A DNA stretch of 64,000 bases from Sphaerochaeta halotolerans. Its GTDB lineage: Bacteria > Spirochaetota > Spirochaetia > Sphaerochaetales > Sphaerochaetaceae. Position numbers and translations under genes: made by a program. Below are positions 1-64,000 of the stretch, in pieces (positions within the stretch are counted from its first letter, which is position 1; every line of letters begins with the position of its first letter). The stretch is from the NCBI RefSeq assembly GCF_003429665.1, contig NZ_QUWK01000005.1:62001-126000 (forward strand), read 5' to 3'. The notes under the pieces are model-generated. The model saw only the letters and a list, made by a program, of their open reading frames with translations. It was not told the DNA's origin and did not search any database.

Positions 1-68
1 TTATTTACGACTAAAATGCAATAAAGAGTATTATTTTACTTTATTTGCTTTTTTATGTGAATTTAGGT

Positions 69-122
69 AGATTAAAATTTAATCTCTTCTATTTGACCTT
101 CACTTGGGTTTTTACATATGCT
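69..122 (+). promoter_or_regulatory. Putative yjbQ promoter with upstream palindrome
   Basis: A 17-bp palindrome (arms AGATTAAA and TTTAATCT around one base, 69-85) lies just upstream of a plausible sigma-70 promoter: -35 TTGACC at 93-98, an 18-bp spacer, and -10 TATGCT at 117-122. The yjbQ start is 18 bases further on, which leaves a very short leader. The palindrome could be an operator. The AT-rich context makes this uncertain. Confidence 0.4.
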
Positions 123-139
123 GTAACAAGGAGGAATGC

Positions 140-556
140 ATGAAACACTATAGAAAAGAACTGTTTTTCCATATCCCTACCAGAAGAGGATTGGTAAACA
201 TTACCAGTGATGTCCAGGATGCCATTAATGAGAGTGGTATCAAGGAGGGCTTGGTATTGATTAATGCCATGAATATCACCGCCAGTATCTTCATCAACGA
301 TGATGAGCGTGGCTTGCATCAGGACTATGAACGTTGGCTTGAGAAACTAGCTCCAGAAAAACCCTACAGCCAGTATAATCACAATGGATTTGAGGATAAT
401 GCAGATGCCCACTTGAAGAGAACCATTATGGGACGAGAGACGGTGTGTGCCATTACAAACGGAAGACTCGACTTTGGAACGTGGGAGCAAATCTTCTACT
501 TTGAATTTGATGGGAAGAGAGAGAAACATGCCCTGATCAAAATCATAGGTGAATAA
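140..556 (+). CDS. yjbQ: YjbQ family protein (UPF0047, secondary thiamine-phosphate synthase-like)
   Basis: 138-residue single-domain protein of the YjbQ/UPF0047 family. Members have weak thiamine-phosphate synthase activity and their true role is unsettled. The family block with HLKRTIMG followed by [19 protein letters not shown] sits in the C-terminal half, as expected, and the length is typical. The ATG at 140 is preferred over an in-frame ATG at 104 because AAGGAGG lies about 6 bases upstream and it gives the usual family length. The stop is only three bases from the convergent brnA stop. A decayed copy of this gene's 3' end lies on the far side of brnTA (about 1316-1380), so the toxin-antitoxin pair may have inserted here. 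Confidence 0.88.
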
Positions 557-559
557 GTC

Positions 560-880
560 TTAGGAATCTTCGTTGGTATTGCTAGATTTGTTCTCCTTAC
601 CATAGACAGGCGCGGTCTCCCTGAGCATCTCCTGTCGTAGTACTTTGTTTATCCTAGTCTGATACCCTTTCCCTTTTGACTTAAAATACTCCAGCACATC
701 AGCATCCAGCTTGATGCTGATGGCCTTCTTAACAGGAACCACCTTATAATGATCCCTAGGCACAACTCGATGCAAAGTAGCGATGTATTCAGGAGTAAGT
801 TCGGGAATATCTGAAAAGTCAATTCCACGGGTTTTAAATTCCTCTATTTCTTTTTCTGTCCAATCTTCTCTATCTGCCAT
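560..880 (-). CDS. brnA: BrnA-type antitoxin, ribbon-helix-helix
   Basis: 106-residue antitoxin of the type II BrnT/BrnA system. The C-terminal half (ISIKLDADVLEYFKSKGKGY followed by QTRINKVLRQEML) is the ribbon-helix-helix DNA-binding domain typical of BrnA. The acidic N-terminal half would wrap the toxin. In the family, BrnA binds BrnT and the complex represses its own promoter. The start at 880 was chosen because the ATG overlaps the brnT stop by 11 bases, the usual translational coupling. A longer frame reaches 910 but would lie inside brnT. The gene is convergent with yjbQ, with three bases between the stops. Confidence 0.87.
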   Translation of the reverse strand: MADREDWTEKEIEEFKTRGIDFSDIPELTPEYIATLHRVVPRDHYKVVPVKKAISIKLDADVLEYFKSKGKGYQTRINKVLRQEMLRETAPVYGKENKSSNTNEDS

Positions 881-1175
881 ACCATAATCCTTCTTCAATC
901 TTTGATGCACGACGCGCTGAAATCAACCGTATCCTACCATTTTTTTCTGTCGAACAGATGACAACCAATAACACAATATTCCTAGATGCATTGCCTACCG
1001 TGATGTACCGATCCTCAAAAATGGAATGTGATTCATCACAAAATTCAATTCTTTTTGGATCAAAGAAAACTAACATGGCTTTTTCGAAGTGAATCCCATG
1101 CTTTTTCCTGTTTACTATGGCCTTTTCTTCATCCCATTCAAAACATCCATCATCGCTGATTATCGTACGTCCCAT
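870..1175 (-). CDS. brnT: BrnT-type ribonuclease toxin
   Basis: 101-residue toxin of the BrnT family, which has a RelE-like fold and acts as a ribonuclease. The diagnostic N-terminal motif FEWDEEKAIVNRKKHGIHFE is intact, followed by RYITVGNASRNIVLLVV and a C-terminal RLISARRASKIE block, all in family order. The ATG at 1175 follows GAGGGTG. The order toxin then antitoxin, with an overlap, is the standard brnTA arrangement. The promoter region just upstream (1193-1216) holds two near-identical 10-bp palindromes that could be the BrnA operator. The module looks complete, so it is probably functional. Confidence 0.88.
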   Translation of the reverse strand: MGRTIISDDGCFEWDEEKAIVNRKKHGIHFEKAMLVFFDPKRIEFCDESHSIFEDRYITVGNASRNIVLLVVICSTEKNGRIRLISARRASKIEEGLWYGR

Positions 1176-1192
1176 GGTGCACCCTCATTAGT

Positions 1193-1216
1193 AGTATATA
1201 CTTTATAATATATACT
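1193..1216 (-). promoter_or_regulatory. Candidate BrnA operator (two 10-bp palindromic boxes)
   Basis: The perfect palindrome AGTATATACT (1193-1202) is followed 14 bases later by AATATATACT (1207-1216), one mismatch away. Both lie 18 to 41 bases upstream of the brnT start in AT-rich promoter-like DNA. BrnA family antitoxins autoregulate by binding inverted repeats at this place. The assignment is by position and symmetry only. Confidence 0.5.
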
Positions 1217-1315
1217 GTACAGAATATTTTTTTATTTTGTGGGCACAATCTATTGTATTACTCCATGTTTATAGAACTATACCTAAAAATACCAACAGGA
1301 GAGTCGCTGAAGGCA

Positions 1316-1380
1316 TTAGAAAATCTTCTACTTTGAGTTTGATGGAAAGAGAAACATGCCCTTATCAGTATCAATAATAA
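1316..1380 (+). pseudogene. Decayed copy of the yjbQ 3' end
   Basis: From about 1320, AAATCTTCTACTTTGAGTTT and the next 30 bases repeat the end of yjbQ (489-553) with a few substitutions and a 4-base deletion inside the GATGGnAAGAGA stretch. The deletion breaks the frame. No start or upstream part of a second yjbQ is present. The two copies are in the same orientation and bracket brnT-brnA, so this is best read as a duplicated end left by an insertion or recombination event. Confidence 0.75.
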
Positions 1381-1544
1381 ATATTGAGTAGGACGATAGC
1401 GTCCTACGATTTGCACAAATAATTAAGGTATCATCACTGATCTAGCTTACGAAATACTCTCACTCTGAACACCAATCATTCAATACATATGAATTTTATA
1501 TAGGAATATGCAAATATATCATTACACGTTATCTGACAATACTA

Positions 1545-1567
1545 TGCCATTCAATGCTTGAATGGCA
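1545..1567. other. Perfect 10-bp inverted repeat (hairpin)
   Basis: TGCCATTCAA and TTGAATGGCA are separated by three bases. The hairpin is followed by an A/T-rich stretch, not a clean T run, so it may be a weak terminator of leftward or rightward transcription or a structured leader upstream of the gene at 1666. Apart from this hairpin, the yjbQ relic and the promoter elements, the 1176-1665 gap shows no gene. Confidence 0.5.
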
Positions 1568-1614
1568 GAAAAGCTTACTTTTACTTGTTTCTTTTAAGAA
1601 TATTTATTTCTTTT

Positions 1615-1623
1615 TGTTATAAT
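1615..1623 (+). promoter_or_regulatory. Extended -10 promoter element
   Basis: TGTTATAAT fits an extended -10 element (TGn followed by TATAAT) about 43 bases upstream of the ATG at 1666. No good -35 hexamer is visible at the right distance, which extended -10 promoters can tolerate. Confidence 0.45.
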
Positions 1624-1665
1624 TACTTATAAGTGTTCTATACTACCAACACAAAGGGAGTTTCA

Positions 1666-2172
1666 ATGGAACAAAAAGAAAAAATAGTAAAAATTGCAAA
1701 GAGCGTAGGCATTTTCCTTCTTGGAGCATTATTGGTGTATGCCATCATGAGTTTCACCGTGGTCAACAACCTCAAAGCTGATAACGTAGAGCTTGCTAAG
1801 GCACTTGATACATCAAGATATGAAGCACCAAGACTGCTTGAGGATGCTAAAGCACAATCAGAGAGTGGCAATTACAGCAAAGCTAAATTGACACTTACGA
1901 CATTGTTCGAAAACCAACCAGGCTCTCAAGAAGCTGCTGAGGGAAGAGCACTGCTCATGACCATTGAGGATGAAGAGCTGGCTGCCAATAACAGATGGGA
2001 AGCAGCATTACCTCAAATTCGAGAGGAATGGTTCAACACCATGTCAGAAAAATTGTTAGCTGAATCAGATGAAGAAAGATTAGAGCTTGAAAAAAATCTG
2101 AACAAGATAATTACTGACGCTTGGGATAAGGCCAAGAGTAAAGTAAGAGAAGAATGGGCTACTGAGGGTTAA
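1666..2172 (+). CDS. Membrane-anchored helical protein, unknown function
   Basis: 168 residues. One hydrophobic segment (about residues 10-31, GIFLLGALLVYAIMSFTVV) suggests an inner-membrane anchor with the rest outside or in the cytosol. The remainder is charged and helical, and residues 55-95 (SGNYSKAKLTLTTLFENQPG) resemble one TPR-like helix pair. No catalytic motif is seen. The ATG at 1666 follows AAAGGGAG and is preferred to an upstream ATG at 1633 without a ribosome binding site. The gene stands alone between an extended -10 element and a terminator, so it is probably monocistronic. I do not recognise a named family. Confidence 0.75.
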   Translation: MEQKEKIVKIAKSVGIFLLGALLVYAIMSFTVVNNLKADNVELAKALDTSRYEAPRLLEDAKAQSESGNYSKAKLTLTTLFENQPGSQEAAEGRALLMTIEDEELAANNRWEAALPQIREEWFNTMSEKLLAESDEERLELEKNLNKIITDAWDKAKSKVREEWATEG

Positions 2173-2228
2173 TCAAAAACCAACCGGTATAGCCGGTGGG
2201 ATTATGGTTTCCTTAATAGAATATCCAG

Positions 2229-2252
2229 CTGCAGCTTTCGCTGCAGTTTTTT
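2229..2252 (+). terminator. Intrinsic terminator after the gene at 1666-2172
   Basis: A 7-bp stem (CTGCAGC and GCTGCAG) around a TTTC loop is followed at once by six T. A second, weaker hairpin (ACCGG and CCGGT) lies at about 2183-2197. Confidence 0.8.
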
Positions 2253-2289
2253 ATGCTTTGGATTGCTTAATAATCCTTTACCTTAGAGC

Positions 2290-2787
2290 TTAATAAGAGG
2301 CAGAGGATTCAACATAATAGACCATGGGTATAATGTCCTCATAGGATCCGTCAGGCATGAGAAAACCGCCGTGGATTGTACCGAGCCTTTGGAATCCGAG
2401 CGATTCATAGAGATGGAGCGCCCCATGGTTTGATGCTACTACCGCATTGAATTGCATAATATGGAACCCAAATCGGGGCAGCTGGGAGAGGGAGTCTTGA
2501 ACCAAGGCCCTTCCCACTCCCTGCCCTTGATATCTCTTTTCCACAGCGTAAGAGGCATTGGCAATATGACCAACACGTCCAATGTTGTTGGGATGGAGGA
2601 TATACAGTCCCTTGATGATTCCCTGCTCCTCAGCAACCCCACAGTAACTCTGACTCGCAAAGAATATGGTTGCTTCTTCATCGCTCAAGCAACCTGTCTG
2701 GGGGAATGCTCTCCCCTCCTCAACCACCTCATTCCAGATGGCTCTCATCCCAGAAATATCGGTTTCCCTATACGCTCTGACCTCCAT
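2290..2787 (-). CDS. GNAT family N-acetyltransferase
   Basis: 165-residue single-domain acetyltransferase. It opens with the GNAT start MEVRAYRETDISGMRAIWNE. The acetyl-CoA pyrophosphate loop is visible as RYQGQGVGRALVQ at about residues 85-97, and the family's C-terminal block as ALHLYESLGFQRLG at about 124-137. These regions cover the whole fold, so the gene looks intact. The acceptor substrate cannot be told. It is divergent from the Sua5-like gene, with 77 bases between the starts. Confidence 0.85.
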   Translation of the reverse strand: MEVRAYRETDISGMRAIWNEVVEEGRAFPQTGCLSDEEATIFFASQSYCGVAEEQGIIKGLYILHPNNIGRVGHIANASYAVEKRYQGQGVGRALVQDSLSQLPRFGFHIMQFNAVVASNHGALHLYESLGFQRLGTIHGGFLMPDGSYEDIIPMVYYVESSASY

Positions 2788-2864
2788 CCATCACTCCTTC
2801 ACTTGCAAGAAACCCTCGCTTTGCGATACGCTCACCTAAGAGCACTCGGGAGGGCTTTTTCATC

Positions 2865-4160
2865 ATGCACACCACTCTGGTACCTGTTTCCATGCTAGTA
2901 CACTGTACTGCAGACGAATCTGCTTCTGCAACCATGCTGGTGGTATACCCTCCAGAAGAACGAGGGGAAGCAGAGTACTACCAAAAGCTATATCCAGCCT
3001 TTCCATTTCTCGAAACCGAAAATCCTCTCACACTCTTGGAAGAAGGCAAAGCGTCTTATCTGCTGGGAAGAGATCTTACCCTTACCTGCTACTGTCCGCT
3101 TGACGGAGTTGATTCTCCCTTTCTTACCTTCCTCTTCCACACCTTGGAGGATGCATGTACCTATACCCGTTCCTATCCCAATCCTGCGCAAGACCTCCCA
3201 CGCTTGATCAAGGAGTATGCAAAGCTGCTTGCTGATGGAAAACTGGTAGCTTTTCCGACTGAGACCGTGTATGGACTGGGTGGGGACGCTACCAATGAAG
3301 AAGCGGTCAAGGGGATATTTGCAGCCAAGGAACGGCCCTTCTTTGACCCACTAATCGTACATATTGCTGAATTATCACAACTGGATGGACTGGTTGCTGA
3401 AGTAAGCGAGCAAGCAAACGTTCTGATGCAGCAATTTTGGCCCGGCCCTCTGACCTTGGTAATGAAAAAGCATCCACAGGTAGCCGACATCGTTACAGCA
3501 GGAAGCGAGACCATTGCTGTGAGAATGCCTGCAAACCCGTTGGCCCTAGCACTGATCAAGGCAAGTGGGAAGCCGATTGCAGCCCCAAGTGCAAACCGCT
3601 TCGGTTACACAAGCCCCACTACAGCAGAGCACGTACGAGAACAACTCTCTGGTAGGATTGCAGCAATTCTAGACGGAGGGGCATGTACTGTGGGTATTGA
3701 ATCAACAGTGCTTGCCTTGCATACGAAGATTCCTACCATACTCAGACCGGGGAAGATTGGCGTTCAGGAACTCTCACCTCTGCTAGGGGAGGTAGCCTTG
3801 GCAAAACAAGCTGGTCCCACCGATACAAAGCTGGAAAGCCCAGGATTGCTGGAGTCGCATTATGCTCCAACAACCCCGCTCTACCTGGTTGATGATGTCA
3901 GGCAATACCAAAGCTGTAAAGATGTGGGTGTCTTGTTGTTTGAGGATATCGGCATTTCGTTCCAAGGCCCTGTTGCCTACATCAGTGAAGACAAGGATAG
4001 TGAAACAGCGGCAATGCGGCTCTACTGGGCGATCAGGAAGCTTGATGGCATGGGGCTACGATTCATGGTCTGTTCCCTTTTGCCAGAACAGGGTATCGGG
4101 GTTGCAATCAACAACCGTTTGCGAAAGGCAGCTACGAAGAAAGAACAGCCTAGCTGTTGA
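2865..4160 (+). CDS. tsaC: L-threonylcarbamoyladenylate synthase (TsaC/Sua5) with N-terminal extension
   Basis: Makes threonylcarbamoyl-AMP from threonine, bicarbonate and ATP, the first step of t6A37 tRNA modification. The YrdC-like domain runs from about residue 118 (LVAFPTETVYGLGGDA, then KERPFFDPLIVHI, then AAPSANRFGYTSPT), and a Sua5-type C-terminal domain follows after SPGLLESHYAP. The roughly 105 residues before the catalytic domain are not part of the usual family and I cannot place them. No good internal ATG lies between residue 24 and the catalytic domain, and GGGAGGG lies 12 bases before the ATG at 2865, so the extension is probably translated. A TTG start near 3206 would give a normal-size protein and cannot be excluded. 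Confidence 0.87.
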   Translation: MHTTLVPVSMLVHCTADESASATMLVVYPPEERGEAEYYQKLYPAFPFLETENPLTLLEEGKASYLLGRDLTLTCYCPLDGVDSPFLTFLFHTLEDACTYTRSYPNPAQDLPRLIKEYAKLLADGKLVAFPTETVYGLGGDATNEEAVKGIFAAKERPFFDPLIVHIAELSQLDGLVAEVSEQANVLMQQFWPGPLTLVMKKHPQVADIVTAGSETIAVRMPANPLALALIKASGKPIAAPSANRFGYTSPTTAEHVREQLSGRIAAILDGGACTVGIESTVLALHTKIPTILRPGKIGVQELSPLLGEVALAKQAGPTDTKLESPGLLESHYAPTTPLYLVDDVRQYQSCKDVGVLLFEDIGISFQGPVAYISEDKDSETAAMRLYWAIRKLDGMGLRFMVCSLLPEQGIGVAINNRLRKAATKKEQPSC

Positions 4161-4162
4161 GT

Positions 4163-4429
4163 AAGCTGGCAACCACTAACTGTTTTTTTCATCACTGCAT
4201 GCAACTGTTTGAGCCTTCCCTCTTCCCTATTACAGGTAAAGAACCCCAAACGCTTGTTCAATCTTCCCGCATAGACGGAACTCCTTATAACAACAGTCTC
4301 CAACCCAGTGAGGTCACCAGCTGGATTTTCTGCAAGATTCTGTACCGTGACTTTCCCTTGCAATGCATCGCTGAGTAGATTTGCACAAGCTCCGGTCGTT
4401 CCATAACAGGCTGCATAGATGATGGGCAT
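4163..4429 (-). pseudogene. Decayed flavodoxin-domain gene
   Basis: The first codons (MPIIYAACYGTTGACANLL) and then LETVVIRSSVYAGRLNK match the start and core of flavodoxin-domain proteins of the HemG-like type. These bind FMN through the YGTT loop. After the YAG motif, about 20 expected residues are missing before KRLGFFTCN, and no C-terminal half follows. The frame instead runs on antisense into tsaC. AGGAGG lies upstream, so the relic may still be translated, but it cannot form a full fold. The next gene upstream is a flavoprotein, so the two may once have been partners. Confidence 0.6.
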
Positions 4430-4474
4430 CACCCTTTGCCCTGCCTCCTATACAATACACAGGGCAAAAGAAAA

Positions 4475-4632
4475 ATGAAAGGTATCAATACCCCAGGGCA
4501 AGCCATGGACTCAGAAGGCGTTGCCTCCTTTTCCGCCCCAAGGGACGGGGTATCTCACCTTGCTTTCCCGGCACTCGCTCGGGAGAGGAAGCATCATGCT
4601 GATTCCTTTCCTCTCGCTCCGTTGGGGAATGA
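4475..4632 (+). repeat. Dispersed repeat, copy 1 (about 157 bp)
   Basis: Begins ATGAAAGGTATCAATACCCC and ends at GTTGGGGAATGAA. It matches copy 3 (45480-45636, reverse strand) along its whole length with scattered differences, and copy 2 (14236-14350) over the first 100 bases. It is rich in short inverted repeats, such as AGGC GTT GCCT. It also holds a reading frame that stays open in all three copies: MKGINTPGQAMDSEGVASFS, continuing with APRDGVSHLAFPA. The copy lies between the flavodoxin relic and the flavoprotein gene. No target duplication or transposase was found. Confidence 0.85.
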
Positions 4633-4642
4633 AAGGTACTGC

Positions 4643-6001
4643 CTAACAACGCATCTTCTTTACAACTACCTCTGCTGCCTTGATCAAAGGATAGCCAGCA
4701 GGGGAACCGGTAAGCAAGGGCTGTGTACCGATCTGCATCGTCAGGAGTTGCTTGACCATTACACGATTCTGAATGAGGAATCCAATGGCATTGGTCAACT
4801 CACCAACACTTGTGCCGCCATACACTTCAGCACCGAGTATCATACCACAATCACTGGCAACAATGAGCTTTACCATTTGTTTATGGGAGTGTTCAAGATT
4901 TCCTGGATGGGTATCCATACCAGTGAAGCTACCGCAAATGACAGAGAAATTCTCTGCCGTGGCACGGGCCTCAGTAATACCTGCAGTACCAAAGGCATGA
5001 TTTCCGATTGCTGTGGAGTAGATGGCAATGGTTCCCGTAAATGGTTTACAAGGACTCAAGGAGTAAAGGTTCATTCCAGCTGTCCGAGCCTCAGCACATG
5101 CCGTGGAAGCAAGCATGGTACGGTCGAGTTTCCTAGTCACGAAATCCCGTTTCTCTGCACAGTCCCCTACTGCAACAATATCGCTTGTACAGGGCAACAC
5201 TCGCATGTATTCACAAGTTTTTATAAAATCAAATTCGTTGAGTTCAATGCCTGCTGCTTTCGCAATTGCAGTATTGGGGGCATACCCTATCGAAAGAATT
5301 ACCGCATCGGCTTTGATATGCTCACCACTAGTAAGAACTACCTCATTAACTTTTCCATCCTTTCCCTTTATTTCACTGGCACCTTTGCCGGTAATGACAT
5401 TCACCCCGCGTTCCTCAAGATGCTCTTGTGCAAGAACACCAAACTCATCATCAAATGCACGATTGAGGATTACTTTCTCAATTTCCAGCAGAGTGACATG
5501 GTACCCTTTCTTGTTCAATTCATCAGAAACTTCAACGCCAATGAAACCGGCACCTATGACGATAATCTCCTTAAGGCCTTTGAGCTCTTCAAGCATCTGG
5601 TCAAGATATACTTTGTTCTTTGGGATGGTGTATACCCGCTCGAGGTCTCCTCCTTTGAGCCAACCCGGCTTGGTAGGAATACTCCCTAGGGCAAGGATTA
5701 ACTTGGAGTATTGTATAGTCTCGCCACTGGCAAATGCACACTGGCGTTCTTGTACCTTAATCTCTGACATTTCATCTACAATAATCTCAACTCCTACTGA
5801 AGTGAGCAACTTGTCAGGAAGAATATCCTTGCTGCTGTCACTAAGCGTTCCGAAAATATAAGGAATTCCACAAGGGATCAGAACCTGCTCTTCCTTGCGG
5901 ACCAAAACCACTTCTTTCTCTGGATAGGTAGTCTTCGTGGTGATTGCAGCCTGCAATCCTGAGGCTCCTCCTCCAATTACCAACACGTCAATGATTCTCA
6001 T
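4643..6001 (-). CDS. FAD-dependent pyridine nucleotide-disulfide oxidoreductase (CoA-disulfide reductase/NADH oxidase-like)
   Basis: 452-residue class III flavoprotein disulfide reductase. It has an FAD-binding GGGASG at residues 10-15, a single redox Cys44 in LIPCGIPYIF, an NAD(P)H-binding GAGFIG at 150-155, the second FAD contact DIVAVGDCAE at about 274-283, and the dimerisation domain to the end. The single-cysteine layout fits CoA-disulfide reductase, NADH oxidase/peroxidase or persulfide reductase. The exact substrate cannot be chosen from the sequence. The ATG at 6001 follows AAGGAGAG. The role is probably thiol or oxidative stress defence in an anaerobe. Confidence 0.85.
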   Translation of the reverse strand: MRIIDVLVIGGGASGLQAAITTKTTYPEKEVVLVRKEEQVLIPCGIPYIFGTLSDSSKDILPDKLLTSVGVEIIVDEMSEIKVQERQCAFASGETIQYSKLILALGSIPTKPGWLKGGDLERVYTIPKNKVYLDQMLEELKGLKEIIVIGAGFIGVEVSDELNKKGYHVTLLEIEKVILNRAFDDEFGVLAQEHLEERGVNVITGKGASEIKGKDGKVNEVVLTSGEHIKADAVILSIGYAPNTAIAKAAGIELNEFDFIKTCEYMRVLPCTSDIVAVGDCAEKRDFVTRKLDRTMLASTACAEARTAGMNLYSLSPCKPFTGTIAIYSTAIGNHAFGTAGITEARATAENFSVICGSFTGMDTHPGNLEHSHKQMVKLIVASDCGMILGAEVYGGTSVGELTNAIGFLIQNRVMVKQLLTMQIGTQPLLTGSPAGYPLIKAAEVVVKKMRC

Positions 6002-6159
6002 ATGCTCTCCTTGCTTTTACTATGATTAGTATGCACTCAGAGGTTTTGCTTTACAAGGTAATTATTTTTATTTTTCTTTATAACATATACATTTATATAG
6101 TTCATATGATTATATATTACGACCAATCATATTTTGCTTTGTTCTTGCGAGCGTAATAA

Positions 6160-6181
6160 AAGAGGGCCCGAAGGCCCTCTT
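6160..6181 (-). terminator. Intrinsic terminator of the 6202-6546 gene
   Basis: A 9-bp perfect stem (AAGAGGGCC and GGCCCTCTT) with a CGAA loop. Read on the minus strand it is followed by TTTATT, so it ends leftward transcription coming from the small secreted protein gene. Confidence 0.85.
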
Positions 6182-6201
6182 GGAGATTACGATTTTACGC
6201 T

Positions 6202-6546
6202 TTAGCGACGACCATATCCACCTTGGGATGATCTGCTTCTCTGACTATGGGCTCCGGCCATGCCGCTCTGGAACTGACCACCTGCAGCCTGTCTCAATTC
6301 AGCCTCGGCCCTTCTCTCTGCAATCTGTGCCTGCAATTCAGCGGGGAGTTCATCAAACACACATTCTTCCAAAGCACAATCCATCTGCATTACACGCTGC
6401 TGCACTGCCTGGTTCTGCTGGACACTTGCTCTTGGTGCTGTTGCAACCCCTGCTCTTCCTTGTGCAAATGCAGGAGCTGCGCTCAGTGCTGCAATACCGA
6501 CGATAAGGAGGATGGCTACCATCCCGATACGTTTTTTGTTCTTCAT
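6202..6546 (-). CDS. Small secreted protein, unknown function, next to a two-component system
   Basis: 114 residues with a clear Sec signal peptide (KKRIGMVAILLIVGIAALSA) and a cleavage site after AFA at residue 28. The mature part is rich in Gln, Ala and Arg. It carries two cysteines (57 and 62) in MDCALEECVF and a helical segment LPAELQAQIAERRAEAELRQ, ending in a Gly/Arg/Ser-rich tail. The ATG at 6546 follows GGAGGT. It lies 81 bases downstream of the histidine kinase and in the same direction, which resembles small periplasmic stress proteins of the CpxP/Spy kind that sit beside their sensor. Sequence similarity to those was not evident. Confidence 0.7.
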   Translation of the reverse strand: MKNKKRIGMVAILLIVGIAALSAAPAFAQGRAGVATAPRASVQQNQAVQQRVMQMDCALEECVFDELPAELQAQIAERRAEAELRQAAGGQFQSGMAGAHSQRSRSSQGGYGRR

Positions 6547-6627
6547 TCTTTGACCTCCAGTCAATTTGTTTGTCTTGACTAGAGTTTCGCACTGTAGTAT
6601 CCAGAGTGTTTCAACACTGGATAAAGA

Positions 6628-7971
6628 TTATGTAAAGGAGAGGGTAAATCGGGTTTTTTTCTCGCTTGTCACTGCAATGTTCCAACCATGTGCCTCTGCA
6701 ATGGCTTTCACAATGGAAAGGCCCAGCCCTGTGCCTTCACTGGAACGCGAGGTTTCAGCCCTGCTCAGTCTATCAAAAAGTCTTGGGAGGAAGGCCTCTT
6801 CAATGATGCCTTCGTTCTCTATGCTTAGCTGTAGGGCATTACCCGCCGAGTCCCCCTCAACGTGGATGACAATAGGGGAAGATGCTTCTCCATATCTCAC
6901 TGCATTGGAAATCAAATTGTCCAAGAGCCTGGTAAAAAGGTTTTTATCAGCTTGTAATCGCAGGGACATTGGGTTATAGGAGAATTGCATTCCTCTTTCC
7001 TTTGCTTGTACTTCAAAACGAGAGAGCAGATTCACTATAACTTCATCGACCCAGACTGTCTCGGTATGTACTTGGTAGCCTGGCGATTCCAAATGCGTCA
7101 GGAGGGAGAGGTCGTTGATCATATAGGTCAGCTTCTGTGTTTCTGCCAAGAAAAGTGCTATACGATGCTCATCCAGTTTCAAAACTCCATCAGCCACCCC
7201 TTCCAGCTGACCTTTCAGCACGGTCACCGGGCTTCTCAGATCATGGGCGATATCAGCAGCCCACTGACGGCGGAGCTTCTCTTCGTACAAGAGATTTTCC
7301 TGCAGCTTTTTTGCTGCTTCACTGATGTCTGCAAATTCACTGACCATGCTCTGTTTGAGGACAACATCCCTCTGGCGGTTAGCCATATTGGTCAATCCTT
7401 CAGTAAGTTCCCGACTCCGCCTCTTGAGTGGAAGAAAGAAGAGAAAAGCGAGCACCACAGCCACCAGAAGAGCAATGAGCAAAGCCCAGATAAGCACATT
7501 CTTTGCAGCAGAGACAAGCATTGCATTGGCCTCTACCTCCGAGAAGGTAGGAAGGTGCATTGCATAGTAGGCAATACTTTTTCCATCTTCACTAGTGATG
7601 GGAATCCACTTTTGGTTCTCCAGTTGTCCAAACTGAAACCCCCGTGCCCGGCCTGCGCTTCGATCTGCTTTGTGGTATGCATACAGTGTGTTTCTTTTTG
7701 AATCGGTTATTATCAGATACGTTGGCTGTTGCATCAGGTCATTGAGAGCTGTGGAGAGTGATCCTTCGCTGAGCACTCCATCTTGTGCGTATACTTCCAT
7801 CACTCGCTCTTCAATCTGTTTCTGCAAGGTCGTAGTTTGTTGTGTATACCAGTCGTTCTGGGTAGCTTCCAGCCCAAAGAAGAGCATCAGGGAAAGCAAG
7901 GAGATGAATACAAGGAGGCTAAGCAATACCAAGAGGAAGTTCAACGTTGACAGGGAGATCGTTCGCTTCAT
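6628..7971 (-). CDS. Sensor histidine kinase, two-component system
   Basis: 447-residue membrane histidine kinase. TM1 spans about 9-33, a periplasmic sensor region about 34-157, and TM2 about 158-180. A HAMP-like region follows, then HisKA with the phosphorylatable His243 in AADIAHDLRSPVTVLKGQ. The ATPase domain contains LISNAVRYGEA (N box), an FDR segment and GTGLGLSIVKAIAEAHGW (G box). The start at 7971 was chosen because the ATG lies one base after the response-regulator stop. A longer frame to 8046 would overlap that gene. It phosphorylates the regulator encoded upstream. The periplasmic domain is not recognisable, so the signal is unknown. Confidence 0.9.
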   Translation of the reverse strand: MKRTISLSTLNFLLVLLSLLVFISLLSLMLFFGLEATQNDWYTQQTTTLQKQIEERVMEVYAQDGVLSEGSLSTALNDLMQQPTYLIITDSKRNTLYAYHKADRSAGRARGFQFGQLENQKWIPITSEDGKSIAYYAMHLPTFSEVEANAMLVSAAKNVLIWALLIALLVAVVLAFLFFLPLKRRSRELTEGLTNMANRQRDVVLKQSMVSEFADISEAAKKLQENLLYEEKLRRQWAADIAHDLRSPVTVLKGQLEGVADGVLKLDEHRIALFLAETQKLTYMINDLSLLTHLESPGYQVHTETVWVDEVIVNLLSRFEVQAKERGMQFSYNPMSLRLQADKNLFTRLLDNLISNAVRYGEASSPIVIHVEGDSAGNALQLSIENEGIIEEAFLPRLFDRLSRAETSRSSEGTGLGLSIVKAIAEAHGWNIAVTSEKKTRFTLSFT

Positions 7972-7972
7972 T

Positions 7973-8665
7973 CTAGGTATCCTTGCGTTTCCCGGCAAAG
8001 GCGTACCCAAACCCTCGAACCGTCTTGATCCATTCAACAGATCCAAGCTTTGAACGGAGATTCTTCATATGGGTATTGATTGTCCTGTCTGATCCGTCAT
8101 GCACATATCCCAGACATTCTCCCAACAACCGTTGTCTGGTAATTAACTGGGGGCTATTCTCCGCAAGCAGGAGGAGCATCTTCCATTCGAGTGCGGTCAG
8201 GGAGAGCAACTTCCCATCAAGAATAACCTCGTGGGTGTGTTCATTTAGCTCTAGGGTATGCCCATCCAAAGTATACGTCTCCCCTTCGGTTTGTTGCTTT
8301 CCCCCTTGCTCCACTCTTCTGAGGATTGCCTGCACCCGCAGAACCAATTCTTTAGGACTGAAGGGTTTTATAATATAGTCCTCAGATCCGAGTTCGAGGC
8401 CGGTGATGCGGTCACTCTCCGATTCACGAGCGGTAAGGAAGATGAAGGGAATGCTTGAATCATAGGCATGGATCTGTTTGGCCAAGAGAAATCCATCCCC
8501 GTCAGGAAGCATCACATCAAGGATGCAAAGACGGGGGTACTTATATTCCAGGCTTTCCATAACCCCTTCACACCTACCGAATACTTCGGTGGTGTATCCG
8601 GCCAACTGCAAATATGCCTGGATGGTCTCAGCAATTGCGGGATTGTCCTCTACAACATATATCAT
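7973..8665 (-). CDS. OmpR/PhoB-family response regulator
   Basis: 230 residues. In the receiver domain the acidic pocket starts at Glu6-Asp7 (VVEDNPA), Asp50 in CILDVMLPDGDG is the phosphoryl acceptor, Thr78 lies in FLTARES and Lys100 in IIKPFSPKEL. The C-terminal winged helix includes LTALEWKMLLLLAE and ends with DRTINTHMKNLRSKL and IKTVRGFGYAF. The ATG at 8665 gives the normal receiver start. The ribosome binding site is weak, and a TTG at 8686 would add seven residues. It forms an operon with the kinase (one-base gap) and probably with the secreted protein behind it, which may be its target. Confidence 0.92.
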   Translation of the reverse strand: MIYVVEDNPAIAETIQAYLQLAGYTTEVFGRCEGVMESLEYKYPRLCILDVMLPDGDGFLLAKQIHAYDSSIPFIFLTARESESDRITGLELGSEDYIIKPFSPKELVLRVQAILRRVEQGGKQQTEGETYTLDGHTLELNEHTHEVILDGKLLSLTALEWKMLLLLAENSPQLITRQRLLGECLGYVHDGSDRTINTHMKNLRSKLGSVEWIKTVRGFGYAFAGKRKDT

Positions 8666-8733
8666 GGCTAGATGATAGAAGTCCAAGTTCCAAAAAACAA
8701 GACACTCCTCTCATTCTTTACCTACTCTTCATG

Positions 8734-9504
8734 TTATAGAGCTGTCCAGCCACCATCAACGAGCAACAGCGTTCCGGTTACCATGTCGGCATTGTCACTC
8801 GCCAGATAGAGCACTGCAGAGGCTACATCATCAATGGTAGCGACCCTTCCACGGGGAATCTTGTCCAGCACACCTTCCAAGAAAGCTGGGTCATCCAACC
8901 TCTCAGCGGTACCGGGGGTGTAGACAAATGTCGGCCCTACGGCATTGACCGTTACGTTACGAGGAGACCACTCCGCGGCCAATACTTTGGTGAGCATATT
9001 CAACCCACCCTTTGAAGCACAATAGACAGCCTCATGGGGTATGGCAACCACAGATGCTTGGCTGGAAATATTTACGATGCGTCCTTTTTTTCTGGACAAC
9101 ATTCGCTTTCCTGCTTCCTGGCAACAAAAGAAGGTTCCTTTCAGGTTCAAGTCCATCATCCAGTCCCAATCTTCCTCGGTAATCTCCTCAGCAGGAATTG
9201 GATTTCCCATTCCTGCATTGTTCACCAGTACATCAATGGGACCCATTTCATCTTCAATACGGGAGAAACAGTCCTTGATTGTTTCCACACGTCTCAGGTC
9301 AAGCTTGAATGCTTTGCATTCGCCCCCTTGGTCGTTGATGCCAGCGGCAACGTGTTCCAGTGCTTCTTGATCACGTGCTGCAACTGCGACTCTTGCCCCT
9401 TCAGTGGCAATGATCTCAGCCAACCCCCTACCAATGCCCTTGCTTGCACCGGTTACTACCACCAGTTTCCCTTCCAAGGTAGAATCAAACCGTTTCCCTT
9501 CCAT
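8734..9504 (-). CDS. Short-chain dehydrogenase/reductase (SDR)
   Basis: 256-residue classical SDR. It has the Rossmann loop TGASKGIG at 18-25, NNAG at 95-98, and the catalytic set Ser148, Tyr161 and Lys165 in NISSQASVV and AVYCASKGGL. The tail GTLLLVDGGWTAL is typical. It is close in style to gluconate 5-dehydrogenase and other FabG-like sugar dehydrogenases. It would oxidise or reduce a sugar acid or similar alcohol with NAD(P). It stands between the two-component system and the divergent MFS gene. A link with that transporter is only positional. Confidence 0.85.
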   Translation of the reverse strand: MEGKRFDSTLEGKLVVVTGASKGIGRGLAEIIATEGARVAVAARDQEALEHVAAGINDQGGECKAFKLDLRRVETIKDCFSRIEDEMGPIDVLVNNAGMGNPIPAEEITEEDWDWMMDLNLKGTFFCCQEAGKRMLSRKKGRIVNISSQASVVAIPHEAVYCASKGGLNMLTKVLAAEWSPRNVTVNAVGPTFVYTPGTAERLDDPAFLEGVLDKIPRGRVATIDDVASAVLYLASDNADMVTGTLLLVDGGWTAL

Positions 9505-9581
9505 ACTTGTATCTCCTTACTCATTCTGTAGCCTACGACGAGGTAAGGATACCGTCAAGATGCTTTTCTCGCTCTCAGTTG

Positions 9582-9610
9582 TTGACAACCTCTACAATTC
9601 AAATCATAGT
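9582..9610 (+). promoter_or_regulatory. Sigma-70 promoter for the MFS gene at 9644
   Basis: A consensus -35 TTGACA at 9582-9587, a 17-bp spacer and CATAGT at 9605-9610 place a start near 9617, about 27 bases before the ATG. Confidence 0.6.
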
Positions 9611-9643
9611 CACAGGTAATTCAAGCCAAGTGGAGTCTCTACC

Positions 9644-10864
9644 ATGCCGAGAGAGAAAGAATCGATCTACCGGGGCGATACGAGTGTGAGGGTATTCCTG
9701 ACCACCATCCTGCTTACCGGTCTAGCCTACGGGTTGTATCGTGGAATTCAGGACAACTATCTTGCAGAGATTGTAAAGATATCCGAATTCGAACGCGGAA
9801 TTGTTGAATTTTTCAGGGAAATACCAGGGCTCCTGCTTATTTTCATTCTCGCTTCCATGTATCGATTCAGCGAGAGTACTGTCTACAAAGTTGGAACGCT
9901 CATCATGCTCTTAGGGTTGCTCGGTTTATTGTTCCTTGGCTCATCCAAAGTAGTTGTCATTCTCTTCATGGTTGTGTTCAGCAGTGGGGAACACATCATC
10001 ATGCCAATCAAGAGCTCAATGTCCCTCTCCTTTGCCAAGAGTGAAAAGGGAGGAGCAAGCCTTGGGATGACTTCAGCCATCAGCCATGGAGGCAACATCG
10101 TAGGCTTTGTACTTGTCTCCATCTTGTTTCTTGTACTGGGTCGTCTTGGGTATGCAAGAGATTCAATTGTAGGGTTTCGTATAATATTCTTCCTTTCTGC
10201 TACCTTGCTCTTCTCGGCAGCGTTGATCGTACTTACGATGAGGGACCGTGGCAAGCCGGTGAAACGGAGCCGATTGTACTTCAACCGAAAGTTCGGAAAG
10301 TACTACATGCTTGAGGTGTTCTATGGAGCAAGAAAGCAAATCTTCCTCACCTTTGCGCCGTATGTCCTGATTCTCTTTTATGGAGCCGATACCTCGGTAA
10401 TAGCAATGTTGCTTGCAATCTGCGCTGTTTTTGGTATGTTGCTCAGTCCAGCCATCGGTATTCTGGTGGACAAGCTAGGGTATAAGACCATCATGGTCGC
10501 AGACACAATCATCCTTGTTGTAGTTTGCTTGTTCTATGGTTTTGCACATCGAATCTTTCCCATGAACATTGCCTACATAGTAGTGTGTGTCAATTTTGTG
10601 CTCGATTCAATCATCAGCCTTGCAAGTATGGCAACCAATGTATATGTGAGAGACCTCTCCTCTTCCCGTGAAGAACTCACCGCTACCCTGACAACCGGCA
10701 TTTCTGTCAATCACCTGATCAGCGTCATGATTGCCTTGCTTGGTGGATATATCTGGAAGACCCTAGGAATCGAAGTACTGTTCTCACTCTCCGCGGTCTT
10801 GGGATTGGCTAATTCTGTATTTGCAGCAACCATCAAAAAGCCGGAGAACCGAACACTCTATTAA
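9644..10864 (+). CDS. Major facilitator superfamily transporter
   Basis: 406 residues with about 12 hydrophobic segments, starting at VFLTTILLTGLAYGLYRGIQ. A charged loop in the middle (RDRGKPVKRSRLYFNRKFGK) separates the two six-helix halves, as in MFS carriers. The substrate cannot be told. Its last 32 bases overlap the end of the convergent menA-like gene, so the two 3' ends are antisense to each other. A good promoter lies directly upstream. Confidence 0.83.
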   Translation: MPREKESIYRGDTSVRVFLTTILLTGLAYGLYRGIQDNYLAEIVKISEFERGIVEFFREIPGLLLIFILASMYRFSESTVYKVGTLIMLLGLLGLLFLGSSKVVVILFMVVFSSGEHIIMPIKSSMSLSFAKSEKGGASLGMTSAISHGGNIVGFVLVSILFLVLGRLGYARDSIVGFRIIFFLSATLLFSAALIVLTMRDRGKPVKRSRLYFNRKFGKYYMLEVFYGARKQIFLTFAPYVLILFYGADTSVIAMLLAICAVFGMLLSPAIGILVDKLGYKTIMVADTIILVVVCLFYGFAHRIFPMNIAYIVVCVNFVLDSIISLASMATNVYVRDLSSSREELTATLTTGISVNHLISVMIALLGGYIWKTLGIEVLFSLSAVLGLANSVFAATIKKPENRTLY

Positions 10865-11783
10865 TCAGGAATGCAATCAGAAAACCTAGAGAGAACCAGA
10901 TGAAGGTGGAGGAAGCAAAGCCCATATGCTGGGCTTTGTGTGCCTCATCCATCCCCTCTCTCTTTACCTTGTTGAACTGGTTTGTAAAACGGATGGCCAG
11001 GAATACCAATAGAGGCAGGAAATAGATTGGATAGATTCCAATGAAAACAAATACCGCACTGACTAGATAGGCAACAAGGCCCTCAGTTGCAACCAAACGC
11101 ATGCTTCCTCGTTTGCCTAGCACAATGGAGAGCGTCTTTCTTCCATTTGCTTCATCTCCCAAGCGGTCACAGCCATTGTTTACCGAGAGAATCATACCAA
11201 TGAGCAACAGAAAAGGAACTGTTGCAGCCACCTCCACCCCTCCAAGCGGTACACCCAGAACAAAAAGTGTGATCAGAAACAGGGCACTGCCAAGAAAACC
11301 TCCAGCAAACACCTCCCCAAGCGGTGTTCTGCTGATGGGTAAAGGCCCTGCTGTATAGAAGAAACCAACCAGCATGCACAGCCCTCCCACAGGGATGAGA
11401 TACCAGCTTGTAATGGATGCCAATGCAAGGCCCAGTAACGCGGCAAGTACAAACAAAGTAAACGAGACAATCAAGACAGAGAGAGGATTTACTTGTTCAT
11501 GCACCAATACCTTCTCTTTCTCTTTGGTATACGTAAGATTATCCGTGCCATGATAGTAGTCAAAAAAGGTGTTGAATCCTGTAGTACCCATATCTACAAA
11601 CAGGGTTGCAAACCCCATGATTACCCAAGGAACAATTGGTATGCTATCCAGTACATTTACTGCATAGAGAGAAGCACAGGCAAAGGTACCCATGCTGATG
11701 ACCTTCGTTCGCATCTCTACAATATTAAGGAACTGGCGTGTTGTCATGCGGAAATTATAGTGATTTTCTGGGATGTTTTCCAT
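10833..11783 (-). CDS. menA: UbiA-family prenyltransferase (MenA-like)
   Basis: 316-residue polytopic membrane prenyltransferase. Both aspartate-rich Mg-diphosphate motifs are present: GFNTFFDYYHGTDN at about 69-82 and NNGCDRLGDEANGR at about 200-213, with about eight to nine helices. The first motif resembles 1,4-dihydroxy-2-naphthoate prenyltransferase, which attaches the polyprenyl tail in menaquinone synthesis. No other menaquinone gene is in the window, and some anaerobes carry orphan MenA-like proteins, so the acceptor is open. The start at 11783 follows AGGGGAAAGC. Confidence 0.82.
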   Translation of the reverse strand: MENIPENHYNFRMTTRQFLNIVEMRTKVISMGTFACASLYAVNVLDSIPIVPWVIMGFATLFVDMGTTGFNTFFDYYHGTDNLTYTKEKEKVLVHEQVNPLSVLIVSFTLFVLAALLGLALASITSWYLIPVGGLCMLVGFFYTAGPLPISRTPLGEVFAGGFLGSALFLITLFVLGVPLGGVEVAATVPFLLLIGMILSVNNGCDRLGDEANGRKTLSIVLGKRGSMRLVATEGLVAYLVSAVFVFIGIYPIYFLPLLVFLAIRFTNQFNKVKREGMDEAHKAQHMGFASSTFIWFSLGFLIAFLINRVFGSPAF

Positions 11784-11811
11784 GCTTTCCCCTTTACTGG
11801 GAGATTTTGCA

Positions 11812-12075
11812 TTACCCTTCGGTATGCTGATTTTGTATGTGAATACTCATGATATGCAATCCTGGCCATCTACGTGGGTGGATTACTCCAATTTCATCAA
11901 TCGGAAGGGGAGCCTCTGGAACCATCTGTATCCTGGTGGTATTGGAAACAAGCAGATGAATTTTCGGTTGGCCATTGGTGATCTTTACACCGGAAGCTCA
12001 AATGGGTGGCCCACAAGTGCAGTAGTCAGTGCCAGCGGATCTCTTGGTTCCATCAGAGGAGAATGCCATCCCAGC
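11812..12075 (-). pseudogene. Decayed coding fragment, family not recognised
   Basis: On the minus strand, MEPRDPLALTTALVGHPFEL in one frame runs into VKITNGQPKIHLLVSNTTRI and then PEAPLPIDEIGVIHPRRWPG in the next, ending at a stop at 11812. The two parts join smoothly if one base is restored, which looks like a frameshifted C-terminal half of a real gene. I could not name the family with confidence. The rest of the 11784-12171 gap shows nothing else. Confidence 0.4.
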
Positions 12076-12171
12076 CATGCTCCTCATCTCCGCAGACGTG
12101 GTACAGGATAAAATCGGTTTCTCTTTGGTAGTACTCTTACAGTTCTACGGGAAGCACAAGAAACAGATTGC

Positions 12172-13446
12172 TTAAGAGAGCAAACGGATTCGTCCTTGTT
12201 CCTGAAAAGAGGCAAGGTCTATTTCCTTGCCACCAGAGAGACGGCTTTCTTCAGCTGCCAGAGCCATGAAATGGCTTTCCAGCGATGATGAAAGGTCACT
12301 GGTACTGCGTATATCCATGGAGCGAACACGGCTGATAAAATCAGCAATTAAGTGTTCGTCCCCTCCCCCATGACCATCCTTTTTTGTATGAAGTTGGTAG
12401 GTCACTCGTTCTTTCGTCGCAAAAAAGTCCACGGTAATCTCACCTGTCTCCATATCGCCTTTCAGCTCCGCCTTGCTGCCCAACACACGAATATTCCTAT
12501 GAGTTTCCATGGTAAAGCCTGACATGGTAAAGCTTGCGATGACACCATTGGAGAACCGGGCACTTACTGTCTGATGATCAACCACATTGTTGTCACAGTG
12601 ATATACGCACCTTCCGTAGGGGCCTTCTTTCAACGCCCGCTCTCTCCCCTCAAAGGAGAGGTCAGTAGTGATGACGTTCACCGGCCAACCCGTGTTTTCT
12701 CCCAGATAAATCTTCTGGGCTGCATAGGGACACTGATCAAAGGCAGGACAACCATCAGTACAGCGTAATGGAGCATTCTTTGGAGCGTTCTCTTGTTTGA
12801 AATGAAACAGATCACCATAGCTGGAAAGCGTCTCACAGGTGCTTCCTGCAAGATAATGCAGAATATCCATGTCATGGCAACTCTTGGCAAGAATCATAGG
12901 ACTGGAGGTTTCCTTCTTGCTCCAGTTTCCCCGAACGTAGCTGTGGGAAATATGGATATGACCTACATTCTCATCAAGCTCGAGACCAACCAGATCTCCG
13001 ATGGTTCTATCATCGATGAGTTGCTTAATCCTGGTGAAGAATGGGGTATGGCGCAAAACGTGTGAAATGCTCACCAGACTCTTTGTGTGCTTGGCACGCT
13101 CTGCAATTTGGGACAATTCGTCCAATGATGGTACTACTGGCTTCTCGCAGAGCACTGGATAACCTCCATTAATTGCAGCGAGAAGCGGCTGCAGATGCAT
13201 CGAATCCTGGGTTGCAATGATGACGACATCAAAATCCTGATGAGAGGAGGGAAACAACTCCTTCCAATCTGAGACTACGAGCGAAGAGAGTATGCCATGT
13301 CCTTCAGCAATCAGAGAACGCTTACGTGTATCAGGTTCTGCGATGGCAGTTATACGAAGCTCTTGCGGATGGTTTTTTGCGTAGTCAGCATACACATACC
13401 GACCCCTGCTCCCTCCGCCCAATAATGCGGCGCGAATTGGGTTCAT
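12172..13446 (-). CDS. Gfo/Idh/MocA-family oxidoreductase with cysteine cluster
   Basis: 424 residues. The N-terminal Rossmann domain has the nucleotide loop GGGSRG at about 10-15 and the family EKP motif at 101-103 (LCEKPVVPS). The C-terminal domain contains the catalytic-type His191 in AKSCHDMDILHYLAG. An insert holds five cysteines, at 229, 233, 239, 280 and 284 (CTDGCPAFDQCPYA and GRCVYHCD), a pattern that suggests a bound metal and is seen in one Gfo/Idh subgroup. It probably oxidises a sugar or inositol derivative with NAD(P). The ATG at 13446 follows CGGAGAA. Confidence 0.85.
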   Translation of the reverse strand: MNPIRAALLGGGSRGRYVYADYAKNHPQELRITAIAEPDTRKRSLIAEGHGILSSLVVSDWKELFPSSHQDFDVVIIATQDSMHLQPLLAAINGGYPVLCEKPVVPSLDELSQIAERAKHTKSLVSISHVLRHTPFFTRIKQLIDDRTIGDLVGLELDENVGHIHISHSYVRGNWSKKETSSPMILAKSCHDMDILHYLAGSTCETLSSYGDLFHFKQENAPKNAPLRCTDGCPAFDQCPYAAQKIYLGENTGWPVNVITTDLSFEGRERALKEGPYGRCVYHCDNNVVDHQTVSARFSNGVIASFTMSGFTMETHRNIRVLGSKAELKGDMETGEITVDFFATKERVTYQLHTKKDGHGGGDEHLIADFISRVRSMDIRSTSDLSSSLESHFMALAAEESRLSGGKEIDLASFQEQGRIRLLS

Positions 13447-13482
13447 ACATTTCTCCGGTAATCTAGTATTAGCAAAAACTGG

Positions 13483-13962
13483 TTATGATTCCAGAACCCA
13501 GGTAGCTGAATGTCCTTTATCATCCCCTCTGCATGGTGGAAAGCGCTTGCCCTCCTCCATGGTAACCGTCTTGTCAGGATGCTCTGAGCAGTGATAGACC
13601 CCGGCGGTCTCACACTGGGCACCGGTTTGGGTAGAGACCACCTCTTCTTCTTTTGCTTGCTTTTTCTCTTCCGGTTTTGAAGGCATAGGGGTCGTAGCTT
13701 TCTGCGTAGGCTTTGCTGGTTTCACCTTTTCCTGTACAGGTTTCACTGGCTCTTGCACTTTTGTTGCTTCACCTTTCTTTCCCAGTAAAAGCCATTGCAC
13801 AATGATTGCAGCTGCTCCCACCAACAGGACCAGGATAACGGCGACAGTCTTGACCTGTGTATCCTGCACAGCAAGCAGAACCAACACAACGATAAGTACC
13901 ATGACCACTAGATAGATAATAGTGGTTTTTTTCAGACGATCTTTCTCAGAGTTTGTATTCAT
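13483..13962 (-). CDS. Two-TM membrane protein with C-terminal Cys/His motif
   Basis: 159 residues. Two hydrophobic segments (about 13-33 and 37-60) are followed by a Lys/Pro/Glu-rich linker (about 66-108). A compact C-terminal domain has the pattern GVYHCSEHPDKTVTMEEG then KRFPPC, with Cys125, His128 and Cys144, ending in ATWVLES. This resembles the small YjzC-like or zinc-ribbon-like modules that carry a G-Y-x-C ... FPPC pattern. No enzyme motif is visible. It may be a membrane-tethered metal-binding or stress protein. The gene stands alone upstream of the Gfo/Idh gene. Confidence 0.65.
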   Translation of the reverse strand: MNTNSEKDRLKKTTIIYLVVMVLIVVLVLLAVQDTQVKTVAVILVLLVGAAAIIVQWLLLGKKGEATKVQEPVKPVQEKVKPAKPTQKATTPMPSKPEEKKQAKEEEVVSTQTGAQCETAGVYHCSEHPDKTVTMEEGKRFPPCRGDDKGHSATWVLES

Positions 13963-14097
13963 ACCTTCTCCTATTTACATATCCTTGCCCAAGGAAGGGA
14001 CCTATATACTGTTTTCTTACTTAAGCATACCCTAATCCAAAGCGATTCTCAATCTTTTTCCTGGTCAGCCTGGGATTTAGTGTTACAGGTGAAGTAG

Positions 14098-14210
14098 TTA
14101 GGGGGTAATTTGCTCTTTGAGAGCCGACTCGATAGCCTTGAGTGCATCTACAATAGAGAGTCTGGTAGCAAATTCAGCTGGTTCACAATTCTTCAATACA
14201 GCATAAAAAC
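14098..14210 (-). pseudogene. C-terminal fragment of a gene, possibly Gfo/Idh-like
   Basis: On the minus strand, a frame reading CEPAEFATRLSIVDALKAIE then SALKEQITP and a TAA stop looks like the end of an oxidoreductase of the Gfo/Idh type, where such a helix closes the protein. No matching upstream part exists. About 25 bases further up the coding sequence is replaced by repeat copy 2. The remainder of the 13963-14500 gap, outside this fragment and the repeat, shows nothing supportable. Confidence 0.45.
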
Positions 14211-14235
14211 ACAATGGAAAATAGTGCAACTGCCA

Positions 14236-14350
14236 ATGAAAGGTATCAATACCTCATGGCAAGCCCTGGACTCAGGAGGCGTTGCCTCCTTTTCCACCCC
14301 AAGGGACGGGGTATCTCACCTTGCTTTCCCTCCGCTCGATCGGGAATAAA
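14236..14350 (+). repeat. Dispersed repeat, copy 2 (truncated)
   Basis: Starts ATGAAAGGTATCAATACC like the other two copies and runs through GGCGTTGCCTCCTTTTCC, GACGGGGTATCTCACC and TTGCTTTCCC. It then skips about 45 bases and ends at CGATCGGGAATAAAA. The internal frame reads MKGINTSWQALDSGGVASFS, continues with TPRDGVSHLAFPPLDRE, and then stops. It lies directly beside a gene fragment, as copy 1 does. Confidence 0.82.
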
Positions 14351-14500
14351 ACCCAGATTAGTTTCATGAGGCATCCTCCATCATCTTCTTGAATGGCACT
14401 TACTACACCTGATTTAACAAACAATGAACAACAGTAAGGCTGTGTATACATCCTGGTAAAGATTTTTGGGAACGCAGAGAACATTGGCTTTGTACTGGCA

Positions 14501-15586
14501 TTACCCTACCTGGGGAGGTACCAATACCAATTTCCCTATATGTTGCTTGCGGGAAAAGGCTCTCTGTGCTTCCACGATATGTTCCAAAGGATGTACCCCT
14601 GCAAGCAGAGGTCGGATTTCCCCATGTTCGATATATGATATAAGATTACTGAAAACAGGCTCATCCCAAGCAGTGCACCCTATGAGCTTCAAGTCCTTGA
14701 GATAGAGTCTGCGCAAATCAATGGAAACCTGAGCTCCTGCGATAGCCCCGGAGGTTACCAAACGTCCGCCCCTCTTAAGAAGGTTCAGCATTTCACCAAA
14801 TGCAGGACCGGCCACTGTATCAACTACAACATCTACCGATGTATCGGGTAGAACTCCAGAGACAACCTCTTCACGTGTCAGCACCCTGTCTGCACCAAGG
14901 GCGGCCACATCTTTCTGTTTAGCACAACTGGTAACTGCAATTACCTTTGCACCTCGGCGCTTGGCCAACTGAACCACAGCAGAGCCAACACCACCAGAAG
15001 CCCCTCGTACCAACACCACATCGTTCCCAGATACTGATGATCGATGCAACATATTCTCGGCGGTACCATAGGAACAAGGAATAGTGCCCAACTCCACATC
15101 ACTCCAATTACAATCAATGGGGAACACTTCCCCAGAAGAAACACATACATACTCTGCAAATGCACCATTACAATCTGAACCCAGCCACGCAGTCTCTAGA
15201 GAACCCCACCCAGAAGTTCTCATGCAGGGACGTACCAACACACGCCTTGCAAGCAAAACCTCATCTTCAGGGGAACCAACAGAAACCACCAATCCACAAC
15301 AATCTGTACCTTGGATGAGTGGGAAAGAAGTCTTTTTGTTCCATCCACCTTCGGTTATAGCCTTACTATCATTGGTGGAAACTGCATGGGTACCTTTCGT
15401 AACCGAAGCATCATACCATCCCAAACGGGTATTGATATCGGTTGCATTTATTCCTGCAGACAGCACTTTCAACAACACAGTACCAGGAAGCACCTCTGGA
15501 ACCGGGACATCTTGATACTGCAAATGCTCATAGCCTCCCATTCCAGTGGTAACTACTGCTTTCATTATCGGGGGTATCATACGCAT
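14501..15586 (-). CDS. MDR-superfamily alcohol dehydrogenase/quinone-oxidoreductase-like protein
   Basis: 361 residues. It has the N-terminal GroES-like catalytic domain (VLLKVLSAGINATDINTRLG) and a Rossmann domain with VLVRGASGGVGSAVVQLAKR. The usual ADH zinc-site GHE motif is absent; ASGGVG and the ATDIN motif are those of zinc-less quinone-oxidoreductase relatives, although several cysteines occur. It probably reduces or oxidises a carbonyl/alcohol with NAD(P)H. The start at 15586 was chosen for AGGAGAAAGG upstream; the frame extends to 15763 but that part overlaps the regulator. It follows the RpiR gene by 49 bases and is probably co-transcribed with it, so it may belong to the divergent catabolic operon. 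Confidence 0.82.
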   Translation of the reverse strand: MRMIPPIMKAVVTTGMGGYEHLQYQDVPVPEVLPGTVLLKVLSAGINATDINTRLGWYDASVTKGTHAVSTNDSKAITEGGWNKKTSFPLIQGTDCCGLVVSVGSPEDEVLLARRVLVRPCMRTSGWGSLETAWLGSDCNGAFAEYVCVSSGEVFPIDCNWSDVELGTIPCSYGTAENMLHRSSVSGNDVVLVRGASGGVGSAVVQLAKRRGAKVIAVTSCAKQKDVAALGADRVLTREEVVSGVLPDTSVDVVVDTVAGPAFGEMLNLLKRGGRLVTSGAIAGAQVSIDLRRLYLKDLKLIGCTAWDEPVFSNLISYIEHGEIRPLLAGVHPLEHIVEAQRAFSRKQHIGKLVLVPPQVG

Positions 15587-15635
15587 GGGACCTTTCTCCT
15601 GCCAATATCGATGGGATAATGCATCAATATCGGAT

Positions 15636-16367
15636 TCATGGCTTCTTACTAAGAAAGCGCTGGATGACTTCTTCCAGAAATATGAAGAACGTAGTTCGTG
15701 ACTTCTCATATGCCTGTAAGTGGTTTGGTTGCGGTTGTGGGGCCAGATAGAAAATCTTGTCACATTGGGTGGCCAGCTCAGTGTTGAACTCTTCTGAAAC
15801 GATAATCACATCACATTGCTTTTTCTTTGCTGAAGCATAGATATCCTGGAAGGAGTGAAAACGGCCGGTTTCTGTGAGTATGACCAAGAGAGTCACCTCG
15901 TCAACCATGTTCTTTGCAGCCACAGGGTCTGAGACGGCCATGGTTGTGATATCTGTGCAATTCCTGAACCGATACGAAAAATACTCAGCACAAAGCAGTG
16001 ACGGGCCATATCCGAAGAGAACCAGCTTCTTGTGGTTCACGATCAAGGCATAGAGGTCATCCACCAAGCGGGAATCAAAGGCATCAAGAAATGCTCGTAT
16101 ACGTTGGATTTCATTTGTTGCTGTATATCCAATTACATCCTTCCCATTCAAAAATGCTCTGTACTGTTTATAATTAAGAAACCCAAGCTTTCTCACAAAC
16201 TTCGAAATCTTTGATACTGAGCAATTGCATACCTCAGCAGCCTGGGTAATGCGCAAGGTACCAGAAGTATCTTTTTGGGCAAGCAGAACCTCATGGATAT
16301 GTCGCTCCAGGGGATTTAATGTACGTAAATCAATGGTATTCAAAACAGTATGTCCTTCCTTATTCAT
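15636..16367 (-). CDS. MurR/RpiR-family transcriptional regulator
   Basis: About 243 residues. The N-terminal HTH_6 domain includes ITQAAEVCNCSVSKISKFVR (the recognition helix). The C-terminal SIS sugar-phosphate domain starts near LVLFGYGPSLLCAEYFSYRF and continues through VTLLVILTETGRFHSFQDIY. Such regulators sense a phosphosugar and control nearby sugar genes. An ATG at 16367 gives a normal HTH start; a TTG at 16430 would add 21 residues of no known domain, and neither has a strong ribosome binding site. It is divergent from the FAD-oxidase/ETF/kinase operon, and two similar inverted repeats lie between them. Confidence 0.83.
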   Translation of the reverse strand: MNKEGHTVLNTIDLRTLNPLERHIHEVLLAQKDTSGTLRITQAAEVCNCSVSKISKFVRKLGFLNYKQYRAFLNGKDVIGYTATNEIQRIRAFLDAFDSRLVDDLYALIVNHKKLVLFGYGPSLLCAEYFSYRFRNCTDITTMAVSDPVAAKNMVDEVTLLVILTETGRFHSFQDIYASAKKKQCDVIIVSEEFNTELATQCDKIFYLAPQPQPNHLQAYEKSRTTFFIFLEEVIQRFLSKKP

Positions 16368-16439
16368 GCAACTGATGACAGTGTAATCACTGACAACGGA
16401 AGTATACAGGTAAAATCGCTTGGTACGCAATCATAAAAT

Positions 16440-16491
16440 GGAAAATTTTCCTATTTTAATTATATTACTCTATTTTTTTAGAAATTTTTCC
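16440..16491. promoter_or_regulatory. Candidate RpiR operator pair
   Basis: A perfect 12-bp palindrome GGAAAATTTTCC (16440-16451) and a near copy AGAAATTTTTCC (16480-16491, two mismatches) lie between the RpiR gene and the divergent operon. The second box ends 7 bases before a consensus -35. Spacing and symmetry suit a dimeric regulator, but the AT-rich setting can produce such sites by chance. Confidence 0.5.
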
Positions 16492-16498
16492 ATATTTA

Positions 16499-16527
16499 TT
16501 GACATTACAAACATGGCCCCTTACCAT
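16499..16527 (+). promoter_or_regulatory. Sigma-70 promoter of the ETF/FAD-oxidase operon
   Basis: A consensus -35 TTGACA (16499-16504), a 17-bp spacer and TACCAT (16522-16527) lie about 58 bases before the GTG start at 16585. The candidate repressor box sits immediately upstream. Confidence 0.6.
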
Positions 16528-16584
16528 AAGGACAAATGGGTAAAATACCTATTTGGACTTGTCACCCAGACTTTGGAGGAATCC

Positions 16585-18054
16585 GTGAACAACGAAATGA
16601 TTATTGAACAACTGAAAACAGTGCTGAAACCAACGCAGATCAACACCAACAGTGAAGATCTCTATGATGCATCAGCAGATAGATACAAGAAATATGCTAA
16701 AGCACGAAAGGTACTTGATGTCCCTTCTCCGTTAGCAATCGTCTACCCGGATTCCCCTGAGCAAGTACGGGATTTGCTTGTGTTCTGCAACACCAACCAG
16801 GTCAACGTAATCCCACGTGCGGGGAAAACAGCTACCGAGGGTGGGCTTGAAAACTGGAAGGAACAGACGCTCGTCATAGATGCACTGCATCTGGACAGGA
16901 TCATCAACATTGATACCTACAACATGCAAGCAACCGTACAGGCCGGTGTTCCCTTACAGGAGCTGGAAGATGCCTTGAGAAAAGATGGATTTACCACTGG
17001 GCATTCACCTCAGTCAAAACCGGTTGCAAAACTTGGGGGACTGGTCGCAACACGGAGCATCGGGCAGTTTTCCACCCTCTACGGGGCAATAGAAGATATG
17101 GTTGTCGGACTGGAGTGCGTTTTTCCAGATGGACATATTTCTAGAATCAAGAATGTACCAAGACGTTCAGGGGGACCGGATATCCGACACATCGTCATCG
17201 GTAATGAAGGCACGCTGTGCTACATCACCGAAGTAACGGTCAAGATATTCAAGATCTATCCTGAAAACAATACGTTCTATGGATACCTTATCAAGGACAT
17301 CGATACAGGAATCAAGATCCTGCGAGAGGTCATGGTAAACGGTTTTCGTCCCTCAGTTGCCCGTACCTACAGTGAAGAGGATGCTGCACAGCATTTCTAT
17401 CACTTCCACAAGAACAAGTGTGTACTGCTGTTCATGGCAGAAGGTCCTGAGGGTATCGTGAAAGCCACAGGTGAGGCAATCGAGCAGGCGGTTGAGAAAT
17501 TCAAGGACGGTATCATCGAACAGGTTGACAGCAAGCATATAGAAAACTGGTTCAACAACCTCAATTGGTCCCAGCAAGACATTGACGATGAATTTGAGGG
17601 AATGAAAGAGCACGACAGCCACTCAGGCTTCACCACCGAAATTTCTGCCGATTGGAGCACGATCACAGAAATTTACCACAATGTCATCAAGCGCATAAAA
17701 GAGGACTATCCCCGTTACCATGACTTGACCCTGCTCGGAGGCCACTCCTCTCATAGTTATATCAATGGGACCAACATGTACTTCGTGTACAACTATGACA
17801 TCCACTGTGCTCCTGAGGATGAAATGAGGGTGTACCACCACCCATTACAACGGATCATCGTGGAGGAAACCCTCAAACTTGGGGGGTCAATGTGCCACCA
17901 CCATGGAATTGGAAAGTTCCGTAATGAATGGACCAAGATGGAACATGGCTCCGCATACTACATGCTGGAGAAACTGAAAGAAGCGTTTGATCCGAACGGC
18001 ATCATGAACTTTGGTACCATCTTCCCCCAGGAAGAAGGTAAGAAGTACCAATAA
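16585..18054 (+). CDS. FAD-linked oxidase, AGPS/YgcU-like
   Basis: 489-residue flavoprotein of the VAO/FAD_binding_4 type. The FAD domain shows PRAGKTATEGGLENW, ATVQAGVPLQELEDALRKDG, then TTGHSPQSKPVAKLGGLVAT and GNEGTLCYITEVTVKI. The C-terminal cap ends with GGSMCHHHGIGKFRNEW, the triple-His signature of alkyldihydroxyacetonephosphate synthases. Inside an operon with ETF subunits it more likely acts as a dehydrogenase that hands electrons to ETF, as E. coli YgcU is predicted to do. The start is a GTG at 16585 with GGAGGA six bases upstream; the frame reaches back to 16420, but that part is promoter. First gene of a six-gene operon. Confidence 0.85.
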   Translation: MNNEMIIEQLKTVLKPTQINTNSEDLYDASADRYKKYAKARKVLDVPSPLAIVYPDSPEQVRDLLVFCNTNQVNVIPRAGKTATEGGLENWKEQTLVIDALHLDRIINIDTYNMQATVQAGVPLQELEDALRKDGFTTGHSPQSKPVAKLGGLVATRSIGQFSTLYGAIEDMVVGLECVFPDGHISRIKNVPRRSGGPDIRHIVIGNEGTLCYITEVTVKIFKIYPENNTFYGYLIKDIDTGIKILREVMVNGFRPSVARTYSEEDAAQHFYHFHKNKCVLLFMAEGPEGIVKATGEAIEQAVEKFKDGIIEQVDSKHIENWFNNLNWSQQDIDDEFEGMKEHDSHSGFTTEISADWSTITEIYHNVIKRIKEDYPRYHDLTLLGGHSSHSYINGTNMYFVYNYDIHCAPEDEMRVYHHPLQRIIVEETLKLGGSMCHHHGIGKFRNEWTKMEHGSAYYMLEKLKEAFDPNGIMNFGTIFPQEEGKKYQ

Positions 18055-18066
18055 AGTGGTGTCCCT

Positions 18067-18861
18067 ATGAACATCATTTGCTTAGTAAAATTCGTTCCAG
18101 ATATAACTGGGTTCACCTATGATTATCATGCAAGTGCCATGGTACGAGAACACACCAGGATGGTGTTGAATCCAGATGATGAGTGTGCACTCTCCTTCGC
18201 TTTCAAGCTGAAGGAGCAGCATCCTGAGTCCTTGATCCATGTAGTCTCCATGGCTCCATCCTCTGTAGTACCACACATGCATGACCTTCTCAGGCTTCCT
18301 GTGGACAGGGGAACGCTCATCTCTGACCCTCTTTTTGCAGGGAGCGACACCTATGCAACCAGTGAGGTGCTGGGCACCTATCTCAAGAGCCAAGAGTTTG
18401 ATGTAATTCTCAGTGGAAGCCGATCGCTTGATGGAGCAACATCCCAAATCCCCGGGCAGATTGCCCAGATGCTCGGTTTTGATCACATGTTGGATATCAC
18501 CGATATTGATGTTGGGAGGACTTCTCGCACAGATGCAGTGTTCTCCATTGAGGGTGAGAAGGAAACAACCACCTGGTCCATGCAACTTCCTGGAGTACTG
18601 AGTCTTGCTAGGAGCAGCACCTGTAAACTTCCCTATCCGTCTTATGCAGATCTGCAGAAAGACGTCTCAGACAAGCTTACTATTCTCACCAACAAAGAAC
18701 TTGGAATAGATTCCACACATATCGGCTTGGAGGGTTCCCTGACCAAGGTGGTACATACCTACGAAGCGAATAGTCGCATACGGGAAAAGACGGTGGTGGA
18801 GGCAGATGATGAGGGAATTGAATTTGTGTTCTCCTATCTAAAGGAAAGGGGGTTTGTGTAG
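18067..18861 (+). CDS. etfB: Electron transfer flavoprotein beta subunit
   Basis: 264-residue ETF beta subunit (adenine-nucleotide alpha-hydrolase fold). It opens MNIICLVKFVPDITGF as in EtfB/FixA proteins and has the conserved LSGSRSLDGATSQIPGQIAQ segment, the family's DG-x-x-x-Q nucleotide contact. Together with EtfA it carries electrons from the FAD oxidase upstream. It is 12 bases downstream of that gene and one base upstream of etfA. Whether it belongs to a bifurcating type cannot be judged by eye. It resembles the YgcR set by context. Confidence 0.87.
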   Translation: MNIICLVKFVPDITGFTYDYHASAMVREHTRMVLNPDDECALSFAFKLKEQHPESLIHVVSMAPSSVVPHMHDLLRLPVDRGTLISDPLFAGSDTYATSEVLGTYLKSQEFDVILSGSRSLDGATSQIPGQIAQMLGFDHMLDITDIDVGRTSRTDAVFSIEGEKETTTWSMQLPGVLSLARSSTCKLPYPSYADLQKDVSDKLTILTNKELGIDSTHIGLEGSLTKVVHTYEANSRIREKTVVEADDEGIEFVFSYLKERGFV

Positions 18862-18862
18862 C

Positions 18863-19843
18863 ATGAAGCGTACCCTGATTCTTGGAGACACTGGACTCCC
18901 CAAGCGTAGCAATGATCTCCTTGAGGTGAGCAATAGAATCTATGATGGGAAGAAGCATGAATCTTGGCTGCTTGCCTTCTCTCCTGACCAAGAGAACTTG
19001 CCAGAAGGCTTTGAGAGGATCATCCTAGTCCAGGATGAGGGGAATATCTGTGAAGATGCACGATATATCTGTGCAATCATTATGGATCTCCACTCGACCT
19101 ATGCGTTTGATGCCATCCTTATCCCTGGTACATGGATCGGACGAATGGTTGCACCACGACTGGCAAAGCGGTTACAGGTTGGATTGGTCGCTGAAATAAA
19201 TGATGTGAAGACACGTGATGACGCCTTGGAGTTTGTACGCACAGCCTACTCTGGGAATATTCTCTCCGGTATTGCAATAACAAGTAGCCCTCCCATTATC
19301 CTGAGCATCAAACCTGGAATATTTACCTGGGAACAAAAATCAGGAGTGAACACCATAATCCAGAACTATACCAAGAAACTACAATCTCCATCGTCCCTAA
19401 CCTGTCTGAAAAGAAAGCAACGTTCTGTTTCCTATGATATTCGTGACAGCAAAGTGCTTGTTTCCGGAGGTGGTGGTGCAAAGAGAGCATATCCACTCCT
19501 GGAAACACTGGCAAAAGCCTTGGGGGGCGAAGTTTCTGTAAGCCGGAAACTTGTTGACCAAGGGATTGCCAACCGTACCATCCAGGTAGGACAATCAGGG
19601 AAGATAGTCAACCCGAGACTGTATATTGCCATCGGTATTGATGGGGCAATCCAACATGTGGAAGGATTACGTAATGTAGAGACGATACTTTCAGTGAACA
19701 CCCACTCAGACGCGCCGATCTGCAGCATATCGGATGTTGTAGTTGTTGGTGATGCAAAGATTTTTATAGAAAAGCTGTTACAACGGATTGCCTTAGAAAA
19801 TGAGGGAACAATTCACGATCAATACAGAGGAGAGAGAAAATGA
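18863..19843 (+). CDS. etfA: Electron transfer flavoprotein alpha subunit
   Basis: 326 residues. The C-terminal FAD-binding domain is clear: VLVSGGGGAKRAYPLLETLA, GGEVSVSRKLVDQGIANRTI, QVGQSGKIVNPRLYIAIGID, GAIQHVEGLRNVETILSVNT, then DAPICSISDVVVVGDA. The usual GISGA is GIDGA here, a small change near the flavin. The N-terminal nucleotide-like domain is more divergent. The ATG at 18863 lies one base after the etfB stop. The last codons overlap the next gene (ATGA), so translation is coupled. No ferredoxin-like extension is present. Confidence 0.87.
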   Translation: MKRTLILGDTGLPKRSNDLLEVSNRIYDGKKHESWLLAFSPDQENLPEGFERIILVQDEGNICEDARYICAIIMDLHSTYAFDAILIPGTWIGRMVAPRLAKRLQVGLVAEINDVKTRDDALEFVRTAYSGNILSGIAITSSPPIILSIKPGIFTWEQKSGVNTIIQNYTKKLQSPSSLTCLKRKQRSVSYDIRDSKVLVSGGGGAKRAYPLLETLAKALGGEVSVSRKLVDQGIANRTIQVGQSGKIVNPRLYIAIGIDGAIQHVEGLRNVETILSVNTHSDAPICSISDVVVVGDAKIFIEKLLQRIALENEGTIHDQYRGERK

Positions 19844-20619
19844 ATATACCTGACTTCACCATGGACTTCTTTTCCTTGAAAGGGAAAAACGCCATTGTTA
19901 CCGGCGGGAACAGCGGTTTGGGGCAACCGTTCTCCGTAGCATTGGCAAAGGCTGGAGCAAATGTCATGGTAGCGAGCATCTTGGAAGATGATGGTCAGAC
20001 AAGAGAGTGGGTTGAAGATTGTGGAGTTGAGTATCACTATATCCACAGCAACATCACCGAAGAGGGTGAATGCAAACGTGTCGTAGATGCGTGCCTCGAT
20101 ACTTGGGGAAGCGTTGACATCCTGGTCAACTGTGCAGGTATCAGCATAAACAAAGAGAATGTTACTGAATTCAATCGAAGTGATTGGGACAAGATGATTG
20201 CAGTGAACCTGACCGCTGCCTTTGAGATGATACACGAAGCCAGCCCCCACATGCTCAAACAGAGAAGTGGGAAAATCATCAACATTGCATCGCTGTACGC
20301 TTTTCTCGGCGGGCGATGGTCACCAGCATATGCTGCATCAAAACATGGTATTGTTGGATTGACGAAGGCGATGAGTGATGAGCTTGCAGAATTCAATATC
20401 CAGGTCAATGCCATTGCCCCTGGGTACTTTGCAACCAAGTTGACAGAGAAAACCCGCAGCGACCAGAAACGGAATGAGGGAATTGTATCTCATATTCCTG
20501 CAAATCGTTGGGGTACAGCAACCGACTTGATGGGTTCTTGCGTGTATCTGTCCAGCGATGCTTCCAACTATGTGAACGGAACTGTATTGACTATTGATGG
20601 AGGATTCCTGATACGCTAA
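19840..20619 (+). CDS. SDR-family dehydrogenase, KduD/YgcW-like
   Basis: 259-residue classical SDR. It opens FFSLKGKNAIVTGGNSGLGQ, with the cofactor loop TGGNSGLG, then NCAG, NIASLYAFLGGRWSPAYAAS with the catalytic Ser, Tyr and Lys (YAASKHG), and the ending NGTVLTIDGGF. It is near 2-deoxy-D-gluconate 3-dehydrogenase (KduD) in style. It overlaps etfA by four bases and has GGAGAG upstream. In this operon it would supply or remove a hydride at one carbon of the sugar or polyol that the FAD oxidase works on. Confidence 0.86.
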   Translation: MNIPDFTMDFFSLKGKNAIVTGGNSGLGQPFSVALAKAGANVMVASILEDDGQTREWVEDCGVEYHYIHSNITEEGECKRVVDACLDTWGSVDILVNCAGISINKENVTEFNRSDWDKMIAVNLTAAFEMIHEASPHMLKQRSGKIINIASLYAFLGGRWSPAYAASKHGIVGLTKAMSDELAEFNIQVNAIAPGYFATKLTEKTRSDQKRNEGIVSHIPANRWGTATDLMGSCVYLSSDASNYVNGTVLTIDGGFLIR

Positions 20620-20651
20620 ATCATAGGAATCATAGAGATAAAGAAGTAACC

Positions 20652-22088
20652 ATGAAACAGAAGTATATTGTAGCAATCGATGGTGGTACACAGAGTACCA
20701 AAGTGGCACTATTTGACACCCTCGGCCGAGAGATTTGCTCAGATACTGTGCCGCTCAAGGAAATCCATCTGTATGGAGACTCAAGGGCTGAACACCCTGA
20801 TGATGATCTGTGGGACACTTTGCAACAGGCTTGCAAAGGAATGCTTAGTTCGTTTCAAGGCAACATAGAGGATATTATCGGCATCGGCTTGGGCTCCATC
20901 CGTTGCTGTCGTGCCCTCCTCAAGGAAGATGGAAATTTGGCTTCCCCGGTGCAAAGCTGGATGGATATCCGTCTCTCCTATCCCTATGAACATGAGGATG
21001 CTGAGGTGAGGTATGTTACCACCGCTACAGGGTATCTGACCCATCGACTGACAGGAGAGACCAAGGATACTCGATCAAACTATGTGGGTCCCTGGCCTAT
21101 CGACCCGGAGACATTACAGTGGTACCCGGATGGTGAACTCTTCGATTCCTATACCACACCACGGTCCATGCTCTTTGAGTTGGTAGACCCAGCTACCGTC
21201 CTGGGCTATGTGACAGAACAAGCGAGTAAAGCTACCGGGCTTCCTGCAGGAATCCCCGTTGTTTCTACTGCAAATGATAAAGCCGTAGAAGGCCTAGGTG
21301 CAGGTTTGACTGATTCTGGAACCGTCTTGGTGTCACTAGGCACATACATCACAAGCATGATGGTAGGAGATACATACCAAGAAAATGCAGAGTTCTATTG
21401 GAGTAATCCTGGGGCTGTACCGGGTGAATTTCTCTATGAGAGCAATGGGATTCGTAGGGGGATGGCTACCGTTACCTGGATCAAGGACCTCATGGGTTCT
21501 GGCTTGGAAGAACAAGCAAAAGGCCACAATCTTTCGCCGGAAGCATATTTGAATGTACTGGGAAAAGATGTTCCTGCTGGATGTGATGGACTATACACTA
21601 TCTTGCACTGGCTTGCCCGTCCCACCCATCAATGGGAGCGAGGCATCATGATTGGGTTCAACGGTTCACACAAGGGACCGCATATGTTTCGCTCCGTACT
21701 TGAAGGCATCGCAATGACCATGAAGAATAACGCGAAGGCGATGTGCGATGAGATGGGCAAGAAAATAGATCATCTCATTGTAAGTGGTGGTGGGTCCAAT
21801 GGAGATCTTTTCATGCAGATCTTTGCCGATGTATTTGGAGTGCCTGCTCATCGGAACGAGGTAAATGAGTCGGCCAGTATGGGAGCTGCAATCTGTACTG
21901 CCCTTGCCTTGGGAGTGTATCCTGATAGGTCTTCAGCTATCGAACATATGGTGAGAATTCGAGATAATTTCAAACCTAATGAGGCAAACGTGCTACTGTA
22001 TGAGAGAATCAATCAAGAGGTGTACACCAAAATCAATGCCGCAACCGAGGAAGTATTACAAGCCTCTCATCGTATTTTTCATGATTGA
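20652..22088 (+). CDS. FGGY-family carbohydrate kinase (YgcE/xylulokinase-like)
   Basis: 478-residue sugar kinase. The N-terminal ATPase loop YIVAIDGGTQSTKVALFDTL, the mid part TGLPAGIPVVSTANDKAVEG with GTVLVSLGTY, and the C-terminal adenosine loop LIVSGGGSNGDLFMQIFADV are all present, so the two-domain fold is complete. Xylulokinase and glycerol kinase are relatives; the substrate cannot be read off. It is 32 bases behind the SDR in the same operon and would commit the oxidised or reduced sugar to central metabolism as a phosphate, the likely ligand for the RpiR regulator. Confidence 0.86.
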   Translation: MKQKYIVAIDGGTQSTKVALFDTLGREICSDTVPLKEIHLYGDSRAEHPDDDLWDTLQQACKGMLSSFQGNIEDIIGIGLGSIRCCRALLKEDGNLASPVQSWMDIRLSYPYEHEDAEVRYVTTATGYLTHRLTGETKDTRSNYVGPWPIDPETLQWYPDGELFDSYTTPRSMLFELVDPATVLGYVTEQASKATGLPAGIPVVSTANDKAVEGLGAGLTDSGTVLVSLGTYITSMMVGDTYQENAEFYWSNPGAVPGEFLYESNGIRRGMATVTWIKDLMGSGLEEQAKGHNLSPEAYLNVLGKDVPAGCDGLYTILHWLARPTHQWERGIMIGFNGSHKGPHMFRSVLEGIAMTMKNNAKAMCDEMGKKIDHLIVSGGGSNGDLFMQIFADVFGVPAHRNEVNESASMGAAICTALALGVYPDRSSAIEHMVRIRDNFKPNEANVLLYERINQEVYTKINAATEEVLQASHRIFHD

Positions 22089-22129
22089 CCTTTAATCCTC
22101 CTTCATTATTTTGATACCCAAAGCCGAGG

Positions 22130-22150
22130 TACGTTGCTATATTCAACGTA
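22130..22150. promoter_or_regulatory. Inverted repeat before the MFS gene
   Basis: TACGTTG and CAACGTA around seven bases, ending just at the AAGGAGGAGG ribosome binding site of the gene at 22166. As RNA it would form a small hairpin near the ribosome binding site. As DNA it could be an operator. Confidence 0.35.
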
Positions 22151-22165
22151 AGGAGGAGGTTTTTG

Positions 22166-23374
22166 ATGCGCATCACCAACTATCGTTCTTTCATGATCCA
22201 TGCCCTGTTCCTCTCGCTGACCATGAGCTTCATAGACGTAAATACCGTTGCTCCTGCCATGCTCACCGAGAGTGGAGCTACCACGTTCCACCTCGGGTTG
22301 CTTACCGCAATCATGGTGGGATTTGCCAGCTTCATGCAGTTATTGTTTGCGACTTTCATCATGGGATTCAAGCATAAGAAACCGGCTCTCTTGGTGGGTA
22401 TCTACTTCAGGGTTGCAGCGCTTGCAAGCCTGGGAATATTCTTGCACAACCTTGGAGAGCCTGCTACCTGGAAGATTTGGCTTATCCTCTTCTTGATAAC
22501 CGTGTTCTCCTTCAGCGGTGCATGGGCAAACATCGCATACACTGATATCCTTGGGAGCACCATTGAAAAACCTCTGAGAAAGAAGCTGCTTACCCAGAAA
22601 CAACTGATCAGCAGTATTGGCTTGATTATCAGTTCAGTTGTCGTAAAGATTGTTCTATCCTACCTCTCCTACCCAGACAGCTACAGCCTTCTGTTCCTTA
22701 TGGCAAGCCTGTTGCTACTCTTTGCAACCAGTGGCTTCTGGATGCTTAAGGAGGGAGAACCTCCAGAGAGGAAGCGCCAAAGTCTTGCTGATAAACTTGG
22801 CATGTTTGCCGAAGCCATCAAGGGGGACCGTAATGTTATGCTCTACCTTGTGCTGGTAAATACCTCTGGCGTTATTCTTTCTACCCTGCCCTTTTTAGTG
22901 GTACTGGCAAATCAACACTATGGAATGGACGGGGGGAGAACAGGAACCTTCCTGCTGTTCCAGCTTTCAGGATCCTTGATTGCAACCATCTTGGCGAACC
23001 TGTTCAGCAAGGGGCAACGCTATCGTCCCCTGCTCTATTTCTTCATCTTCCTCGGTGCATTCACCCCGCTCGTAGCCCTGTTGCTGATAGCAATCCCTTC
23101 CCTCTATCCGCTCGCATTCCTGCTTGGAGGAGCCACCAGCGCACTCTATCACATCCTTACGGTAGGAATTCTTCTAGAGATTTCCACAGATGAGAACCGA
23201 CCAATCTATACTGGAATTGGTGGTGCTGGTGCTTTGATGAATATTCTCTATCCTATGCTTGCAGGTCTCTTACTCCCCTACCTAGGCTTTCCTCTGGTCT
23301 TCATTCTTACCAGTTGTTATATGCTTCTGGGGCTCTATGCAGCAAAACATTTGGATTGTGGTATAGTTGCTTGA
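22166..23374 (+). CDS. Major facilitator superfamily transporter
   Basis: 402 residues with about 12 membrane segments, beginning NYRSFMIHALFLSLTMSFID. The charged central loop LKEGEPPERKRQSLADKLG separates the halves. ATG at 22166 with a very strong AAGGAGGAGG; a TTG one codon upstream is not needed. It lies 77 bases after the kinase in the same direction and probably imports the substrate of the ETF-linked pathway, as MFS genes do in the E. coli ygc cluster. An inverted repeat in the gap could give it separate control. Confidence 0.82.
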   Translation: MRITNYRSFMIHALFLSLTMSFIDVNTVAPAMLTESGATTFHLGLLTAIMVGFASFMQLLFATFIMGFKHKKPALLVGIYFRVAALASLGIFLHNLGEPATWKIWLILFLITVFSFSGAWANIAYTDILGSTIEKPLRKKLLTQKQLISSIGLIISSVVVKIVLSYLSYPDSYSLLFLMASLLLLFATSGFWMLKEGEPPERKRQSLADKLGMFAEAIKGDRNVMLYLVLVNTSGVILSTLPFLVVLANQHYGMDGGRTGTFLLFQLSGSLIATILANLFSKGQRYRPLLYFFIFLGAFTPLVALLLIAIPSLYPLAFLLGGATSALYHILTVGILLEISTDENRPIYTGIGGAGALMNILYPMLAGLLLPYLGFPLVFILTSCYMLLGLYAAKHLDCGIVA

Positions 23375-23445
23375 ATCCATACCAGCAGGTATAACGGGAA
23401 AAATGTAATTTCTTTCTATATTGCTTCTATTACATAGGAGCTTTT

Positions 23446-24645
23446 ATGTCTGCACTTTTTTTTGTTTTCTTACTGCTTTCTGTAGGCAAATTCTTCTCTT
23501 ACGTATACCATTTGCGTGAAGGCTGTTCCAAGGAGCAATTTGTGAACCCACTCATCATCATAGATATTTTCAGCATGGTTCCATTGTGCTTCACTATCTA
23601 TCTGGCTAAACGACATCTGAGTGGATCCAAACAGAATCGGTACTATATTCTTGCGTCCTACATAACCCTTGTGCTGTTGGCAGTGGAAGTATTGGGTTAC
23701 AGCATGGCAGGCCGAACCACTGCTTTTGCTTTTGTAGCCCATCTGCTTGCAAATGCTCTCTATTTTATTCTTATTCCGGCAGTTGCTCTCATCATCCTCT
23801 GGTACCTGGGGTATAGTGAATATGGGACAATGGTTAAGGGCATTCTCTTCATTCCTTTGGGCTTGAACACGCTCCTTACAATCCTCTCCATACAGAATGG
23901 TTGGTTCTTCTCAGTCAATACTTCCAATGAATATATCCGCGGACCATTCTTCTATTTGACCACCGGTGTCTCCTACTTCTACTATGTCCTTATCTTGATG
24001 CAACTGTTCAAAATGCGCCATGTGACGATTTCCCCAAGCAAGCTTCTAGTTGTTCTGGTCTATTGCTTGCCGATCATTGCAACCATCTTCCAGTATTTCT
24101 ATCTGGAGGATTCCTATATCACCGGTTCCATTGCTGTAACATTGTTGCTGTACTATCTCATCGAGCAGGAAGCAAAATTTGATTTTGATTTGCCTACCCA
24201 AGCAAGAAACCGCATAGCTTTCGAGCGAATGTTGGCATCCTCCCAACAAAGAGGACAAGATCTGGCCTTCATCCTCTTCGATATGAACAACCTAAAGAGA
24301 ATCAATGATACATGGGGACACCAGGAGGGAGACTACTTGCTCTCCACCCTGGCAGACTTGCTGAACAAAGCATTCTCCCCTGAAGGGAATGTTTTTAGGA
24401 TTGGGGGTGATGAGTTCTGTGTCTTGCTTCCAAGGGCAAAGAAGAGTAAGATGCGGCCCAAGATGGAACACTTTGAAATGCTGTTATTGGAAACCAACAC
24501 AAAACTTGCTCATCCCCTCGATGTCGCTTGGGGGTATGCAGTTGCAAGCAATGATGAAGGCATTTCCTATGATGATGCATTCACCCTTGCCGACAAAGCA
24601 ATGTATCGTCATAAGAGATTGCTCAAAGAGAGCAGTCTATTCTAG
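23446..24645 (+). CDS. Membrane diguanylate cyclase (GGDEF)
   Basis: 399 residues. Six to seven membrane segments fill residues 1-235 and act as the sensor. A GGDEF domain follows from about 240 (ARNRIAFERMLASSQQRG). The catalytic signature FRIGGDEFCVLL is intact (GGDEF at 320-324), and the metal/nucleotide part LAFILFDMNNLKRINDTWGH is normal, so c-di-GMP synthesis is expected. The RxxD inhibitory site that usually stands five residues before GGDEF is missing (SPEGNVF), so product inhibition may be absent. The membrane sensor is not a family I can name. Confidence 0.87.
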   Translation: MSALFFVFLLLSVGKFFSYVYHLREGCSKEQFVNPLIIIDIFSMVPLCFTIYLAKRHLSGSKQNRYYILASYITLVLLAVEVLGYSMAGRTTAFAFVAHLLANALYFILIPAVALIILWYLGYSEYGTMVKGILFIPLGLNTLLTILSIQNGWFFSVNTSNEYIRGPFFYLTTGVSYFYYVLILMQLFKMRHVTISPSKLLVVLVYCLPIIATIFQYFYLEDSYITGSIAVTLLLYYLIEQEAKFDFDLPTQARNRIAFERMLASSQQRGQDLAFILFDMNNLKRINDTWGHQEGDYLLSTLADLLNKAFSPEGNVFRIGGDEFCVLLPRAKKSKMRPKMEHFEMLLLETNTKLAHPLDVAWGYAVASNDEGISYDDAFTLADKAMYRHKRLLKESSLF

Positions 24646-24659
24646 TATTCCCTGAAGGC

Positions 24660-24905
24660 TCATCTGCAGATAGAGGATGTTCCGATTACGGTGAACGCTG
24701 CTTGGTACCAATCCAGCTCCTTCTGCGCAAGCGACAGCTGGTCTGTGATTGATGCATCGAATCTAATTCGTTCACTGGAAAGTATGGCTTCTTGTAACTG
24801 ATACTCGGCAAGCTGCAGTATCCTCGGCTTCTACGTAGGCAAGCTTTAAAACTTTCTTTGCTGATGCTAGCGCATTCTTAGCAAGGGTTTCGATTAGAAT
24901 AATTG
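24660..24905 (-). pseudogene. Decayed TolC-like outer-membrane efflux protein, C-terminal part
   Basis: On the minus strand, ETLAKNALASAKKVLKLAYV followed by EAEDTA in one frame continues, after a frameshift, as QLAEYQLQEAILSSERIRFD and then ITDQLSLAQKELDWYQAAFT in another, ending at a stop at 24660. The long heptad-like helices and the RIRFDASITDQLSLAQ turn match the second repeat of TolC-type proteins. No N-terminal half is present. The rest of the gap up to 25071 shows nothing else. Confidence 0.55.
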
Positions 24906-25071
24906 TGAGGCAATGCGATTACTTGCGGTTTTTTCAGGACTCCTGTATACTAACTACAATATATATCAACATATCACCTGATTTGATACGCAGTATCTGT
25001 CCTATACGTAGGACCATAAACGGTGGTCCCGGGCGAATGAACGCCATGATTGATATTACAAATAATCTTAT

Positions 25072-26010
25072 ATGAGTAATAAAAAACAAGAACTACTGTT
25101 ACTACGGGTGACAACCTTTGTCTGCCTTGGATTCGGCATACTCGGCTTGGTTGTCTCCATTCTAGCCAATTCAAACTCAATGCTTCTCGATGGACTGTAT
25201 TCCTTAATCCAGAGCATGTTCATCATCGGCTCAGGGAGAGTGGTAACCCTTCTCTTCAAAGAAGATGATGACCGGTTTCCCTTTGGGTACGGAGCCTTTG
25301 AACCATTCTTTTTGGTCTTGCGGAGTCTGGTCCTGCTTACGATGGTGGTAACCATTGGCACTATGGCCGGTATTGCAATGACCCGAGGTGGCTATGCCAT
25401 CACCTTCTCCATCGCTTTCCCCGTCTCTGTATTCTCACTGGTCGTCTGTTTTGTTGTTTGGCTTGCCCTTGCAAAAAAGGCTAAAAAACTGAGCAGTCCG
25501 ACCCTCCGCTCAGAGAGTAAGGCATGGTTGCTTGACACCTTCCTCTCCCTCGCCTCTGTACTTGCAATCGGGATGGTCGGCTTGATCAAGCAAACCCGTT
25601 TTGCTTTCTTGAGCACCTACATTGATCCTGCACTTACTGTTCTCTTCCTGGCTTGTCTCAGTCCTATGCTCATCAAGGACTTGGTGGTCTACAGTCGGGA
25701 ACTGCTGGGAGCCGCACCAAATCTTTCCGTGCAGACTTCTTTAGAGAAGATTACCAATCGTTTTGTGAAAAAGCATGCATTTCGAAAGGCAGAAGTCTAT
25801 GCATTGAAACGTGGGCGTTCCCTTATGGTTGTCATCTATGTGTTTCTCTCTGAAGAACGACCAGTCAAACAGCTGGATGCAATCCGGCTGGAGATGATAA
25901 AGGCGATGTACTCCTACTCAAACTTCTGTGACACTGACGTCGTATTCACCTTGGACGACCGGTGGGTGGATTACCAGACACCCTTTACCATTGTAGGACA
26001 AAAAGCCTGA
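25072..26010 (+). CDS. Cation-diffusion-facilitator-like membrane protein
   Basis: 312 residues with five to six membrane helices and a cytoplasmic C-terminal domain (about 220-312), the layout of CDF metal exporters. FGILGLVVSILANSNSMLLD and RFPFGYGAFEPF are recognisable CDF positions. The transport-site motifs are altered: in helix 2 the second acidic ligand of the DxxxD motif appears as Ser44 (LDGLYSL), and in helix 5 the HxxxD motif reads AWLLD. Such changes suggest a different ion or a non-transport role. The ATG at 25072 lacks a strong ribosome binding site. It is convergent with an esterase relic. Confidence 0.78.
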   Translation: MSNKKQELLLLRVTTFVCLGFGILGLVVSILANSNSMLLDGLYSLIQSMFIIGSGRVVTLLFKEDDDRFPFGYGAFEPFFLVLRSLVLLTMVVTIGTMAGIAMTRGGYAITFSIAFPVSVFSLVVCFVVWLALAKKAKKLSSPTLRSESKAWLLDTFLSLASVLAIGMVGLIKQTRFAFLSTYIDPALTVLFLACLSPMLIKDLVVYSRELLGAAPNLSVQTSLEKITNRFVKKHAFRKAEVYALKRGRSLMVVIYVFLSEERPVKQLDAIRLEMIKAMYSYSNFCDTDVVFTLDDRWVDYQTPFTIVGQKA

Positions 26011-26235
26011 TCAGAGAGACAACCACCTAAGCAATCGTTTCAAGGCTTTATCCCAGAACTTCCAAGTGTGCCCAGCGGAGTGTTGGTCATAGACCACGTC
26101 ATGGGTTTCGCGTAGAGCCTCGAAAACCTGATGATTATCTTCACTGAGACTGCAATCGTAGCAGACAATGATACTGCCAGAGGCGCTACTGTACAGATCT
26201 GCTCGTGCAATGCCATGTTGGAAGGCACTCTATAC
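26011..26235 (-). pseudogene. Decayed esterase/alpha-beta hydrolase C-terminus
   Basis: A minus-strand frame without a start reads FQHGIARADLYSSASGSIIV, then CYDCSLSEDNHQVFEALRET, then SAGHTWKFWDKALKRLLRWL and a stop at 26011. The GHTWKFWD block with the preceding ED-N position is the C-terminal signature of esterase-D-like and tributyrin-esterase-like hydrolases, where the His is catalytic. The N-terminal two-thirds with the nucleophile serine is gone. Confidence 0.6.
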
Positions 26236-26331
26236 CATTCCCCAAAATGTTCCATTCGAATTCTTTTGTAATCTTTACCCTTTTCTTTTGTTATTATTAT
26301 GGATACACTGGTTCTGCTCTGGAGGGGGTTG

Positions 26332-26658
26332 ATGAGACTGCACGCTCGTATTGTACAGTTTATATGTATATGCTTGCTTTTGGGTACCATTACACTGGTC
26401 TCCAGTTGTGGTGTCTACAGCAAGACTCCTGCCATAAACCCTGACGAGCAACACTGGGAAGGGCCACTCCTTGATGGAACAGAAATGGAAGATGTCCAGA
26501 TAACCATAAAACCCCAACAGAAAGCCTATATCATCAATCTTGAGAATCTTGATGTAGATTCTGCTGTGCTGATGCAGTACCTTCGAGGTCAAGAGTCCCA
26601 ACAACAGACATTCACCGTAGAAGAAAAAGATTCCTATATCCTGGTGATCAAGAAATAG
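26332..26658 (+). CDS. Putative lipoprotein, unknown function
   Basis: 108 residues. The hydrophobic leader (FICICLLLGTITLVSSC) ends in a lipobox-like VSSC with Cys26 as the probable lipidated residue. The mature part is small and mixed (LDGTEMEDVQITIKPQQKAY), with no recognisable domain. The ATG at 26332 follows GGAGGGGG; the frame begins at 26299 without such a site. It is convergent with the gene at 26674 and no terminator is seen between them. Confidence 0.65.
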   Translation: MRLHARIVQFICICLLLGTITLVSSCGVYSKTPAINPDEQHWEGPLLDGTEMEDVQITIKPQQKAYIINLENLDVDSAVLMQYLRGQESQQQTFTVEEKDSYILVIKK

Positions 26659-26673
26659 GATGTGGATACTGAT

Positions 26674-27132
26674 TCAGAGTAACGGTTTTACCTCTATAGC
26701 TAAAAGCTCCCACTCATCTTTTTCATTAGAAGTCCAAACCATCGTTCCCCAATGGTAGATTGGTGAATGGAAGCAGAACGGCACTTCATAGAGACCAGAG
26801 CGAACCATTGCTCTTCCCACCTGCACTTGTTCTGCAGGAAGCAGGGAGACCAATTGCTCGTTATAGGTATTGGCAAACGCTTTTCTCAATATTTCACTGA
26901 CATAGCGTTCAAGCCATACTGGCCCATAAGGTTCTCTTAAAGCCTGTTTGGTTATCTCCTCAGCACTCCCTGCCTCTCCTCTTACAATTTGGCCAATCAT
27001 TGCATCCGTCGGAAGTTGTGCGTCGTATGCTTCTTGGAACGAATTGGTTTCATCAGCTGCAAGAGGAACCACGCAGAGACATAGCAGAATCGGAAATAAA
27101 AAGATTTCTTTCATACTTTGTATATGATGCAT
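26674..27132 (-). CDS. Exported protein, unknown function
   Basis: 152 residues with a signal peptide (MKEIFLFPILLCLCVVPLAA) and a likely cleavage site after LAA. The mature region (about 125 residues) is mixed alpha/beta and includes LPTDAMIGQIVRGEAGSAEE and GRAMVRSGLYEVPFCFHSPI. No family was recognised. The ATG at 27132 has GGGAAG at good spacing; an ATG at 27114 would start exactly at the signal peptide and is an alternative. It faces away from kdgT. Confidence 0.65.
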   Translation of the reverse strand: MHHIQSMKEIFLFPILLCLCVVPLAADETNSFQEAYDAQLPTDAMIGQIVRGEAGSAEEITKQALREPYGPVWLERYVSEILRKAFANTYNEQLVSLLPAEQVQVGRAMVRSGLYEVPFCFHSPIYHWGTMVWTSNEKDEWELLAIEVKPLL

Positions 27133-27241
27133 TTTCTTCCCAATGTCAAAGTATTACAACATGATTTCTTTTTTTCTGGACTTTCTGTACATCCATGGTA
27201 AGGTTTAAAAAGTTTATAACAAACAAAAGGAGACTCACAAC

Positions 27242-28273
27242 ATGAAGATGGGAAAAGTTCCAATTCTCGAAACAATCAACAAGATTCCTGGTGGATTGAT
27301 GGTAGTGCCTTTGGTACTCGGGGTATTGACCAACACATTCTTTCCTGAAGCATTGATGATTGGCAGTTTTACCACTGCATTTTTCAAGACAGGTTCACTT
27401 ACCTTGATTGCCTTGCTCTTCTTCTGCAGTGGAGCACAGATTCAGTTTAGAACTGCTGGTATGTCGCTCTATAAAGGCGTGGTCCTCAATTTCAGCAAGG
27501 TTCTCTTTGGTGTTGCTTTTGGTGTTATCTTTGCGAAGGTTGCTGGACCTGAAGCTGCATTCCTTGGTGTTACACCGCTTGCCATGATCAGTGCAATGTC
27601 CAACAGTAATGGTGGACTCTATACCGCACTGGCTTCCAAGTATGGTGATGAGTCTGATGTTGGAGCTATCGCAGTTATCTCCTCCAATGATGGTCCTTTC
27701 TTCGAGATGGCTTTCATGGGTGTTGCCGGTGTTGCAAACATTCCTATCATGAGTCTTGTTGCTGTCATCGTGCCCATCATAGTTGGTATGATCCTGGGCA
27801 ACCTTGATGAGAGAATCAGAGAGTTCCTCAAACCTGGCATGTTTATCGCAATCTTCACCTTTGCCTTCCCACTCGGTGCAGGACTGAGTCTGCAGACAAT
27901 CATTGAAGCTGGTATTCCTGGTATCATCCTCGGTCTCATGACCCTTATCATCACCGGTGTACCTTCCTACTTCATCTTCAAGTGGCTGATTCCCAAGAAG
28001 TCGAGAAGAACTGCCGCCGTAGGTGCTGCTGTCGGTACCTCTGCTGGTAACTCCATTGCCACTCCAGCCGCTATTGCATTGGTGGACCCAGCTTGGGCTC
28101 CATTTGCAGACAAAGCAACCGTACAGGTAGCTGCTTCCATCATTGTGACAGCCTTGCTTGTCCCGTTCCTGGTTGATTTCTTCTACAGGTGGGATTTGAA
28201 GCGTGGACTTGTGAACGAGCATCCTACCACGAGCGCGGAAATTGCGGTTGACGCAAAAGGCCAGCAACTATAA
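27242..28273 (+). CDS. kdgT: 2-keto-3-deoxygluconate permease family (KdgT)
   Basis: 343-residue secondary transporter with about ten membrane helices. MGKVPILETINKIPGGLMVV and PLVLGVLTNTFFPEA match the family's N-terminus, as do the conserved loops LAMISAMSNSNGGLYTALAS and GTSAGNSIATPAAIALVDP. E. coli KdgT takes up 2-keto-3-deoxygluconate by proton symport. The neighbouring larA, pdxA2-like and DUF1537 genes suggest that this one carries a short sugar acid. AAAGGAG precedes the ATG. A hairpin terminator and a TTGTATACAA palindrome separate it from larA. Confidence 0.87.
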   Translation: MKMGKVPILETINKIPGGLMVVPLVLGVLTNTFFPEALMIGSFTTAFFKTGSLTLIALLFFCSGAQIQFRTAGMSLYKGVVLNFSKVLFGVAFGVIFAKVAGPEAAFLGVTPLAMISAMSNSNGGLYTALASKYGDESDVGAIAVISSNDGPFFEMAFMGVAGVANIPIMSLVAVIVPIIVGMILGNLDERIREFLKPGMFIAIFTFAFPLGAGLSLQTIIEAGIPGIILGLMTLIITGVPSYFIFKWLIPKKSRRTAAVGAAVGTSAGNSIATPAAIALVDPAWAPFADKATVQVAASIIVTALLVPFLVDFFYRWDLKRGLVNEHPTTSAEIAVDAKGQQL

Positions 28274-28289
28274 GCTGAACATGCACGTT

Positions 28290-28299
28290 TTGTATACAA
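28290..28299. promoter_or_regulatory. Palindrome TTGTATACAA, possible GntR-type operator
   Basis: A perfect 10-bp palindrome between kdgT and larA. Its form, TTGT-AT-ACAA, resembles operators of FadR-type GntR regulators, which often control sugar-acid genes. No GntR gene lies in the window and no second copy was noticed near the divergent or convergent genes, so the evidence is thin. Confidence 0.35.
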
Positions 28300-28304
28300 T
28301 TATC

Positions 28305-28335
28305 AAGAAAGACGGGCACATGCTCGTCTTTCTTT
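28305..28335 (+). terminator. Hairpin between kdgT and larA (terminator or attenuator)
   Basis: A perfect 10-bp stem (AAGAAAGACG and CGTCTTTCTT) with a 10-base loop that can pair further (GCA and TGC). The T-rich 3' arm gives only a short tail. It would lower larA expression relative to kdgT or end kdgT transcription. Confidence 0.7.
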
Positions 28336-28351
28336 GCTCAAGGAGTCAACC

Positions 28352-29701
28352 ATGCAGGTACATAACCCAATAGACAGCCAGGGAAAGAAACTAGAATTAC
28401 CTGAACATACCCTAGTGTATGCAATGCAGGCGCCAAAGGCACTCAGTGATCCCAAACAGGCGGTTTCTGATGCACTTGCCAATCCCATTGCATCCGATAG
28501 CTTCCAACATATAGCGAAAGCCAAACTTGCAGCAAACCCACAAGCAAAGGCCGTAATTGTCATCTCCGACAATACCCGTCCAGTACCGTACAAGGGGGAA
28601 GGAAACATCTTGGTTCCTCTTCTGGAAGTGCTTCTTGAAACTGGGTATGAAAAAGATAATCTTACGGTTCTTATTGCAACTGGTACACACCGTCCAATGA
28701 CCGATGATGAGATTGAACGAATCATTGATCCTTGGGTATTTGAACATAAGATTGCCATCGTAAATCATGATTGCAAAGAGGATGACAACCTCACCTACCT
28801 CGGCAGGACCGAGCGGGGAAGCGAGGTGAAGATCAACAGCATCTATAGCAAGGCTGATTTGAAAATTCTCACAGGATTGGTGGAAAGCCACTTTATGGCT
28901 GGGGTCAGTGGTGGACGCAAATCCGTCTGTCCAGGCCTAATCAGCGAACATGGCACCTTCCTGTTCCACGGAGCAGACCTGATGGGTCATCAAAACAGCT
29001 GTGACCTGCTTTTGGATGGTAATCCAGTACACGAGGAATCTCTCGCATTCGCAAAGATGGCAGGAGTGGATTTCATCATCAATGTAACCCTAGACCATGC
29101 ATTCAACATCACGGGAGTGTTTGCTGGAGACTTGGAGGTGGCACATCAAAAAGCTTTTGAGATGGTAAAAGGGTATGCAAAGATTCCCATCAACGAAGAG
29201 GCTGATATTGTCATCACGCACGCTGGGTTTGTCGGGATTAACCACTACCAGAGCGCGAAGGCAGCTTTTGCTGCAATCGGTGCGTTGAAGAAGGACGGGT
29301 ATCTGATCAGCATTGCCAACTTTACGGACAAGAAAGATGTTGTGGGTTCGGTGATGTACAAGACTGTACTGAGTATCTTGGCGCTTACCAGCGCACAAGA
29401 ACTGGTGACCCTCCTGCACAGCAAGGATTGGCCGTTCATGCCAGACCAATGGCAGGTACAGAAATGGGCTTCCGTATTTGAGAAGATTCCTTTGGACCAC
29501 TACTATTACTATGCTCCCCAGATTGCGGGAGAGGACAATAGCGGACTCCCTGGAATCGATGCTTCCTCATTGACCAATAGCACTGAGTACAGCGAGGTTG
29601 TCAAGAAAGTCATCCAGCATATAGAAAAGAGAGAGCAAAGAAAGGACTTGAAGATTCTCTATCTGAGTGATGGACCCTATGCCATCCCCTATGTAGGATA
29701 A
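28352..29701 (+). CDS. larA: LarA-family nickel-pincer racemase/epimerase
   Basis: 449 residues. LarA enzymes racemise lactate or other 2-hydroxy acids with a nickel-pincer nucleotide joined to a lysine. Every active-site position of the L. plantarum enzyme has a counterpart: SDNTRPVP with Arg76, IATGTHRPMTDDE with His113, HFMAGVSGGRKSVCPG with His180 and cofactor Lys190, and FLFHGAD with His206. The protein should therefore be active if the cofactor is made; larB, larC and larE are not in this window. Next to kdgT and the four-carbon acid genes, the substrate is more likely a sugar acid than lactate. ATG at 28352 with AAGGAG. Confidence 0.87.
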   Translation: MQVHNPIDSQGKKLELPEHTLVYAMQAPKALSDPKQAVSDALANPIASDSFQHIAKAKLAANPQAKAVIVISDNTRPVPYKGEGNILVPLLEVLLETGYEKDNLTVLIATGTHRPMTDDEIERIIDPWVFEHKIAIVNHDCKEDDNLTYLGRTERGSEVKINSIYSKADLKILTGLVESHFMAGVSGGRKSVCPGLISEHGTFLFHGADLMGHQNSCDLLLDGNPVHEESLAFAKMAGVDFIINVTLDHAFNITGVFAGDLEVAHQKAFEMVKGYAKIPINEEADIVITHAGFVGINHYQSAKAAFAAIGALKKDGYLISIANFTDKKDVVGSVMYKTVLSILALTSAQELVTLLHSKDWPFMPDQWQVQKWASVFEKIPLDHYYYYAPQIAGEDNSGLPGIDASSLTNSTEYSEVVKKVIQHIEKREQRKDLKILYLSDGPYAIPYVG

Positions 29702-29722
29702 CCATAAGGGATGTAGTATTGA

Positions 29723-29755
29723 GAAAGAGGAGGCAGTGCCTCCTCTTTCCTTTTC
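29723..29755 (+). terminator. Strong terminator between larA and pdxA
   Basis: A perfect 12-bp stem (GAAAGAGGAGGC and GCCTCCTCTTTC) with an AGT loop, followed by CTTTTCC. It lies between two convergent genes and may also slow leftward transcription, although the T run on that side is poor. Confidence 0.8.
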
Positions 29756-30727
29756 CTAGAGTTTTTCCCCGATCTCTATTGCTTTCAGTAGGCTTTTTTC
29801 ACTTGCTTTCAATGTACCGGCGATATCAAAAGCAGTGCCATGGTCTACGGAAGTTCTGATGACATCCAAACCGACAGTGATGTTAACCCCGCTTTCGAAG
29901 CTGAGCATTTTCAAAGGAATATGCCCTTGATCATGGTACATTGCTACCACGATATCCCAAGAACCTTGAAGCGCTTTCAAGAATACCGTATCAGGAGGGA
30001 TTGGACCACTGACATTCAATCCTTCTGCCTTCGCTTCCTCGATGGCGGGAATGATTTCCTTGATCTCCTCATCCCCAAAAATTCCATTTTCCCCTGCATG
30101 TGGATTCAAGCCCGCCACTGCAATCCTTGGATTCTCATAGCCAATCTTCTTGAGTGTCTCATGTGCAAGATGTATGACTTCAAGGACCCTGCTTTTCTTA
30201 CAGAGGTCACAGGCTTTTCTGAGCGAAACATGGGTTGAGACATGGATGACCTTCAATTTCTCACTGTAAAGCAACATTGCATACCGCTCCCCTTTGGTAA
30301 ATGCACCAAAGATTTCGGTATGGCCGGCGTAGGGAAATCCTGCAAGGTGGAGTGCTTCCTTGTTGAGTGGAGCAGTAACCACTGATGAAATATCCTTACG
30401 CAATGCAAATTCGATTGCAGCACGCACGCTTTCAAAGGCTATGGTACCACCAAGGGAGGTTACTACTCCTACCTGGATCTGGGAAATATCAACCGGATGA
30501 GGGTCATACACATTGATTGCTGAGTCATCCCACTCTTCAATCTTCTTGATTGTATTGAACCTCATTTCGTATCCAAGAAGGGAGTTGTAATACTCCAAAA
30601 GCGAACGGGTTCCAAACAACAATGCGCTCTTCTGGTACTCCATCTTGGCATGCAAAGCCTTGAGGGTAATCTCAGGCCCAATACCACAGGGGTCCCCAAG
30701 TGTAATCCCAAATTTCTTTCCTTCCAT
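29756..30727 (-). CDS. PdxA-family dehydrogenase (PdxA2-like, four-carbon acid catabolism)
   Basis: 323 residues. GITLGDPCGIGPEITLKAL opens the family fold. The metal-binding His residues appear in GFPYAGHTEIFGAF, VAMYHDQGHIPLKML and AGLNPHAGENGIFG. Classical PdxA makes a pyridoxine precursor from 4-phosphohydroxythreonine. PdxA2 enzymes next to DUF1537 kinases oxidise and decarboxylate 4-phospho-threonate or 4-phospho-erythronate to dihydroxyacetone phosphate. The partner kinase ends nine bases upstream, so the catabolic role is preferred. TAGGAG precedes the ATG. Confidence 0.87.
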   Translation of the reverse strand: MEGKKFGITLGDPCGIGPEITLKALHAKMEYQKSALLFGTRSLLEYYNSLLGYEMRFNTIKKIEEWDDSAINVYDPHPVDISQIQVGVVTSLGGTIAFESVRAAIEFALRKDISSVVTAPLNKEALHLAGFPYAGHTEIFGAFTKGERYAMLLYSEKLKVIHVSTHVSLRKACDLCKKSRVLEVIHLAHETLKKIGYENPRIAVAGLNPHAGENGIFGDEEIKEIIPAIEEAKAEGLNVSGPIPPDTVFLKALQGSWDIVVAMYHDQGHIPLKMLSFESGVNITVGLDVIRTSVDHGTAFDIAGTLKASEKSLLKAIEIGEKL

Positions 30728-30736
30728 AACACGCTC

Positions 30737-31951
30737 CTACCGTTCTTGCAAAACCCTCATTCCATAAGCAATTGCTTGTTTATTTCCGAAAGCCCCTGCC
30801 TTGGTGACAATTCTCATCGACGCATAATTCCCTGTTGGTACCTCAAGGAGGGGAATACCACCTTGTACTTCCCTGAGTATTTCCACCTCATGGATTCCCA
30901 AAGCCTCCAACAAGCCGAACGCAGTATCTCCACCGGTGAGCAACAAACCGCCCACATCACACTGCTCAACCAAATCCTTCCCCAAGAGGCTGAAGGAGTC
31001 CCTGATCCTTGCAGCAACTGCATCTGAAGAGAGGCCTTTTTTATCCCCTTTCTCAATAGAACGATTGAAAGCAGTCTCATCAAGAACTGAGGAAACAACA
31101 ACCAGAACCGGCTTTCGCCCTAGTATTGTCTCTTTAATTCGTTGGATGAGTACGGAAAAATCCCCATCTTCAAGCAATGTTTCCACTGCAACCTCTTCAG
31201 TGACTATACCGTGTTTCTTTGCATACATCACCTGATCGCGTGTTACCCCACTAAGACTTGCAACCATTCCCAGTACTCCACGAGAGGGAAATTGTACATT
31301 GCAGAGCGCATCAGCGAGTCCCGCACTCCCTACATACAATATCTGTTCTTTCCGCTGGACAGCCCAGTTGGCAAGATGAAGCAGATCATCTTGTGTAAGT
31401 GCATCACAAACTAGGAGGGTTTTCCCTTCCACGGCCGGGAATGCAGTTCCCTTCAGATGGTGCGCCACTCTATACGTATTCTGTCCCTGGGAAAACAGAG
31501 AAACCAGGTCATCCTCCATTGCCGGTTTTCTAGGATCCTTGCCATAATCACTCTCCAGCAACGGTTTTCCATGAACCAATAGTCTTCCGCCCTGTACTGT
31601 TCTTCCTTGATCTGGGAAAGCAGGAGAAACTATGATCAGTTCTGCAGTACAGAACGTTGCAACCTCCATGACTTCGGTACAAATATTGCCGCGCAGGGTG
31701 GAATCAATTTTCTTCATGATTACGGAAAAGGCTCTATCATCCAATCCTTGTAGTGCAGAATGAACCAAGGAAGCGGCTTCTAGCTCGCTTGTATTCCGTG
31801 ACTCAGTGTCCAACACAAGTGCATCAGCCAACGTATCTCTCGGGGAATAGCTACCAATCGTTACACGGGTAGAGAGCCCTTTCCGTTTGAGTTGTAGACC
31901 ACTGTCATTTGCACCGGTGAAATCATCGGCGATAATCAGGTAATGATGCAT
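30737..31951 (-). CDS. Four-carbon acid sugar kinase family (DUF1537; DtnK/OtnK-like)
   Basis: 404 residues. The N-terminal substrate domain shows LIIADDFTGANDSGLQLKRK, KKIDSTLRGN and SPAFPDQGRTVQGGRLLVHG. The C-terminal nucleotide domain has LLLTGGDTAFGLLEALGI and VTKAGAFGNKQAI. These are the hallmarks of kinases that phosphorylate threonate, erythronate or 3-oxo four-carbon acids. The product would feed the PdxA-like dehydrogenase encoded next. The ATG at 31951 has GAGGA seven bases upstream; the ATG at 31957 sits too close to it. First gene of a two-gene operon that faces kdgT-larA tail to tail. Confidence 0.87.
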   Translation of the reverse strand: MHHYLIIADDFTGANDSGLQLKRKGLSTRVTIGSYSPRDTLADALVLDTESRNTSELEAASLVHSALQGLDDRAFSVIMKKIDSTLRGNICTEVMEVATFCTAELIIVSPAFPDQGRTVQGGRLLVHGKPLLESDYGKDPRKPAMEDDLVSLFSQGQNTYRVAHHLKGTAFPAVEGKTLLVCDALTQDDLLHLANWAVQRKEQILYVGSAGLADALCNVQFPSRGVLGMVASLSGVTRDQVMYAKKHGIVTEEVAVETLLEDGDFSVLIQRIKETILGRKPVLVVVSSVLDETAFNRSIEKGDKKGLSSDAVAARIRDSFSLLGKDLVEQCDVGGLLLTGGDTAFGLLEALGIHEVEILREVQGGIPLLEVPTGNYASMRIVTKAGAFGNKQAIAYGMRVLQER

Positions 31952-32052
31952 GGACATTCCTCGCTTTCTGTCAGTGTACCCGATGAAAGGCTTCTCACTC
32001 TACCATAATCTTGTACTTTACACCAAGGTGAACACTGCTCTACACTCTCCGT

Positions 32053-33300
32053 ATGCAATACCGCAATACCGAGTTGCTCGCTGCACTCTATCGCCAACAG
32101 GAAACAACGATTCGAGATCCCTTGTGGAAGGATATAAAGCTTTCTAGAGCCTTCAAGTCCATTGTATTGACTCCAACAGTACAAAAACTGGGAAGAATCA
32201 AACAATTAGGACCCACCTTCCACCTTTATCCAGGAGCTGTGCATACACGGCTCGACCATAGCCTTGGTGTCTATCATCTTGGGTATTCCATCCTTCAAAG
32301 CCTCTGTAGCCACGAACAACAGCTTCCAATTACAGAGGAGGGAGCCCTTACCTTTCTCTGTGCATGCCTCTTGCATGATATTGGACACTTCCCGTTTGCC
32401 CATTCACTCAAAGAACTTCCTCTTACCAGTCATGAGGAAATTGCCTCTGCAATGATAAGGGAGGACAAAATCTTACACAGTGCGATTGAACAGGCAGGAC
32501 TGGATCCTGAGCGAGTTGGCTCCATCATCGATGAACACCAAGAGAGTGATGATGAAGAGGTCCTGCTTTATCGCAGCATCCTCTCTGGGACACTCGATCC
32601 AGACAAGCTTGACTACCTCAACCGGGATGCGTTTTTCTGTGGGGTTCCCTATGGGACCCAGGATGTATCCTACATCGTTGACCGACTTGTCATTGCACAA
32701 GGCAGACTGGCTTTGCAGGAGGAAGCTCTCGGTTCGGTGGAACACCTCCTGTTCAGCAAGTATCTGATGTATCGCAATGTCTATTGGCATACCACAACCC
32801 GAAGTGCCACTGCAATGATCAAAAAAGCCGTTCTTGCATCCTTGGCTGATGGATCGTTGCTGGCAGAAGATCTCTATGGGTTGGATGATGAGCAGTTCTT
32901 CTCACTGCCACAAAAGAAGCACTTCACCTACAGCAACCTCTTCTCTTTGGTGCGTGATAATCAACTGTACACAGCAAAATTCGAGAAACCCTTTGAAGAA
33001 GCAGGTGTGCTGGAGAAAATGAACCATGATCTTTTCACTCGGCTCTCCTTCGAGAGAAGCATTGCGAAAAAACTTGGGTGTGATCCCAGTGAAATTATTG
33101 TGGATATTCCAGAACCGATCAGCTTCGAGGCAAACCTTCCCATCCTTCACGAGAATGGATCACTGAGCGGATTCGGCGAGGTAGATTACGTATTCTCCAA
33201 TGATATTGGGAGGGTCTTTACAAAAAGCTTGAGAAAATTCAGAATCTTCACACCACATACGCTCTCTTCAGAGGCATTGAGAAGAGCATTGGAGTTCTGA
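32053..33300 (+). CDS. HD-domain phosphohydrolase (SAMHD1/YwfO-like)
   Basis: 415-residue protein of the HD superfamily. The metal site is complete: HTRLDHSLGVYHLGY (first His, about residue 64), LLHDIGHFPFAHSLK (HD pair, about 107-108) and GTLDPDKLDYLNRDAFFCGV (the later Asp). This arrangement is that of dNTP triphosphohydrolase relatives such as SAMHD1 and Bacillus YwfO. Its role is probably nucleotide-pool or nucleotide-signal control. It ends four bases before ttcA's ATG and is probably co-transcribed with it. Confidence 0.85.
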   Translation: MQYRNTELLAALYRQQETTIRDPLWKDIKLSRAFKSIVLTPTVQKLGRIKQLGPTFHLYPGAVHTRLDHSLGVYHLGYSILQSLCSHEQQLPITEEGALTFLCACLLHDIGHFPFAHSLKELPLTSHEEIASAMIREDKILHSAIEQAGLDPERVGSIIDEHQESDDEEVLLYRSILSGTLDPDKLDYLNRDAFFCGVPYGTQDVSYIVDRLVIAQGRLALQEEALGSVEHLLFSKYLMYRNVYWHTTTRSATAMIKKAVLASLADGSLLAEDLYGLDDEQFFSLPQKKHFTYSNLFSLVRDNQLYTAKFEKPFEEAGVLEKMNHDLFTRLSFERSIAKKLGCDPSEIIVDIPEPISFEANLPILHENGSLSGFGEVDYVFSNDIGRVFTKSLRKFRIFTPHTLSSEALRRALEF

Positions 33301-33304
33301 TTAC

Positions 33305-34054
33305 ATGGAAAAATTATCCTATAGGACACTGCTTGAGGGAAATATCCCTCCTTGGGTCATGCGTTTTATCAAACATACCGGCAAGGCTGTGAATACCTAC
33401 TCTATGATTCGAGAGAACGATACCGTGCTTCTCTCCGCAAGCGGGGGCAAGGACAGCCTGGCCCTTGCCCTGGCCCTCTCTATCAGGAGGAAGTGGCTAC
33501 CTATCCACTACAATCTAAAGGCCTTGATGATCAACTGGATCGAACACCCGATTCCAGAGGAATTCCGTGGATTGCTTGCCACCTACTTCAATGACCTTGG
33601 GTACGATTTTCAAATAGTGGATGAGCATCAATTCCCGGAATCTTTCAAGGGTGAATTCAATTGCTATCTCTGCTCAAGGAATAGAAGGAGAATTCTCTTC
33701 ACCCGTTGTGAGGAAGAGGGGATGAATCTTGTTGCTATGGGACACCACCTCGATGATCTGGTGGAGACCAGCCTGATGAATCTCTGCCTGAGAGGCAACT
33801 TTTCCACCATGCAGCCAGTACAGCCCTTTTTCGATGGAAAGATCAATGTGATACGCCCAATGATAGAGGTACACGAGTCAGTAACCAAAAGACTTGCAGA
33901 AGCATACGACCTTCCGGTGGTTAAGCCCGTCTGCCCTTATGACCAGACGAACATCCGCTCCCGCATCAAGCCAATCGTCAAGGAATTGTCGCTCCTAGAT
34001 AAACTAAGCCGAGAGCACATGTATAAAGCCCATCACTTCGAGCCCAGAATGTAA
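33305..34054 (+). CDS. ttcA: tRNA 2-thiocytidine synthetase TtcA family
   Basis: 249-residue PP-loop ATPase. The ATP loop SASGGKDSLALALAL is at about 39-53. The paired cysteines for the iron-sulfur cluster appear in NCYLCSRNRRR, and the third cysteine region is VKPVCPYDQTNIRSRIK. AMGHHLDDLVETSLMNL is the second PP-loop block. TtcA thiolates C32 of certain tRNAs. The slightly divergent ends mean that a related TtcA-like thiolase cannot be excluded. It directly follows the HD gene. Confidence 0.83.
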   Translation: MEKLSYRTLLEGNIPPWVMRFIKHTGKAVNTYSMIRENDTVLLSASGGKDSLALALALSIRRKWLPIHYNLKALMINWIEHPIPEEFRGLLATYFNDLGYDFQIVDEHQFPESFKGEFNCYLCSRNRRRILFTRCEEEGMNLVAMGHHLDDLVETSLMNLCLRGNFSTMQPVQPFFDGKINVIRPMIEVHESVTKRLAEAYDLPVVKPVCPYDQTNIRSRIKPIVKELSLLDKLSREHMYKAHHFEPRM

Positions 34055-34121
34055 CTTGTCCACATCCAGCCTGTTTACAACCATGCCGGGTTCATGTGAT
34101 GATTGTAGTGAGGGAGGAGGG

Positions 34122-35618
34122 ATGCAAACAATGCTTTGTCGTGCCTGCTTGCTCTTCTTTTTGGTGCTGCTGACGGTCTTACTGCCACTTTCTGCTGAGG
34201 AATTGAGTTCTTCCGTACAACAAGTGCAAATAATGAATGACGCTACAGCCACAGAGGAGTCAAGCACACTACCACAGAACGAGGAAAGTACAGGCAGTCC
34301 TGATGGATTGCTTGACTCGTCCACACCCTCCGACCTTGAACAAACTACTCCTGGTGATACCACATACTATCCTCCAAGCACCTCGGACAGCCTGCTGGAA
34401 GGTGTAGCATCCTCAGATGGTTCGTTTAGCGTCTCCTATAAACCGGACTTTTCCGTTGGAAACCTCTCCCTCCAACTCGACCTAAAAATTAAGGGCAAAG
34501 CCACATTCGACCCATTCAATCTCACGCTCGACTTCTCCCCCTGGGAGATACCACAGCGGGAAGACGAAGAAAATTTTGAGGATTATGCGCTCAGGATAGC
34601 AAGGCATTATGGTTCATTCATCCGCTCGATCCAGTGGGGACAGCGCTATGAGTCCTTATACATCCGGTATGGAAAACTGATGGGGATTACCCTTGGAGAT
34701 GGTGCATTGCTCAATGGTTATTTCGATTACAGTATCGGATACCGTGAGAGCCGACCAGGACTTGATGTCATGCTCGATGGTACCTTGCTCAACATCCCGA
34801 ATGCTGGTTTTGAATTCGTAACCAATGACCTCTATGAACCAACATTACGTGCATGGCGCATCTATGCTCATCCCTTGTATGAGTACCCGCAACTTTCCTT
34901 ATTCTCAAAACTTGAAGTTGGACTCTCTCATGCAAGCAGCCCTTATCAAGAGGAAAACCAGGCACCCTTGGGCAAAGAGATGATTTCACTCGATTTCTCT
35001 CTTCCGTTATATGAAAGTAATTTTCTGAGTCTCGATGTGTTCACCGATTTCCTGCTTCAGTTTCCTGATACACAAAACAAACAGTTTGGGTCAGCCTTAC
35101 GGTATGGATTATGGGGACACACCAGAAGCTTCTTCGTGTTCAACACCAGCTTGACCATTCCCACTTTTGGGAGTTTTTATACAAATTACTACTCCTCTGA
35201 TTTTGAAACCAGAGAGCCTGAGGAGACGGAAAAGCTCCGTCTTGAGCTTGGTACGATTCATCTCGATGGTATGATGGGCTTGAACATTACCCGCCGTGGT
35301 CTCTACTTGAGTACCCATATGGAAAGCAATCTTACAAATGGTGATTTCCACGACTACAGTTTTGTTGCAAATGCCAGAATCGATAAACCCTTTATGTATA
35401 TTGTTTCACTGGACTTGCAATATGAAAAGCTTTATCCTATGAATACAGAAGAAGGTTTCTTTGAAGGCTTGAAAACACTACGAAATGTGGTGCTTTCTTC
35501 GACAACAGTCATCAAGGTCAAGCCCTATTCATTTGATATCGGCCTTCGTGTCCACTTCGATGAAAATGCAGAACCTACCTATTCGCTGGACACACTGGTA
35601 AAGATATCAATACTGTAA
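34122..35618 (+). CDS. Exported beta-rich protein, probable outer-membrane protein
   Basis: 498 residues. The signal peptide (CRACLLFFLVLLTVLLPLSA) is followed by a low-complexity Ser/Thr/Glu segment (about 30-110). From residue 115 on, alternating strands with aromatic ends, such as YFDYSIGYRESRPGLDVMLD and LSLFSKLEVGLSHASSPYQE, suggest a beta-barrel or large beta-sheet protein. No named family was recognised. The start at 34122 follows GGAGGAGGG. It is directly followed by a second, larger envelope protein, with which it probably works. Confidence 0.7.
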   Translation: MQTMLCRACLLFFLVLLTVLLPLSAEELSSSVQQVQIMNDATATEESSTLPQNEESTGSPDGLLDSSTPSDLEQTTPGDTTYYPPSTSDSLLEGVASSDGSFSVSYKPDFSVGNLSLQLDLKIKGKATFDPFNLTLDFSPWEIPQREDEENFEDYALRIARHYGSFIRSIQWGQRYESLYIRYGKLMGITLGDGALLNGYFDYSIGYRESRPGLDVMLDGTLLNIPNAGFEFVTNDLYEPTLRAWRIYAHPLYEYPQLSLFSKLEVGLSHASSPYQEENQAPLGKEMISLDFSLPLYESNFLSLDVFTDFLLQFPDTQNKQFGSALRYGLWGHTRSFFVFNTSLTIPTFGSFYTNYYSSDFETREPEETEKLRLELGTIHLDGMMGLNITRRGLYLSTHMESNLTNGDFHDYSFVANARIDKPFMYIVSLDLQYEKLYPMNTEEGFFEGLKTLRNVVLSSTTVIKVKPYSFDIGLRVHFDENAEPTYSLDTLVKISIL

Positions 35619-35637
35619 CGTCATGATGGGAGTTTCT

Positions 35638-38130
35638 ATGAAACGATTGGTGAGATGCATTGGTCTCCTTCTGTTGGTTTTAACAATCGCCACAGCCCTC
35701 TTCGCAGAGGATGAGGTATTTATCGGTGATGGAGATATCGCCGCCCTACATCTATATGATAGCCAGGGAAACCGGCTTGAAGCAACCAGTGATCAAGCCC
35801 AGAACATCGCAGAAGGATGGATTATACACAATCCTGATACCCCAATTCTACTCGTTACGCCTCGTGGCACCATCAATGTCTTTGAGGATTCCCTGTTGGT
35901 TACCGGTGACTTGGTAGGCCGCGAAGCTGATCTCTATCTGGTCAGTGGAAAGGCTACCTTCAATACGTATGATATGGAAGGCGGTTCACTTACTGTCACT
36001 ACTCCTGTCTCCCGTTTTGTATTACATGGAAATGGTGAAATGCTGGTTATCACCACCGATGAAGAAGAGAGTGTCACCACCTTTACTGGTACAGTTGATT
36101 CTTATAACGTACTTACGGGTGCTAAACGGGAAGTCAAGACTTTTGAAAAATTGTTCATGCAGGAACGAATGGCACGGTTGAAGCATATCGAGGCAGGATA
36201 CTATCTTACATATGCGACGTATCCTGATATGATGCTTGCAAAACAGATCATACAGGAACTGAGTGAAAAGACGACATCTCCCTCCACACCACTTGCTCCG
36301 AAAGCAAAAGTGGACAGAATAACACTTACCCCACCCCTTATGGGAGGAGTGACCATCCATGCCTTGGCTGAGAAACCTTCCAATCTTGTTGTAGCTGAGA
36401 AATCTGAGTTTATTCCAAAACCCTTGCAAACCATTCAGGTTGAAGTTGAGGAACTAAAGATTCCAGAGCATGTGAAACAGATCAGCAACATCATCATTGC
36501 TCCACCAAAGGACAGGATCAAGATCACTATTCGTCCTATGATTCCGGAGGTTCCCACCATTTATCGTGTATCGCAGCATGTTCAGACTCCAACCAATCCT
36601 TCTTCTCCTCAAGCGACGATAGAAGCAGAGGAAATTATTGAAGATGTGGTACCAGCGATAAAGTATGAAGAACCTGTTTCCTCTCAGATTCCAGTTGTTG
36701 AGGAAGCGTTGGAATCTGAGGAAATCCAAGGAATTCAAGAGCCAGCCATCGAAACTGCCCCTGTAACTTCCGAGGAAGAAGCAGTGCTGGAGCCAGTCAT
36801 TGAAGAGGGAGAGAGCACCATTGCTTATCCAGCAGAAGCCAGTCGACCTGCCTTAACGTTCTCTGCAGAAGCGGCAAAAGCAACGGGATCTTTTGGACTG
36901 GAATTGGGCTATCGGTTCACCTTTGATGGAAGCAATGCAGATATATTGCAACATCAACTTTTCCTTAAGCCATATTTCGAAAAAGGATTGTTCAGCATAA
37001 AGTTGCAGGGCGCACTGGAAACCGAAGATTTTTCCTCATTCAGCAACACGTTCTCCCCTGTTCCAACTCCCCATCTCGAACAACTGGCTTATGCTTTCTC
37101 ATTCATTGATCAGTTGAGAATCGGCTATAACAGCAGTACGTTCTATCTGACTATGGATCGGAAATTCCCGATTACTACGGAACTGAGCAGTTTGTATGCA
37201 CCATCGCTCATCTCTGACCAGAAATTAGCGGTATTGAATCAAGTCAAAGCGGGGCCGGTTACCCTTGTAACTACGTTTGATGATCTCTATTTTGGTGCAC
37301 TTTCCAAGAACAACCGTCAATTTGGGTCTTCCCTGCTCCAGTTCACCCCTAACAGTGGTTATCGCATGTCTGTTGCACTCGGTGGTCTTGCCGTTGTTGA
37401 CCGCTCTCCATCTTGGCGTGTTGATGTCTATCCATTCCTTGGTTTAGGGTTCCCAGTTATTAACACAAGGACTACCGAGTTCAGGTTCCTCTTGCAAGCA
37501 AGTGGATTTCTTCCTACCTACCCCACTCTCGATACTGACTCCTTTATAGACACTTCGGTAGATACCTTCTTCCCCAACTACCTACTGGGAAGTGGATTCT
37601 CACTGAAGAGAGATCAGTTCTTCTCTAAAGTGCTGGTCTCTCTGACCAAAGGTGAGAATCATCCGCTCATCGCCAATGAGTTTGCCTCATTCCTAGTTAC
37701 AAGTTATACTTCAACCGTTGAAGTACTCGGCGATGTACGTTTCCAAGGAAAAGCCTTGCAAGCCAGGTTGTTGTTCAACATACCCTTCAGCTCCGATGTC
37801 ACTACCATCACAAATCTTACATCGCCTGTTTCAGGGAGTCACCAAGCTGACTACAGCCAGCTATCACTTTCCTATACAAAAGAACGACTTCAATTTAGCC
37901 TTGGATTTGCCCAGCTTGGCCTCATAAACAACATCACTGACGTATTTGAAGGCAATGAGGATGCTCTCTCCTTACTTAGAGGACCGTACAGCACGAGTTT
38001 CCTCTCCCTCCAATATGCATTTGATCCCTTTACACTCCTTGTGAAGGCTCAGTACCCTCCCCAGTTGGCGAGCTACACCAACCCTGTACTCAGTGTGAGT
38101 GTTTCCCTGAATCTTGAGAAACAGTTCTAG
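35638..38130 (+). CDS. Exported FecR-like protein with C-terminal beta-barrel-like region
   Basis: 830 residues. Signal peptide (LLLLVLTIATALFAEDE). Residues about 45-170 resemble a FecR domain (TPRGTINVFEDSLLVTGDLV, then LVSGKATFNTYDMEGGSLTV and TPVSRFVLHGNGEMLVITTD). A Pro/Glu/Val-rich spacer fills about 215-400. The last 430 residues show regular amphipathic strands that end in an aromatic residue (VLSVSVSLNLEKQF), as in outer-membrane barrels. The combination suggests a periplasmic binding domain tethered to a barrel. The ATG at 35638 follows GGGAG. It lies 19 bases after the preceding envelope gene. Confidence 0.7.
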   Translation: MKRLVRCIGLLLLVLTIATALFAEDEVFIGDGDIAALHLYDSQGNRLEATSDQAQNIAEGWIIHNPDTPILLVTPRGTINVFEDSLLVTGDLVGREADLYLVSGKATFNTYDMEGGSLTVTTPVSRFVLHGNGEMLVITTDEEESVTTFTGTVDSYNVLTGAKREVKTFEKLFMQERMARLKHIEAGYYLTYATYPDMMLAKQIIQELSEKTTSPSTPLAPKAKVDRITLTPPLMGGVTIHALAEKPSNLVVAEKSEFIPKPLQTIQVEVEELKIPEHVKQISNIIIAPPKDRIKITIRPMIPEVPTIYRVSQHVQTPTNPSSPQATIEAEEIIEDVVPAIKYEEPVSSQIPVVEEALESEEIQGIQEPAIETAPVTSEEEAVLEPVIEEGESTIAYPAEASRPALTFSAEAAKATGSFGLELGYRFTFDGSNADILQHQLFLKPYFEKGLFSIKLQGALETEDFSSFSNTFSPVPTPHLEQLAYAFSFIDQLRIGYNSSTFYLTMDRKFPITTELSSLYAPSLISDQKLAVLNQVKAGPVTLVTTFDDLYFGALSKNNRQFGSSLLQFTPNSGYRMSVALGGLAVVDRSPSWRVDVYPFLGLGFPVINTRTTEFRFLLQASGFLPTYPTLDTDSFIDTSVDTFFPNYLLGSGFSLKRDQFFSKVLVSLTKGENHPLIANEFASFLVTSYTSTVEVLGDVRFQGKALQARLLFNIPFSSDVTTITNLTSPVSGSHQADYSQLSLSYTKERLQFSLGFAQLGLINNITDVFEGNEDALSLLRGPYSTSFLSLQYAFDPFTLLVKAQYPPQLASYTNPVLSVSVSLNLEKQF

Positions 38131-38174
38131 AGAGAGGTTTTGCCCTTTTATGCCTTCTATGATAGAGTCATGGT

Positions 38175-39947
38175 ATGAGAATACAAAAGCTCGATCCGCT
38201 TGTTGCGCAACGTATCGCTGCAGGTGAGGTTATTGATAGACCAGCTTCGGTCATTCGGGAATTGCTTGATAATGCACTTGATGCAGGAGCCAAGACACTG
38301 GTTGCCAGTGTTACCGACGGCGGACTTGAAACGATCAAGTTGATCGATGATGGGGAGGGCATTGCGAAGGAAGACCTTCCATTGCTTTGCGAAAGCCATG
38401 CTACCAGCAAAGTTCATGACCTTGAAGACCTTTTCCACATACAAAGTATGGGTTTCCGGGGCGAAGCCTTGTATAGCATTGCCGCAGTCTCTACTGTCAC
38501 CATTGCAAGCAGTTACCTAGGACAGGATGCATATCAGATTACCGTGGACAATGGAAGTAAAGGTCAGGTACAACCGGGGGGTCCGCGAGAAGGAACAACG
38601 GTAAGGGTAGAAGGTCTGTTCAAGGAACTCCCAGCAAGACGGCAATTCCTTAAACGACCTTCGACTGAAGCAACCATGTGTCGTTATGTCCTACAAGAGA
38701 AGGCCCTTGCGTTCCCTGAACGGGCGTTTCGGTTCATCACTGACGGTAAAGTTCGTGTAGATCTCCCTGCCACAACCAAGAAGCAACGCGTTCTGGATGT
38801 TCTGGCCATCAGCCAGAATATCGTTCCCTCAGAAATGCTGGAGCTCTATGATAGTGCGGGACGTTTCAACCTGTATGCTGTGTGTTCTTCCCCAGCGCTT
38901 TACAGGAGTGACCGATCGCATATCAAGATTTTCGTGAACAACAGGCCGGTCGAAGAGTTCGCCTTGGTACAGGCAGTAACCTATGGCTACGGTGAGATGT
39001 TGCATGGGGGAGCTTTTCCGTACTGCTATCTTTTCATTGATGTTGACCCTACCCTGGTCGATTTCAATATCCATCCAACCAAACGAGAGGTAAAGCTCAG
39101 GAATAAAGCTGAGATACATCATCAAGTGGTGGAAATGATTTCCAGTCAAGTTCGCCGCACAATTCCAAGGATTGTTGCAAAAGAAATCCAGGACGAACAG
39201 ACTCCGTTATTAACACCTAAAGCAATGTATACTCATCAAAGACCTGCGGAATCATCGAGTCATGAACACAGTGGAAAGTACCAGAGCGAAGCAAGAAAAC
39301 CCATCGACCCTGAGTGGTTCCAAAAGGCGAAGGAGATTCTTCAATCCGATGGTATGCAAACAACCAGAGCCACGGAAACAGAGAATATCTGGGATATGCA
39401 GGCCGAGAACAAAAATTTTACCTATCTAGGGCAAGCATTCAACTTATTCCTCATTGCAGAGAAAGAGAATGATCTCTACTTAGTTGACCAGCATGCTGCA
39501 CATGAAAGGATTCTGTATGATGAGGTGAGGGCGAAGAGGGAAGTACAATCCTTGATGATTCCTCTCTCCTTTGAGGTTGAACGAGATGTCGATACCTATC
39601 TGCAGCAAAATTTGGATGTGTATTTGAACTTGGGTATCAAACTGGTTCGCAGTGCTGATCTCCTGTGGGAAATCCATGCAATCCCTGCAATGTATCGCTC
39701 GATCGAGAAACAGTTGGTTTCCTTCATACAGACAATGAGTGGGGAGAGTGAAGAAGTCGAAAAAGGATTATACGCCATCGTTGCATGTCATGCGGCGATC
39801 AAGGCAGGGGATTCCATGGACAGGATGATGGCCATCTCCCTTTTGGAAAAAGTGTTTGCTCTTGCAGAGCCGACCTGTCCGCACGGAAGGACCTTTGTCA
39901 TCAGGCTCAACAAGGATGAACTAATGAAGGCCGTCCAGAGAACCTAA
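38175..39947 (+). CDS. mutL: DNA mismatch repair protein MutL
   Basis: 590 residues. The GHKL ATPase end is intact: RIAAGEVIDRPASVIRELLD, DDGEGIAKEDLP and SMGFRGEALYSIAAVSTVTI. The C-terminal dimerisation and endonuclease domain has VDQHAAHERILYDE at about 437-450, ACHAAIKAG and CPHGRTFVIRLNKDEL. The metal motif is usually DQHAxxExxxxE; here the last Glu is Asp (Asp449), a mild change. MutL nicks or coordinates repair after MutS recognition; mutS is not in the window. Its stop overlaps that of the convergent lipoprotein gene by four bases. Confidence 0.92.
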   Translation: MRIQKLDPLVAQRIAAGEVIDRPASVIRELLDNALDAGAKTLVASVTDGGLETIKLIDDGEGIAKEDLPLLCESHATSKVHDLEDLFHIQSMGFRGEALYSIAAVSTVTIASSYLGQDAYQITVDNGSKGQVQPGGPREGTTVRVEGLFKELPARRQFLKRPSTEATMCRYVLQEKALAFPERAFRFITDGKVRVDLPATTKKQRVLDVLAISQNIVPSEMLELYDSAGRFNLYAVCSSPALYRSDRSHIKIFVNNRPVEEFALVQAVTYGYGEMLHGGAFPYCYLFIDVDPTLVDFNIHPTKREVKLRNKAEIHHQVVEMISSQVRRTIPRIVAKEIQDEQTPLLTPKAMYTHQRPAESSSHEHSGKYQSEARKPIDPEWFQKAKEILQSDGMQTTRATETENIWDMQAENKNFTYLGQAFNLFLIAEKENDLYLVDQHAAHERILYDEVRAKREVQSLMIPLSFEVERDVDTYLQQNLDVYLNLGIKLVRSADLLWEIHAIPAMYRSIEKQLVSFIQTMSGESEEVEKGLYAIVACHAAIKAGDSMDRMMAISLLEKVFALAEPTCPHGRTFVIRLNKDELMKAVQRT

Positions 39948-40573
39948 CGCTGAAAGAGGTAGGTAATGTCATCGGCAAGGATTGCCAGTGAGGCATCCTC
40001 TTGCTGGAGCGTATAGGATGTCTCACGTAAGGAGACTGTGGATATCAACTTGCCAGTTTCGTCATATCGAAGGATCTGACTTGGAACAGGGAGTGACGAA
40101 AGCACTCCTGTTTCACTTTCATACTGTGGTATTACAACCGGTAATTTTTCTTTTGGGAAAGCGGAAAGTTTGAGTTGCTCACTTCGTATAATTCCATCCT
40201 CATTGATGATGGTTAGATTATATATACCGGAGGAAAGCGGAATTCCTTCTCCCATGGTAAGCGGGCCCACCTGATACTGTGCAGTATCTGAAGCGGTACC
40301 TTCCCCTTGTACGCTGGCAAGCCAACTGGACACATTGTTTGATGAGGCGAGGCGCACCTGTACCGGTCGCGATTCCCCTAATAGGTCGAATGAAAGCAAC
40401 AAATGCTCATAAAATTGCCCGGAAGTGATGTCAATTACATGGTTGATCGAATGCTCCACATTGGCTACAACAATCTCCTCCTTGCTACAGGAAGCAAGGA
40501 GCAGAATGCAGAAGAGGAGCCAAAGAATACTACTTTTTCTGTGCAGCCAAGTATGATACAACTGGATTCGCAT
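39944..40573 (-). CDS. Putative lipoprotein, unknown function
   Basis: 209 residues. A basic, hydrophobic leader (KSSILWLLFCILLLASC) ends in the lipobox LASC with Cys29 as the lipid anchor. The mature domain (DITSGQFYEHLLLSFDLLGE through VVIPQYESETGVLSSLPVPS) is beta-rich and includes an Ig-like segment (GIYNLTIINEDGIIRSEQL). No family was recognised. The ATG at 40573 lies inside the end of the acyltransferase gene (44-base overlap), so translation may be coupled. The frame extends further up, but only antisense to known coding signal. Confidence 0.65.
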   Translation of the reverse strand: MRIQLYHTWLHRKSSILWLLFCILLLASCSKEEIVVANVEHSINHVIDITSGQFYEHLLLSFDLLGESRPVQVRLASSNNVSSWLASVQGEGTASDTAQYQVGPLTMGEGIPLSSGIYNLTIINEDGIIRSEQLKLSAFPKEKLPVVIPQYESETGVLSSLPVPSQILRYDETGKLISTVSLRETSYTLQQEDASLAILADDITYLFQR

Positions 40574-41666
40574 AGGCGTTGAGTGCAAATTGACGTACCT
40601 CCTCACGGGTACCCTTGAAGCGATACAGGAAAGCCTCGCTGTCAAAATCTCTATAGGATTCCTGAAACTGGGTGCTGTTATGAAGGTAATCATAGGCAAA
40701 GAGATTGGTTGGCCATAGCTTGTAGAGGGTATGAATCTGACGGTCTATCTCTTGGGCAACCTGGTCAGAATTCTCCCACACGCCTTCCAGCGGAGTACCA
40801 AAAGCGATATGCACATTACCCTTGTAGCCTTTCATTCCACGAGAGATGGAGATTAAATCTTCATATCGTTTCTTGGAATGCTCGCCTTTTGCCTTACGAG
40901 CCACTTCCTCCCCTGCCTTGATCAAATCACAGGGATCATACTCATAGCTAATGGCAACAGGAACGATACGACAGCTGTTCACCACTTCAGAGAAGGTAAC
41001 TCCCTTCTTTTTCTGGGAGAGATGGAGCATCTTGATGATTGCTGGAGTTGTTACATCGATTCCATCTTTTGCCCTTCCACTCTTCTGAGCAACCCAAATT
41101 GATTTGTTTTCCTCAGTGATCAACTCAACAAAATAGGCACTAAGACGAATGGACTCCAAGTATTTCTCTCGCATGGGAAGCGTTCGTTTGACGGTCACCC
41201 CTCCATTAAGCTTGAACAAATCGGTGACAAACTGATCGGTCAGTAGATTATCTCCGACTGCCATCTCACAGAACATCTTTCCTCCACGTTGGAGCGCAAT
41301 GTCAATCAAGGCGCAATCAAGCACGATATCCCGATGATTACTCATGAACAAGTACGCTTTGTCTTTTTCAATCTGCTCTAACCCATCAAAGGAGAAGGTG
41401 TTTATACTTTTCTCGATGATGGCAGGAAGGAATATACCTGCGGTAATATGCTCCTGGAATTCATTGTAGCTCGTTACCTTTTCCAGCTTTGAAAAAATTG
41501 ATTTTGCATACGTCTCAATCTTTTGTCGTTCTGCTTCCGTCTCTACAGGTCCGAGTGATGAGAGAATCCGCAACAGAGCATCTTTATTCTTGAGAACCCG
41601 ATCGATTGCGTTACGAACATCCTCCCCCCTATAGGGGGCTATGTCTTTATACTGTTCTATATTCAT
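40530..41666 (-). CDS. 1-acylglycerol-3-phosphate acyltransferase-like (PlsC family)
   Basis: 378 residues. The catalytic acyltransferase box is YLFMSNHRDIVLDCALID (NHxxxxD form, about residues 109-115). A later block SIWVAQKSGRAKDGID stands where EGTRS-type substrate contacts occur. The protein is longer than single-domain PlsC enzymes, with an N-terminal helical region of about 90 residues. It should transfer acyl chains to lysophospholipid or a similar acceptor at the inner membrane. It starts three bases after the DHOD-like stop. Confidence 0.83.
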   Translation of the reverse strand: MNIEQYKDIAPYRGEDVRNAIDRVLKNKDALLRILSSLGPVETEAERQKIETYAKSIFSKLEKVTSYNEFQEHITAGIFLPAIIEKSINTFSFDGLEQIEKDKAYLFMSNHRDIVLDCALIDIALQRGGKMFCEMAVGDNLLTDQFVTDLFKLNGGVTVKRTLPMREKYLESIRLSAYFVELITEENKSIWVAQKSGRAKDGIDVTTPAIIKMLHLSQKKKGVTFSEVVNSCRIVPVAISYEYDPCDLIKAGEEVARKAKGEHSKKRYEDLISISRGMKGYKGNVHIAFGTPLEGVWENSDQVAQEIDRQIHTLYKLWPTNLFAYDYLHNSTQFQESYRDFDSEAFLYRFKGTREEVRQFALNAYANPVVSYLAAQKK

Positions 41667-41669
41667 GGT

Positions 41670-42662
41670 TCAACCCTTTTGAGCTTCCAGAATTGACTTC
41701 ATATACTGGACGCGTTCCCATTTCGCGGGGTCCGGCATCTTTTCTTGGGCCAACTTGCCATTGAAGTCAGGAATACTGGAATAGTCGTGTAAATCCATCC
41801 AATCGGAGAGCTCCTTCTCCATTTTTGCTACTGAAGAGAGTCCTTGCTTCAGCAAAACGGAGCACAACTGGACGGCCTTCGCTCCGGCAAGCAACTGCTT
41901 CACCACAGTGCTTCCACTGTGGATACCGGTAGCAGCACAGATATCATAACGGACTTCCTCGCTCATCAAGGCAGTCCAACGTAGACTCAATGCATATTCG
42001 TCCTTGCTACTTATCATCTGTGCAGGGACCAAAGCAAGCTTGTTGATGTCAATGTCAGGACTATAGAAACGGTTGAACAGTACTACTCCATCAATGGAGA
42101 GTTCATCAAGCCGTCTGAGCATGTTTGCCAATGAGGAGAATGCCGGCCCCATTTTCAAACTGATTGGAAGTTTGAGTTGCTTTCTGGCACTTTTCACGAG
42201 AGAGAGATATTCCTTCTCAATGGCAGGTCCCTCCACCTCAACGTCTGCGGCGACCACATAGCGATTCAACTCAATTGCATCAGCACCACAGGATATGAAA
42301 CGCTTTGCATACTCAATCCAACTTCCATTTTGTCTGCAGTTGATACTGGCAATAACAGGAATATCCAATGCCTGTTTTGCATCCACGAGCAGGGTAAGAT
42401 ACGCATCAATAGACTGCTCCATGCTCGCTTGTTTCATGAACCCATACGCATCAGCATGGGTAAGATATGCATTTGACTCATCTACAGCTGACTCACTGTC
42501 AACGTCTATCTGTTCTTCGAATATGGATTTTAGAACAACTGCTGACAATCCTGCATCTTCACAACGTTTCAGGTTATCCAATGATGATGTAAGAGGGCTG
42601 CTCCCTGCAATCAAGGGGTTCTTCAATTTCAATCCAAGATATGATGTAGACAGGTCTGCCAT
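41670..42662 (-). CDS. Dihydroorotate dehydrogenase-like flavoprotein
   Basis: 330-residue TIM-barrel protein of the DHOD-like type. It has GLKLKNPLIAGSSPLTSSLD at the N-terminus, VLKSIFEEQI, LPISLKMGPAFSSLANMLRR, and the FMN-phosphate loop IHSGSTVVKQLLAGAKAVQL. True class 1 DHODs have a catalytic cysteine loop that I do not see here, and no pyr gene is nearby, so this belongs to the common but uncharacterised DHOD-like group. It may reduce another pyrimidine-like substrate. GAGGAG precedes the ATG. First gene of a three-gene set with the acyltransferase and lipoprotein. Confidence 0.78.
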   Translation of the reverse strand: MADLSTSYLGLKLKNPLIAGSSPLTSSLDNLKRCEDAGLSAVVLKSIFEEQIDVDSESAVDESNAYLTHADAYGFMKQASMEQSIDAYLTLLVDAKQALDIPVIASINCRQNGSWIEYAKRFISCGADAIELNRYVVAADVEVEGPAIEKEYLSLVKSARKQLKLPISLKMGPAFSSLANMLRRLDELSIDGVVLFNRFYSPDIDINKLALVPAQMISSKDEYALSLRWTALMSEEVRYDICAATGIHSGSTVVKQLLAGAKAVQLCSVLLKQGLSSVAKMEKELSDWMDLHDYSSIPDFNGKLAQEKMPDPAKWERVQYMKSILEAQKG

Positions 42663-42808
42663 ACTATTTCTCTCCTCAAGTGGTACGTATCATCCATGCC
42701 ATTGACACAGCATGAGGTAGTATAGCATGAAAGAACATGTTTCTCTATAACCTACAACGGGTTTTATCAACATCTACAGGTTGGGTATGTAAATACTGGC
42801 CATACATA

Positions 42809-42838
42809 TTGTAGGGTGCCTTTTCAGGCACCCTACAA
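42809..42838. terminator. Strong hairpin downstream of the lrp gene
   Basis: A perfect 12-bp stem (TTGTAGGGTGCC and GGCACCCTACAA) with a six-base loop. Neither side has a T run, so it may act as a mRNA 3' stabiliser or a factor-aided terminator of the serA-serC-lrp operon. Confidence 0.6.
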
Positions 42839-42858
42839 CAGGTATTCTACACAAAGGA

Positions 42859-43314
42859 CTACAGGATATAAGGGATTCTCAGATTATGTGACTGATAGAC
42901 CACAAAGGTCTCCACCTCTGAAATCTCTGAAATCTTATCAAGTTCAGTCTTGAAGAAATCCAGGAGACTCAATCCTTCATCCTCACTCAGTACCAAATGG
43001 ACGATCAAATCATAGCGACCGGTAACCACAGAAGCAGAGATGATCCCTCGGAGGCCTGAAAACTCTTTGGCTTTTCTCTCCAAGTCAAGGGTTTTTAGCT
43101 TCACCCCCATCATGACCACCTGCAACCCAGGTATTACTTCCGGATTCACCAAGCCGGAAATCTCCAGTACCCCTTCTTCAATCAACTTATTGACACGGGC
43201 ACGGACCGTATTCTCGGTGATGCTCAACTCTTCAGCAATAGCACTAAAAGGTTTTCTACCATCACGCAACTGTCTAATTATCGCTTTGTTCGTCTCATCC
43301 ATTTTCACTTTCAT
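42859..43314 (-). CDS. Lrp/AsnC-family transcriptional regulator
   Basis: 151 residues. The N-terminal winged HTH contains IIRQLRDGRKPFSAIAEELS and ITENTVRARVNKLIEEGVLE. The C-terminal RAM domain (VVMMGVKLKTLDLERKAKEF, VTGRYDLIVHLVLSEDEGL) binds amino-acid effectors in this family. It starts four bases after serC in one operon with serA and serC, so it probably controls serine synthesis in response to serine or a related amino acid. A strong hairpin lies behind it. Confidence 0.88.
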   Translation of the reverse strand: MKVKMDETNKAIIRQLRDGRKPFSAIAEELSITENTVRARVNKLIEEGVLEISGLVNPEVIPGLQVVMMGVKLKTLDLERKAKEFSGLRGIISASVVTGRYDLIVHLVLSEDEGLSLLDFFKTELDKISEISEVETFVVYQSHNLRIPYIL

Positions 43315-43318
43315 GCTG

Positions 43319-44401
43319 TCACCCGTTTTTCCTTTCGAATTCCTTCATGAACTGGGCAAGAGCCACAACATCTTCGACAGGAAGTGCATTGTAAATACTA
43401 GCCCTAAGCCCACCAACGGAACGGTGGCCCTTGAGGCCAAGCATGCCTTCCTTCTTTGATTCTTCGACGAACTTAGCTTCCAGCTCCTCATTGGGCAGAC
43501 GGAAAACGATATTCATTCTGGAGCGGTATGCAGCGTCTACAGGGCTACGGAAGAAGGAGGAGTTGTCAATGGTATCATAGATGATACTGCTCTTTTCAAT
43601 GGCACGCTTCAACATACCTTCTGTTCCACCGTTAGCCTTGATCCACTCAAGAACCAGCTTCACTGCCCAGATGGAGAACACAGGAGGGGTATTGTACAAC
43701 CCTTTGTTCTTGCTATGCAGTTTGTAGTCCATATATGCGGTGAGGTTGGAATTCTGCTTTTCCAGCAGGGACTTTTTCATGATAATAAAGGTAGCGCCTG
43801 CAGGACCAAGATTCTTCTGCACCCCTCCATAGATCATAGAAAACGAATCAACAGGAATTGGACGACTGAAAATATCGCTGGACATATCGCCGATCAAGGG
43901 TACGGAACCAGTATCGGGGAAATCCTGCCACTCAATTCCTCCAATCGTCTCATTGGAGCAGAGATAGAGATAACTGGAATTCTCGCTCGGCTTCACTGTT
44001 TTAGGATCAGGAAGACTGGAATAATTGTTAGCCTTTCCATCATAATAGTAATTGACCTTTCCAAGCTTCTCGGCATCATCAGCTGCCTTGTTTGACCAGG
44101 TACCACTTCGGATGTAATCGGCAACACTTCCTGGACGCAGGAAGTTCATGGGGATCATGGTGAACTGCAGGGTAGCTCCACCACCCAGGAAATACACATC
44201 ATACTCATCACTGATGCCCAGCAGTTCCCTGAAAAGAGCAAGACACTGGTCGTACATCTCTTCAAACATACCACCACGGTGACTGGCCTCGATCATAGAC
44301 AATCCTTGTCCCTTGAAATCGACCATATCTTCCTTGAGTTTCTCCAATACCTCTACAGGCATTACCGAGGGACCTGCAAAATAGTTTTTCTTCCGTTCCA
44401 T
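43319..44401 (-). CDS. serC: Phosphoserine aminotransferase
   Basis: 360-residue fold-type I PLP enzyme. It begins NYFAGPSVMPVEVLEKLKED, has EASHRGGMFEEMYDQC and FLGGGATLQFTMIPMNFL, and the PLP-binding lysine in SMIYGGVQKNLGPAGATFII. It converts 3-phosphohydroxypyruvate and glutamate to phosphoserine. The ATG overlaps the serA stop (TGATG), so the two are translationally coupled. serB, the last step, is not in this window. Confidence 0.92.
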   Translation of the reverse strand: MERKKNYFAGPSVMPVEVLEKLKEDMVDFKGQGLSMIEASHRGGMFEEMYDQCLALFRELLGISDEYDVYFLGGGATLQFTMIPMNFLRPGSVADYIRSGTWSNKAADDAEKLGKVNYYYDGKANNYSSLPDPKTVKPSENSSYLYLCSNETIGGIEWQDFPDTGSVPLIGDMSSDIFSRPIPVDSFSMIYGGVQKNLGPAGATFIIMKKSLLEKQNSNLTAYMDYKLHSKNKGLYNTPPVFSIWAVKLVLEWIKANGGTEGMLKRAIEKSSIIYDTIDNSSFFRSPVDAAYRSRMNIVFRLPNEELEAKFVEESKKEGMLGLKGHRSVGGLRASIYNALPVEDVVALAQFMKEFERKNG

Positions 44402-45285
44402 CAGATTACTCCTTCCTTCTTCAATCCATCCAGAATTTCATAGGCTTCATCACCAATACGGGCAAGATTCTCCACACTATTGGCCCCGACATGCGGGGTA
44501 AGGGTCACACGTTCAGCCTTGAGAATGGGATAGTCCTCTGCAGGAGGATCGGTTGGCCAGACATCTGTGCAATACCAACTGACCGTTCCATCTTCAAGCA
44601 TGGAAACCATATCATCCTCCTGAACACAGCCTGCACGGCCAGTATTGATGATGACTGGCTTTTTGGAACAATGGGCTAGCAATGTTCTGCAGACCATGCC
44701 CTCAGTCTCATCGGTAAGAGGAAGATGCAGAGAGATGTAATCAGCATCCTTCACTGCTTCCTCGGGAGTTTTTTTCATCTCCGCTGCGTCGCTGTCCTTT
44801 ACATACTTGTCATAGGCTACTACGTTCATACCGAATGCTTTCGCACGTTCAGCAACCTTGCGAGCAATATTACCGATACCAAATAGACAGAGTGTTTTTC
44901 CGTAGAGCTCGGTTCTCTTCATACTCTTGAGCCATTGCCCATTCTTCATTCCATTATGATAGGCTACAAGGTTGCAGGGGGTGCTGAGCATCAGTGCAAA
45001 AGCCAATTCAGCAACCGCAATTGCTGATGATTTTGGGGTATTCCGAACCACAATGCCCTTGCTCTCTGCATATGCCTTGTCGATGTTGTCTATACCGACA
45101 CCACCGCGAATGATAACCTTCAGGTTAGGTGCCTGATCAATATAGTCCTTGGTACATTTGGTCTTGCTCCGTACCAGAACAACATGCGCCTCTCCAAGGC
45201 GGCTCTTGTCTGTTGTGACCTCTCCAAATGTGGTCAGTTTCTCTGCCAGCACATCATCAAAGGCGTCAGAAATGAGAATTAGCAT
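44401..45285 (-). CDS. serA: D-3-phosphoglycerate dehydrogenase, short form
   Basis: 294 residues. NAD-binding loop LCLFGIGNIARKVAERAKAF. The substrate region has RGGVGIDNIDKAYAESKGI, and the catalytic Arg and His lie in INTGRAGCVQEDDM and LTPHVGANSVENLARIGDEA. It lacks the C-terminal ACT regulatory domain found in E. coli SerA, so serine feedback through that domain is absent. It oxidises 3-phosphoglycerate to 3-phosphohydroxypyruvate. First gene of serA-serC-lrp; the Lrp-type regulator may replace allosteric control. The gap upstream (45286-45479) shows no gene. Confidence 0.9.
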   Translation of the reverse strand: MLILISDAFDDVLAEKLTTFGEVTTDKSRLGEAHVVLVRSKTKCTKDYIDQAPNLKVIIRGGVGIDNIDKAYAESKGIVVRNTPKSSAIAVAELAFALMLSTPCNLVAYHNGMKNGQWLKSMKRTELYGKTLCLFGIGNIARKVAERAKAFGMNVVAYDKYVKDSDAAEMKKTPEEAVKDADYISLHLPLTDETEGMVCRTLLAHCSKKPVIINTGRAGCVQEDDMVSMLEDGTVSWYCTDVWPTDPPAEDYPILKAERVTLTPHVGANSVENLARIGDEAYEILDGLKKEGVI

Positions 45286-45479
45286 AGTTGTACGTTCCTC
45301 TCTCTATAGCGTATTTTTCGGGGTTGCGTCTCCCCGTGACTTTCTACTAGAAGAATTGTACACCAGAAACCACCATTTTGTCTAATTTAATTTACATTTT
45401 TTGACGGATAAAGAAAATTTCCCATAAAATCTTTCTGAATAGGAAGAATTAAAAGAATTCTATAATTGATATAGGTTTT

Positions 45480-45636
45480 TATTCCCCAACGGAGCGAGAG
45501 GAAAGGAATCAGCATGATGGCCCCTCTCCCGAACGAGTGCCGGGAAAGCAAGGTGAAATACCCCGTCCCTTGGGGCGGTAAAGGAGGCAACGCCTCCTGA
45601 GTCCAGGGCTTGCCCTGGGGTATTGATACCTTTCAT
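45480..45636 (-). repeat. Dispersed repeat, copy 3 (full length)
   Basis: Reverse-strand copy of the same element as 4475-4632. Read on the minus strand it starts ATGAAAGGTATCAATACCCC and ends at GTTGGGGAATAAA. It contains tight hairpins, CCAGGGC AA GCCCTGG and GGAGGC GTT GCCTCC. The internal frame (MKGINTPGQALDSGGVASFT, then APRDGVFHLAFPALVRERG) stays open for about 58 codons. It sits between serA and rpsU. Confidence 0.85.
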
Positions 45637-45652
45637 TAGCGATAGTCATATG

Positions 45653-45680
45653 AAAAAACCGCCGGGCATGCCGACGGTTT
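45653..45680 (-). terminator. Intrinsic terminator of rpsU
   Basis: On the minus strand AAACCG and CGGTTT close an imperfect GC-rich stem over GCATGC, followed by TTTTTT. It begins a few bases behind the rpsU stop. Confidence 0.85.
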
Positions 45681-45686
45681 GGTGTT

Positions 45687-45896
45687 CTAGTAGTTCTTTG
45701 AGCCGTGCAGTTTCCGCACCTTCTTCATCTGCTTGCGCGCAAGCGCTTTCTTTTTCCTGTTGAGGATAGTGGAGGGCTTCTCAAAGTACTCCCGCTTTTT
45801 CCATTCGCGGATAATCCCCTCTTTCTCAACCATGCGCTTGAAACGCTTGATGGATTTCTCAAGAGGTTCATTGTCATCTACTTTTACAAATGCCAT
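45687..45896 (-). CDS. rpsU: 30S ribosomal protein bS21
   Basis: 69 residues, the normal bS21 size. [20 protein letters not shown] then [17 protein letters not shown] is the family core, and the C-terminal tail is very basic ([20 protein letters not shown]). bS21 assists start-site selection on the 30S subunit. The ATG at 45896 has GGGGGGTGAT upstream; an in-frame ATG at 45908 is not needed. A terminator follows directly. Confidence 0.95.
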
Positions 45897-45990
45897 ATAT
45901 AAAATCACCCCCCTTCCCGATTACTGGGTTCAGCTTGACGTAGAGTAGATTGCAATAAATATACAGTACATGTCAAGTACACCCAAGAGA

Positions 45991-48123
45991 TTATTCGGTT
46001 CGCTTCAAGTCCAAAATGGTCAATTGCAGACTTTCCTGATTTCGAAAATAATTTCTTCCCAATCGAAACGCAACATTGACACGGTCTCCCTTGTCGAAAT
46101 CACTTCCCACACGGTCTCCAGCACGCCAGAACAATGCCGGCCATTTGTACTGCCCGAATGCCAGGGTCAACTTAACATGCTGAACACTACCACCCTTGTT
46201 GTTCATGAATTGGATATCCTCTATTTGGGCTCCCTCCATCATCAACACCAGTGGGGGGTTCTTTTCGCCATACGGCTCAAAGAATTCCACTACCTTGATG
46301 ATATTGGGTGTCATATAGATATCTGGTAGCGTTACATCGATGACCAATTCATCTTCTGTCTCATCGATCATGCAATCCATGGTATCGATCTCATCAGCGA
46401 CACGCTTCTTGAATTCCACAAGATGTTCGACATCCATAGAAAACCCACCTGCACAGGTATGCCCTCCAAAGTCCTGAAATAGATCACTGAAACGAGAGAG
46501 GAACTCACGAGCATCAAAATGATCAGGGCTGCGCATCGAAGCGGAAACCCTCGTCTCATCCACTGTTGCAAGGACGATGGCTGGCGCATTGTACTGCCTG
46601 AGCAAACGACTTGCCATCAAACCAGTAATGCCCCTTGAAAGGGTGCTGTCCTCAACCAAGACCAACTTGCTTCCCGATGCTTCAAAGCTCTCTTGTGCAC
46701 TGCTTTTCATCCGCTCCCAAGCATCTTCCCCTAGTTTTTGTCGTTCCTTGTTCAGTTTGATCAATTCTCCTGCCAAGGATTCTGCTTCGTACAAATCTTC
46801 TGCAAGCAACATTTCCAAAGCAACCGTCGGCTTCCCCATCCTTCCAGATGCATTGATTACCGGGCTGATCTGCCATGAGATATCGCTCGTTGAGAGCTGT
46901 TTTCCCATCAGGTTCTGCATGGAAAAAAGCGGAAGCAGGTTCTTCCTGCGACCTTGCGCAAGTACCTTGAGCCCACGCTTCACAAGAATACGGTTTTCAT
47001 TCTCCATCGGCATTAAGTCTGCAACCGTACCTATGGCTACCAAATCAAGTACCGATTCATACTCAGCATCAAGGGAAGGATATCGCTTCATACAGTATGC
47101 GATGAAGAGTGTGTAGAGAACCTGCAACTCATCCTTTCCATGGGGTGAATAGCGTACAGCCCTGCTGATATTGGAAAGGGCAAACAGCCCCTTCCCTTTT
47201 ACCACCGGAAGGACTGCTTCCATTTCACTGCGCATATCAACAAGATGGATATCTATTTTTTTGCCGAAGGCCAGCCGGAGCTGGGCAAGTTCTGCTGCAG
47301 CATCGAGCACCATAATGGGAAGAGCCGATGAGAGGAATGCAAGAGCTTTGCTCTTGCCCACATCAATCAGACCAGGATTGATCTCTTCGATCACGCGATC
47401 TACTACCAGAAGGTTCTCAATTCTCACAGCCTGGATAATTACGGTGTCATGGCCAGGCTGCGCATGCAACAAGATACACTCCTCTCGGTAGAAATCAGTC
47501 TTGCTGAATCTAAGTGCCCAGATTACTTTTGCAACAACACCACATCCTGCAAGATGCTCGAAGGGATATTCACTACCGGGAACTTTCGGGTCAATGATGG
47601 CCAGTGCGGGAGGTAATCTCTCCCCACTGATGTGGTGATCAAGGACAATTGTATCGATTCCCAGACTATGTGCGTACGCAATCTCATCAAAATTTGAAAT
47701 ACCACAATCCACGGTGATGATCAGAGTGACATTCTGTTGCGAAACAAGGTCTACACCTTCCATGGTAAGCCCATACGGCTCATCACCATCGGGAAGCTTA
47801 TAGCTGACATCCAGTGACAAAGCACGAAGCTCCTGCACCAACAAAGCTGTGCTGGTGATGCCATCAACATCACGATCCCCGAATACACAGACCTTCTCTC
47901 CTTCAGTAACCGCTTCATTGATTCGATCCACCACCTCTTCCATATCATCGAAAAGGAACGGATTATGGAGATAGGAGAGCTCACTCTCCAAATAAAACTT
48001 AATCTGCTCTCGGCCGGTCAAGCCTCGTCTAGCAAGAATTGAGGAACTAATGACATCCAAGCCATACTGCTCATGTAGACGGCGGATGTCCTGAGACAAA
48101 ATAGGAGATTTTTTCCAAACCAT
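45991..48123 (-). CDS. recJ: Single-stranded-DNA-specific exonuclease RecJ
   Basis: 710 residues. The DHH phosphoesterase motifs are present: VCVFGDRDVDGITSTALLV (DRDVDG at 83-88), TLIITVDCGISNFDEIAYAH, IVLDHHISGERLPPAL (DHH at 162-164) and CGVVAKVIWALRF. The DHHA1 glycine motif is GGHTCAGGFSMDVEHL, and an OB-like C-terminal domain follows. It is well over 100 residues longer than E. coli RecJ because of an inserted region at about 215-330. RecJ degrades single strands 5' to 3' in recombination and repair. The start at 48123 has AAAGGTTG; recO lies next upstream in the same direction. Confidence 0.92.
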   Translation of the reverse strand: MVWKKSPILSQDIRRLHEQYGLDVISSSILARRGLTGREQIKFYLESELSYLHNPFLFDDMEEVVDRINEAVTEGEKVCVFGDRDVDGITSTALLVQELRALSLDVSYKLPDGDEPYGLTMEGVDLVSQQNVTLIITVDCGISNFDEIAYAHSLGIDTIVLDHHISGERLPPALAIIDPKVPGSEYPFEHLAGCGVVAKVIWALRFSKTDFYREECILLHAQPGHDTVIIQAVRIENLLVVDRVIEEINPGLIDVGKSKALAFLSSALPIMVLDAAAELAQLRLAFGKKIDIHLVDMRSEMEAVLPVVKGKGLFALSNISRAVRYSPHGKDELQVLYTLFIAYCMKRYPSLDAEYESVLDLVAIGTVADLMPMENENRILVKRGLKVLAQGRRKNLLPLFSMQNLMGKQLSTSDISWQISPVINASGRMGKPTVALEMLLAEDLYEAESLAGELIKLNKERQKLGEDAWERMKSSAQESFEASGSKLVLVEDSTLSRGITGLMASRLLRQYNAPAIVLATVDETRVSASMRSPDHFDAREFLSRFSDLFQDFGGHTCAGGFSMDVEHLVEFKKRVADEIDTMDCMIDETEDELVIDVTLPDIYMTPNIIKVVEFFEPYGEKNPPLVLMMEGAQIEDIQFMNNKGGSVQHVKLTLAFGQYKWPALFWRAGDRVGSDFDKGDRVNVAFRLGRNYFRNQESLQLTILDLKRTE

Positions 48124-48154
48124 ATATAACAACCTTTCACATAAGTATACACAT

Positions 48155-48910
48155 TCAGGTACTTGACGCCTCCCACAAAATGGGAGAAGCAAGTGTTTTG
48201 AGCACCCCCTGGCCAATCATCTGCGCGTACCGCAAAAGATATCGCTTGATCCGTAGCGTGGCAGCATCGCTGAGCGGAACCTGCAGACTCTGTTCGAAGC
48301 CCATGGATGAGGTCACCTCAAGATACCTGCGGGCTCCAGGAGGGAGTAATAGATCTGCATCGAGACTGGCACAAGCTTCACAGCAATGAGCAAGCAGACT
48401 CGTTGAAAAGCTCACAACCTCGTTACTTCCATAGGGTCGGTCACAGATGGGGCACCGCGAGAAGTCTGCACGCAATCCAACCAAATCGCTAAGCTGATGT
48501 ACGAACTGGATAATAACGAGGTCTGTCTTCTGGGGCATGCTGCTCAGATGGTCCAACGCCTGAGAGAGCAATCGATATTCATCAGTACTCTCCCCACCAT
48601 GCACTCTCAGGAGTAATTCACAGAAAAACAAGGCCGCATAGGTAGGGTGCAGGGACTCCCTCAGTTCATCGTGGGTAGCAAGGACGGTGACATCCTTGAG
48701 CGTATAGTCCTTTTTGACTGGATTGTAGTACAAAAAAAACTGCCCATCGGTAAATACTTCAGCCTTAACCGATTTGAGAGACTTCTGAGCTCCATAACTC
48801 AACACATCGATAATACCAAAGTCCACCGTCAATAATTTCAGCCGCCTATTCAACTGGCCGTACCGTTGACTGTGCAACACAATGGCCAAAGACGATACAT
48901 TGCGCTCCAT
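48155..48910 (-). CDS. recO: DNA repair protein RecO
   Basis: 251 residues. N-terminal OB fold (SLAIVLHSQRYGQLNRRLKL, LLTVDFGIIDVLSYGAQKS), a helical C-terminal domain, and a four-cysteine zinc site: CPICDRPYGSNE and HCCEACASLDADLLLPPG. RecO loads RecA with RecR on SSB-coated DNA. The start at 48910 was chosen for GGAGGGCCC directly upstream; the frame extends to 49300, but that part is antisense to the DUF4105 gene. It is 31 bases upstream of recJ, so recO-recJ form a recombination operon. Confidence 0.87.
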   Translation of the reverse strand: MERNVSSLAIVLHSQRYGQLNRRLKLLTVDFGIIDVLSYGAQKSLKSVKAEVFTDGQFFLYYNPVKKDYTLKDVTVLATHDELRESLHPTYAALFFCELLLRVHGGESTDEYRLLSQALDHLSSMPQKTDLVIIQFVHQLSDLVGLRADFSRCPICDRPYGSNEVVSFSTSLLAHCCEACASLDADLLLPPGARRYLEVTSSMGFEQSLQVPLSDAATLRIKRYLLRYAQMIGQGVLKTLASPILWEASST

Positions 48911-48959
48911 GGGCCCTCCATCGGCAAGAGTAGAGTGAACAAGGTAAAAAATCAACTGG

Positions 48960-48988
48960 TTGGAAGAGTCGGCACTCTGTGGTATATT
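48960..48988 (+). promoter_or_regulatory. Promoter reading into the DUF4105 gene
   Basis: TTGGAA (48960-48965), a 17-bp spacer and TATATT (48983-48988). The expected transcription start, near 48994-48996, falls on the GTG start codon itself, so the mRNA could be leaderless. Confidence 0.5.
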
Positions 48989-48994
48989 TGTCGA

Positions 48995-50269
48995 GTGAAA
49001 CGAATCATCCTCTGCCTCATACTCCTGGTGCTGCTGGTTCCTCTTATGGCATTGAGCATCCATCCAAGGGAAATTGAACAACCCTTTGACAGTGTCGAGG
49101 AGTTGTCTGGTGTCGATTTTTCCAAGGAACTTGCTCCGAATCAGGAAGCCTGGATCGACCAGACAACGATACACCTGCTCACGATTGGGCCGGGAGACCC
49201 ACTGTACGCTTGGTTCGGCCATAGTGCATTGGTCATCACACAGCCATCGGGAAGCAAGGTCATGTATGATTGGGGCATTTTTGATCCTGATCAACCACAC
49301 TTCTACCTTAACTTTGCTTTAGGAAGAATGTACTACTATGTGGTAGCGAGTGAGGCTACCTGGAGGATCCAAGAAGCAATCGATGAGGTTCGTGATGTCA
49401 AGTTGATCGAGCTCTCCTTCCCCAAGGAGGCAAAGTTTGCTCTCATCTCCTTCTTGCAGAAGAACATTCAAAGTGAGTATTCAACGTATCTCTATCATTT
49501 CTACTATGACAACTGTTCCACGCGTATTCGTGACATCATCAATGCTGCAACGGGGGGAGCCTTCCAGAGCTGGGCAGAAAACAGCCCTACAGACACCACA
49601 TTGAGAGATTCTGCGATGCAGAACATGATTCACAACCCCCTGATCTTTTGGGCGCTCGATTTCTTGCAGGGGAAGACCATTGACGAAAGACTGAATCGCT
49701 ATGATGAGATGTATCTTCCTGAAGCACTGCATCAGTCGGTACTTGATTTCACGTATCCCGATGGTACGAAGCTTGCCATCACTGAGGAAATTCTGCAGGA
49801 CACGAAAGATCTTGGAATTAGGTTTACGGTACCTGAAAATCCAGTATCCTATGACTGGGCATACGGACTCAGTGGACTTGCCATTGGGGTTCTTCTCTTG
49901 GCTCTCGGAAGAAAACATCCCAAGTTCAAAGGATTGCTCCTTGCTCTTATACTGTTTGTTATGGCGGTTTTGGGTTCACTCCTGCTGTTTATGATGAGTT
50001 TCTCAGACATGGACATGACCTACTACAATCTAAACATCCTCTTCGTCCATCCGTTGCTTTTCATTCCGGCATTCACCTTTCTCTTTCATAAAAAAGAGAC
50101 CTCAAAGGTACTCTCCTTCTCAGTCTTAGTAATGGTGACTCTTTTAGTGGGGAGACTCATCCTTCCTGCAATCTTCGTACAGGATAACCTGAGGATCATC
50201 CTCTTGCTCTTGCCAATCTTCTACTCAGGGTCGACTTTTCAAAGCAGACGAAACAGCGTAGGACGATAG
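48995..50269 (+). CDS. DUF4105-family membrane protein
   Basis: 424 residues. The N-terminal signal or anchor is RIILCLILLVLLVPLMAL. The DUF4105 domain follows, with LLTIGPGDPLYAWFGHSALV, YDWGIFDPDQPHFYLNFALG and YLYHFYYDNCSTRIRDIINA; the His and the DNCSTR block are typical of this predicted protease/peptidase-like family of unknown role. Five membrane helices close the protein from about residue 300. The start is inferred as GTG at 48995 because it begins exactly at the signal peptide; no ribosome binding site is visible. The last 45 bases overlap the convergent LemA-like gene. Confidence 0.8.
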   Translation: MKRIILCLILLVLLVPLMALSIHPREIEQPFDSVEELSGVDFSKELAPNQEAWIDQTTIHLLTIGPGDPLYAWFGHSALVITQPSGSKVMYDWGIFDPDQPHFYLNFALGRMYYYVVASEATWRIQEAIDEVRDVKLIELSFPKEAKFALISFLQKNIQSEYSTYLYHFYYDNCSTRIRDIINAATGGAFQSWAENSPTDTTLRDSAMQNMIHNPLIFWALDFLQGKTIDERLNRYDEMYLPEALHQSVLDFTYPDGTKLAITEEILQDTKDLGIRFTVPENPVSYDWAYGLSGLAIGVLLLALGRKHPKFKGLLLALILFVMAVLGSLLLFMMSFSDMDMTYYNLNILFVHPLLFIPAFTFLFHKKETSKVLSFSVLVMVTLLVGRLILPAIFVQDNLRIILLLLPIFYSGSTFQSRRNSVGR

Positions 50270-50797
50270 TTCCACTAGGGCAAGCCTTTTCGCAACCAAA
50301 TTGGCAGGGAATGCCTTGATTTGCCGGTTAAAGAAATCTGCTTGGAGATTGTAGTCAGCTATCGATTCTATTAATTGACGTTCAATCTCATACATCTTCT
50401 CGAAATACGGCGAATAGAGGTTGTATGCAGGGTCGGCATAGAGCTCCTTCTGCAACACTGCCAATTCCTTCTCCAGCTCACGATACAGCTCACTCTGTCT
50501 TTCAACTGTATCGGCATTCTCAAAAGCAGATAGTACACGTTGCAGGGAATCACGTTCCTCAAGCAATGAGGCAAGCGTTGCTGCATACCTGAAGCGTTCG
50601 GAAATCTGTGATTCTACCGTTGCTCGGGAAAGAGATGCCTGCTTCTGATACCCGCTTAGCCGTCTGACATTGTTGTTGTCAATGCCCAAGACTGCAAGTA
50701 TTAGGAGAAATGCAACCACCGCAATACTGATTACAGCACTGCGGCGGTCTTTGAAATAGGGCTTCTTAGCGGACAATCCTGGTTCCCTTGCCCTCAT
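50225..50797 (-). CDS. LemA-like membrane protein
   Basis: About 190 residues. One membrane helix near the N-terminus (SAVISIAVVAFLLILAVLGI) is followed by a long coiled helical region. The end SIADYNLQADFFNRQIKAFP then ANLVAKRLALVE matches the C-terminal LemA signature (YN-x-x-V-x-x-x-N-x-x-I-x-x-FP-x-N). Function unknown in bacteria. The start is uncertain: an ATG at 50797 overlaps arcC by 32 bases, and a TTG just after CCAGGA (near 50776) is an alternative. It is co-directional with arcC and overlaps the DUF4105 gene tail to tail. Confidence 0.65.
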   Translation of the reverse strand: MRAREPGLSAKKPYFKDRRSAVISIAVVAFLLILAVLGIDNNNVRRLSGYQKQASLSRATVESQISERFRYAATLASLLEERDSLQRVLSAFENADTVERQSELYRELEKELAVLQKELYADPAYNLYSPYFEKMYEIERQLIESIADYNLQADFFNRQIKAFPANLVAKRLALVELSSYAVSSALKSRP

Positions 50798-51710
50798 ATA
50801 GGGCACCATAGAGATGTTCTGGATCGGTGATGAGCCCTTCATTGCCCGTAGAACGGACAAAATCAACGATTGCCTGCACCTTGGGAAGCATACTTCCAGG
50901 AGCGAAGTGGCCTTCACTGATGTACTGATCTGCTTCCTTGGTAGTAATAGTGTCGAGTGTCTTCTGGTTGGGTTTTCCGAAGTTCAGACAAACTTTCTCC
51001 ACAGCAGTAGAGATAACGAATAGGTCAGCCTTCAATTCCTTTGCCATCAGCGCTGCTGCCAGATCCTTGTCGATGACCGCTTCTCGTCCAGAAAGATATC
51101 CATCCTCATCACGCACGACTGGGATTCCACCGCCACCTCCCGCGATGACAATAATGCGGTTCTCCAGCATGGTACGAATAGTGTCAATCTCAACAATGGC
51201 TTTTGGTTTGGGGCTTGCAACGACACGCCGGTAGCCACGTCCTGCATCTTCTGTGCAAATCCAACCATCCTTCTCCATATGGTATTGAGCATCTTCTTTG
51301 CTCATGAAGGAACCAATTGGCTTGGTCGGTTTCTGGAATGACGGATCGTCATCCGATACTTCTACTTGCGTGACAACGGTAGCAACCTGAGGATTCATTT
51401 GAATACGGTTGAATTCGTTCTTCAAAGCCATTTGCAACTGATACCCAATTGACCCCTGGGTATCGGCAACGCAGCTATCAAGAGGAACGGTATGGAGGAT
51501 GGAGCGGGAGAATTCAGAACGAAGCAGGATAAAACCTACTTGTGGTCCATTTCCATGCGCTATGACAACGCGGTGGCCTGCCTTGACCAACTTCGCGATA
51601 TGAGAGGCAGTCTTACGTGCTGCCTCATACTGGGCTGCTACTGTTACATGCTTGGGGTCCTCGATCAGGGAGTTTCCCCCGATGGCGATGACGATTAATT
51701 TACTTTCCAT
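50766..51710 (-). CDS. arcC: Carbamate kinase
   Basis: 314-residue amino-acid-kinase fold protein. KLIVIAIGGNSLIEDPKHVT, VVIAHGNGPQVGFILLRSEF, IVIAGGGGGIPVVRDEDGYL, EAVIDKDLAAALMAKELKAD and GHFAPGSMLPKVQAIVDFV are all present, so the active site is complete. It makes ATP from carbamoyl phosphate at the end of arginine deiminase or purine/allantoin fermentation. arcA and arcB are not in the window, so the carbamoyl phosphate source is unknown. ATG at 51710 with AAGGAAGG. Confidence 0.92.
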   Translation of the reverse strand: MESKLIVIAIGGNSLIEDPKHVTVAAQYEAARKTASHIAKLVKAGHRVVIAHGNGPQVGFILLRSEFSRSILHTVPLDSCVADTQGSIGYQLQMALKNEFNRIQMNPQVATVVTQVEVSDDDPSFQKPTKPIGSFMSKEDAQYHMEKDGWICTEDAGRGYRRVVASPKPKAIVEIDTIRTMLENRIIVIAGGGGGIPVVRDEDGYLSGREAVIDKDLAAALMAKELKADLFVISTAVEKVCLNFGKPNQKTLDTITTKEADQYISEGHFAPGSMLPKVQAIVDFVRSTGNEGLITDPEHLYGALYEGKGTRIVR

Positions 51711-51868
51711 ATGCAATCCTTCCTTCTAATGTGGAACTATGGTTCACACCTTATCATAGCACGAGTGCAACAAATTGCAACAACTTTACACGGTAATTTC
51801 CCTCTCATGGGGATTTGACCCATGGGCATTCTTTCCGATACACTTGCGCAACGTTAAGTGAGGAACCC

Positions 51869-52510
51869 ATGGAAACACAGACAATAGCATTGGACAAAAA
51901 AGAGTTTTTTTTATTCGCCCTGTACATCACAGGAATGATTCTAGTCAACACAGTTGGAAGCAAAATCATCAGTCTCATTGGGGTACGAGTTTCTGTAGGC
52001 ATCTTTTTCATGCCTGTACTCTTCTTGGTTACGGATATCATAGGAGAGGTGAAAGGTCACCAACATGCTTCCCTCTTCGTAAGATACTCCATTATCATGC
52101 TAATCATCCTGTTTGTGGTAACAGGTATTTTTGTACAAGTAAAGCCACATGAGACATGGGATTTGCAGAGTCAGTACCAACAGATTTTCGGTATGAGCAT
52201 GCGTATGAGCTTAGCGAGCCTCATCAGTTTTGCCATCAGTCAGACAATTGACATCTCAATCTTCCTGCAATTTAAGAAGCTGAGCAAAGGGAAAATGCTT
52301 TGGCTCAGGAATAATTTGAGTACCATGACCAGCCAATTCATCGATACGGTCATTTTCATGTTCATCGCATTTTACCATCTTACACCCAAATTTACCGCTG
52401 CCTATGTGTTTTCTCTGATCATCCCCTATTGGCTTTTCAAGGTACTCTTTGCCCTCTTTGACACCCCTCTCTGTTACCTCGGGGTAAAATGGATGGCAAA
52501 ACAAAAGTAG
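51869..52510 (+). CDS. Queuosine precursor transporter (YhhQ/VUT family, DUF165)
   Basis: 213 residues with five to six membrane helices. FALYITGMILVNTVGSKIIS and FFMPVLFLVTDIIGEVKGHQ are the N-terminal family blocks, FAISQTIDISIFLQFKKLS and LSTMTSQFIDTVIFMFIAF the later ones. Family members import preQ0, preQ1 or queuine for tRNA modification. The start at 51869 has GAGGAACCC. A short hairpin (CATGGG and CCCATG) lies at about 51807-51825 in the leader. I looked for a preQ1 riboswitch and saw no convincing match. Confidence 0.83.
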   Translation: METQTIALDKKEFFLFALYITGMILVNTVGSKIISLIGVRVSVGIFFMPVLFLVTDIIGEVKGHQHASLFVRYSIIMLIILFVVTGIFVQVKPHETWDLQSQYQQIFGMSMRMSLASLISFAISQTIDISIFLQFKKLSKGKMLWLRNNLSTMTSQFIDTVIFMFIAFYHLTPKFTAAYVFSLIIPYWLFKVLFALFDTPLCYLGVKWMAKQK

Positions 52511-52546
52511 TGACTTTCCTTTGAGAAAAAGATTGAGTACCTTTGA

Positions 52547-52573
52547 TTCAGACGAATTACACACTCGTCTGAA
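52547..52573. promoter_or_regulatory. 9-N9-9 inverted repeat upstream of lon
   Basis: TTCAGACGA (52547-52555), nine bases, then TCGTCTGAA (52565-52573): perfect arms with the exact geometry of the CIRCE heat-shock operator but another sequence. It lies 24 bases before the lon ATG. As RNA it is also a stable hairpin in the leader. It could be the operator of a repressor controlling lon. Confidence 0.65.
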
Positions 52574-52597
52574 CACATTTGCTATATTGGAGGCGCT

Positions 52598-55060
52598 ATG
52601 TCAGAACAGGAACTGATGCCGATTGAGCAACTGCTTCCCAATAATCTTTTTATACTCCCGGTTACTGGAAATCCGGTTTTCCCAGGACTATTCACCCCGT
52701 TGATGATTACCGACAACCAAGATGTCGAAATCGTCAATCAGGCTATCAAGCACGGTGGTTTCCTTGGACTTTTGCTTGTCAAAGAAGACAATGACGAAGA
52801 AGAGTACTCAGAGAAAAATCTCTATACGATAGGGACAGTTGCCAAAATCGTTAAGAAAATCAAACTCCCCGATGGAGGAATCAGTATCTTCATCTCAACG
52901 CTGAAGCGGTTTGAGACCAAACAGTACTACCCGAGCGGGCCCTATCTGGTCGCAGAGGTTCAGTACCTTGAAGATATCGAGGACGAGCAAGAAGAGTTGC
53001 GCGCATGGACGCGTCTTCTGCTCACAGAAATGAAACAACTGACCAAGAACAACCAACTCTTCAGTGAAGAGATGCGGTTGAACATGGTCAATATCGATCA
53101 TCCGGGAAAATTGGCTGATTTCATTGCCAGTATCTTGAATGTTGAACGCAAACAACAACAGGAAATTCTTGAAACCCTGGTGGTACGGCGACGTATCGAA
53201 AAGGTCTTGGTATTTATCAAGAACGAACAAAATATCGCCCAGGTGCAGGCAAAAATCCAAGCCCGGGTGAACCAGAAGATTGAGAAGAATCAAAGAGAAT
53301 ATTTCTTACGTGAAGAACTGAAGTCCATCCAGCAGGAATTGGGAATCTCTACAAATCCCAAGACTGACTTGATCAACCGACTGAAAAACAAGTTCAAGAA
53401 TCTTCCCCTCTCTGCGGAGGCGAAGGAGACTGTTGACCGCGAAATGGACCGACTTGAAGGAATGGATCCATCCAGTCCGGAATATTCCCTCACCAGGACC
53501 TATCTCGAAATCATCAGTGACCTTCCCTGGAAGGAGCCGAAACCTGAAAACTTCAGCATTGAAAGTGCTCGAAAGATCCTTGAGCATGACCATTATGGCA
53601 TGAAGGATGTAAAGGATCGAATCCTTGAATTCCTTGCAGTACGAAAGAAAAAGCAGGACACCAAGGGTTCAATTATCTGTCTTGTTGGCCCTCCGGGCGT
53701 CGGAAAGACCAGCGTGGGTGTTTCCATTGCCAGGGCTCTGAAGAAGGAGTATTTCCGGTTCTCCGTCGGTGGAATGAATGACGAAAGTGAGATCAAGGGA
53801 CACCGGAGGACGTACATTGGGGCAATGCCCGGTAAAATCGTCCAAGGCCTAAGAATCACCAAGAGCAAGAACCCGGTCTTCCTTATCGATGAGATTGACA
53901 AGATGGGTGTCTCCTACCAAGGAGACCCTGCCAGTGCACTGCTTGAGGTACTCGATCCTGAGCAGAATACTGCTTTTAGGGACACCTATCTGGATATTCC
54001 CTTCGATGTCAGCGAGGTACTGTTCATTGTTACCGCAAATACATTGGAGACAATCCCTCGTCCTTTGCTTGACCGTATGGAAATCATCCAGCTTGCTGGA
54101 TACACCAGTGATGAGAAACTTGCCATTGGAAAGAAGTACCTAGTACCAAAATCCTTGGACAAGCACGGTTTGAGCAAGAGCGAAATTCGCTACCCATCCA
54201 AGATTCTCAGAAAGATTGCTGATGAGTATGCACGGGAAGCAGGGGTAAGAAACTTCGAGAAGTCCTTGCATAAGATAAACCGAAAGGTTGCCCTTATGCT
54301 AACAGAAAACCCCGAAACCAACCTGCCGGTAACCATCAACGAGAAATTGTTGTATGAGTTGCTCGGGCAACCCATCTTTGTTGAGGATGAGATTCTCAAG
54401 GCAGATCGCCCAGGCATGGCCATCGGACTTGCATGGACGAGCATGGGAGGGGATACCCTGATTATTGAAGCACAGAACACCCCTGGCAAGGGAGAAATCA
54501 AACTCACTGGCCAGCTTGGGGAAGTGATGCAGGAATCGGTCAGTATTGCCCACACCTGGGTCAAAGCCCACGCTTTGGAGCGTAAGATTGATCCAAGTTG
54601 GTTTGAGCACAACTCAATCCATCTCCATGTGCCTGAAGGAGCGACTCCGAAGGATGGGCCATCGGCTGGAATTACCATGACTGTAGCTCTGTACTCCTTG
54701 GTCACAAACCAGGTAATCGCACCTAATTTGGCCATGACCGGTGAATTGAGTCTGAAGGGAAAGGTCATGCCGATCGGAGGGTTGAAGGAGAAGGTTCTTG
54801 CGGCCAAACGGAACAAGATCAAAGATATCATCATCCCGCAGTTCAACAAGCGTGATCTGGACAAGTTGGATGAGCAAGTCACCAAAGGAATCAACTTCCA
54901 TCTGGTTGGCACCATTGAAGAGGTTCTTGCACTCGCGTTTCCAAACGACGAGAAACGTGAAGCGATGCAACCAATTCTCAGTCCTCCCAACACCAGCGAG
55001 GCGGAAACAATCAGCAAGGCGGTAGCTCTTGCGGTGCGGGAGGCATTGCGTGAGCGTTGA
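52598..55060 (+). CDS. lon: ATP-dependent protease Lon
   Basis: 820 residues, full length. The N-terminal LON domain (LLPNNLFILPVTGNPVFPGL) is followed by a coiled region, the AAA+ domain with Walker A GPPGVGKT at 364-371 and Walker B PVFLIDEIDKMG, and the serine-lysine protease domain. There, Ser689 lies in PKDGPSAGITM and Lys732 in GGLKEKVLAAKR. It degrades misfolded and regulatory proteins in the cytosol. GGAGG precedes the ATG. A perfect 9-N9-9 inverted repeat just upstream suggests stress control. The next gene overlaps its end by 11 bases. Confidence 0.96.
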   Translation: MSEQELMPIEQLLPNNLFILPVTGNPVFPGLFTPLMITDNQDVEIVNQAIKHGGFLGLLLVKEDNDEEEYSEKNLYTIGTVAKIVKKIKLPDGGISIFISTLKRFETKQYYPSGPYLVAEVQYLEDIEDEQEELRAWTRLLLTEMKQLTKNNQLFSEEMRLNMVNIDHPGKLADFIASILNVERKQQQEILETLVVRRRIEKVLVFIKNEQNIAQVQAKIQARVNQKIEKNQREYFLREELKSIQQELGISTNPKTDLINRLKNKFKNLPLSAEAKETVDREMDRLEGMDPSSPEYSLTRTYLEIISDLPWKEPKPENFSIESARKILEHDHYGMKDVKDRILEFLAVRKKKQDTKGSIICLVGPPGVGKTSVGVSIARALKKEYFRFSVGGMNDESEIKGHRRTYIGAMPGKIVQGLRITKSKNPVFLIDEIDKMGVSYQGDPASALLEVLDPEQNTAFRDTYLDIPFDVSEVLFIVTANTLETIPRPLLDRMEIIQLAGYTSDEKLAIGKKYLVPKSLDKHGLSKSEIRYPSKILRKIADEYAREAGVRNFEKSLHKINRKVALMLTENPETNLPVTINEKLLYELLGQPIFVEDEILKADRPGMAIGLAWTSMGGDTLIIEAQNTPGKGEIKLTGQLGEVMQESVSIAHTWVKAHALERKIDPSWFEHNSIHLHVPEGATPKDGPSAGITMTVALYSLVTNQVIAPNLAMTGELSLKGKVMPIGGLKEKVLAAKRNKIKDIIIPQFNKRDLDKLDEQVTKGINFHLVGTIEEVLALAFPNDEKREAMQPILSPPNTSEAETISKAVALAVREALRER

Positions 55061-56333
55061 GTTACTCAGCCCTGCAGGGAACCTTGAGAAGCTGCGTCTT
55101 GCATTTGAATATGGTGCGGACGCAGCCTATATGGGACTCAGCGATTTCTCCTTGCGTGCCAATGCAAGAAACTTTACAGAAAAAGACTTACAGGAGGTTT
55201 CCCGCTTGAAACAATCGAGCGGGAAACGCTTGTATGGAACCTTTAACATGATTTTTAATGAGCAGAAGCTTTCCTCTCTCAAGGAGCAGATGGAGAGCAT
55301 CAGGGCTTGGCCTTTCGATGCTTTCATCATCAGTGACTTGGCGCTGGTCCCTATTCTGCAGAATGCATTGGGTGAGCGTGTAGAATTGCACCTCTCCACA
55401 CAAGCAAGCTGTACTAACTCAAGCAGTGCAGCAGTATATCAAAAACTGGGCTTCTCTCGTGTAATACTGGGCAGGGAGACTCCGCTCGATGACATCAAAC
55501 GCATCAAGGATGCAAATCCTGACCTGCAACTGGAAGTGTTCGTACATGGGGCCATGTGTATGGCCTATTCGGGAAGATGCCTGCTCTCCAGCCATTTGTC
55601 AGGGAGAAGCGCTAACCAAGGCGACTGCAGTCATACCTGTAGGTGGAACTATCGCCTGGCGACCACCGATGCAATCGAGGATGTTCTAAAAAGTGGAGCA
55701 TTAGCCTTGGAGGAAGAGAAACGAAGTGGTGTCTACTACCCTATTGCTGAAGAAGATGGGTACACCACCATACTCTCCAGCAAAGATCTATGTATGATCG
55801 ATCATTTAAGAGAACTCATAGATGCCGGTGTAGATTCCCTGAAGATTGAAGGCAGGATGAAGAGCAGCTACTATGTTGCTGTAGTCACAAGGGCGTATCG
55901 AAAAGCCCTGGATAGTCTGAGTACAGGGGATGACAGTTGGAAAGCGTACCGTGAAGACCTATTCAACATCAGTCACCGTGAGTATTCTACTGGATTTTTC
56001 TTTGGTCATGGACCAGTTGATCCGGTCATGGGAGAGTCCATAGACAAGAGCACAGAGAAAGGTTACGAGAGGACCTATCTGTTCTGTGGTTTTATCGGAG
56101 AAAAAGTCTCTGAGGGTATCTATGCGTTGGACCTGAAAAACCAGATCAAGGACACGATGAAGATTGAGTATATCGGCAAAAATGTACCGAAGATTGTGGA
56201 CGAAGGATTTACATTGCTTGATGCTGACTACATCTCAGTGCACCAAGCAGACCATGGCAAGGTCCAATACCTTAAAACAACCAAGCCGATTGAGAAAGGA
56301 TATATCATCCGCAGGGAATCTATGCTTAAATAA
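55050..56333 (+). CDS. Peptidase U32 family protein (TrhP/RlhA-like)
   Basis: 427 residues. VELLSPAGNLEKLRLAFEYG is the standard start, and the U32 signature is VFVHGAMCMAYSGRCLLSSH followed by GDCSHTCRWNYRL, with four cysteines that hold an iron-sulfur cluster in characterised members. A C-terminal U32-type domain follows. Characterised relatives hydroxylate tRNA U34 (TrhP) or 23S rRNA (RlhA); which one applies here cannot be told. The start is a GTG at 55050 with GGGAGG upstream, overlapping lon by 11 bases. Probably co-transcribed with lon. Confidence 0.85.
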   Translation: MSVELLSPAGNLEKLRLAFEYGADAAYMGLSDFSLRANARNFTEKDLQEVSRLKQSSGKRLYGTFNMIFNEQKLSSLKEQMESIRAWPFDAFIISDLALVPILQNALGERVELHLSTQASCTNSSSAAVYQKLGFSRVILGRETPLDDIKRIKDANPDLQLEVFVHGAMCMAYSGRCLLSSHLSGRSANQGDCSHTCRWNYRLATTDAIEDVLKSGALALEEEKRSGVYYPIAEEDGYTTILSSKDLCMIDHLRELIDAGVDSLKIEGRMKSSYYVAVVTRAYRKALDSLSTGDDSWKAYREDLFNISHREYSTGFFFGHGPVDPVMGESIDKSTEKGYERTYLFCGFIGEKVSEGIYALDLKNQIKDTMKIEYIGKNVPKIVDEGFTLLDADYISVHQADHGKVQYLKTTKPIEKGYIIRRESMLK

Positions 56334-56337
56334 AGCC

Positions 56338-57090
56338 ATGCGGAGGATATGTATCGCTTTACATGTAGTTTGCCTTCTCTCGTATTCACTTGGTGCTGCA
56401 GGTTCTCTCTCTGATGACTATGGCTTTCTCAGTGAGCACGCCCCCTTCGTACAATTCATCGATGCGGTAATTGGACAGGGAAATCCGGAAAAGGGAGAAC
56501 TATTGCGCCAACAGCTTCTCTCTACACCGCTGCTTCCTAAAGAAAAACAGGCTGTACTTGTTATACGGAGCTCGACGCTGCTTGCGAGACTCTACAGTGA
56601 GTTGGAAAGACCAGATATACAGAGGGCAAAGGAGCTGTTGAGCGAAGCTGAAAAATCCCTCAATGTATTGAGTGATACCCCTTTTTTCCATCTGATGAGT
56701 GAAGCAGAGATAGATTCCATCCATTACCTTATCAACCCATCAAGACTTGTAAAAGGGATCAGTAGTAATTCCAAGATCAAGAAAGCCTACACACAGTATC
56801 CAAGCCAGGTCTATGCCATATTGATGAAAGCAAACAGCCTTCTCTATGCGCCATCCTTTGCAGGGGGAGACAAGGAAGAAGCACTTTCGCTTCTTCTCTT
56901 CCTCCTAGAGGAAGGGGGTTCCCAACTCAGCAATTGGGACCTCGCAAGCATCTATGTAGGCATAGGGCGGATTTGTATGGAGAGGACAGAGTGGGACAAT
57001 GCGCTGGGGTACTTTACCGCAGCTAAAGCGCTCTATGCGTTCGACCCCACCCTAGATGGATACATCCGGGAAACAGAGGAGCAACTATGA
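56338..57090 (+). CDS. Exported protein, TPR-like, unknown function
   Basis: 250 residues. Signal peptide (RRICIALHVVCLLSYSLGAA). The mature part is helical. IYVGIGRICMERTEWDNALG then YFTAAKALYAFDP resembles a TPR unit near the C-terminus, and an earlier helical pair surrounds LARLYSELERPDIQRAKELL. No enzyme motif is seen. The ATG at 56338 lies four bases after the U32 stop, and its own stop overlaps the glycosyltransferase start (ATGA), so it is part of the lon operon or an internal sub-operon. Confidence 0.7.
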   Translation: MRRICIALHVVCLLSYSLGAAGSLSDDYGFLSEHAPFVQFIDAVIGQGNPEKGELLRQQLLSTPLLPKEKQAVLVIRSSTLLARLYSELERPDIQRAKELLSEAEKSLNVLSDTPFFHLMSEAEIDSIHYLINPSRLVKGISSNSKIKKAYTQYPSQVYAILMKANSLLYAPSFAGGDKEEALSLLLFLLEEGGSQLSNWDLASIYVGIGRICMERTEWDNALGYFTAAKALYAFDPTLDGYIRETEEQL

Positions 57091-58226
57091 GCATGGTTTT
57101 CTCTCTACTGATAGGTGCCCTGGGTATATACGCTTTCATCCTCACCCGCTCAAATATCCGTTATCTTTCCGACCTTCAGCGTACGAAACGCATCGAGTCT
57201 TCATCAGAATTGGTGAGTGTCTTGATTCCGGCAAGGAATGAGGAGAGCACCATTGGACCTTGTGTGCGTTCACTGTTGAAGCAAAACCATACGAACCTTG
57301 AAATTCTCATCCTTGACGATGATTCAGAAGATGGGACATCCAAGGTAGTACAGGCACTTTGCCTCGATGATGAGCGTATCCGTCTCATTCCAGGAAAGCC
57401 ACTCAAACAAGGATGGAGAGGGAAGATTTACGCAATGCAACAGCTCTATGAGGCAAGCAAAGGTGACTATCTGCTTTTCACAGATGCCGACACAATACAC
57501 ACCCCAGACTCGATCACCTACGGGTTCTCTCTCCTACAAGCTCATAATGCATCAATGTTGAGTGGATACCCTAAGCAGATTACCAAGAACCTGGGTATTG
57601 AATTGCTGGTAAGTGCAATACTGTTCAATCCAACACTTTTCGTCCCATTCAGACTCCAGGAACGGTTCCAGTTCTCCTTGTTTGCCATGGCAATCGGGCA
57701 GTATATGTTTCTTAAACGCTCTGCCCTTGACCATATGGGAGGTTTTTCTCACATCAGGGGCGAAATCTGTGACGACGTCCAACTAGCGAGGAGTTGTACA
57801 AAATTTCAGGAGAAGCAGATATTCGCACCGATGAGTGATGCACTCTCCTGTGAAATGTTTCCTACTTGCAAAGAAGCATTCCATGGATTGGAACGTTCCA
57901 TTACCGGTGTAGTCAAGCGAGGATGGCTTAGGACCATCCTAATTCTGGTAATTGTACTGGTGTTGCTCCTCCTCGCTTTCTCTCCTTTCATTTCCCTCTT
58001 CCTTGCTTTTACTGGTGCATCGATGATTATCATTCTGCCCAGCCTTGCCGGTATCCTACTCTTTCTATCTGCCTGGATAGTCAATGCTCGGTTCTTCAAA
58101 TTTTCATTTTCTTCGGCTCTTTTGGCGCATGTCACCGTTTTCTCTGTAGTGCTGATGTACTTCCATGGACTCTTTTTGGTGCTCACCGGGAAGGGATTTA
58201 CATGGAAAGGTCGCAAAATATCGTAA
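57087..58226 (+). CDS. Family 2 glycosyltransferase, membrane-bound
   Basis: 379 residues. One N-terminal helix, then the GT-A domain: LVSVLIPARNEESTIGPCVR, LEILILDDDSEDGTSKVVQA, the metal motif LLFTDADTIHTPDSI, and GEICDDVQLARSC with the catalytic Asp-type position. Two to three helices close the protein (TILILVIVLVLLLLAFSPF). The layout resembles membrane glycosyltransferases acting on lipids or carotenoids. It overlaps the preceding gene by four bases. The acceptor is unknown. Confidence 0.85.
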   Translation: MSMVFSLLIGALGIYAFILTRSNIRYLSDLQRTKRIESSSELVSVLIPARNEESTIGPCVRSLLKQNHTNLEILILDDDSEDGTSKVVQALCLDDERIRLIPGKPLKQGWRGKIYAMQQLYEASKGDYLLFTDADTIHTPDSITYGFSLLQAHNASMLSGYPKQITKNLGIELLVSAILFNPTLFVPFRLQERFQFSLFAMAIGQYMFLKRSALDHMGGFSHIRGEICDDVQLARSCTKFQEKQIFAPMSDALSCEMFPTCKEAFHGLERSITGVVKRGWLRTILILVIVLVLLLLAFSPFISLFLAFTGASMIIILPSLAGILLFLSAWIVNARFFKFSFSSALLAHVTVFSVVLMYFHGLFLVLTGKGFTWKGRKIS

Positions 58227-58235
58227 AAATGGCGT

Positions 58236-58291
58236 TTTAACGCGTTAAATACAGGTTTTTTCCTTGCGTAAGAGTGAATCCATGGTAGAAT
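58236..58291 (+). promoter_or_regulatory. 14-bp palindrome and promoter upstream of the Hc1-like gene
   Basis: The perfect palindrome TTTAACGCGTTAAA (58236-58249) is followed by -35 TTGCGT (58264-58269), a 16-bp spacer and -10 TAGAAT (58286-58291). The gene's ATG is 28 bases further. The palindrome is a good operator candidate. Confidence 0.55.
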
Positions 58292-58319
58292 GAATTAACC
58301 TAGACACATGGAGGAATAC

Positions 58320-58493
58320 ATGACTATTCACGAGCAGATTGTTGCGCAGTATGAGACCTACCTGGCAGAAAACCAGAAGTTCACCGAGAAGGGAGTCAAG
58401 GTATCGGCTGCAAGAGCTCGCAAGGCTCTGGCTGAAATTGCAAAGCTTTCAAAAGAGCGCAGAAAAGAAATTCAGGCAGAGAAAGGCGAATAA
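58320..58493 (+). CDS. Small basic Hc1-like (histone H1-like) protein
   Basis: 57 residues, Lys/Arg/Ala/Glu-rich and fully helical. KFTEKGVKVSAARARKALAE then IAKLSKERRKEIQAEK follows the pattern of Hc1-type bacterial histone-like proteins (the K-G-x-K-x-x-x-x-R-x-R core), although it is shorter and more acidic at the start. It may bind DNA or compact the nucleoid. ATG at 58320 with GGAGG at good spacing. It has its own promoter and terminator, so high, independent expression is likely. Confidence 0.7.
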   Translation: MTIHEQIVAQYETYLAENQKFTEKGVKVSAARARKALAEIAKLSKERRKEIQAEKGE

Positions 58494-58516
58494 TAATACG
58501 TCCTTACTCGTTTTTC

Positions 58517-58547
58517 AGGCGCCCAGACAGGGCGTCTATTTCTTTAT
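58517..58547 (+). terminator. Intrinsic terminator of the Hc1-like gene
   Basis: An 8-bp stem (AGGCGCCC and GGGCGTCT, one G-T pair) with an AGACA loop, followed by ATTTCTTTATT. Confidence 0.78.
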
Positions 58548-58568
58548 TCATAACCAACGGACACAAAA

Positions 58569-58597
58569 TCCCCCTGAACATTCTAGCTTCAGGGGGA
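58569..58597 (-). terminator. Intrinsic terminator of valS
   Basis: A perfect 10-bp stem (TCCCCCTGAA and TTCAGGGGGA) with a nine-base loop. On the minus strand TTTTGTG follows. It lies 28 bases behind the valS stop. Confidence 0.82.
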
Positions 58598-58624
58598 CAT
58601 TGTAGTACTATCTCGGTTTCTCTG

Positions 58625-61279
58625 TTACAGGAAACTCTTGAGCAGGGCCAAGTGTTTCTGCCCTTTCTCAATCTTCTCTTCAAACTCAGCTTCCTTGCCC
58701 TTCTCTTTCTCGACAGCTTCCTCTTTTGCATTCTGGATAAACTTCTCGTTGGAGAGCTTGGCTCTGACCTTGGCGAGGTTCTTGGTATGTTTGTCCAAAT
58801 CACTCTCAAGCCGTGCAATCTCTTTCTCTACATCGATTGCTTCCCTGACAAACACATACATCTCATAGCCAGTACCTGCCACAGGGAATGCCCCACTGAC
58901 ATCAATAGCATCACTGCTGTCCACTTCTATAGAGGAAGCCCCAGCAAAGGTAGCCATCAATGCTTTCTGTTCAGTGAAGAAGTCTGAAGCAAAGAAATCC
59001 TTGTCAAACGTTACTACCACCCTGATCTTTCGCTCAATGGGAATGCCCAACTCAGAACGCATCGCCCGAAGGCCGGTAACAGCTTCTTGCATCCGCTGCA
59101 CAAGCGCAGCCTCCGCTTTATGCTCCCTCTCTTCCTGGAATACTGGATAGGTACTCTCGATCAGCTGGTCATGTACATTGGGAAGCTTCTGGTAAATCTC
59201 CTCACTGATGAAAGAAACAAAGGGGTGCATCAAACGCATCGATTCTGCAAGCAGGTCGAGGAGAATGGTCACCTGTCTCTGTTTTTCCCCAAGATTTTCA
59301 CTATACAAGCCACGTTTGGCACTCTCTACATACCAGTCGCAGAAGTCATTCCAGAAAAAATCATAGACAGCCTGTGCAGCATCATTGAACTTATAGTTCT
59401 CAATGGCCCCCTTGATTGTTACTGTTGCTTCATTGAGCTGATGATATATCCACTTGTCCAGTGTGTTGAACTCAACCTTCGCTATCTCACCCAGCTCGAC
59501 CCCTTCAAGATTCATCAAGAGGAAGCGAGCAGCATTCCAAACCTTGTTGGCAAAACGGCTCCCTAGTTTGAAGGTTTCCATATCGATGAGAATATCCTGC
59601 CCCTGGGTAGCCATATATGCAAGCGTGAATTTCATTGCATCAGCACCATACTGGGAGACGACATCCAATGGATCGATACCATTGCCGAGGCTCTTGCTCA
59701 TTTTCCTTCCCTGCTTGTCACGTACCAAGCCGGTAATATAGATGTCCTTGAACGGGACCTCACCAAGGAATTCCAAGGAAGCCATGATCATACGACTCAC
59801 CCAGAAGAAAATAATATCATACCCGGTAACCAAGGTACTGGTTGGGAAGAACTGCTTCAGGTCAGCAGTTTTCTCAGGCCAACCAAGAGTACTGAATGGC
59901 CAAAGCCATGAGCTGAACCAAGTATCGAGTACATCGCTCTCCTGAATGAGATTCGTGGAACCACACTTGGGACAGGAAGTGGGATCATCACGGCTTACAA
60001 TAATTTCATTACAATCCTGACACTCCCAAACCGGGATGCGGTGCCCCCACCAGAGCTGGCGGCTTATACACCAGTCATGGATGTTCTCCAGCCAGTGGGT
60101 GTAAGTATGTTCCCAACGCTTGGGATAGAAAACTATCTCTTCATCCTTCCAAGCCTGCAAAGCCTTCTTTGCCATTCCTTCCATTCTTACAAACCATTGC
60201 TTGGAAAGGTATGGCTCGATTACTGTATGGCAACGATAACAGTGGCCAACATCATGGTTGTGCACAACTTCCTTGACCAGATACCCTTGCTCCTTGAGAT
60301 CTTCAACCACCACGGAGCGGGCATCGACTGCACTCATACCCCGGTACTTTTCAGGGCAGTTTTCGTTGAGCGTACCATCAGGATTGAGTACATTGACCTT
60401 CTCCAGATTATGCCGAATACCACATTGCCAGTCATTCGGATCATGCGCAGGGGTTATCTTCACCATGCCGGTGCCAAACCCCATTTCTACAAAACTATCT
60501 GCAATGATGGGAATCTTCTTATCAGTAAGGGGAAGATCAACCAACTTGCCAACAAGATGGGTATAGCGTTCATCATCGGGATGTACTGCAATCGCCACAT
60601 CGCCGAACATCGTCTCCGGTCTTGTGGTCGCAACAGTACTGTAGCCGCTTCCATCACTATAGGGATATCGCACGTCATAGAGAAAACCACTAACCTCTTG
60701 GTATTCAACCTCATCATCAGCAAGGGCTGTACCACAGTGGGGGCAGTAATTGACCAGGTACTCACCTTTGTAGATCAAGCCACGCTCGTACAACGTGACA
60801 AAGCTTTCCCGTACAGCCTGACTCAGTCCTTCATCCATTGTGAAGCGTTCATGGTCCCAATCACAACTGCAACCAATCTTCTTCAATTGGTCTGTGATAA
60901 TGCCATGGTGCTTCTCTTTCACCTTCCAGGTTCTCTCCAAAAACTTATCGCGGCCTAAATCCTGGCGACGTAATCCTTCTTTCGCAAGCTGTCGTTCCAC
61001 CACGTTCTGGGTTGCGATGCCTGCATGGTCAGTACCGGGAACCCAGAGGGTTGTTCTTCCACTCATCCGGTAGTAACGGGTAAGGATATCCTGGAGGGAG
61101 TTGTTCAAGGCATGTCCCATATGCAATATCCCCGTAACATTAGGGGGAGGCATGACGATAGTAAACGGAGGTTCTTTGCCTTGTACGGGTTTGAACTTCC
61201 CTTCTTCCAACCATTGCTGGTAAATTCGATCCTCAAACTGTTTGGGATCATAGGCCTTTGGTAACTCAACAGCCTTCAC
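58625..61279 (-). CDS. valS: Valyl-tRNA synthetase
   Basis: 884-residue class I synthetase. The HIGH-type motif is in NVTGILHMGHALNNSLQDIL, the KMSKS loop in GRKMSKSLGNGIDPLDVV. An editing domain lies between (DVRYPYSDGSGYSTVATTRP). A zinc-type site CPHCGTAL and CQDCNEI with CPKCG is present. The C-terminal coiled-coil arm (VEKEIARLESDLDKHTKNLA) binds tRNA. The start is a GTG at 61279 with AGGAGG six bases upstream; the frame extends to 61363 without support. A terminator follows. No T-box leader was seen. Confidence 0.95.
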   Translation of the reverse strand: MKAVELPKAYDPKQFEDRIYQQWLEEGKFKPVQGKEPPFTIVMPPPNVTGILHMGHALNNSLQDILTRYYRMSGRTTLWVPGTDHAGIATQNVVERQLAKEGLRRQDLGRDKFLERTWKVKEKHHGIITDQLKKIGCSCDWDHERFTMDEGLSQAVRESFVTLYERGLIYKGEYLVNYCPHCGTALADDEVEYQEVSGFLYDVRYPYSDGSGYSTVATTRPETMFGDVAIAVHPDDERYTHLVGKLVDLPLTDKKIPIIADSFVEMGFGTGMVKITPAHDPNDWQCGIRHNLEKVNVLNPDGTLNENCPEKYRGMSAVDARSVVVEDLKEQGYLVKEVVHNHDVGHCYRCHTVIEPYLSKQWFVRMEGMAKKALQAWKDEEIVFYPKRWEHTYTHWLENIHDWCISRQLWWGHRIPVWECQDCNEIIVSRDDPTSCPKCGSTNLIQESDVLDTWFSSWLWPFSTLGWPEKTADLKQFFPTSTLVTGYDIIFFWVSRMIMASLEFLGEVPFKDIYITGLVRDKQGRKMSKSLGNGIDPLDVVSQYGADAMKFTLAYMATQGQDILIDMETFKLGSRFANKVWNAARFLLMNLEGVELGEIAKVEFNTLDKWIYHQLNEATVTIKGAIENYKFNDAAQAVYDFFWNDFCDWYVESAKRGLYSENLGEKQRQVTILLDLLAESMRLMHPFVSFISEEIYQKLPNVHDQLIESTYPVFQEEREHKAEAALVQRMQEAVTGLRAMRSELGIPIERKIRVVVTFDKDFFASDFFTEQKALMATFAGASSIEVDSSDAIDVSGAFPVAGTGYEMYVFVREAIDVEKEIARLESDLDKHTKNLAKVRAKLSNEKFIQNAKEEAVEKEKGKEAEFEEKIEKGQKHLALLKSFL

Positions 61280-61331
61280 AATATGCCTCCTACAGGGGAA
61301 ATGAGTCTCCCCATAGTACCAAAATAGGAAA

Positions 61332-61355
61332 GGCTCTACAAGTGAATGTAGAGCC
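61332..61355 (-). terminator. Intrinsic terminator of the anti-sigma gene
   Basis: An 8-bp stem (GGCTCTAC and GTAGAGCC) with an eight-base loop. On the minus strand TTTCCTATTTT follows. It separates the sigma/anti-sigma operon from valS. Confidence 0.75.
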
Positions 61356-61381
61356 TTCGGCATGCGAACAAAAATAGACTG

Positions 61382-61918
61382 TTATTCGAGAGGAGTAACC
61401 GCCTTCACCTCCAGCTTAACTGCATATCCCATTGCATCAAGATGCTGGACAATTTGTTCCAGACTGAACATATCAAGGGAAGGCTGTTGCACTTCTGTTA
61501 CTTGTCGTATATGGGCACTATCAATTTGGGATGCAACTCCAGGAAGGATTTCCTGTCCCTGCTGGGAGTTGTTCCCAAAGAGAACAAAAGCTCCGATAAA
61601 GACCACGACAAATGCTGCCGCAGAGGTAATCAAGGCAGGAACAAGCCTGACCTGGATTTTCTTTCGAAAAATGTGCATTTTCTTATTGGAAGAGGAAAAA
61701 CGGTTTTTTTCAAAATATTGGAGCACACGTTCCTGCCGAACAGAAATTTCTGAATCCGGCAGTACAGCATCGGCAACTTTCTGGTGAAGGGCGCGAAGCT
61801 GCTCGAGCCTTTGACGACATGCATTGCAATAACCCAGGTGTTCTTGGACCTGCGTTCTCCAAGGCTCCTGTAATTCGCCATCAAGATAGGTATTCAACAA
61901 TTCGTCATCGACACACAT
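61382..61918 (-). CDS. Anti-sigma factor with zinc-finger (ZAS) domain
   Basis: 178 residues. The N-terminal anti-sigma domain has the HxxxCxxC site His27, Cys31 and Cys34 in EHLGYCNACRQRLEQL. A membrane helix follows at about 92-113 (LVPALITSAAAFVVVFIGAF), and a small extracytoplasmic part ends the protein. This is the standard single-pass partner of ECF sigma factors; it holds the sigma inactive until an envelope signal releases it. It starts five bases after the sigma gene. Confidence 0.87.
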   Translation of the reverse strand: MCVDDELLNTYLDGELQEPWRTQVQEHLGYCNACRQRLEQLRALHQKVADAVLPDSEISVRQERVLQYFEKNRFSSSNKKMHIFRKKIQVRLVPALITSAAAFVVVFIGAFVLFGNNSQQGQEILPGVASQIDSAHIRQVTEVQQPSLDMFSLEQIVQHLDAMGYAVKLEVKAVTPLE

Positions 61919-61923
61919 TCACA

Positions 61924-62442
61924 TCACTCCTGGCTGAGAATCGACTCAAGCATCTTTCGTGCCCGATAGACTCGTACCTTCACGTTACTTTCAGAAATAT
62001 GCAACACCTGTGCGATCTGCTTGTAGTCCATATCGGTGTACTCTTTCATCACAATGACTAGGCGAAACTTTTCCGGCAGCTGATCGATTGCTTCCTGAAC
62101 AAGTTTCCTGGTCTCCTTCTCCATCAATACCTGAGATCCATCGGAATGGTTTGCCCCGGTGGCTGGATATTTTTTCAATTTATCCACCATGCTCATCTCA
62201 CGGGCTTTCCGCTTCACTTGATTGATGGCAAGATTTTTCGAAACCCTAATCAACCAATACTTGGCATCATTGAGGGTAGCGAACTCCATACCTTTGTCAA
62301 AGAACCGGATGAAAGCTTCCTGACAAATCTCCTCAGCAAGATCCTGATTATTGGTAACGTGATAAACAACACGCATCAGTATCGGGAATACCTGCTCATA
62401 TACTTGCCGAAAGGCTCGCTCATCGTTGCTTTGTATTTCCAT
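61924..62442 (-). CDS. ECF-type RNA polymerase sigma factor
   Basis: 172 residues with sigma-70 regions 2 and 4. Region 2 has NQDLAEEICQEAFIRFFDKG and WLIRVSKNLAINQVKRKARE; region 4 has DQLPEKFRLVIVMKEYTDMD and YKQIAQVLHISESNVKVRVY. It would direct polymerase to envelope-stress-type promoters. The partner anti-sigma factor follows directly. It lies 27 bases behind cysS in the same direction, so some transcription may come from cysS. Its own operator and target promoters were not identified. Confidence 0.9.
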   Translation of the reverse strand: MEIQSNDERAFRQVYEQVFPILMRVVYHVTNNQDLAEEICQEAFIRFFDKGMEFATLNDAKYWLIRVSKNLAINQVKRKAREMSMVDKLKKYPATGANHSDGSQVLMEKETRKLVQEAIDQLPEKFRLVIVMKEYTDMDYKQIAQVLHISESNVKVRVYRARKMLESILSQE

Positions 62443-62469
62443 AACGTTAACAACTCACCAGTAACCAAG

Positions 62470-63885
62470 TTACATCTTTTTTTCCAAAGAACTTCCCGTT
62501 GGGGTGTCTTTGACACGGTAGCCCATTGCATCCAACTCGGAACGCAACCTGTCTGCAAGCTGCCAGTTCTTTTCCTTTTTAGCTTGCAGTCGCTTCTCGA
62601 GTAGTGCGAGTGCCTCGGATGGGAAATCTTCTCTCTCCGGAAGCTCAACAGATGCGAAACCCAGACCAAACACCTGATCAAAGAACATGATGAGGGTGTA
62701 CCGCTCATCACAGTCCAACGCTTCATCCTTCAACACCCCCCAAAGGTCAGCAAGCCCCCTTGGACTTCCCAGGTCATGTTGCACATGTTCAAGGAATGTC
62801 GCTTGGTATTGCAGAGCTTTCTCACTCGTCAAAGGAACCTTCTTGGCACCCTCTCTCAGCAGACTTTGGATACGATCCTGTACATTCTTACGGGCCTTAC
62901 GAGCAGTATCAAGCGCTTCAAAGCTGAACTTCAACTGGCTACGGTAATGGCCTCCCAAACAGTAGTAACGGTAATCCATTGCATCGTAGCCTTTGCGCTT
63001 CAGTAAATCAAGGGTAAGGAACTCCCCTTTGCTCTTGCTCATCTTCCCCGTCTCATCAAGGAGAAATTCACCATGCATCCAATACTTTACCCACGGCTTG
63101 CCGGTGGCTGCTTCACTTTGAGCAATCTCATTGGTATGGTGAACAGGGATTGCATCTATTCCACCACAATGGATGTCAAAGGACTCTCCAAGATAGTGCA
63201 TACTCATTGCCGAACACTCAATATGCCAGCCGGGGAATCCCTTTCCCCATGGGGAGTCCCACATCATTGCTTGCTCCCCATGCTTGCTCTTGGTGAACCA
63301 GAGCACAAAGTCCTTGGGATTCTTCTTGTTGTCGTCACTGCTTACATCATCACGGACAGCAGTCTTGAGTGAATCAAGATCCAATCGAGCCAGTTTGCCA
63401 TAGTCGGGTATTGAGTCAATACTGAAGTAGACATTGCCGCCGCTGACATAGGTATGGCCTTTTTCCTCCAGCCTCTTGATCAGATCAATCATCTGTTGAA
63501 TGTGGTCGGTTGCCTTGCAGACCACATTGGGTCGAATCATATGCAAATCGTCATAATCCCTGAAAAATGCATCTGTATAGAACTGAGCAATATCCCAGAC
63601 ACTTTTATGACTCTGGTTTGCCATCTTCTCGATTTTGTCCTCGCCCTCATCCCCATCTCCGGTCAAGTGCCCGACATCGGTGATGTTCATGACATGGTTT
63701 ACCTTGAAACCAGAAATCAGCAACGTTCTTTTGAGGAGATCTTCAAACAGAAAAGTCCTCAGATTCCCGATATGTGCATAATTATATACAGTAGGCCCAC
63801 AGGAGTAGAGGCCTACCTCCTTATCGTGTAGTGGTTCAAATGCTTCCAAACTACGACTCATGGTATTATAGAGAAAGACAGGCAT
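62470..63885 (-). CDS. cysS: Cysteinyl-tRNA synthetase
   Basis: 471-residue class I synthetase. Zinc ligand Cys28 and the HIGH-type motif are in YSCGPTVYNYAHIGN. Further sites are GWHIECSAM with the second zinc-site Cys, HHTNEIAQSEAATG, and the KMSKS loop GKMSKSKGEFLTL. The helical C-terminal tRNA-binding domain ends the protein. The start at 63885 has AAAGGAG; the frame runs on to 63984 without support. The region from there to the window end shows no gene. Confidence 0.95.
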   Translation of the reverse strand: MPVFLYNTMSRSLEAFEPLHDKEVGLYSCGPTVYNYAHIGNLRTFLFEDLLKRTLLISGFKVNHVMNITDVGHLTGDGDEGEDKIEKMANQSHKSVWDIAQFYTDAFFRDYDDLHMIRPNVVCKATDHIQQMIDLIKRLEEKGHTYVSGGNVYFSIDSIPDYGKLARLDLDSLKTAVRDDVSSDDNKKNPKDFVLWFTKSKHGEQAMMWDSPWGKGFPGWHIECSAMSMHYLGESFDIHCGGIDAIPVHHTNEIAQSEAATGKPWVKYWMHGEFLLDETGKMSKSKGEFLTLDLLKRKGYDAMDYRYYCLGGHYRSQLKFSFEALDTARKARKNVQDRIQSLLREGAKKVPLTSEKALQYQATFLEHVQHDLGSPRGLADLWGVLKDEALDCDERYTLIMFFDQVFGLGFASVELPEREDFPSEALALLEKRLQAKKEKNWQLADRLRSELDAMGYRVKDTPTGSSLEKKM

Positions 63886-64000
63886 TGAGAGCTCCTTTAG
63901 GTTGCCCACCCCAAAAAAAGGGGGTAAGATGTCTCCATGGCTACCAATGTAAGCAATCGTGTTGAAAAAATCAACCTTGATCACCTACTCATAGAGAATC

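Follow-up and report, generated by a model that had tools for sequence, protein, structure and literature searches.

The window analysed here, a stretch of 64,000 nucleotides from Sphaerochaeta halotolerans, carries a series of co-directional genes on the plus strand with a divergent regulator upstream, and the arrangement described in the initial annotation is confirmed, every gene named there being present as an intact open reading frame of the family given for it. The series begins with an AGPS/YgcU-type FAD enzyme (hereafter OX, 16585–18054, FAD_binding_4 and FAD-oxidase_C, 58% identical over its full length to YgcU of E. coli) and continues with EtfB (18067–18861, Pfam ETF), EtfA (from TTG at 18854 or ATG at 18863 to 19843, Pfam ETF and ETF_alpha only), a YgcW/KduD-like SDR (19840–20619, 59% to YgcW over full length; NCBIfam PRK06935 at 326.8 bits, the cut-off being 369), a YgcE-like FGGY-family kinase (KIN, 20652–22088, FGGY_N and FGGY_C, 50% to YgcE over full length, with the family-conserved IRxCR and DKxVE but not the Arg-Glu pair of GlpK) and an MFS transporter (from TTG at 22163 or ATG at 22166 to 23374, MFS_1). 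The minus strand encodes an RpiR-family regulator (15636 to about 16367, Pfam HTH_6 and SIS), whose orthologue accompanies most ygc loci of the RpiR type, and an MDR/PIG3-like dehydrogenase (14501–15580; NCBIfam PIG3 at 144.6 bits, cut-off 296.8). The latter is a genus-specific neighbour of doubtful membership, since its linkage does not extend beyond relatives within Sphaerochaeta (L008 and L009), and was dropped from the core, as was a Gfo/Idh gene with linkage confined to the genus. OX starts from GTG at 16585, 5 nt downstream of GGAGG, the TTG at 16420 listed as its start probably making the frame too long. EtfB and EtfA either overlap or are separated by a single nucleotide, depending on the start of EtfA, and EtfA overlaps SDR by 4 nt. 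Loci of the same genus keep an identical gene set and order (94% identity of OX), and rearranged versions of the set occur in other phyla, which argues that the cluster is not a chance neighbourhood.

The region between RpiR and OX contains two operator-like palindromes, TGGAAAATTTTCCT (16438–16453) and TAGAAATTTTTCCA (16478–16493), which are the sole matches of at least 12/14 across the whole 64-kb window. Such a pair spaced by 40 bp is present in 15 of the 20 RpiR-OX intergenic regions, shuffled sequences giving 0.01 on average. Coupling of the locus to RpiR is thus supported by conserved paired sites, but the label of repressor given to this regulator earlier stays unproven, because the sites lie upstream of a promoter-like match; a sigma-70 promoter scan gave no more hits than chance would (13 against 13.4 expected). 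RpiR would sense a phosphorylated product, a function that in other loci may be fulfilled by YgcP, the G3P-responsive antiterminator of E. coli-type loci (PF04309).

Co-occurrence of the same families elsewhere, proposed previously as a check, was borne out by the gene neighbourhoods, since the core recurs across phyla, in Spirochaetes, Desulfobacterota, Bacillota, Fusobacteria, Vibrio, Streptomyces and nearly all E. coli, with the ygc operon in 5351 of 5426 complete genomes of this species. The transporters vary: orthologues of the window MFS (88–89% identity) are restricted to same-genus loci, and a BCCT or OpuABC system is encoded within approximately 10 kb of the core in about 20 of some 37 loci. 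Gene densities predict such a neighbour in about 2% of cases per 20 kb, giving for 19 of 36 loci a binomial p of about 1e-23, a value to be read with the reservation that the loci are not independent. All locus-linked BCCTs fall into a single clade with 100/100 support, to which the remaining BCCTs of those genomes do not belong, and this clade is confined to ygc-type loci, given that two members at first regarded as unlinked, one of them from the window's own family, also proved to be linked. Most linked BCCTs (the window having none) keep the TM4 aromatic box W....Y..Y and several have W..W in TM8, at positions that we take to correspond to those of BetP. Neither BCCT nor Opu genes were found in the locus of the window, of its same-genus relatives, or of E. 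coli, Ilyobacter and Streptomyces; genome G000 has no BCCT and a single Opu system located elsewhere.

Another module adjoins the core in three Bacilli (G619, G876 and Priestia), where a Zn-dependent ADH, a betaine-aldehyde-type ALDH and an aspartase-like lyase are encoded, while the Vibrio locus has ALDH and lyase beside the core, and on a Peribacillus plasmid the lyase is fused to a BCCT of the locus-linked clade. In aspartase, N142 and H188 of AspB contact the amine of the substrate (PMC11744663). In five of five lyases the amine-contacting Asn and His/Gln are replaced by Ser/Ala and Cys, and the GSSxxPxKVN loop is kept, as expected for an enzyme acting on N-substituted aspartate. A small gene beside Opu/ALDH was initially considered GbsR-like, an identity dropped in view of its Pfam assignment to DUF5698/DUF2179. 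No close match to the lyase was found in the window genome, so the headgroup released there is probably exported or used otherwise. The module is confined to a few aerobic loci, which may have acquired it to deal with homoserine betaine in its free form, a point that speaks against the reading below.

Taken together, these conserved neighbours (the quaternary-ammonium transporters, the G3P-responsive antiterminator, the betaine-aldehyde-type dehydrogenase and the modified aspartase) suggest a betaine linked to glycerol as the substrate. Betaine lipids such as DGTS, having a glycerol-linked, choline-like headgroup, are constituents of algal and fungal membranes and are abundant in algae and fungi starved for phosphate. 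For the loci linked to BCCT or Opu, a substrate with a quaternary ammonium group appears likely. We predict, giving it only just under an even chance, that the core, with ETF as electron carrier, degrades a quaternary-ammonium alcohol joined to glycerol through an ether. The likeliest such compound is glyceryl-N,N,N-trimethylhomoserine, the headgroup left when DGTS loses its acyl chains, and the chance that this is itself the substrate comes out slightly lower. Extension of the same substrate to the window organism is more tentative; it is made plausible by the high identity of its enzymes to those of BCCT-linked loci (82–83% for OX with L011 and L063, 74 and 72% for SDR and KIN with L063). 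Other candidates were set aside: glycerophosphocholine, as no phosphodiesterase was seen among the neighbours; carnitine, which involves no aspartase-type step and offers no polyol for the kinase; headgroups of DGTA and DGCC, which fit the aspartase step more poorly; and glucosylglycerol, which to our knowledge is not taken up by BCCTs.

In the proposed pathway, the compound would enter via BCCT, OpuABC or MFS, after which the FAD enzyme and SDR would act at C1/C2 of the glyceryl side, oxidising and opening it, the former by AGPS-like chemistry at the ether-adjacent carbon with electrons passing to ETF. The kinase would then phosphorylate the glycerol-type fragment, directing it to triose-phosphate metabolism, and homoserine betaine would be released. 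In loci that also encode ADH, ALDH and the aspartase-like lyase, homoserine betaine may be converted into aspartate betaine and further into fumarate and trimethylamine. The gene set, orthology, operator pair, transporter clade, ADH/ALDH/lyase linkage, loss of amine-contacting lyase residues and absence of an ETF:quinone oxidoreductase domain are read from sequence; which reactions take place, in what order and on precisely which compound, we infer. A second GlcD-like oxidase encoded in clostridial loci finds no account in the betaine-lipid model.

An ordinary sugar or polyol, suggested as the substrate before, is disfavoured by the same conserved neighbours. According to this proposal, a rare sugar or polyol would be imported by MFS, oxidised by OX with ETF, reduced at another carbon by SDR with net epimerisation and phosphorylated by KIN. 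The kinase is indeed of the FGGY family; SDR is close to KduD and gluconate 5-dehydrogenase; MFS is the sole transporter type in E. coli and Sphaerochaeta loci; and RpiR regulators often bind sugar phosphates. Against this stand the dedicated BCCT clade and recurrent Opu systems, the G3P-responsive antiterminator, the ADH/ALDH/modified aspartase module and the AGPS-like active site of OX, and we consider sugar or polyol catabolism unlikely.

The assumption that ETF serves as partner of the FAD enzyme gained support, as its genes lie almost always inside the operon in anaerobes, and ETF is dedicated to the ygc-type pathway in at least two genomes, Mediterraneibacter and Marispirochaeta, where EtfA of the locus is the only EtfA. 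Electron bifurcation, also put forward for this pair, is not shown. Bifurcating (group 2) EtfB proteins have the motifs DGDTAQVGP, RxFxG and SPT with established roles (PMC9232219), but the window EtfB reads DGATSQIPG, PLFAG and SLT, having lost D124 and GP of the first, Arg of the second and Pro of the third, so that its b-FAD and NAD motifs are eroded; Q-to-H and GP-to-Px changes are common to most orthologous ETFs, and the window EtfA lacks the ferredoxin domain of Ldh-type complexes. These losses make it improbable that OX-EtfAB is a flavin-based electron-confurcating complex, on the model of A. woodii Ldh-EtfAB, in which reduced ferredoxin drives the oxidation with NAD+, even though the closest solved relatives of the window EtfB and EtfA are bifurcating ETFs. 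Room for bifurcation is left by the window's own genome, where no ETF:quinone oxidoreductase domain PF21162 to take the electrons was matched, the E. coli control and its YgcN being positive (PF05187, negative with the E. coli control, was unsuitable).

For OX, the best solved relative is AGPS, the alkyl-DHAP synthase (E 6e-46), in which Arg352 and Tyr508 have catalytic roles (PMC3509576). In an alignment of 43 orthologues the Arg, Tyr and HHH positions are kept, corresponding to R257, Y395 and H434–436 of OX, the second catalytic Arg of AGPS (Arg447/Arg515) falling outside the aligned stretches. This conservation, together with the absence of local ETF in aerobic loci (Oceanobacillus, Pontibacillus, Priestia, Vibrio and Streptomyces), would suit a non-redox ether lyase or synthase of the alkyl-DHAP type acting through an N5-flavin adduct, with SDR producing a ketone, KIN a phosphate, and ETF serving another enzyme. 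Alkyl-DHAP-synthase chemistry needs no electron acceptor, which weighs against the betaine-lipid model in that ether cleavage alone leaves ETF unexplained. Since the anaerobes retain ETF in the operon, the two clusters with the genome's sole EtfA have no other flavin dehydrogenase, and the aerobes searched genome-wide carry ETF elsewhere, we hold such a role of OX to be rather improbable. That Opu and BCCT genes are osmotic-stress neighbours having no functional link to the core, as some halophilic hosts with many BCCTs (G120 and G122) might suggest, is very unlikely, given the separate clade, the location of every BCCT at ygc-type loci in six genomes (G124, G128, G428, G267, G244 and G133) and the Pontibacillus genome, where none of 14 BCCT matches is near either of two core loci.

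Neither a pathway of betaine-lipid or homoserine-betaine catabolism nor the function, including the substrate, of ygcU, ygcW, ygcE, ygcQ and ygcR was found in the open-access literature, and a named compound makes the long-open question of the ygc substrate testable. If the betaine-lipid headgroup is degraded as proposed, the route would account for betaine-lipid catabolism and a new source of trimethylamine. We put forward with caution the broader picture of a widespread bacterial pathway, shared by almost all E. coli, in which the ether of the headgroup is cleaved by an ETF-dependent AGPS-like flavoenzyme and the last step, in some species, falls to a new lyase that releases trimethylamine from aspartate betaine.

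Judged by sequence, the window locus represents a variant form of the ygc system known from E. coli (ygcNOPQRSUW-yqcE-ygcE). The likeness noted earlier holds for OX, SDR and KIN as orthologues of YgcU, YgcW and YgcE; both loci also have an ETF pair and MFS nearby, but the window ETF subunits, only 20 and 29% identical to YgcR/YgcQ, form a separate group, which implies that the electron carrier was swapped, and the window MFS is unrelated, matching neither YgcS nor YqcE. The window locus also lacks YgcN/YgcO (ETF:quinone-oxidoreductase-like and Fe-S proteins) and has RpiR instead of YgcP. With choline oxidation by gbsAB/bet, the loci share Opu/BCCT, an ALDH best matching betaine-aldehyde dehydrogenase and, in L023, an Fe-ADH best matching GbsB, but the module scores below the family cut-offs and is accompanied by the aspartase-like lyase and the ygc core. 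A. woodii Ldh-EtfAB (LctBCD) similarly combines a FAD_binding_4 dehydrogenase, EtfB and EtfA in a single operon, and differs in its LctD-type rather than AGPS-type dehydrogenase and in the EtfB and EtfA features considered above. An LctBCD-like set distinct from this locus is also encoded in the window's genome, and there the EtfB motifs are intact. The P. aeruginosa GliR regulon PA3026-PA3024, for which a glycerolipid link was proposed, encodes a homologue of GlpD together with an AGPS-like FAD oxidoreductase and an FGGY kinase; the last two recall the window locus, but the published description mentions neither ETF nor SDR nor a transporter for quaternary-ammonium compounds (PMC8151288). Compared with alkyl-DHAP synthase (AGPS/ADPS), OX keeps Arg352/419, Tyr508/578 and the HHH loop, but it is shorter, works beside ETF and is proposed to break an ether instead of making one, which, if true, would make it a catabolic counterpart to the ether-lipid synthase.

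All eight genes of the locus are intact and fall in the families named by the initial annotation, confirming its co-directional ygc-like gene set in the 2.93-Mb genome of this spirochaete, whose closest public relatives are Sphaerochaeta MAGs. The operon runs in the order OX (AGPS/YgcU-type FAD enzyme), EtfB, EtfA, SDR, KIN (FGGY kinase) and MFS transporter, neighbouring genes overlapping or separated by short gaps; OX probably starts with GTG at 16585, downstream of GGAGG, start 16420 being disfavoured, and RpiR starts near 16367. Two operator-like palindromes of the type TGGAAAATTTTCCA (16438-16453 and 16478-16493) lie 40 bp apart between RpiR and OX and are the only good palindrome matches within the window. 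Of 20 RpiR-type loci, 15 have such a pair and 19 a single site, against 0.01 and 1.4, respectively, in shuffles, linking RpiR to the locus as supposed earlier. Since RpiR and a glycerol-3-phosphate (G3P) antiterminator substitute for each other among loci, the regulators are suggested to sense a phosphorylated product; YgcP, carried by E. coli-type loci, is the G3P-responsive antiterminator. Elsewhere in the window, a Gfo/Idh/MocA-type dehydrogenase (12172-13446) stays near the locus within the genus (85-87% identity) and not outside it, and a repeat of ~127 bp (4474-4600) has at least 41 copies, 93-98% identical, scattered across the genome.

The recurrent neighbours of such loci are not sugar genes. 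At roughly 20 of 37 loci a quaternary-ammonium transporter, either BCCT (Pfam PF02028) or the OpuABC osmoprotectant system, is located within ~10 kb, while genome densities predict one by chance in ~2% of 20-kb stretches; the binomial estimate for 19 of 36 loci is ~1e-23, which is not a strict p value since loci are related by ancestry. Two unrelated transporter types and varying gene orders argue that this association with the OX-SDR-KIN core arose repeatedly. A tree of 37 BCCTs places every locus-linked protein in one 100/100 clade, distinct from the BCCTs that these genomes carry elsewhere; two clade members tagged "other" turned out to sit in further such loci, one of them from the window's own family, on a contig starting at the kinase. 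Six genomes have all their BCCTs at loci of this kind. The spirochaete loci L074 and L075 have, in place of BCCT/Opu, a GsiB/DppA-like peptide-type ABC transporter adjoining the regulator (L074:12676-15986, L075:13618-16914), and a SurE-family phosphatase gene follows or flanks the kinase at L012, L014 and L110.

With these transporters, the G3P antiterminator and a betaine-type module in the neighbourhood instead, the ordinary imported sugar or polyol proposed initially is abandoned for a specific, testable reading, held with moderate confidence: the locus would break down a glycerol-linked betaine, most likely the headgroup of DGTS, a betaine lipid that is a glycerol ether of homoserine betaine. 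Confidence is moderate because the window locus itself carries no quaternary-ammonium transporter and the steps are so far predicted from sequence. The module accompanies the core in Priestia and two further genomes (G619 and G876) and comprises Zn-alcohol dehydrogenase, aldehyde dehydrogenase (best family betaine-aldehyde dehydrogenase, score below cut-off) and aspartase-superfamily lyase, scoring under the aspartase family cut-offs; the Vibrio locus has the latter two. A lyase on a Peribacillus plasmid, 57% identical to that of Priestia, is fused in frame to a same-clade BCCT (joint ORF L082:11998-14556), probably by deletion. The catalytic loop GSSxxPxKVN is kept in 5/5 lyases, and in all five the amine-contacting Asn and His/Gln are replaced by Ser/Ala and Cys; in aspartase AspB N142 and H188 contact the amine (PMC11744663). 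Homoserine betaine, a Trichodesmium osmolyte measured in a 2026 study (PMC13403184), would pass through aspartate-semialdehyde betaine and aspartate betaine to fumarate and trimethylamine, a chain that fits the module as alcohol, aldehyde, acid and elimination on a succinate frame with substituted amine. Racemase-like genes at loci (MR_MLE enzyme in G876, proline-racemase family member at L021) would suit a stereocentre at the alpha-carbon.

AGPS, the closest solved relative of OX (E 6e-46 versus 2e-17 for LctD), acts on the carbon between a ketone and an ether or ester oxygen, and the bond targeted by this chemistry would be the one to break in a glyceryl ether. R257 and Y395 of OX match AGPS Arg352 and Tyr508 (Dictyostelium numbering), important by mutagenesis (PMC3509576), and H434-436 match its HHH loop, all conserved across the 43-orthologue alignment. 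OX may serve net oxidation with ETF or non-redox cleavage; oxidation is favoured by the ETF being dedicated to the locus in Mediterraneibacter and Marispirochaeta, whose genomes have no EtfA besides that of the locus. Similar ether-cleavage logic could, by analogy, extend to alkylglycerols at P. aeruginosa PA3026-PA3024, where an AGPS-like enzyme is paired with a GlpD homologue and FGGY kinase (PMC8151288).

As to electron fate, the bifurcation raised initially is one candidate, against which the EtfB motifs speak. Bifurcating EtfBs carry DGDTAQVGP, RxFxG and SPT (PMC9232219), where the window EtfB has DGATSQIPG, PLFAG and SLT and its orthologues mostly DG[DG]T[AS]HVP; in favour of bifurcation, a search of 29 genomes found no ETF:quinone-oxidoreductase domain in 27, namely the window genome and 26 others with the locus, and gave a match in the E. 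coli control. Confurcation and simple transfer are both candidate routes to the electron acceptor. All three motifs are retained by an LctBCD-like set elsewhere in the same genome (L004:2235-5465, contig C4: GlcD-type dehydrogenase, EtfA and EtfB, adjoining a TetR-type gene).

A neighbourhood search, as proposed in the initial annotation, revealed co-occurrence of the core families across phyla, with relatives in Spirochaetes, Desulfobacterota, Bacillota and Streptomyces and on one Fusobacteriota and one Vibrio plasmid. The locus is scarce in two Bacillota classes (6/391 and 6/399 sampled genomes); the ygc region occurs in 5351 of 5426 complete E. coli genomes, with at least 80% cover in 5013. 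No local ETF was found at the Oceanobacillus, Pontibacillus, Priestia, Vibrio and Streptomyces loci, and most anaerobic loci share one ETF type. The likeness to ygc of E. coli K-12 holds for the core, which by identity is orthologous to YgcU, YgcW and YgcE (OX 58%, SDR 59%, KIN 50%), but not for the ETF pair (EtfB/YgcR 20%, EtfA/YgcQ 29%) or MFS, for which no match to either E. coli ygc transporter was found. The core is constant among loci and the electron carrier varies, being YgcQR with YgcNO in E. coli and, in Clostridia, YgcQR with a second GlcD-like FAD oxidase (L021, L024, L066, L067 and L110), mostly with its own ETF of LctBC type.

Follow-up and report, generated by a model that had tools for sequence, protein, structure and literature searches.

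The closest described counterpart of the locus analysed here is a gene set for the import of D-threonate and its conversion to dihydroxyacetone phosphate (DHAP), which consists of a permease of the KdgT family, a D-threonate kinase and a PdxA2-type dehydrogenase. PMC10079672, which cites Zhang 2016, presents this set as established and describes growth of E. coli on D-threonate when it carries a Ralstonia KdgT together with D-threonate kinase and dehydrogenase. In Burkholderiaceae (Caballeronia and Burkholderia) the three genes form kdgT–DUF1537–pdxA operons without larA. A second point of reference is provided by the nickel-pincer enzymes of the LarA family, among them the LAR/SAR-type racemases LarA_Lp and LarA_Ip (PMC11851776) and GntE (LarAH19/20), the D-gluconate/D-mannonate 2-epimerases, which embody a similar idea in that epimerisation at C2 by a LarA feeds a sugar-acid pathway.

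In Sphaerochaeta, members of all these families are found side by side. In the window (the whole 64,000-nucleotide stretch of DNA that was analysed), kdgT and larA on the + strand face pdxA2 and the DUF1537 gene on the − strand, tail to tail across a 12-bp hairpin:

27242..28273, + strand: kdgT-family permease, likely a sugar-acid importer of the D-threonate type (PF03812, 398 bits)
28352..29701, + strand: larA, nickel-pincer-type 2-hydroxy-acid racemase/epimerase homologue (Lar_N, 168 bits; PDB matches)
29723..29749, + strand: intergenic hairpin, terminator-like with respect to larA (12-pair stem, fold z −3.4)
29756..30727, − strand: pdxA2-type dehydrogenase, 4-phospho-D-threonate type (PdxA, 352 bits; PdxA2 structure matches)
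30737..31951, − strand: DUF1537 four-carbon acid sugar kinase, D-threonate kinase type (SBD_N and NBD_C)

All families were matched by profile search, in agreement with the four genes and convergent pairs of the initial annotation. The larA start is most likely the ATG at 28352, judging from the start common to 11 aligned orthologues, and for the kinase the start at 31951 given earlier is likelier than 31957. The four-gene block lies entire on a single contig in 12 of the 17 genomes with a window-type larA and is cut by contig ends in 3 more; because it is kept across the genus, the arrangement is not due to chance, and the co-occurrence in related genomes on which the initial annotation had staked its proposal is indeed found there. 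The terminator it had placed between the operons also has a structural basis, in that the hairpin at 29723–29749 comprises 12 pairs, 7 of them G–C, folds at −23 kcal/mol and has a U-rich tail on the + strand only, and thus suits the larA transcript. As the whole scan returned 6 terminator-like sites where 4.6 were expected, only the strength of this intergenic hairpin is notable.

The genes other than larA probably correspond to the D-threonate set. The permease belongs to its family by profile score, its 220.2 bits against the 2-keto-3-deoxygluconate permease model TIGR00793 are below the cut-off of 453.8, and KdgT was found in 17 of the 24 genus genomes. The kinase contains both DUF1537 domains (SBD_N 155 bits, NBD_C 83 bits) and scores best with the D-threonate kinase model (247.8 bits, cut-off 450), the 3-oxo-tetronate kinase model giving 119, while the dehydrogenase reaches the cut-off of the general TIGR00557 model, scores 360.7 bits with NF002891 (cut-off 583), and matches 2hi1 (PdxA 2) with 328 bits, 6e85 (D-threonate 4-phosphate dehydrogenase) with 314 and 1ps7 (PdxA) with 198. 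For both enzymes the D-threonate models are the best-scoring specific ones, yet their equivalog cut-offs are not reached, and the labels of permease, kinase and dehydrogenase call for caution. Permease family, kinase family and adjacency are those of the known set, as the dehydrogenase type probably is, and the difference lies in the layout, with two convergent operons and larA behind kdgT in Sphaerochaeta. Because KdgT, DtnK and PdxA2 are already established for D-threonate import and catabolism, as PMC10079672 has it, the join of all four genes is not the new entry into four-carbon acid catabolism that had been proposed; the open-access literature searched yielded no report of the four-gene link.

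The gene-loss patterns reveal that LarA is a separable add-on to this trio. At the locus, genomes G003 and G023 lack kdgT, pdxA2 and DUF1537 but retain larA and the flanks on either side; genome-wide, both lack KdgT and a window-type PdxA, and DUF1537 is absent from G023 and represented in G003 only by another type. Both are drafts (86% and 82% complete, respectively), with the locus contiguous in each. The tree pairs G003 with G006 and G023 with G022 as sisters, both at support 1.000, and since G006 and G022 keep the trio, the two losses are independent. The lone larA genes remain constrained, with an identity of 88.3% between G003 and G006 (flanks, 83.1% and 69.1%) and of 89.8% between G023 and G022 (flanks, 89.3% and 83.8%). 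G020 carries a contiguous trio with larA absent from the 108-bp gap, and in G016 a non-orthologous LarA of the LAR type (pocket F-F-W-Q) adjoins kdgT, DUF1537 and pdxA, with a glycerate kinase gene after it.

Our preferred reading, to which we assign a probability of roughly 60%, is that Sphaerochaeta has here its own form of the D-threonate set described above, extended by a LarA that has a role also outside the pathway and whose cofactor does not derive from LarB, LarC and LarE of the same genome. By analogy with relatives of shown function, a sugar acid of four carbons would enter through KdgT and be phosphorylated at O4 by the DUF1537 kinase, and PdxA2 would oxidise C3, decarboxylation then leading to DHAP. 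LarA, whose gene follows that of the permease immediately and in the same orientation, is most likely an enzyme that inverts small 2-hydroxy acids at C2, and it may widen the intake, for example by converting D-erythronate to D-threonate; it probably has an additional role outside D-threonate catabolism, because larA was kept when its three partners were lost. The protein seems built to bind the nickel-pincer nucleotide, which would have to be supplied otherwise than by LarB, LarC and LarE of its own genome. Against separability, the tight kdgT–larA order in the 12 complete blocks speaks for a closer tie of LarA to the permease substrate than the two losses would imply.

The LarA protein itself matches Lar_N (167.8 bits, cut-off 23.3) and LarA_C (29.1 bits, cut-off 25), scores 274.4 bits with the lactate racemase equivalog NF033504, below the curated cut-off of 460, and in the PDB matches LarA_Ip with 184 bits and LarA_Lp with 150. 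Equivalents of LarA_Lp D72, R75, H108, H174, K184, H200, Y294, Q295, K298 and W358 are all kept, and the catalytic H108 and H174 together with the cofactor residues R75, K184 and H200 are kept in all 15 same-type orthologues read over this region, 17 less G010 and G007, the latter a C-terminal fragment only; the initial annotation, too, had described the nickel-pincer active site as intact. Since both catalytic histidines are present, the protein does not belong to the single-histidine group of LarAs (PMC12611868). Domains, catalytic and cofactor residues and W358 are as in LarA_Lp and LarA_Ip, and LarA_Ip also has the M and Q of the pocket in common; F175, A297, the sugar-acid gene context and a genome without LarB, LarC and LarE distinguish the window protein from both. 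Its pocket, F-M-A-W-Q (F 175, M 176, A 297, W358, Q 359), resembles in its residues that of racemases of small 2-hydroxy acids, and its F, M, W and Q set it apart from GntE, for which PMC11770544 gives E, V, A and H as the signature.

It is conceivable, and we hold it tentatively at somewhat under even odds, that LarA is a racemase of glycerate, lactate or 2-hydroxybutyrate which shares with the D-threonate genes only the permease or its induction. The pocket at 175/176/358/359 (F-M-W-Q) is near the L-M-W-Q of LarA_Ip, a short-chain racemase, Q359 is as in the glycerate-preferring LarAH43, G016 couples its LAR-type enzyme with a glycerate kinase beside the same kdgT, and larA outlasts the trio. 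Such a racemase would be tied only loosely to the permease and kinase of a four-carbon acid, which sits poorly with the well-kept gene order, and no glycerate kinase gene adjoins the larA of the window.

D-erythronate and D-threonate differ at C2 only. A single pathway, in which imported D-erythronate would be epimerised at C2 by LarA to D-threonate and passed through the kinase and PdxA2 to DHAP, would account for the gene order in the 12 complete and 3 truncated blocks and for the recurrence in G016 of a LarA beside the same three genes, and A for V297 and Q for T359 could give room and polarity for a four-carbon acid. Epimerisation at C2 is known from LarA homologues for the pair 4-deoxy-threonate/4-deoxy-erythronate (PMC11770544), but LarA1 is about 1000-fold less efficient on these analogues than on lactate. 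The earlier claim that LarA feeds the kinase is further opposed by the double survival of larA without the trio, by trios without larA in G020 and Burkholderiaceae, by the small-acid-type pocket and by the glycerate kinase gene of G016, and we regard the single pathway as doubtful. No common operator was found ahead of kdgT and DUF1537: a TTGTATACAA-like palindrome is prominent upstream of kdgT in 5 of the 16 genomes read there (G002, G004, G008, G012 and G018, where no more than 8 in 200 shuffles did equally well) and also ahead of the lone larA in G003 (0 of 200 shuffles as good), but it is prominent neither in the window species nor upstream of DUF1537, so it is no evidence of co-regulation, and a shared operator was dropped.

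To our knowledge, the nickel-pincer nucleotide has a single known biosynthetic route. In the genome of the window species, which is 99.99% complete and contains three LarA genes, profile search found no LarC and nothing above cut-off for LarB and LarE. LarA was detected in 23 of the 24 genus genomes, and G007, the one counted as lacking it, carries part of larA where a contig breaks off. LarBCE was detected in 1 of 24, the draft G022 (270 contigs), where LarB, LarC and LarE lie together on one 9-kb contig, native or contaminant; outside the genus but in the same phylum, LarC accompanies LarA in 21 of 27 genomes. The Fisher test left out genomes less than 90% complete, namely 10 of the 24 in the genus and, outside it, G037 (with LarC) and G038 (without). 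Poor assembly alone is ruled out as the cause, because six single-contig genomes (G001, G002, G004, G016, G018 and G019) likewise lack LarBCE. The absence of biosynthesis genes, which the initial annotation had named as evidence against itself, is seen in the window species, and nonetheless the cofactor residues are kept, with D72, H108, K184 (the cofactor tether) and H200 (a nickel ligand) present in 46 of 46 LarAs covering the region, 39 of them from the genus. No report of larBCE-free genera was found in the open-access literature searched. That these LarAs gave up the nickel-pincer cofactor, binding another nucleotide or persisting as relics, would suit the single LarBCE-bearing genome, but both the invariant residues and the constraint on the lone larA genes make it improbable. 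Plasmid-borne LarAs were found in 15 records; DUF1537 occurs in none of the three neighbourhoods read, one of which contains larBCE and a glycerate kinase gene.

DUF1537 proteins reportedly have a role with 4-hydroxythreonine (Thiaville 2016). A function of PdxA and DUF1537 in vitamin B6 synthesis or 4-hydroxythreonine recycling, with incidental neighbours, can draw on the capability of PdxA2 for the PdxA reaction (noted in PMC9997740), but it is rejected as highly improbable, since PdxJ, and with it the downstream B6 step, is missing from 25 of 25 genomes searched, the window species included, and the dehydrogenase is much nearer to PdxA2 structures than to PdxA.

For the biology of the genus, we put only just short of an even chance on the view that Sphaerochaeta runs several nickel-pincer enzymes without LarB, LarC and LarE, through uptake of the cofactor or a precursor from the community or through an undescribed second route, one of these enzymes being attached to D-threonate catabolism. 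With complete genomes that encode between one and several LarAs, their cofactor sites intact, but no LarB, LarC or LarE, the genus allows cofactor salvage or a second route to be tested directly. The locus also exemplifies how patterns of gene loss can break up an attractive four-gene scheme into three linked genes and one addition.

The initial annotation had two operons meeting tail to tail over a terminator, an arrangement that domain matches and a stable hairpin confirm:

27242-31951 (within), + strand: kdgT and larA
27242-31951 (within), - strand: pdxA2 and the DUF1537 kinase gene, tail to tail with kdgT-larA
29723-29749: hairpin of 12 pairs between the larA and pdxA2 stop codons (folding energy -23 kcal/mol, z -3.4); a U-rich tail is present on just one side, the + strand

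The host genome comprises 2.93 Mb in 49 contigs at 99.99% completeness, the window lying within contig C43, and its closest named relatives, Sphaerochaeta sp. S2 and a Sphaerochaetaceae MAG, have larA genes of 92% identity. The window PdxA reaches 328 bits against 2hi1 and 314 against 6e85, annotated as “D-threonate 4-phosphate dehydrogenase”, compared with 198 against 1ps7, and by its sequence appears to be of the PdxA2 kind. The kinase scores higher with the D-threonate kinase model (248 bits) than with the 3-oxo-tetronate kinase model (119), both below cut-off, and the permease belongs to the KdgT family with a score far under the KDG-permease cut-off. According to PMC10079672, KdgT with D-threonate kinase and dehydrogenase lets E. 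coli grow on D-threonate; three of the four locus genes therefore correspond to a described pathway. This route has been established in other organisms: KdgT takes up D-threonate, which is then phosphorylated, oxidised and decarboxylated to give DHAP, and the Sphaerochaeta trio of kdgT, pdxA2 and kinase would run the same course. No report joining LarA to the D-threonate genes was found in the open-access literature searched.

To what extent does larA belong with the trio? When the window proteins were compared with stretches of 24 Sphaerochaeta genomes (G000-G023), an orthologue of the window larA (66-92% identity) was found in 17, and the expected co-occurrence with kdgT, pdxA2 and DUF1537 holds in 12 of these, where the whole block lies on a single contig (G000, G001, G002, G004, G008, G010, G011, G013, G017, G018, G019 and G022, counting G002, with an extra ORF between larA and pdxA2, and G010, whose kinase runs off the contig). 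Contig ends interrupt the block in three (G006, G007, G009), and larA stands on its own in two (G003, G023). In G012 kdgT and the kinase both stand at contig ends, so a larA beside them may be present or missing. KdgT occurs in 17 of the 24 genomes versus none of 16 relatives from other genera; the G009 copy (L066, about 730-1759) is in two pieces with an in-frame stop, either from gene decay or from an error in sequencing. The kinase (window 30737-31957) and its orthologues diverge much faster (40-77% identity) than kdgT (79-97%) and pdxA2 (68-93%) at the same loci. A second DUF1537 protein of the host genome (L095, contig C4), 25% identical and adjoining a 219-aa ORF and transport genes, is probably part of a separate sugar-acid pathway.

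The two genomes with larA alone both lack the trio at the site and keep larA with its flanking genes; whole-genome searches found KdgT and window-type PdxA in neither, while DUF1537 was missing from G023 and represented in G003 by another type alone. In a tree of two flanking genes G003 groups with G006 and G023 with G022, each partner retaining the trio, so that at least two losses are implied. The lone larA is at least as conserved as its flanks in both pairs (88.3% versus 83.1% and 69.1%; 89.8% versus 89.3% and 83.8%). Conversely, the contiguous kinase, pdxA2 and kdgT of G020 leave a 108-bp gap without larA, a related larA (52%) sitting elsewhere in a transketolase operon, and kdgT-DUF1537-pdxA operons without larA occur outside the phylum on Caballeronia and Burkholderia replicons. 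In G016, kdgT (80%), pdxA2 (51%) and a DUF1537 kinase (26%) adjoin a different larA (28%), one of LAR type, behind which lies a glycerate kinase gene.

The window LarA (184 bits to LarA_Ip, 150 to LarA_Lp) retains D72, R75, H108, H174, K184, H200, Y294, Q295, K298 and W358 in LarA_Lp numbering, with F176 replaced by M, V297 by A and T359 by Q. Its four specificity positions, F-M-W-Q, share M, W and Q with LarA_Ip, a short-chain racemase (Leu174, Met175, Trp356, Gln357; PMC11851776), and differ in F for Leu. The usual LAR pattern is F-F-W-E/Q, and LarAH43, a Q enzyme, favours glycerate (PMC11770544). A C2 epimerisation of D-erythronate to D-threonate by LarA is chemically sensible, as the two acids differ at C2 alone and PMC11770544 documents C2 epimerisation of 4-deoxy analogues, although the efficiency of LarA1 on these is about one thousandth of that on lactate. 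The initial reading of one four-gene pathway, with LarA epimerising an imported four-carbon acid for the kinase, is partly supported. The pattern of gene loss, like the pocket, speaks for a LarA that has its own substrate, with glycerate and lactate as the foremost candidates.

Two further LarA genes reside in the host genome. One (L051, C5:54000-72000; 8609-9862, + strand) is malate-racemase-like, with pocket Y-F-Q-H-K, ends an operon of a TPP enzyme, transketolase-like halves, a GAPDH-like protein and phosphoglycerate kinase, and has counterparts in ten further genus genomes; the other (L052, C10:1-12000; 1693-2973, - strand) follows TRAP-transporter-like genes and has the catalytic K298 replaced by F. 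Sister LarAs in G015, G020, G021 and G005 (L074, L083, L085, L061), 52-56% identical to the window's and with the same pocket where readable, share an operon with genes for a transketolase, an Fe-ADH, a TIM-barrel isomerase and a DUF362 protein, by gene content an uncharacterised sugar route. G004, without LarBCE, has two adjacent LarAs of single-histidine signature (H174N, R75K; L060, C1:737000-756000).

Finally, the nickel-pincer biosynthesis genes that the initial annotation would have looked for did not turn up: the host genome, with its three LarA genes, has no LarC by two models and no LarB (best 33 bits) or LarE (best 26 bits) over cut-off. Lar_N is present in 23 of the 24 genus genomes, LarB, LarC and LarE each in one, always on one contig of G022, and their absence is common to six single-contig genomes. 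That contig (L089, C267, 9 kb) holds the sole larE-larB-larC set of the genus; G022 also carries a LAR-type larA next to a UxaA-like gene, and since this order resembles G026, transfer or contamination is possible. Among 120 genomes of the phylum at least 90% complete, LarA is found at E 1e-20 in 22, and LarC accompanies it in 18, taking both searches to cover the same 120 genomes, judged by handles; the four with LarA alone are G000, G042, G053 and G125. In a comparison at the same completeness, LarC co-occurs with LarA in 0 of 14 genomes of the genus and in 21 of 27 outside it (Fisher p 1.1e-6, which, the genomes not being independent, describes a lineage difference and is no strict probability). 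Three genomes from other families of the class, G025, G032 and G039, likewise carry LarA and lack LarC. D72, H108, K184 and H200 are kept in all 46 LarA sequences covering the region, a conservation otherwise hard to explain, and the LarA proteins would appear to bind the cofactor. The larger surprise is that the genes for making it are missing across the genus.
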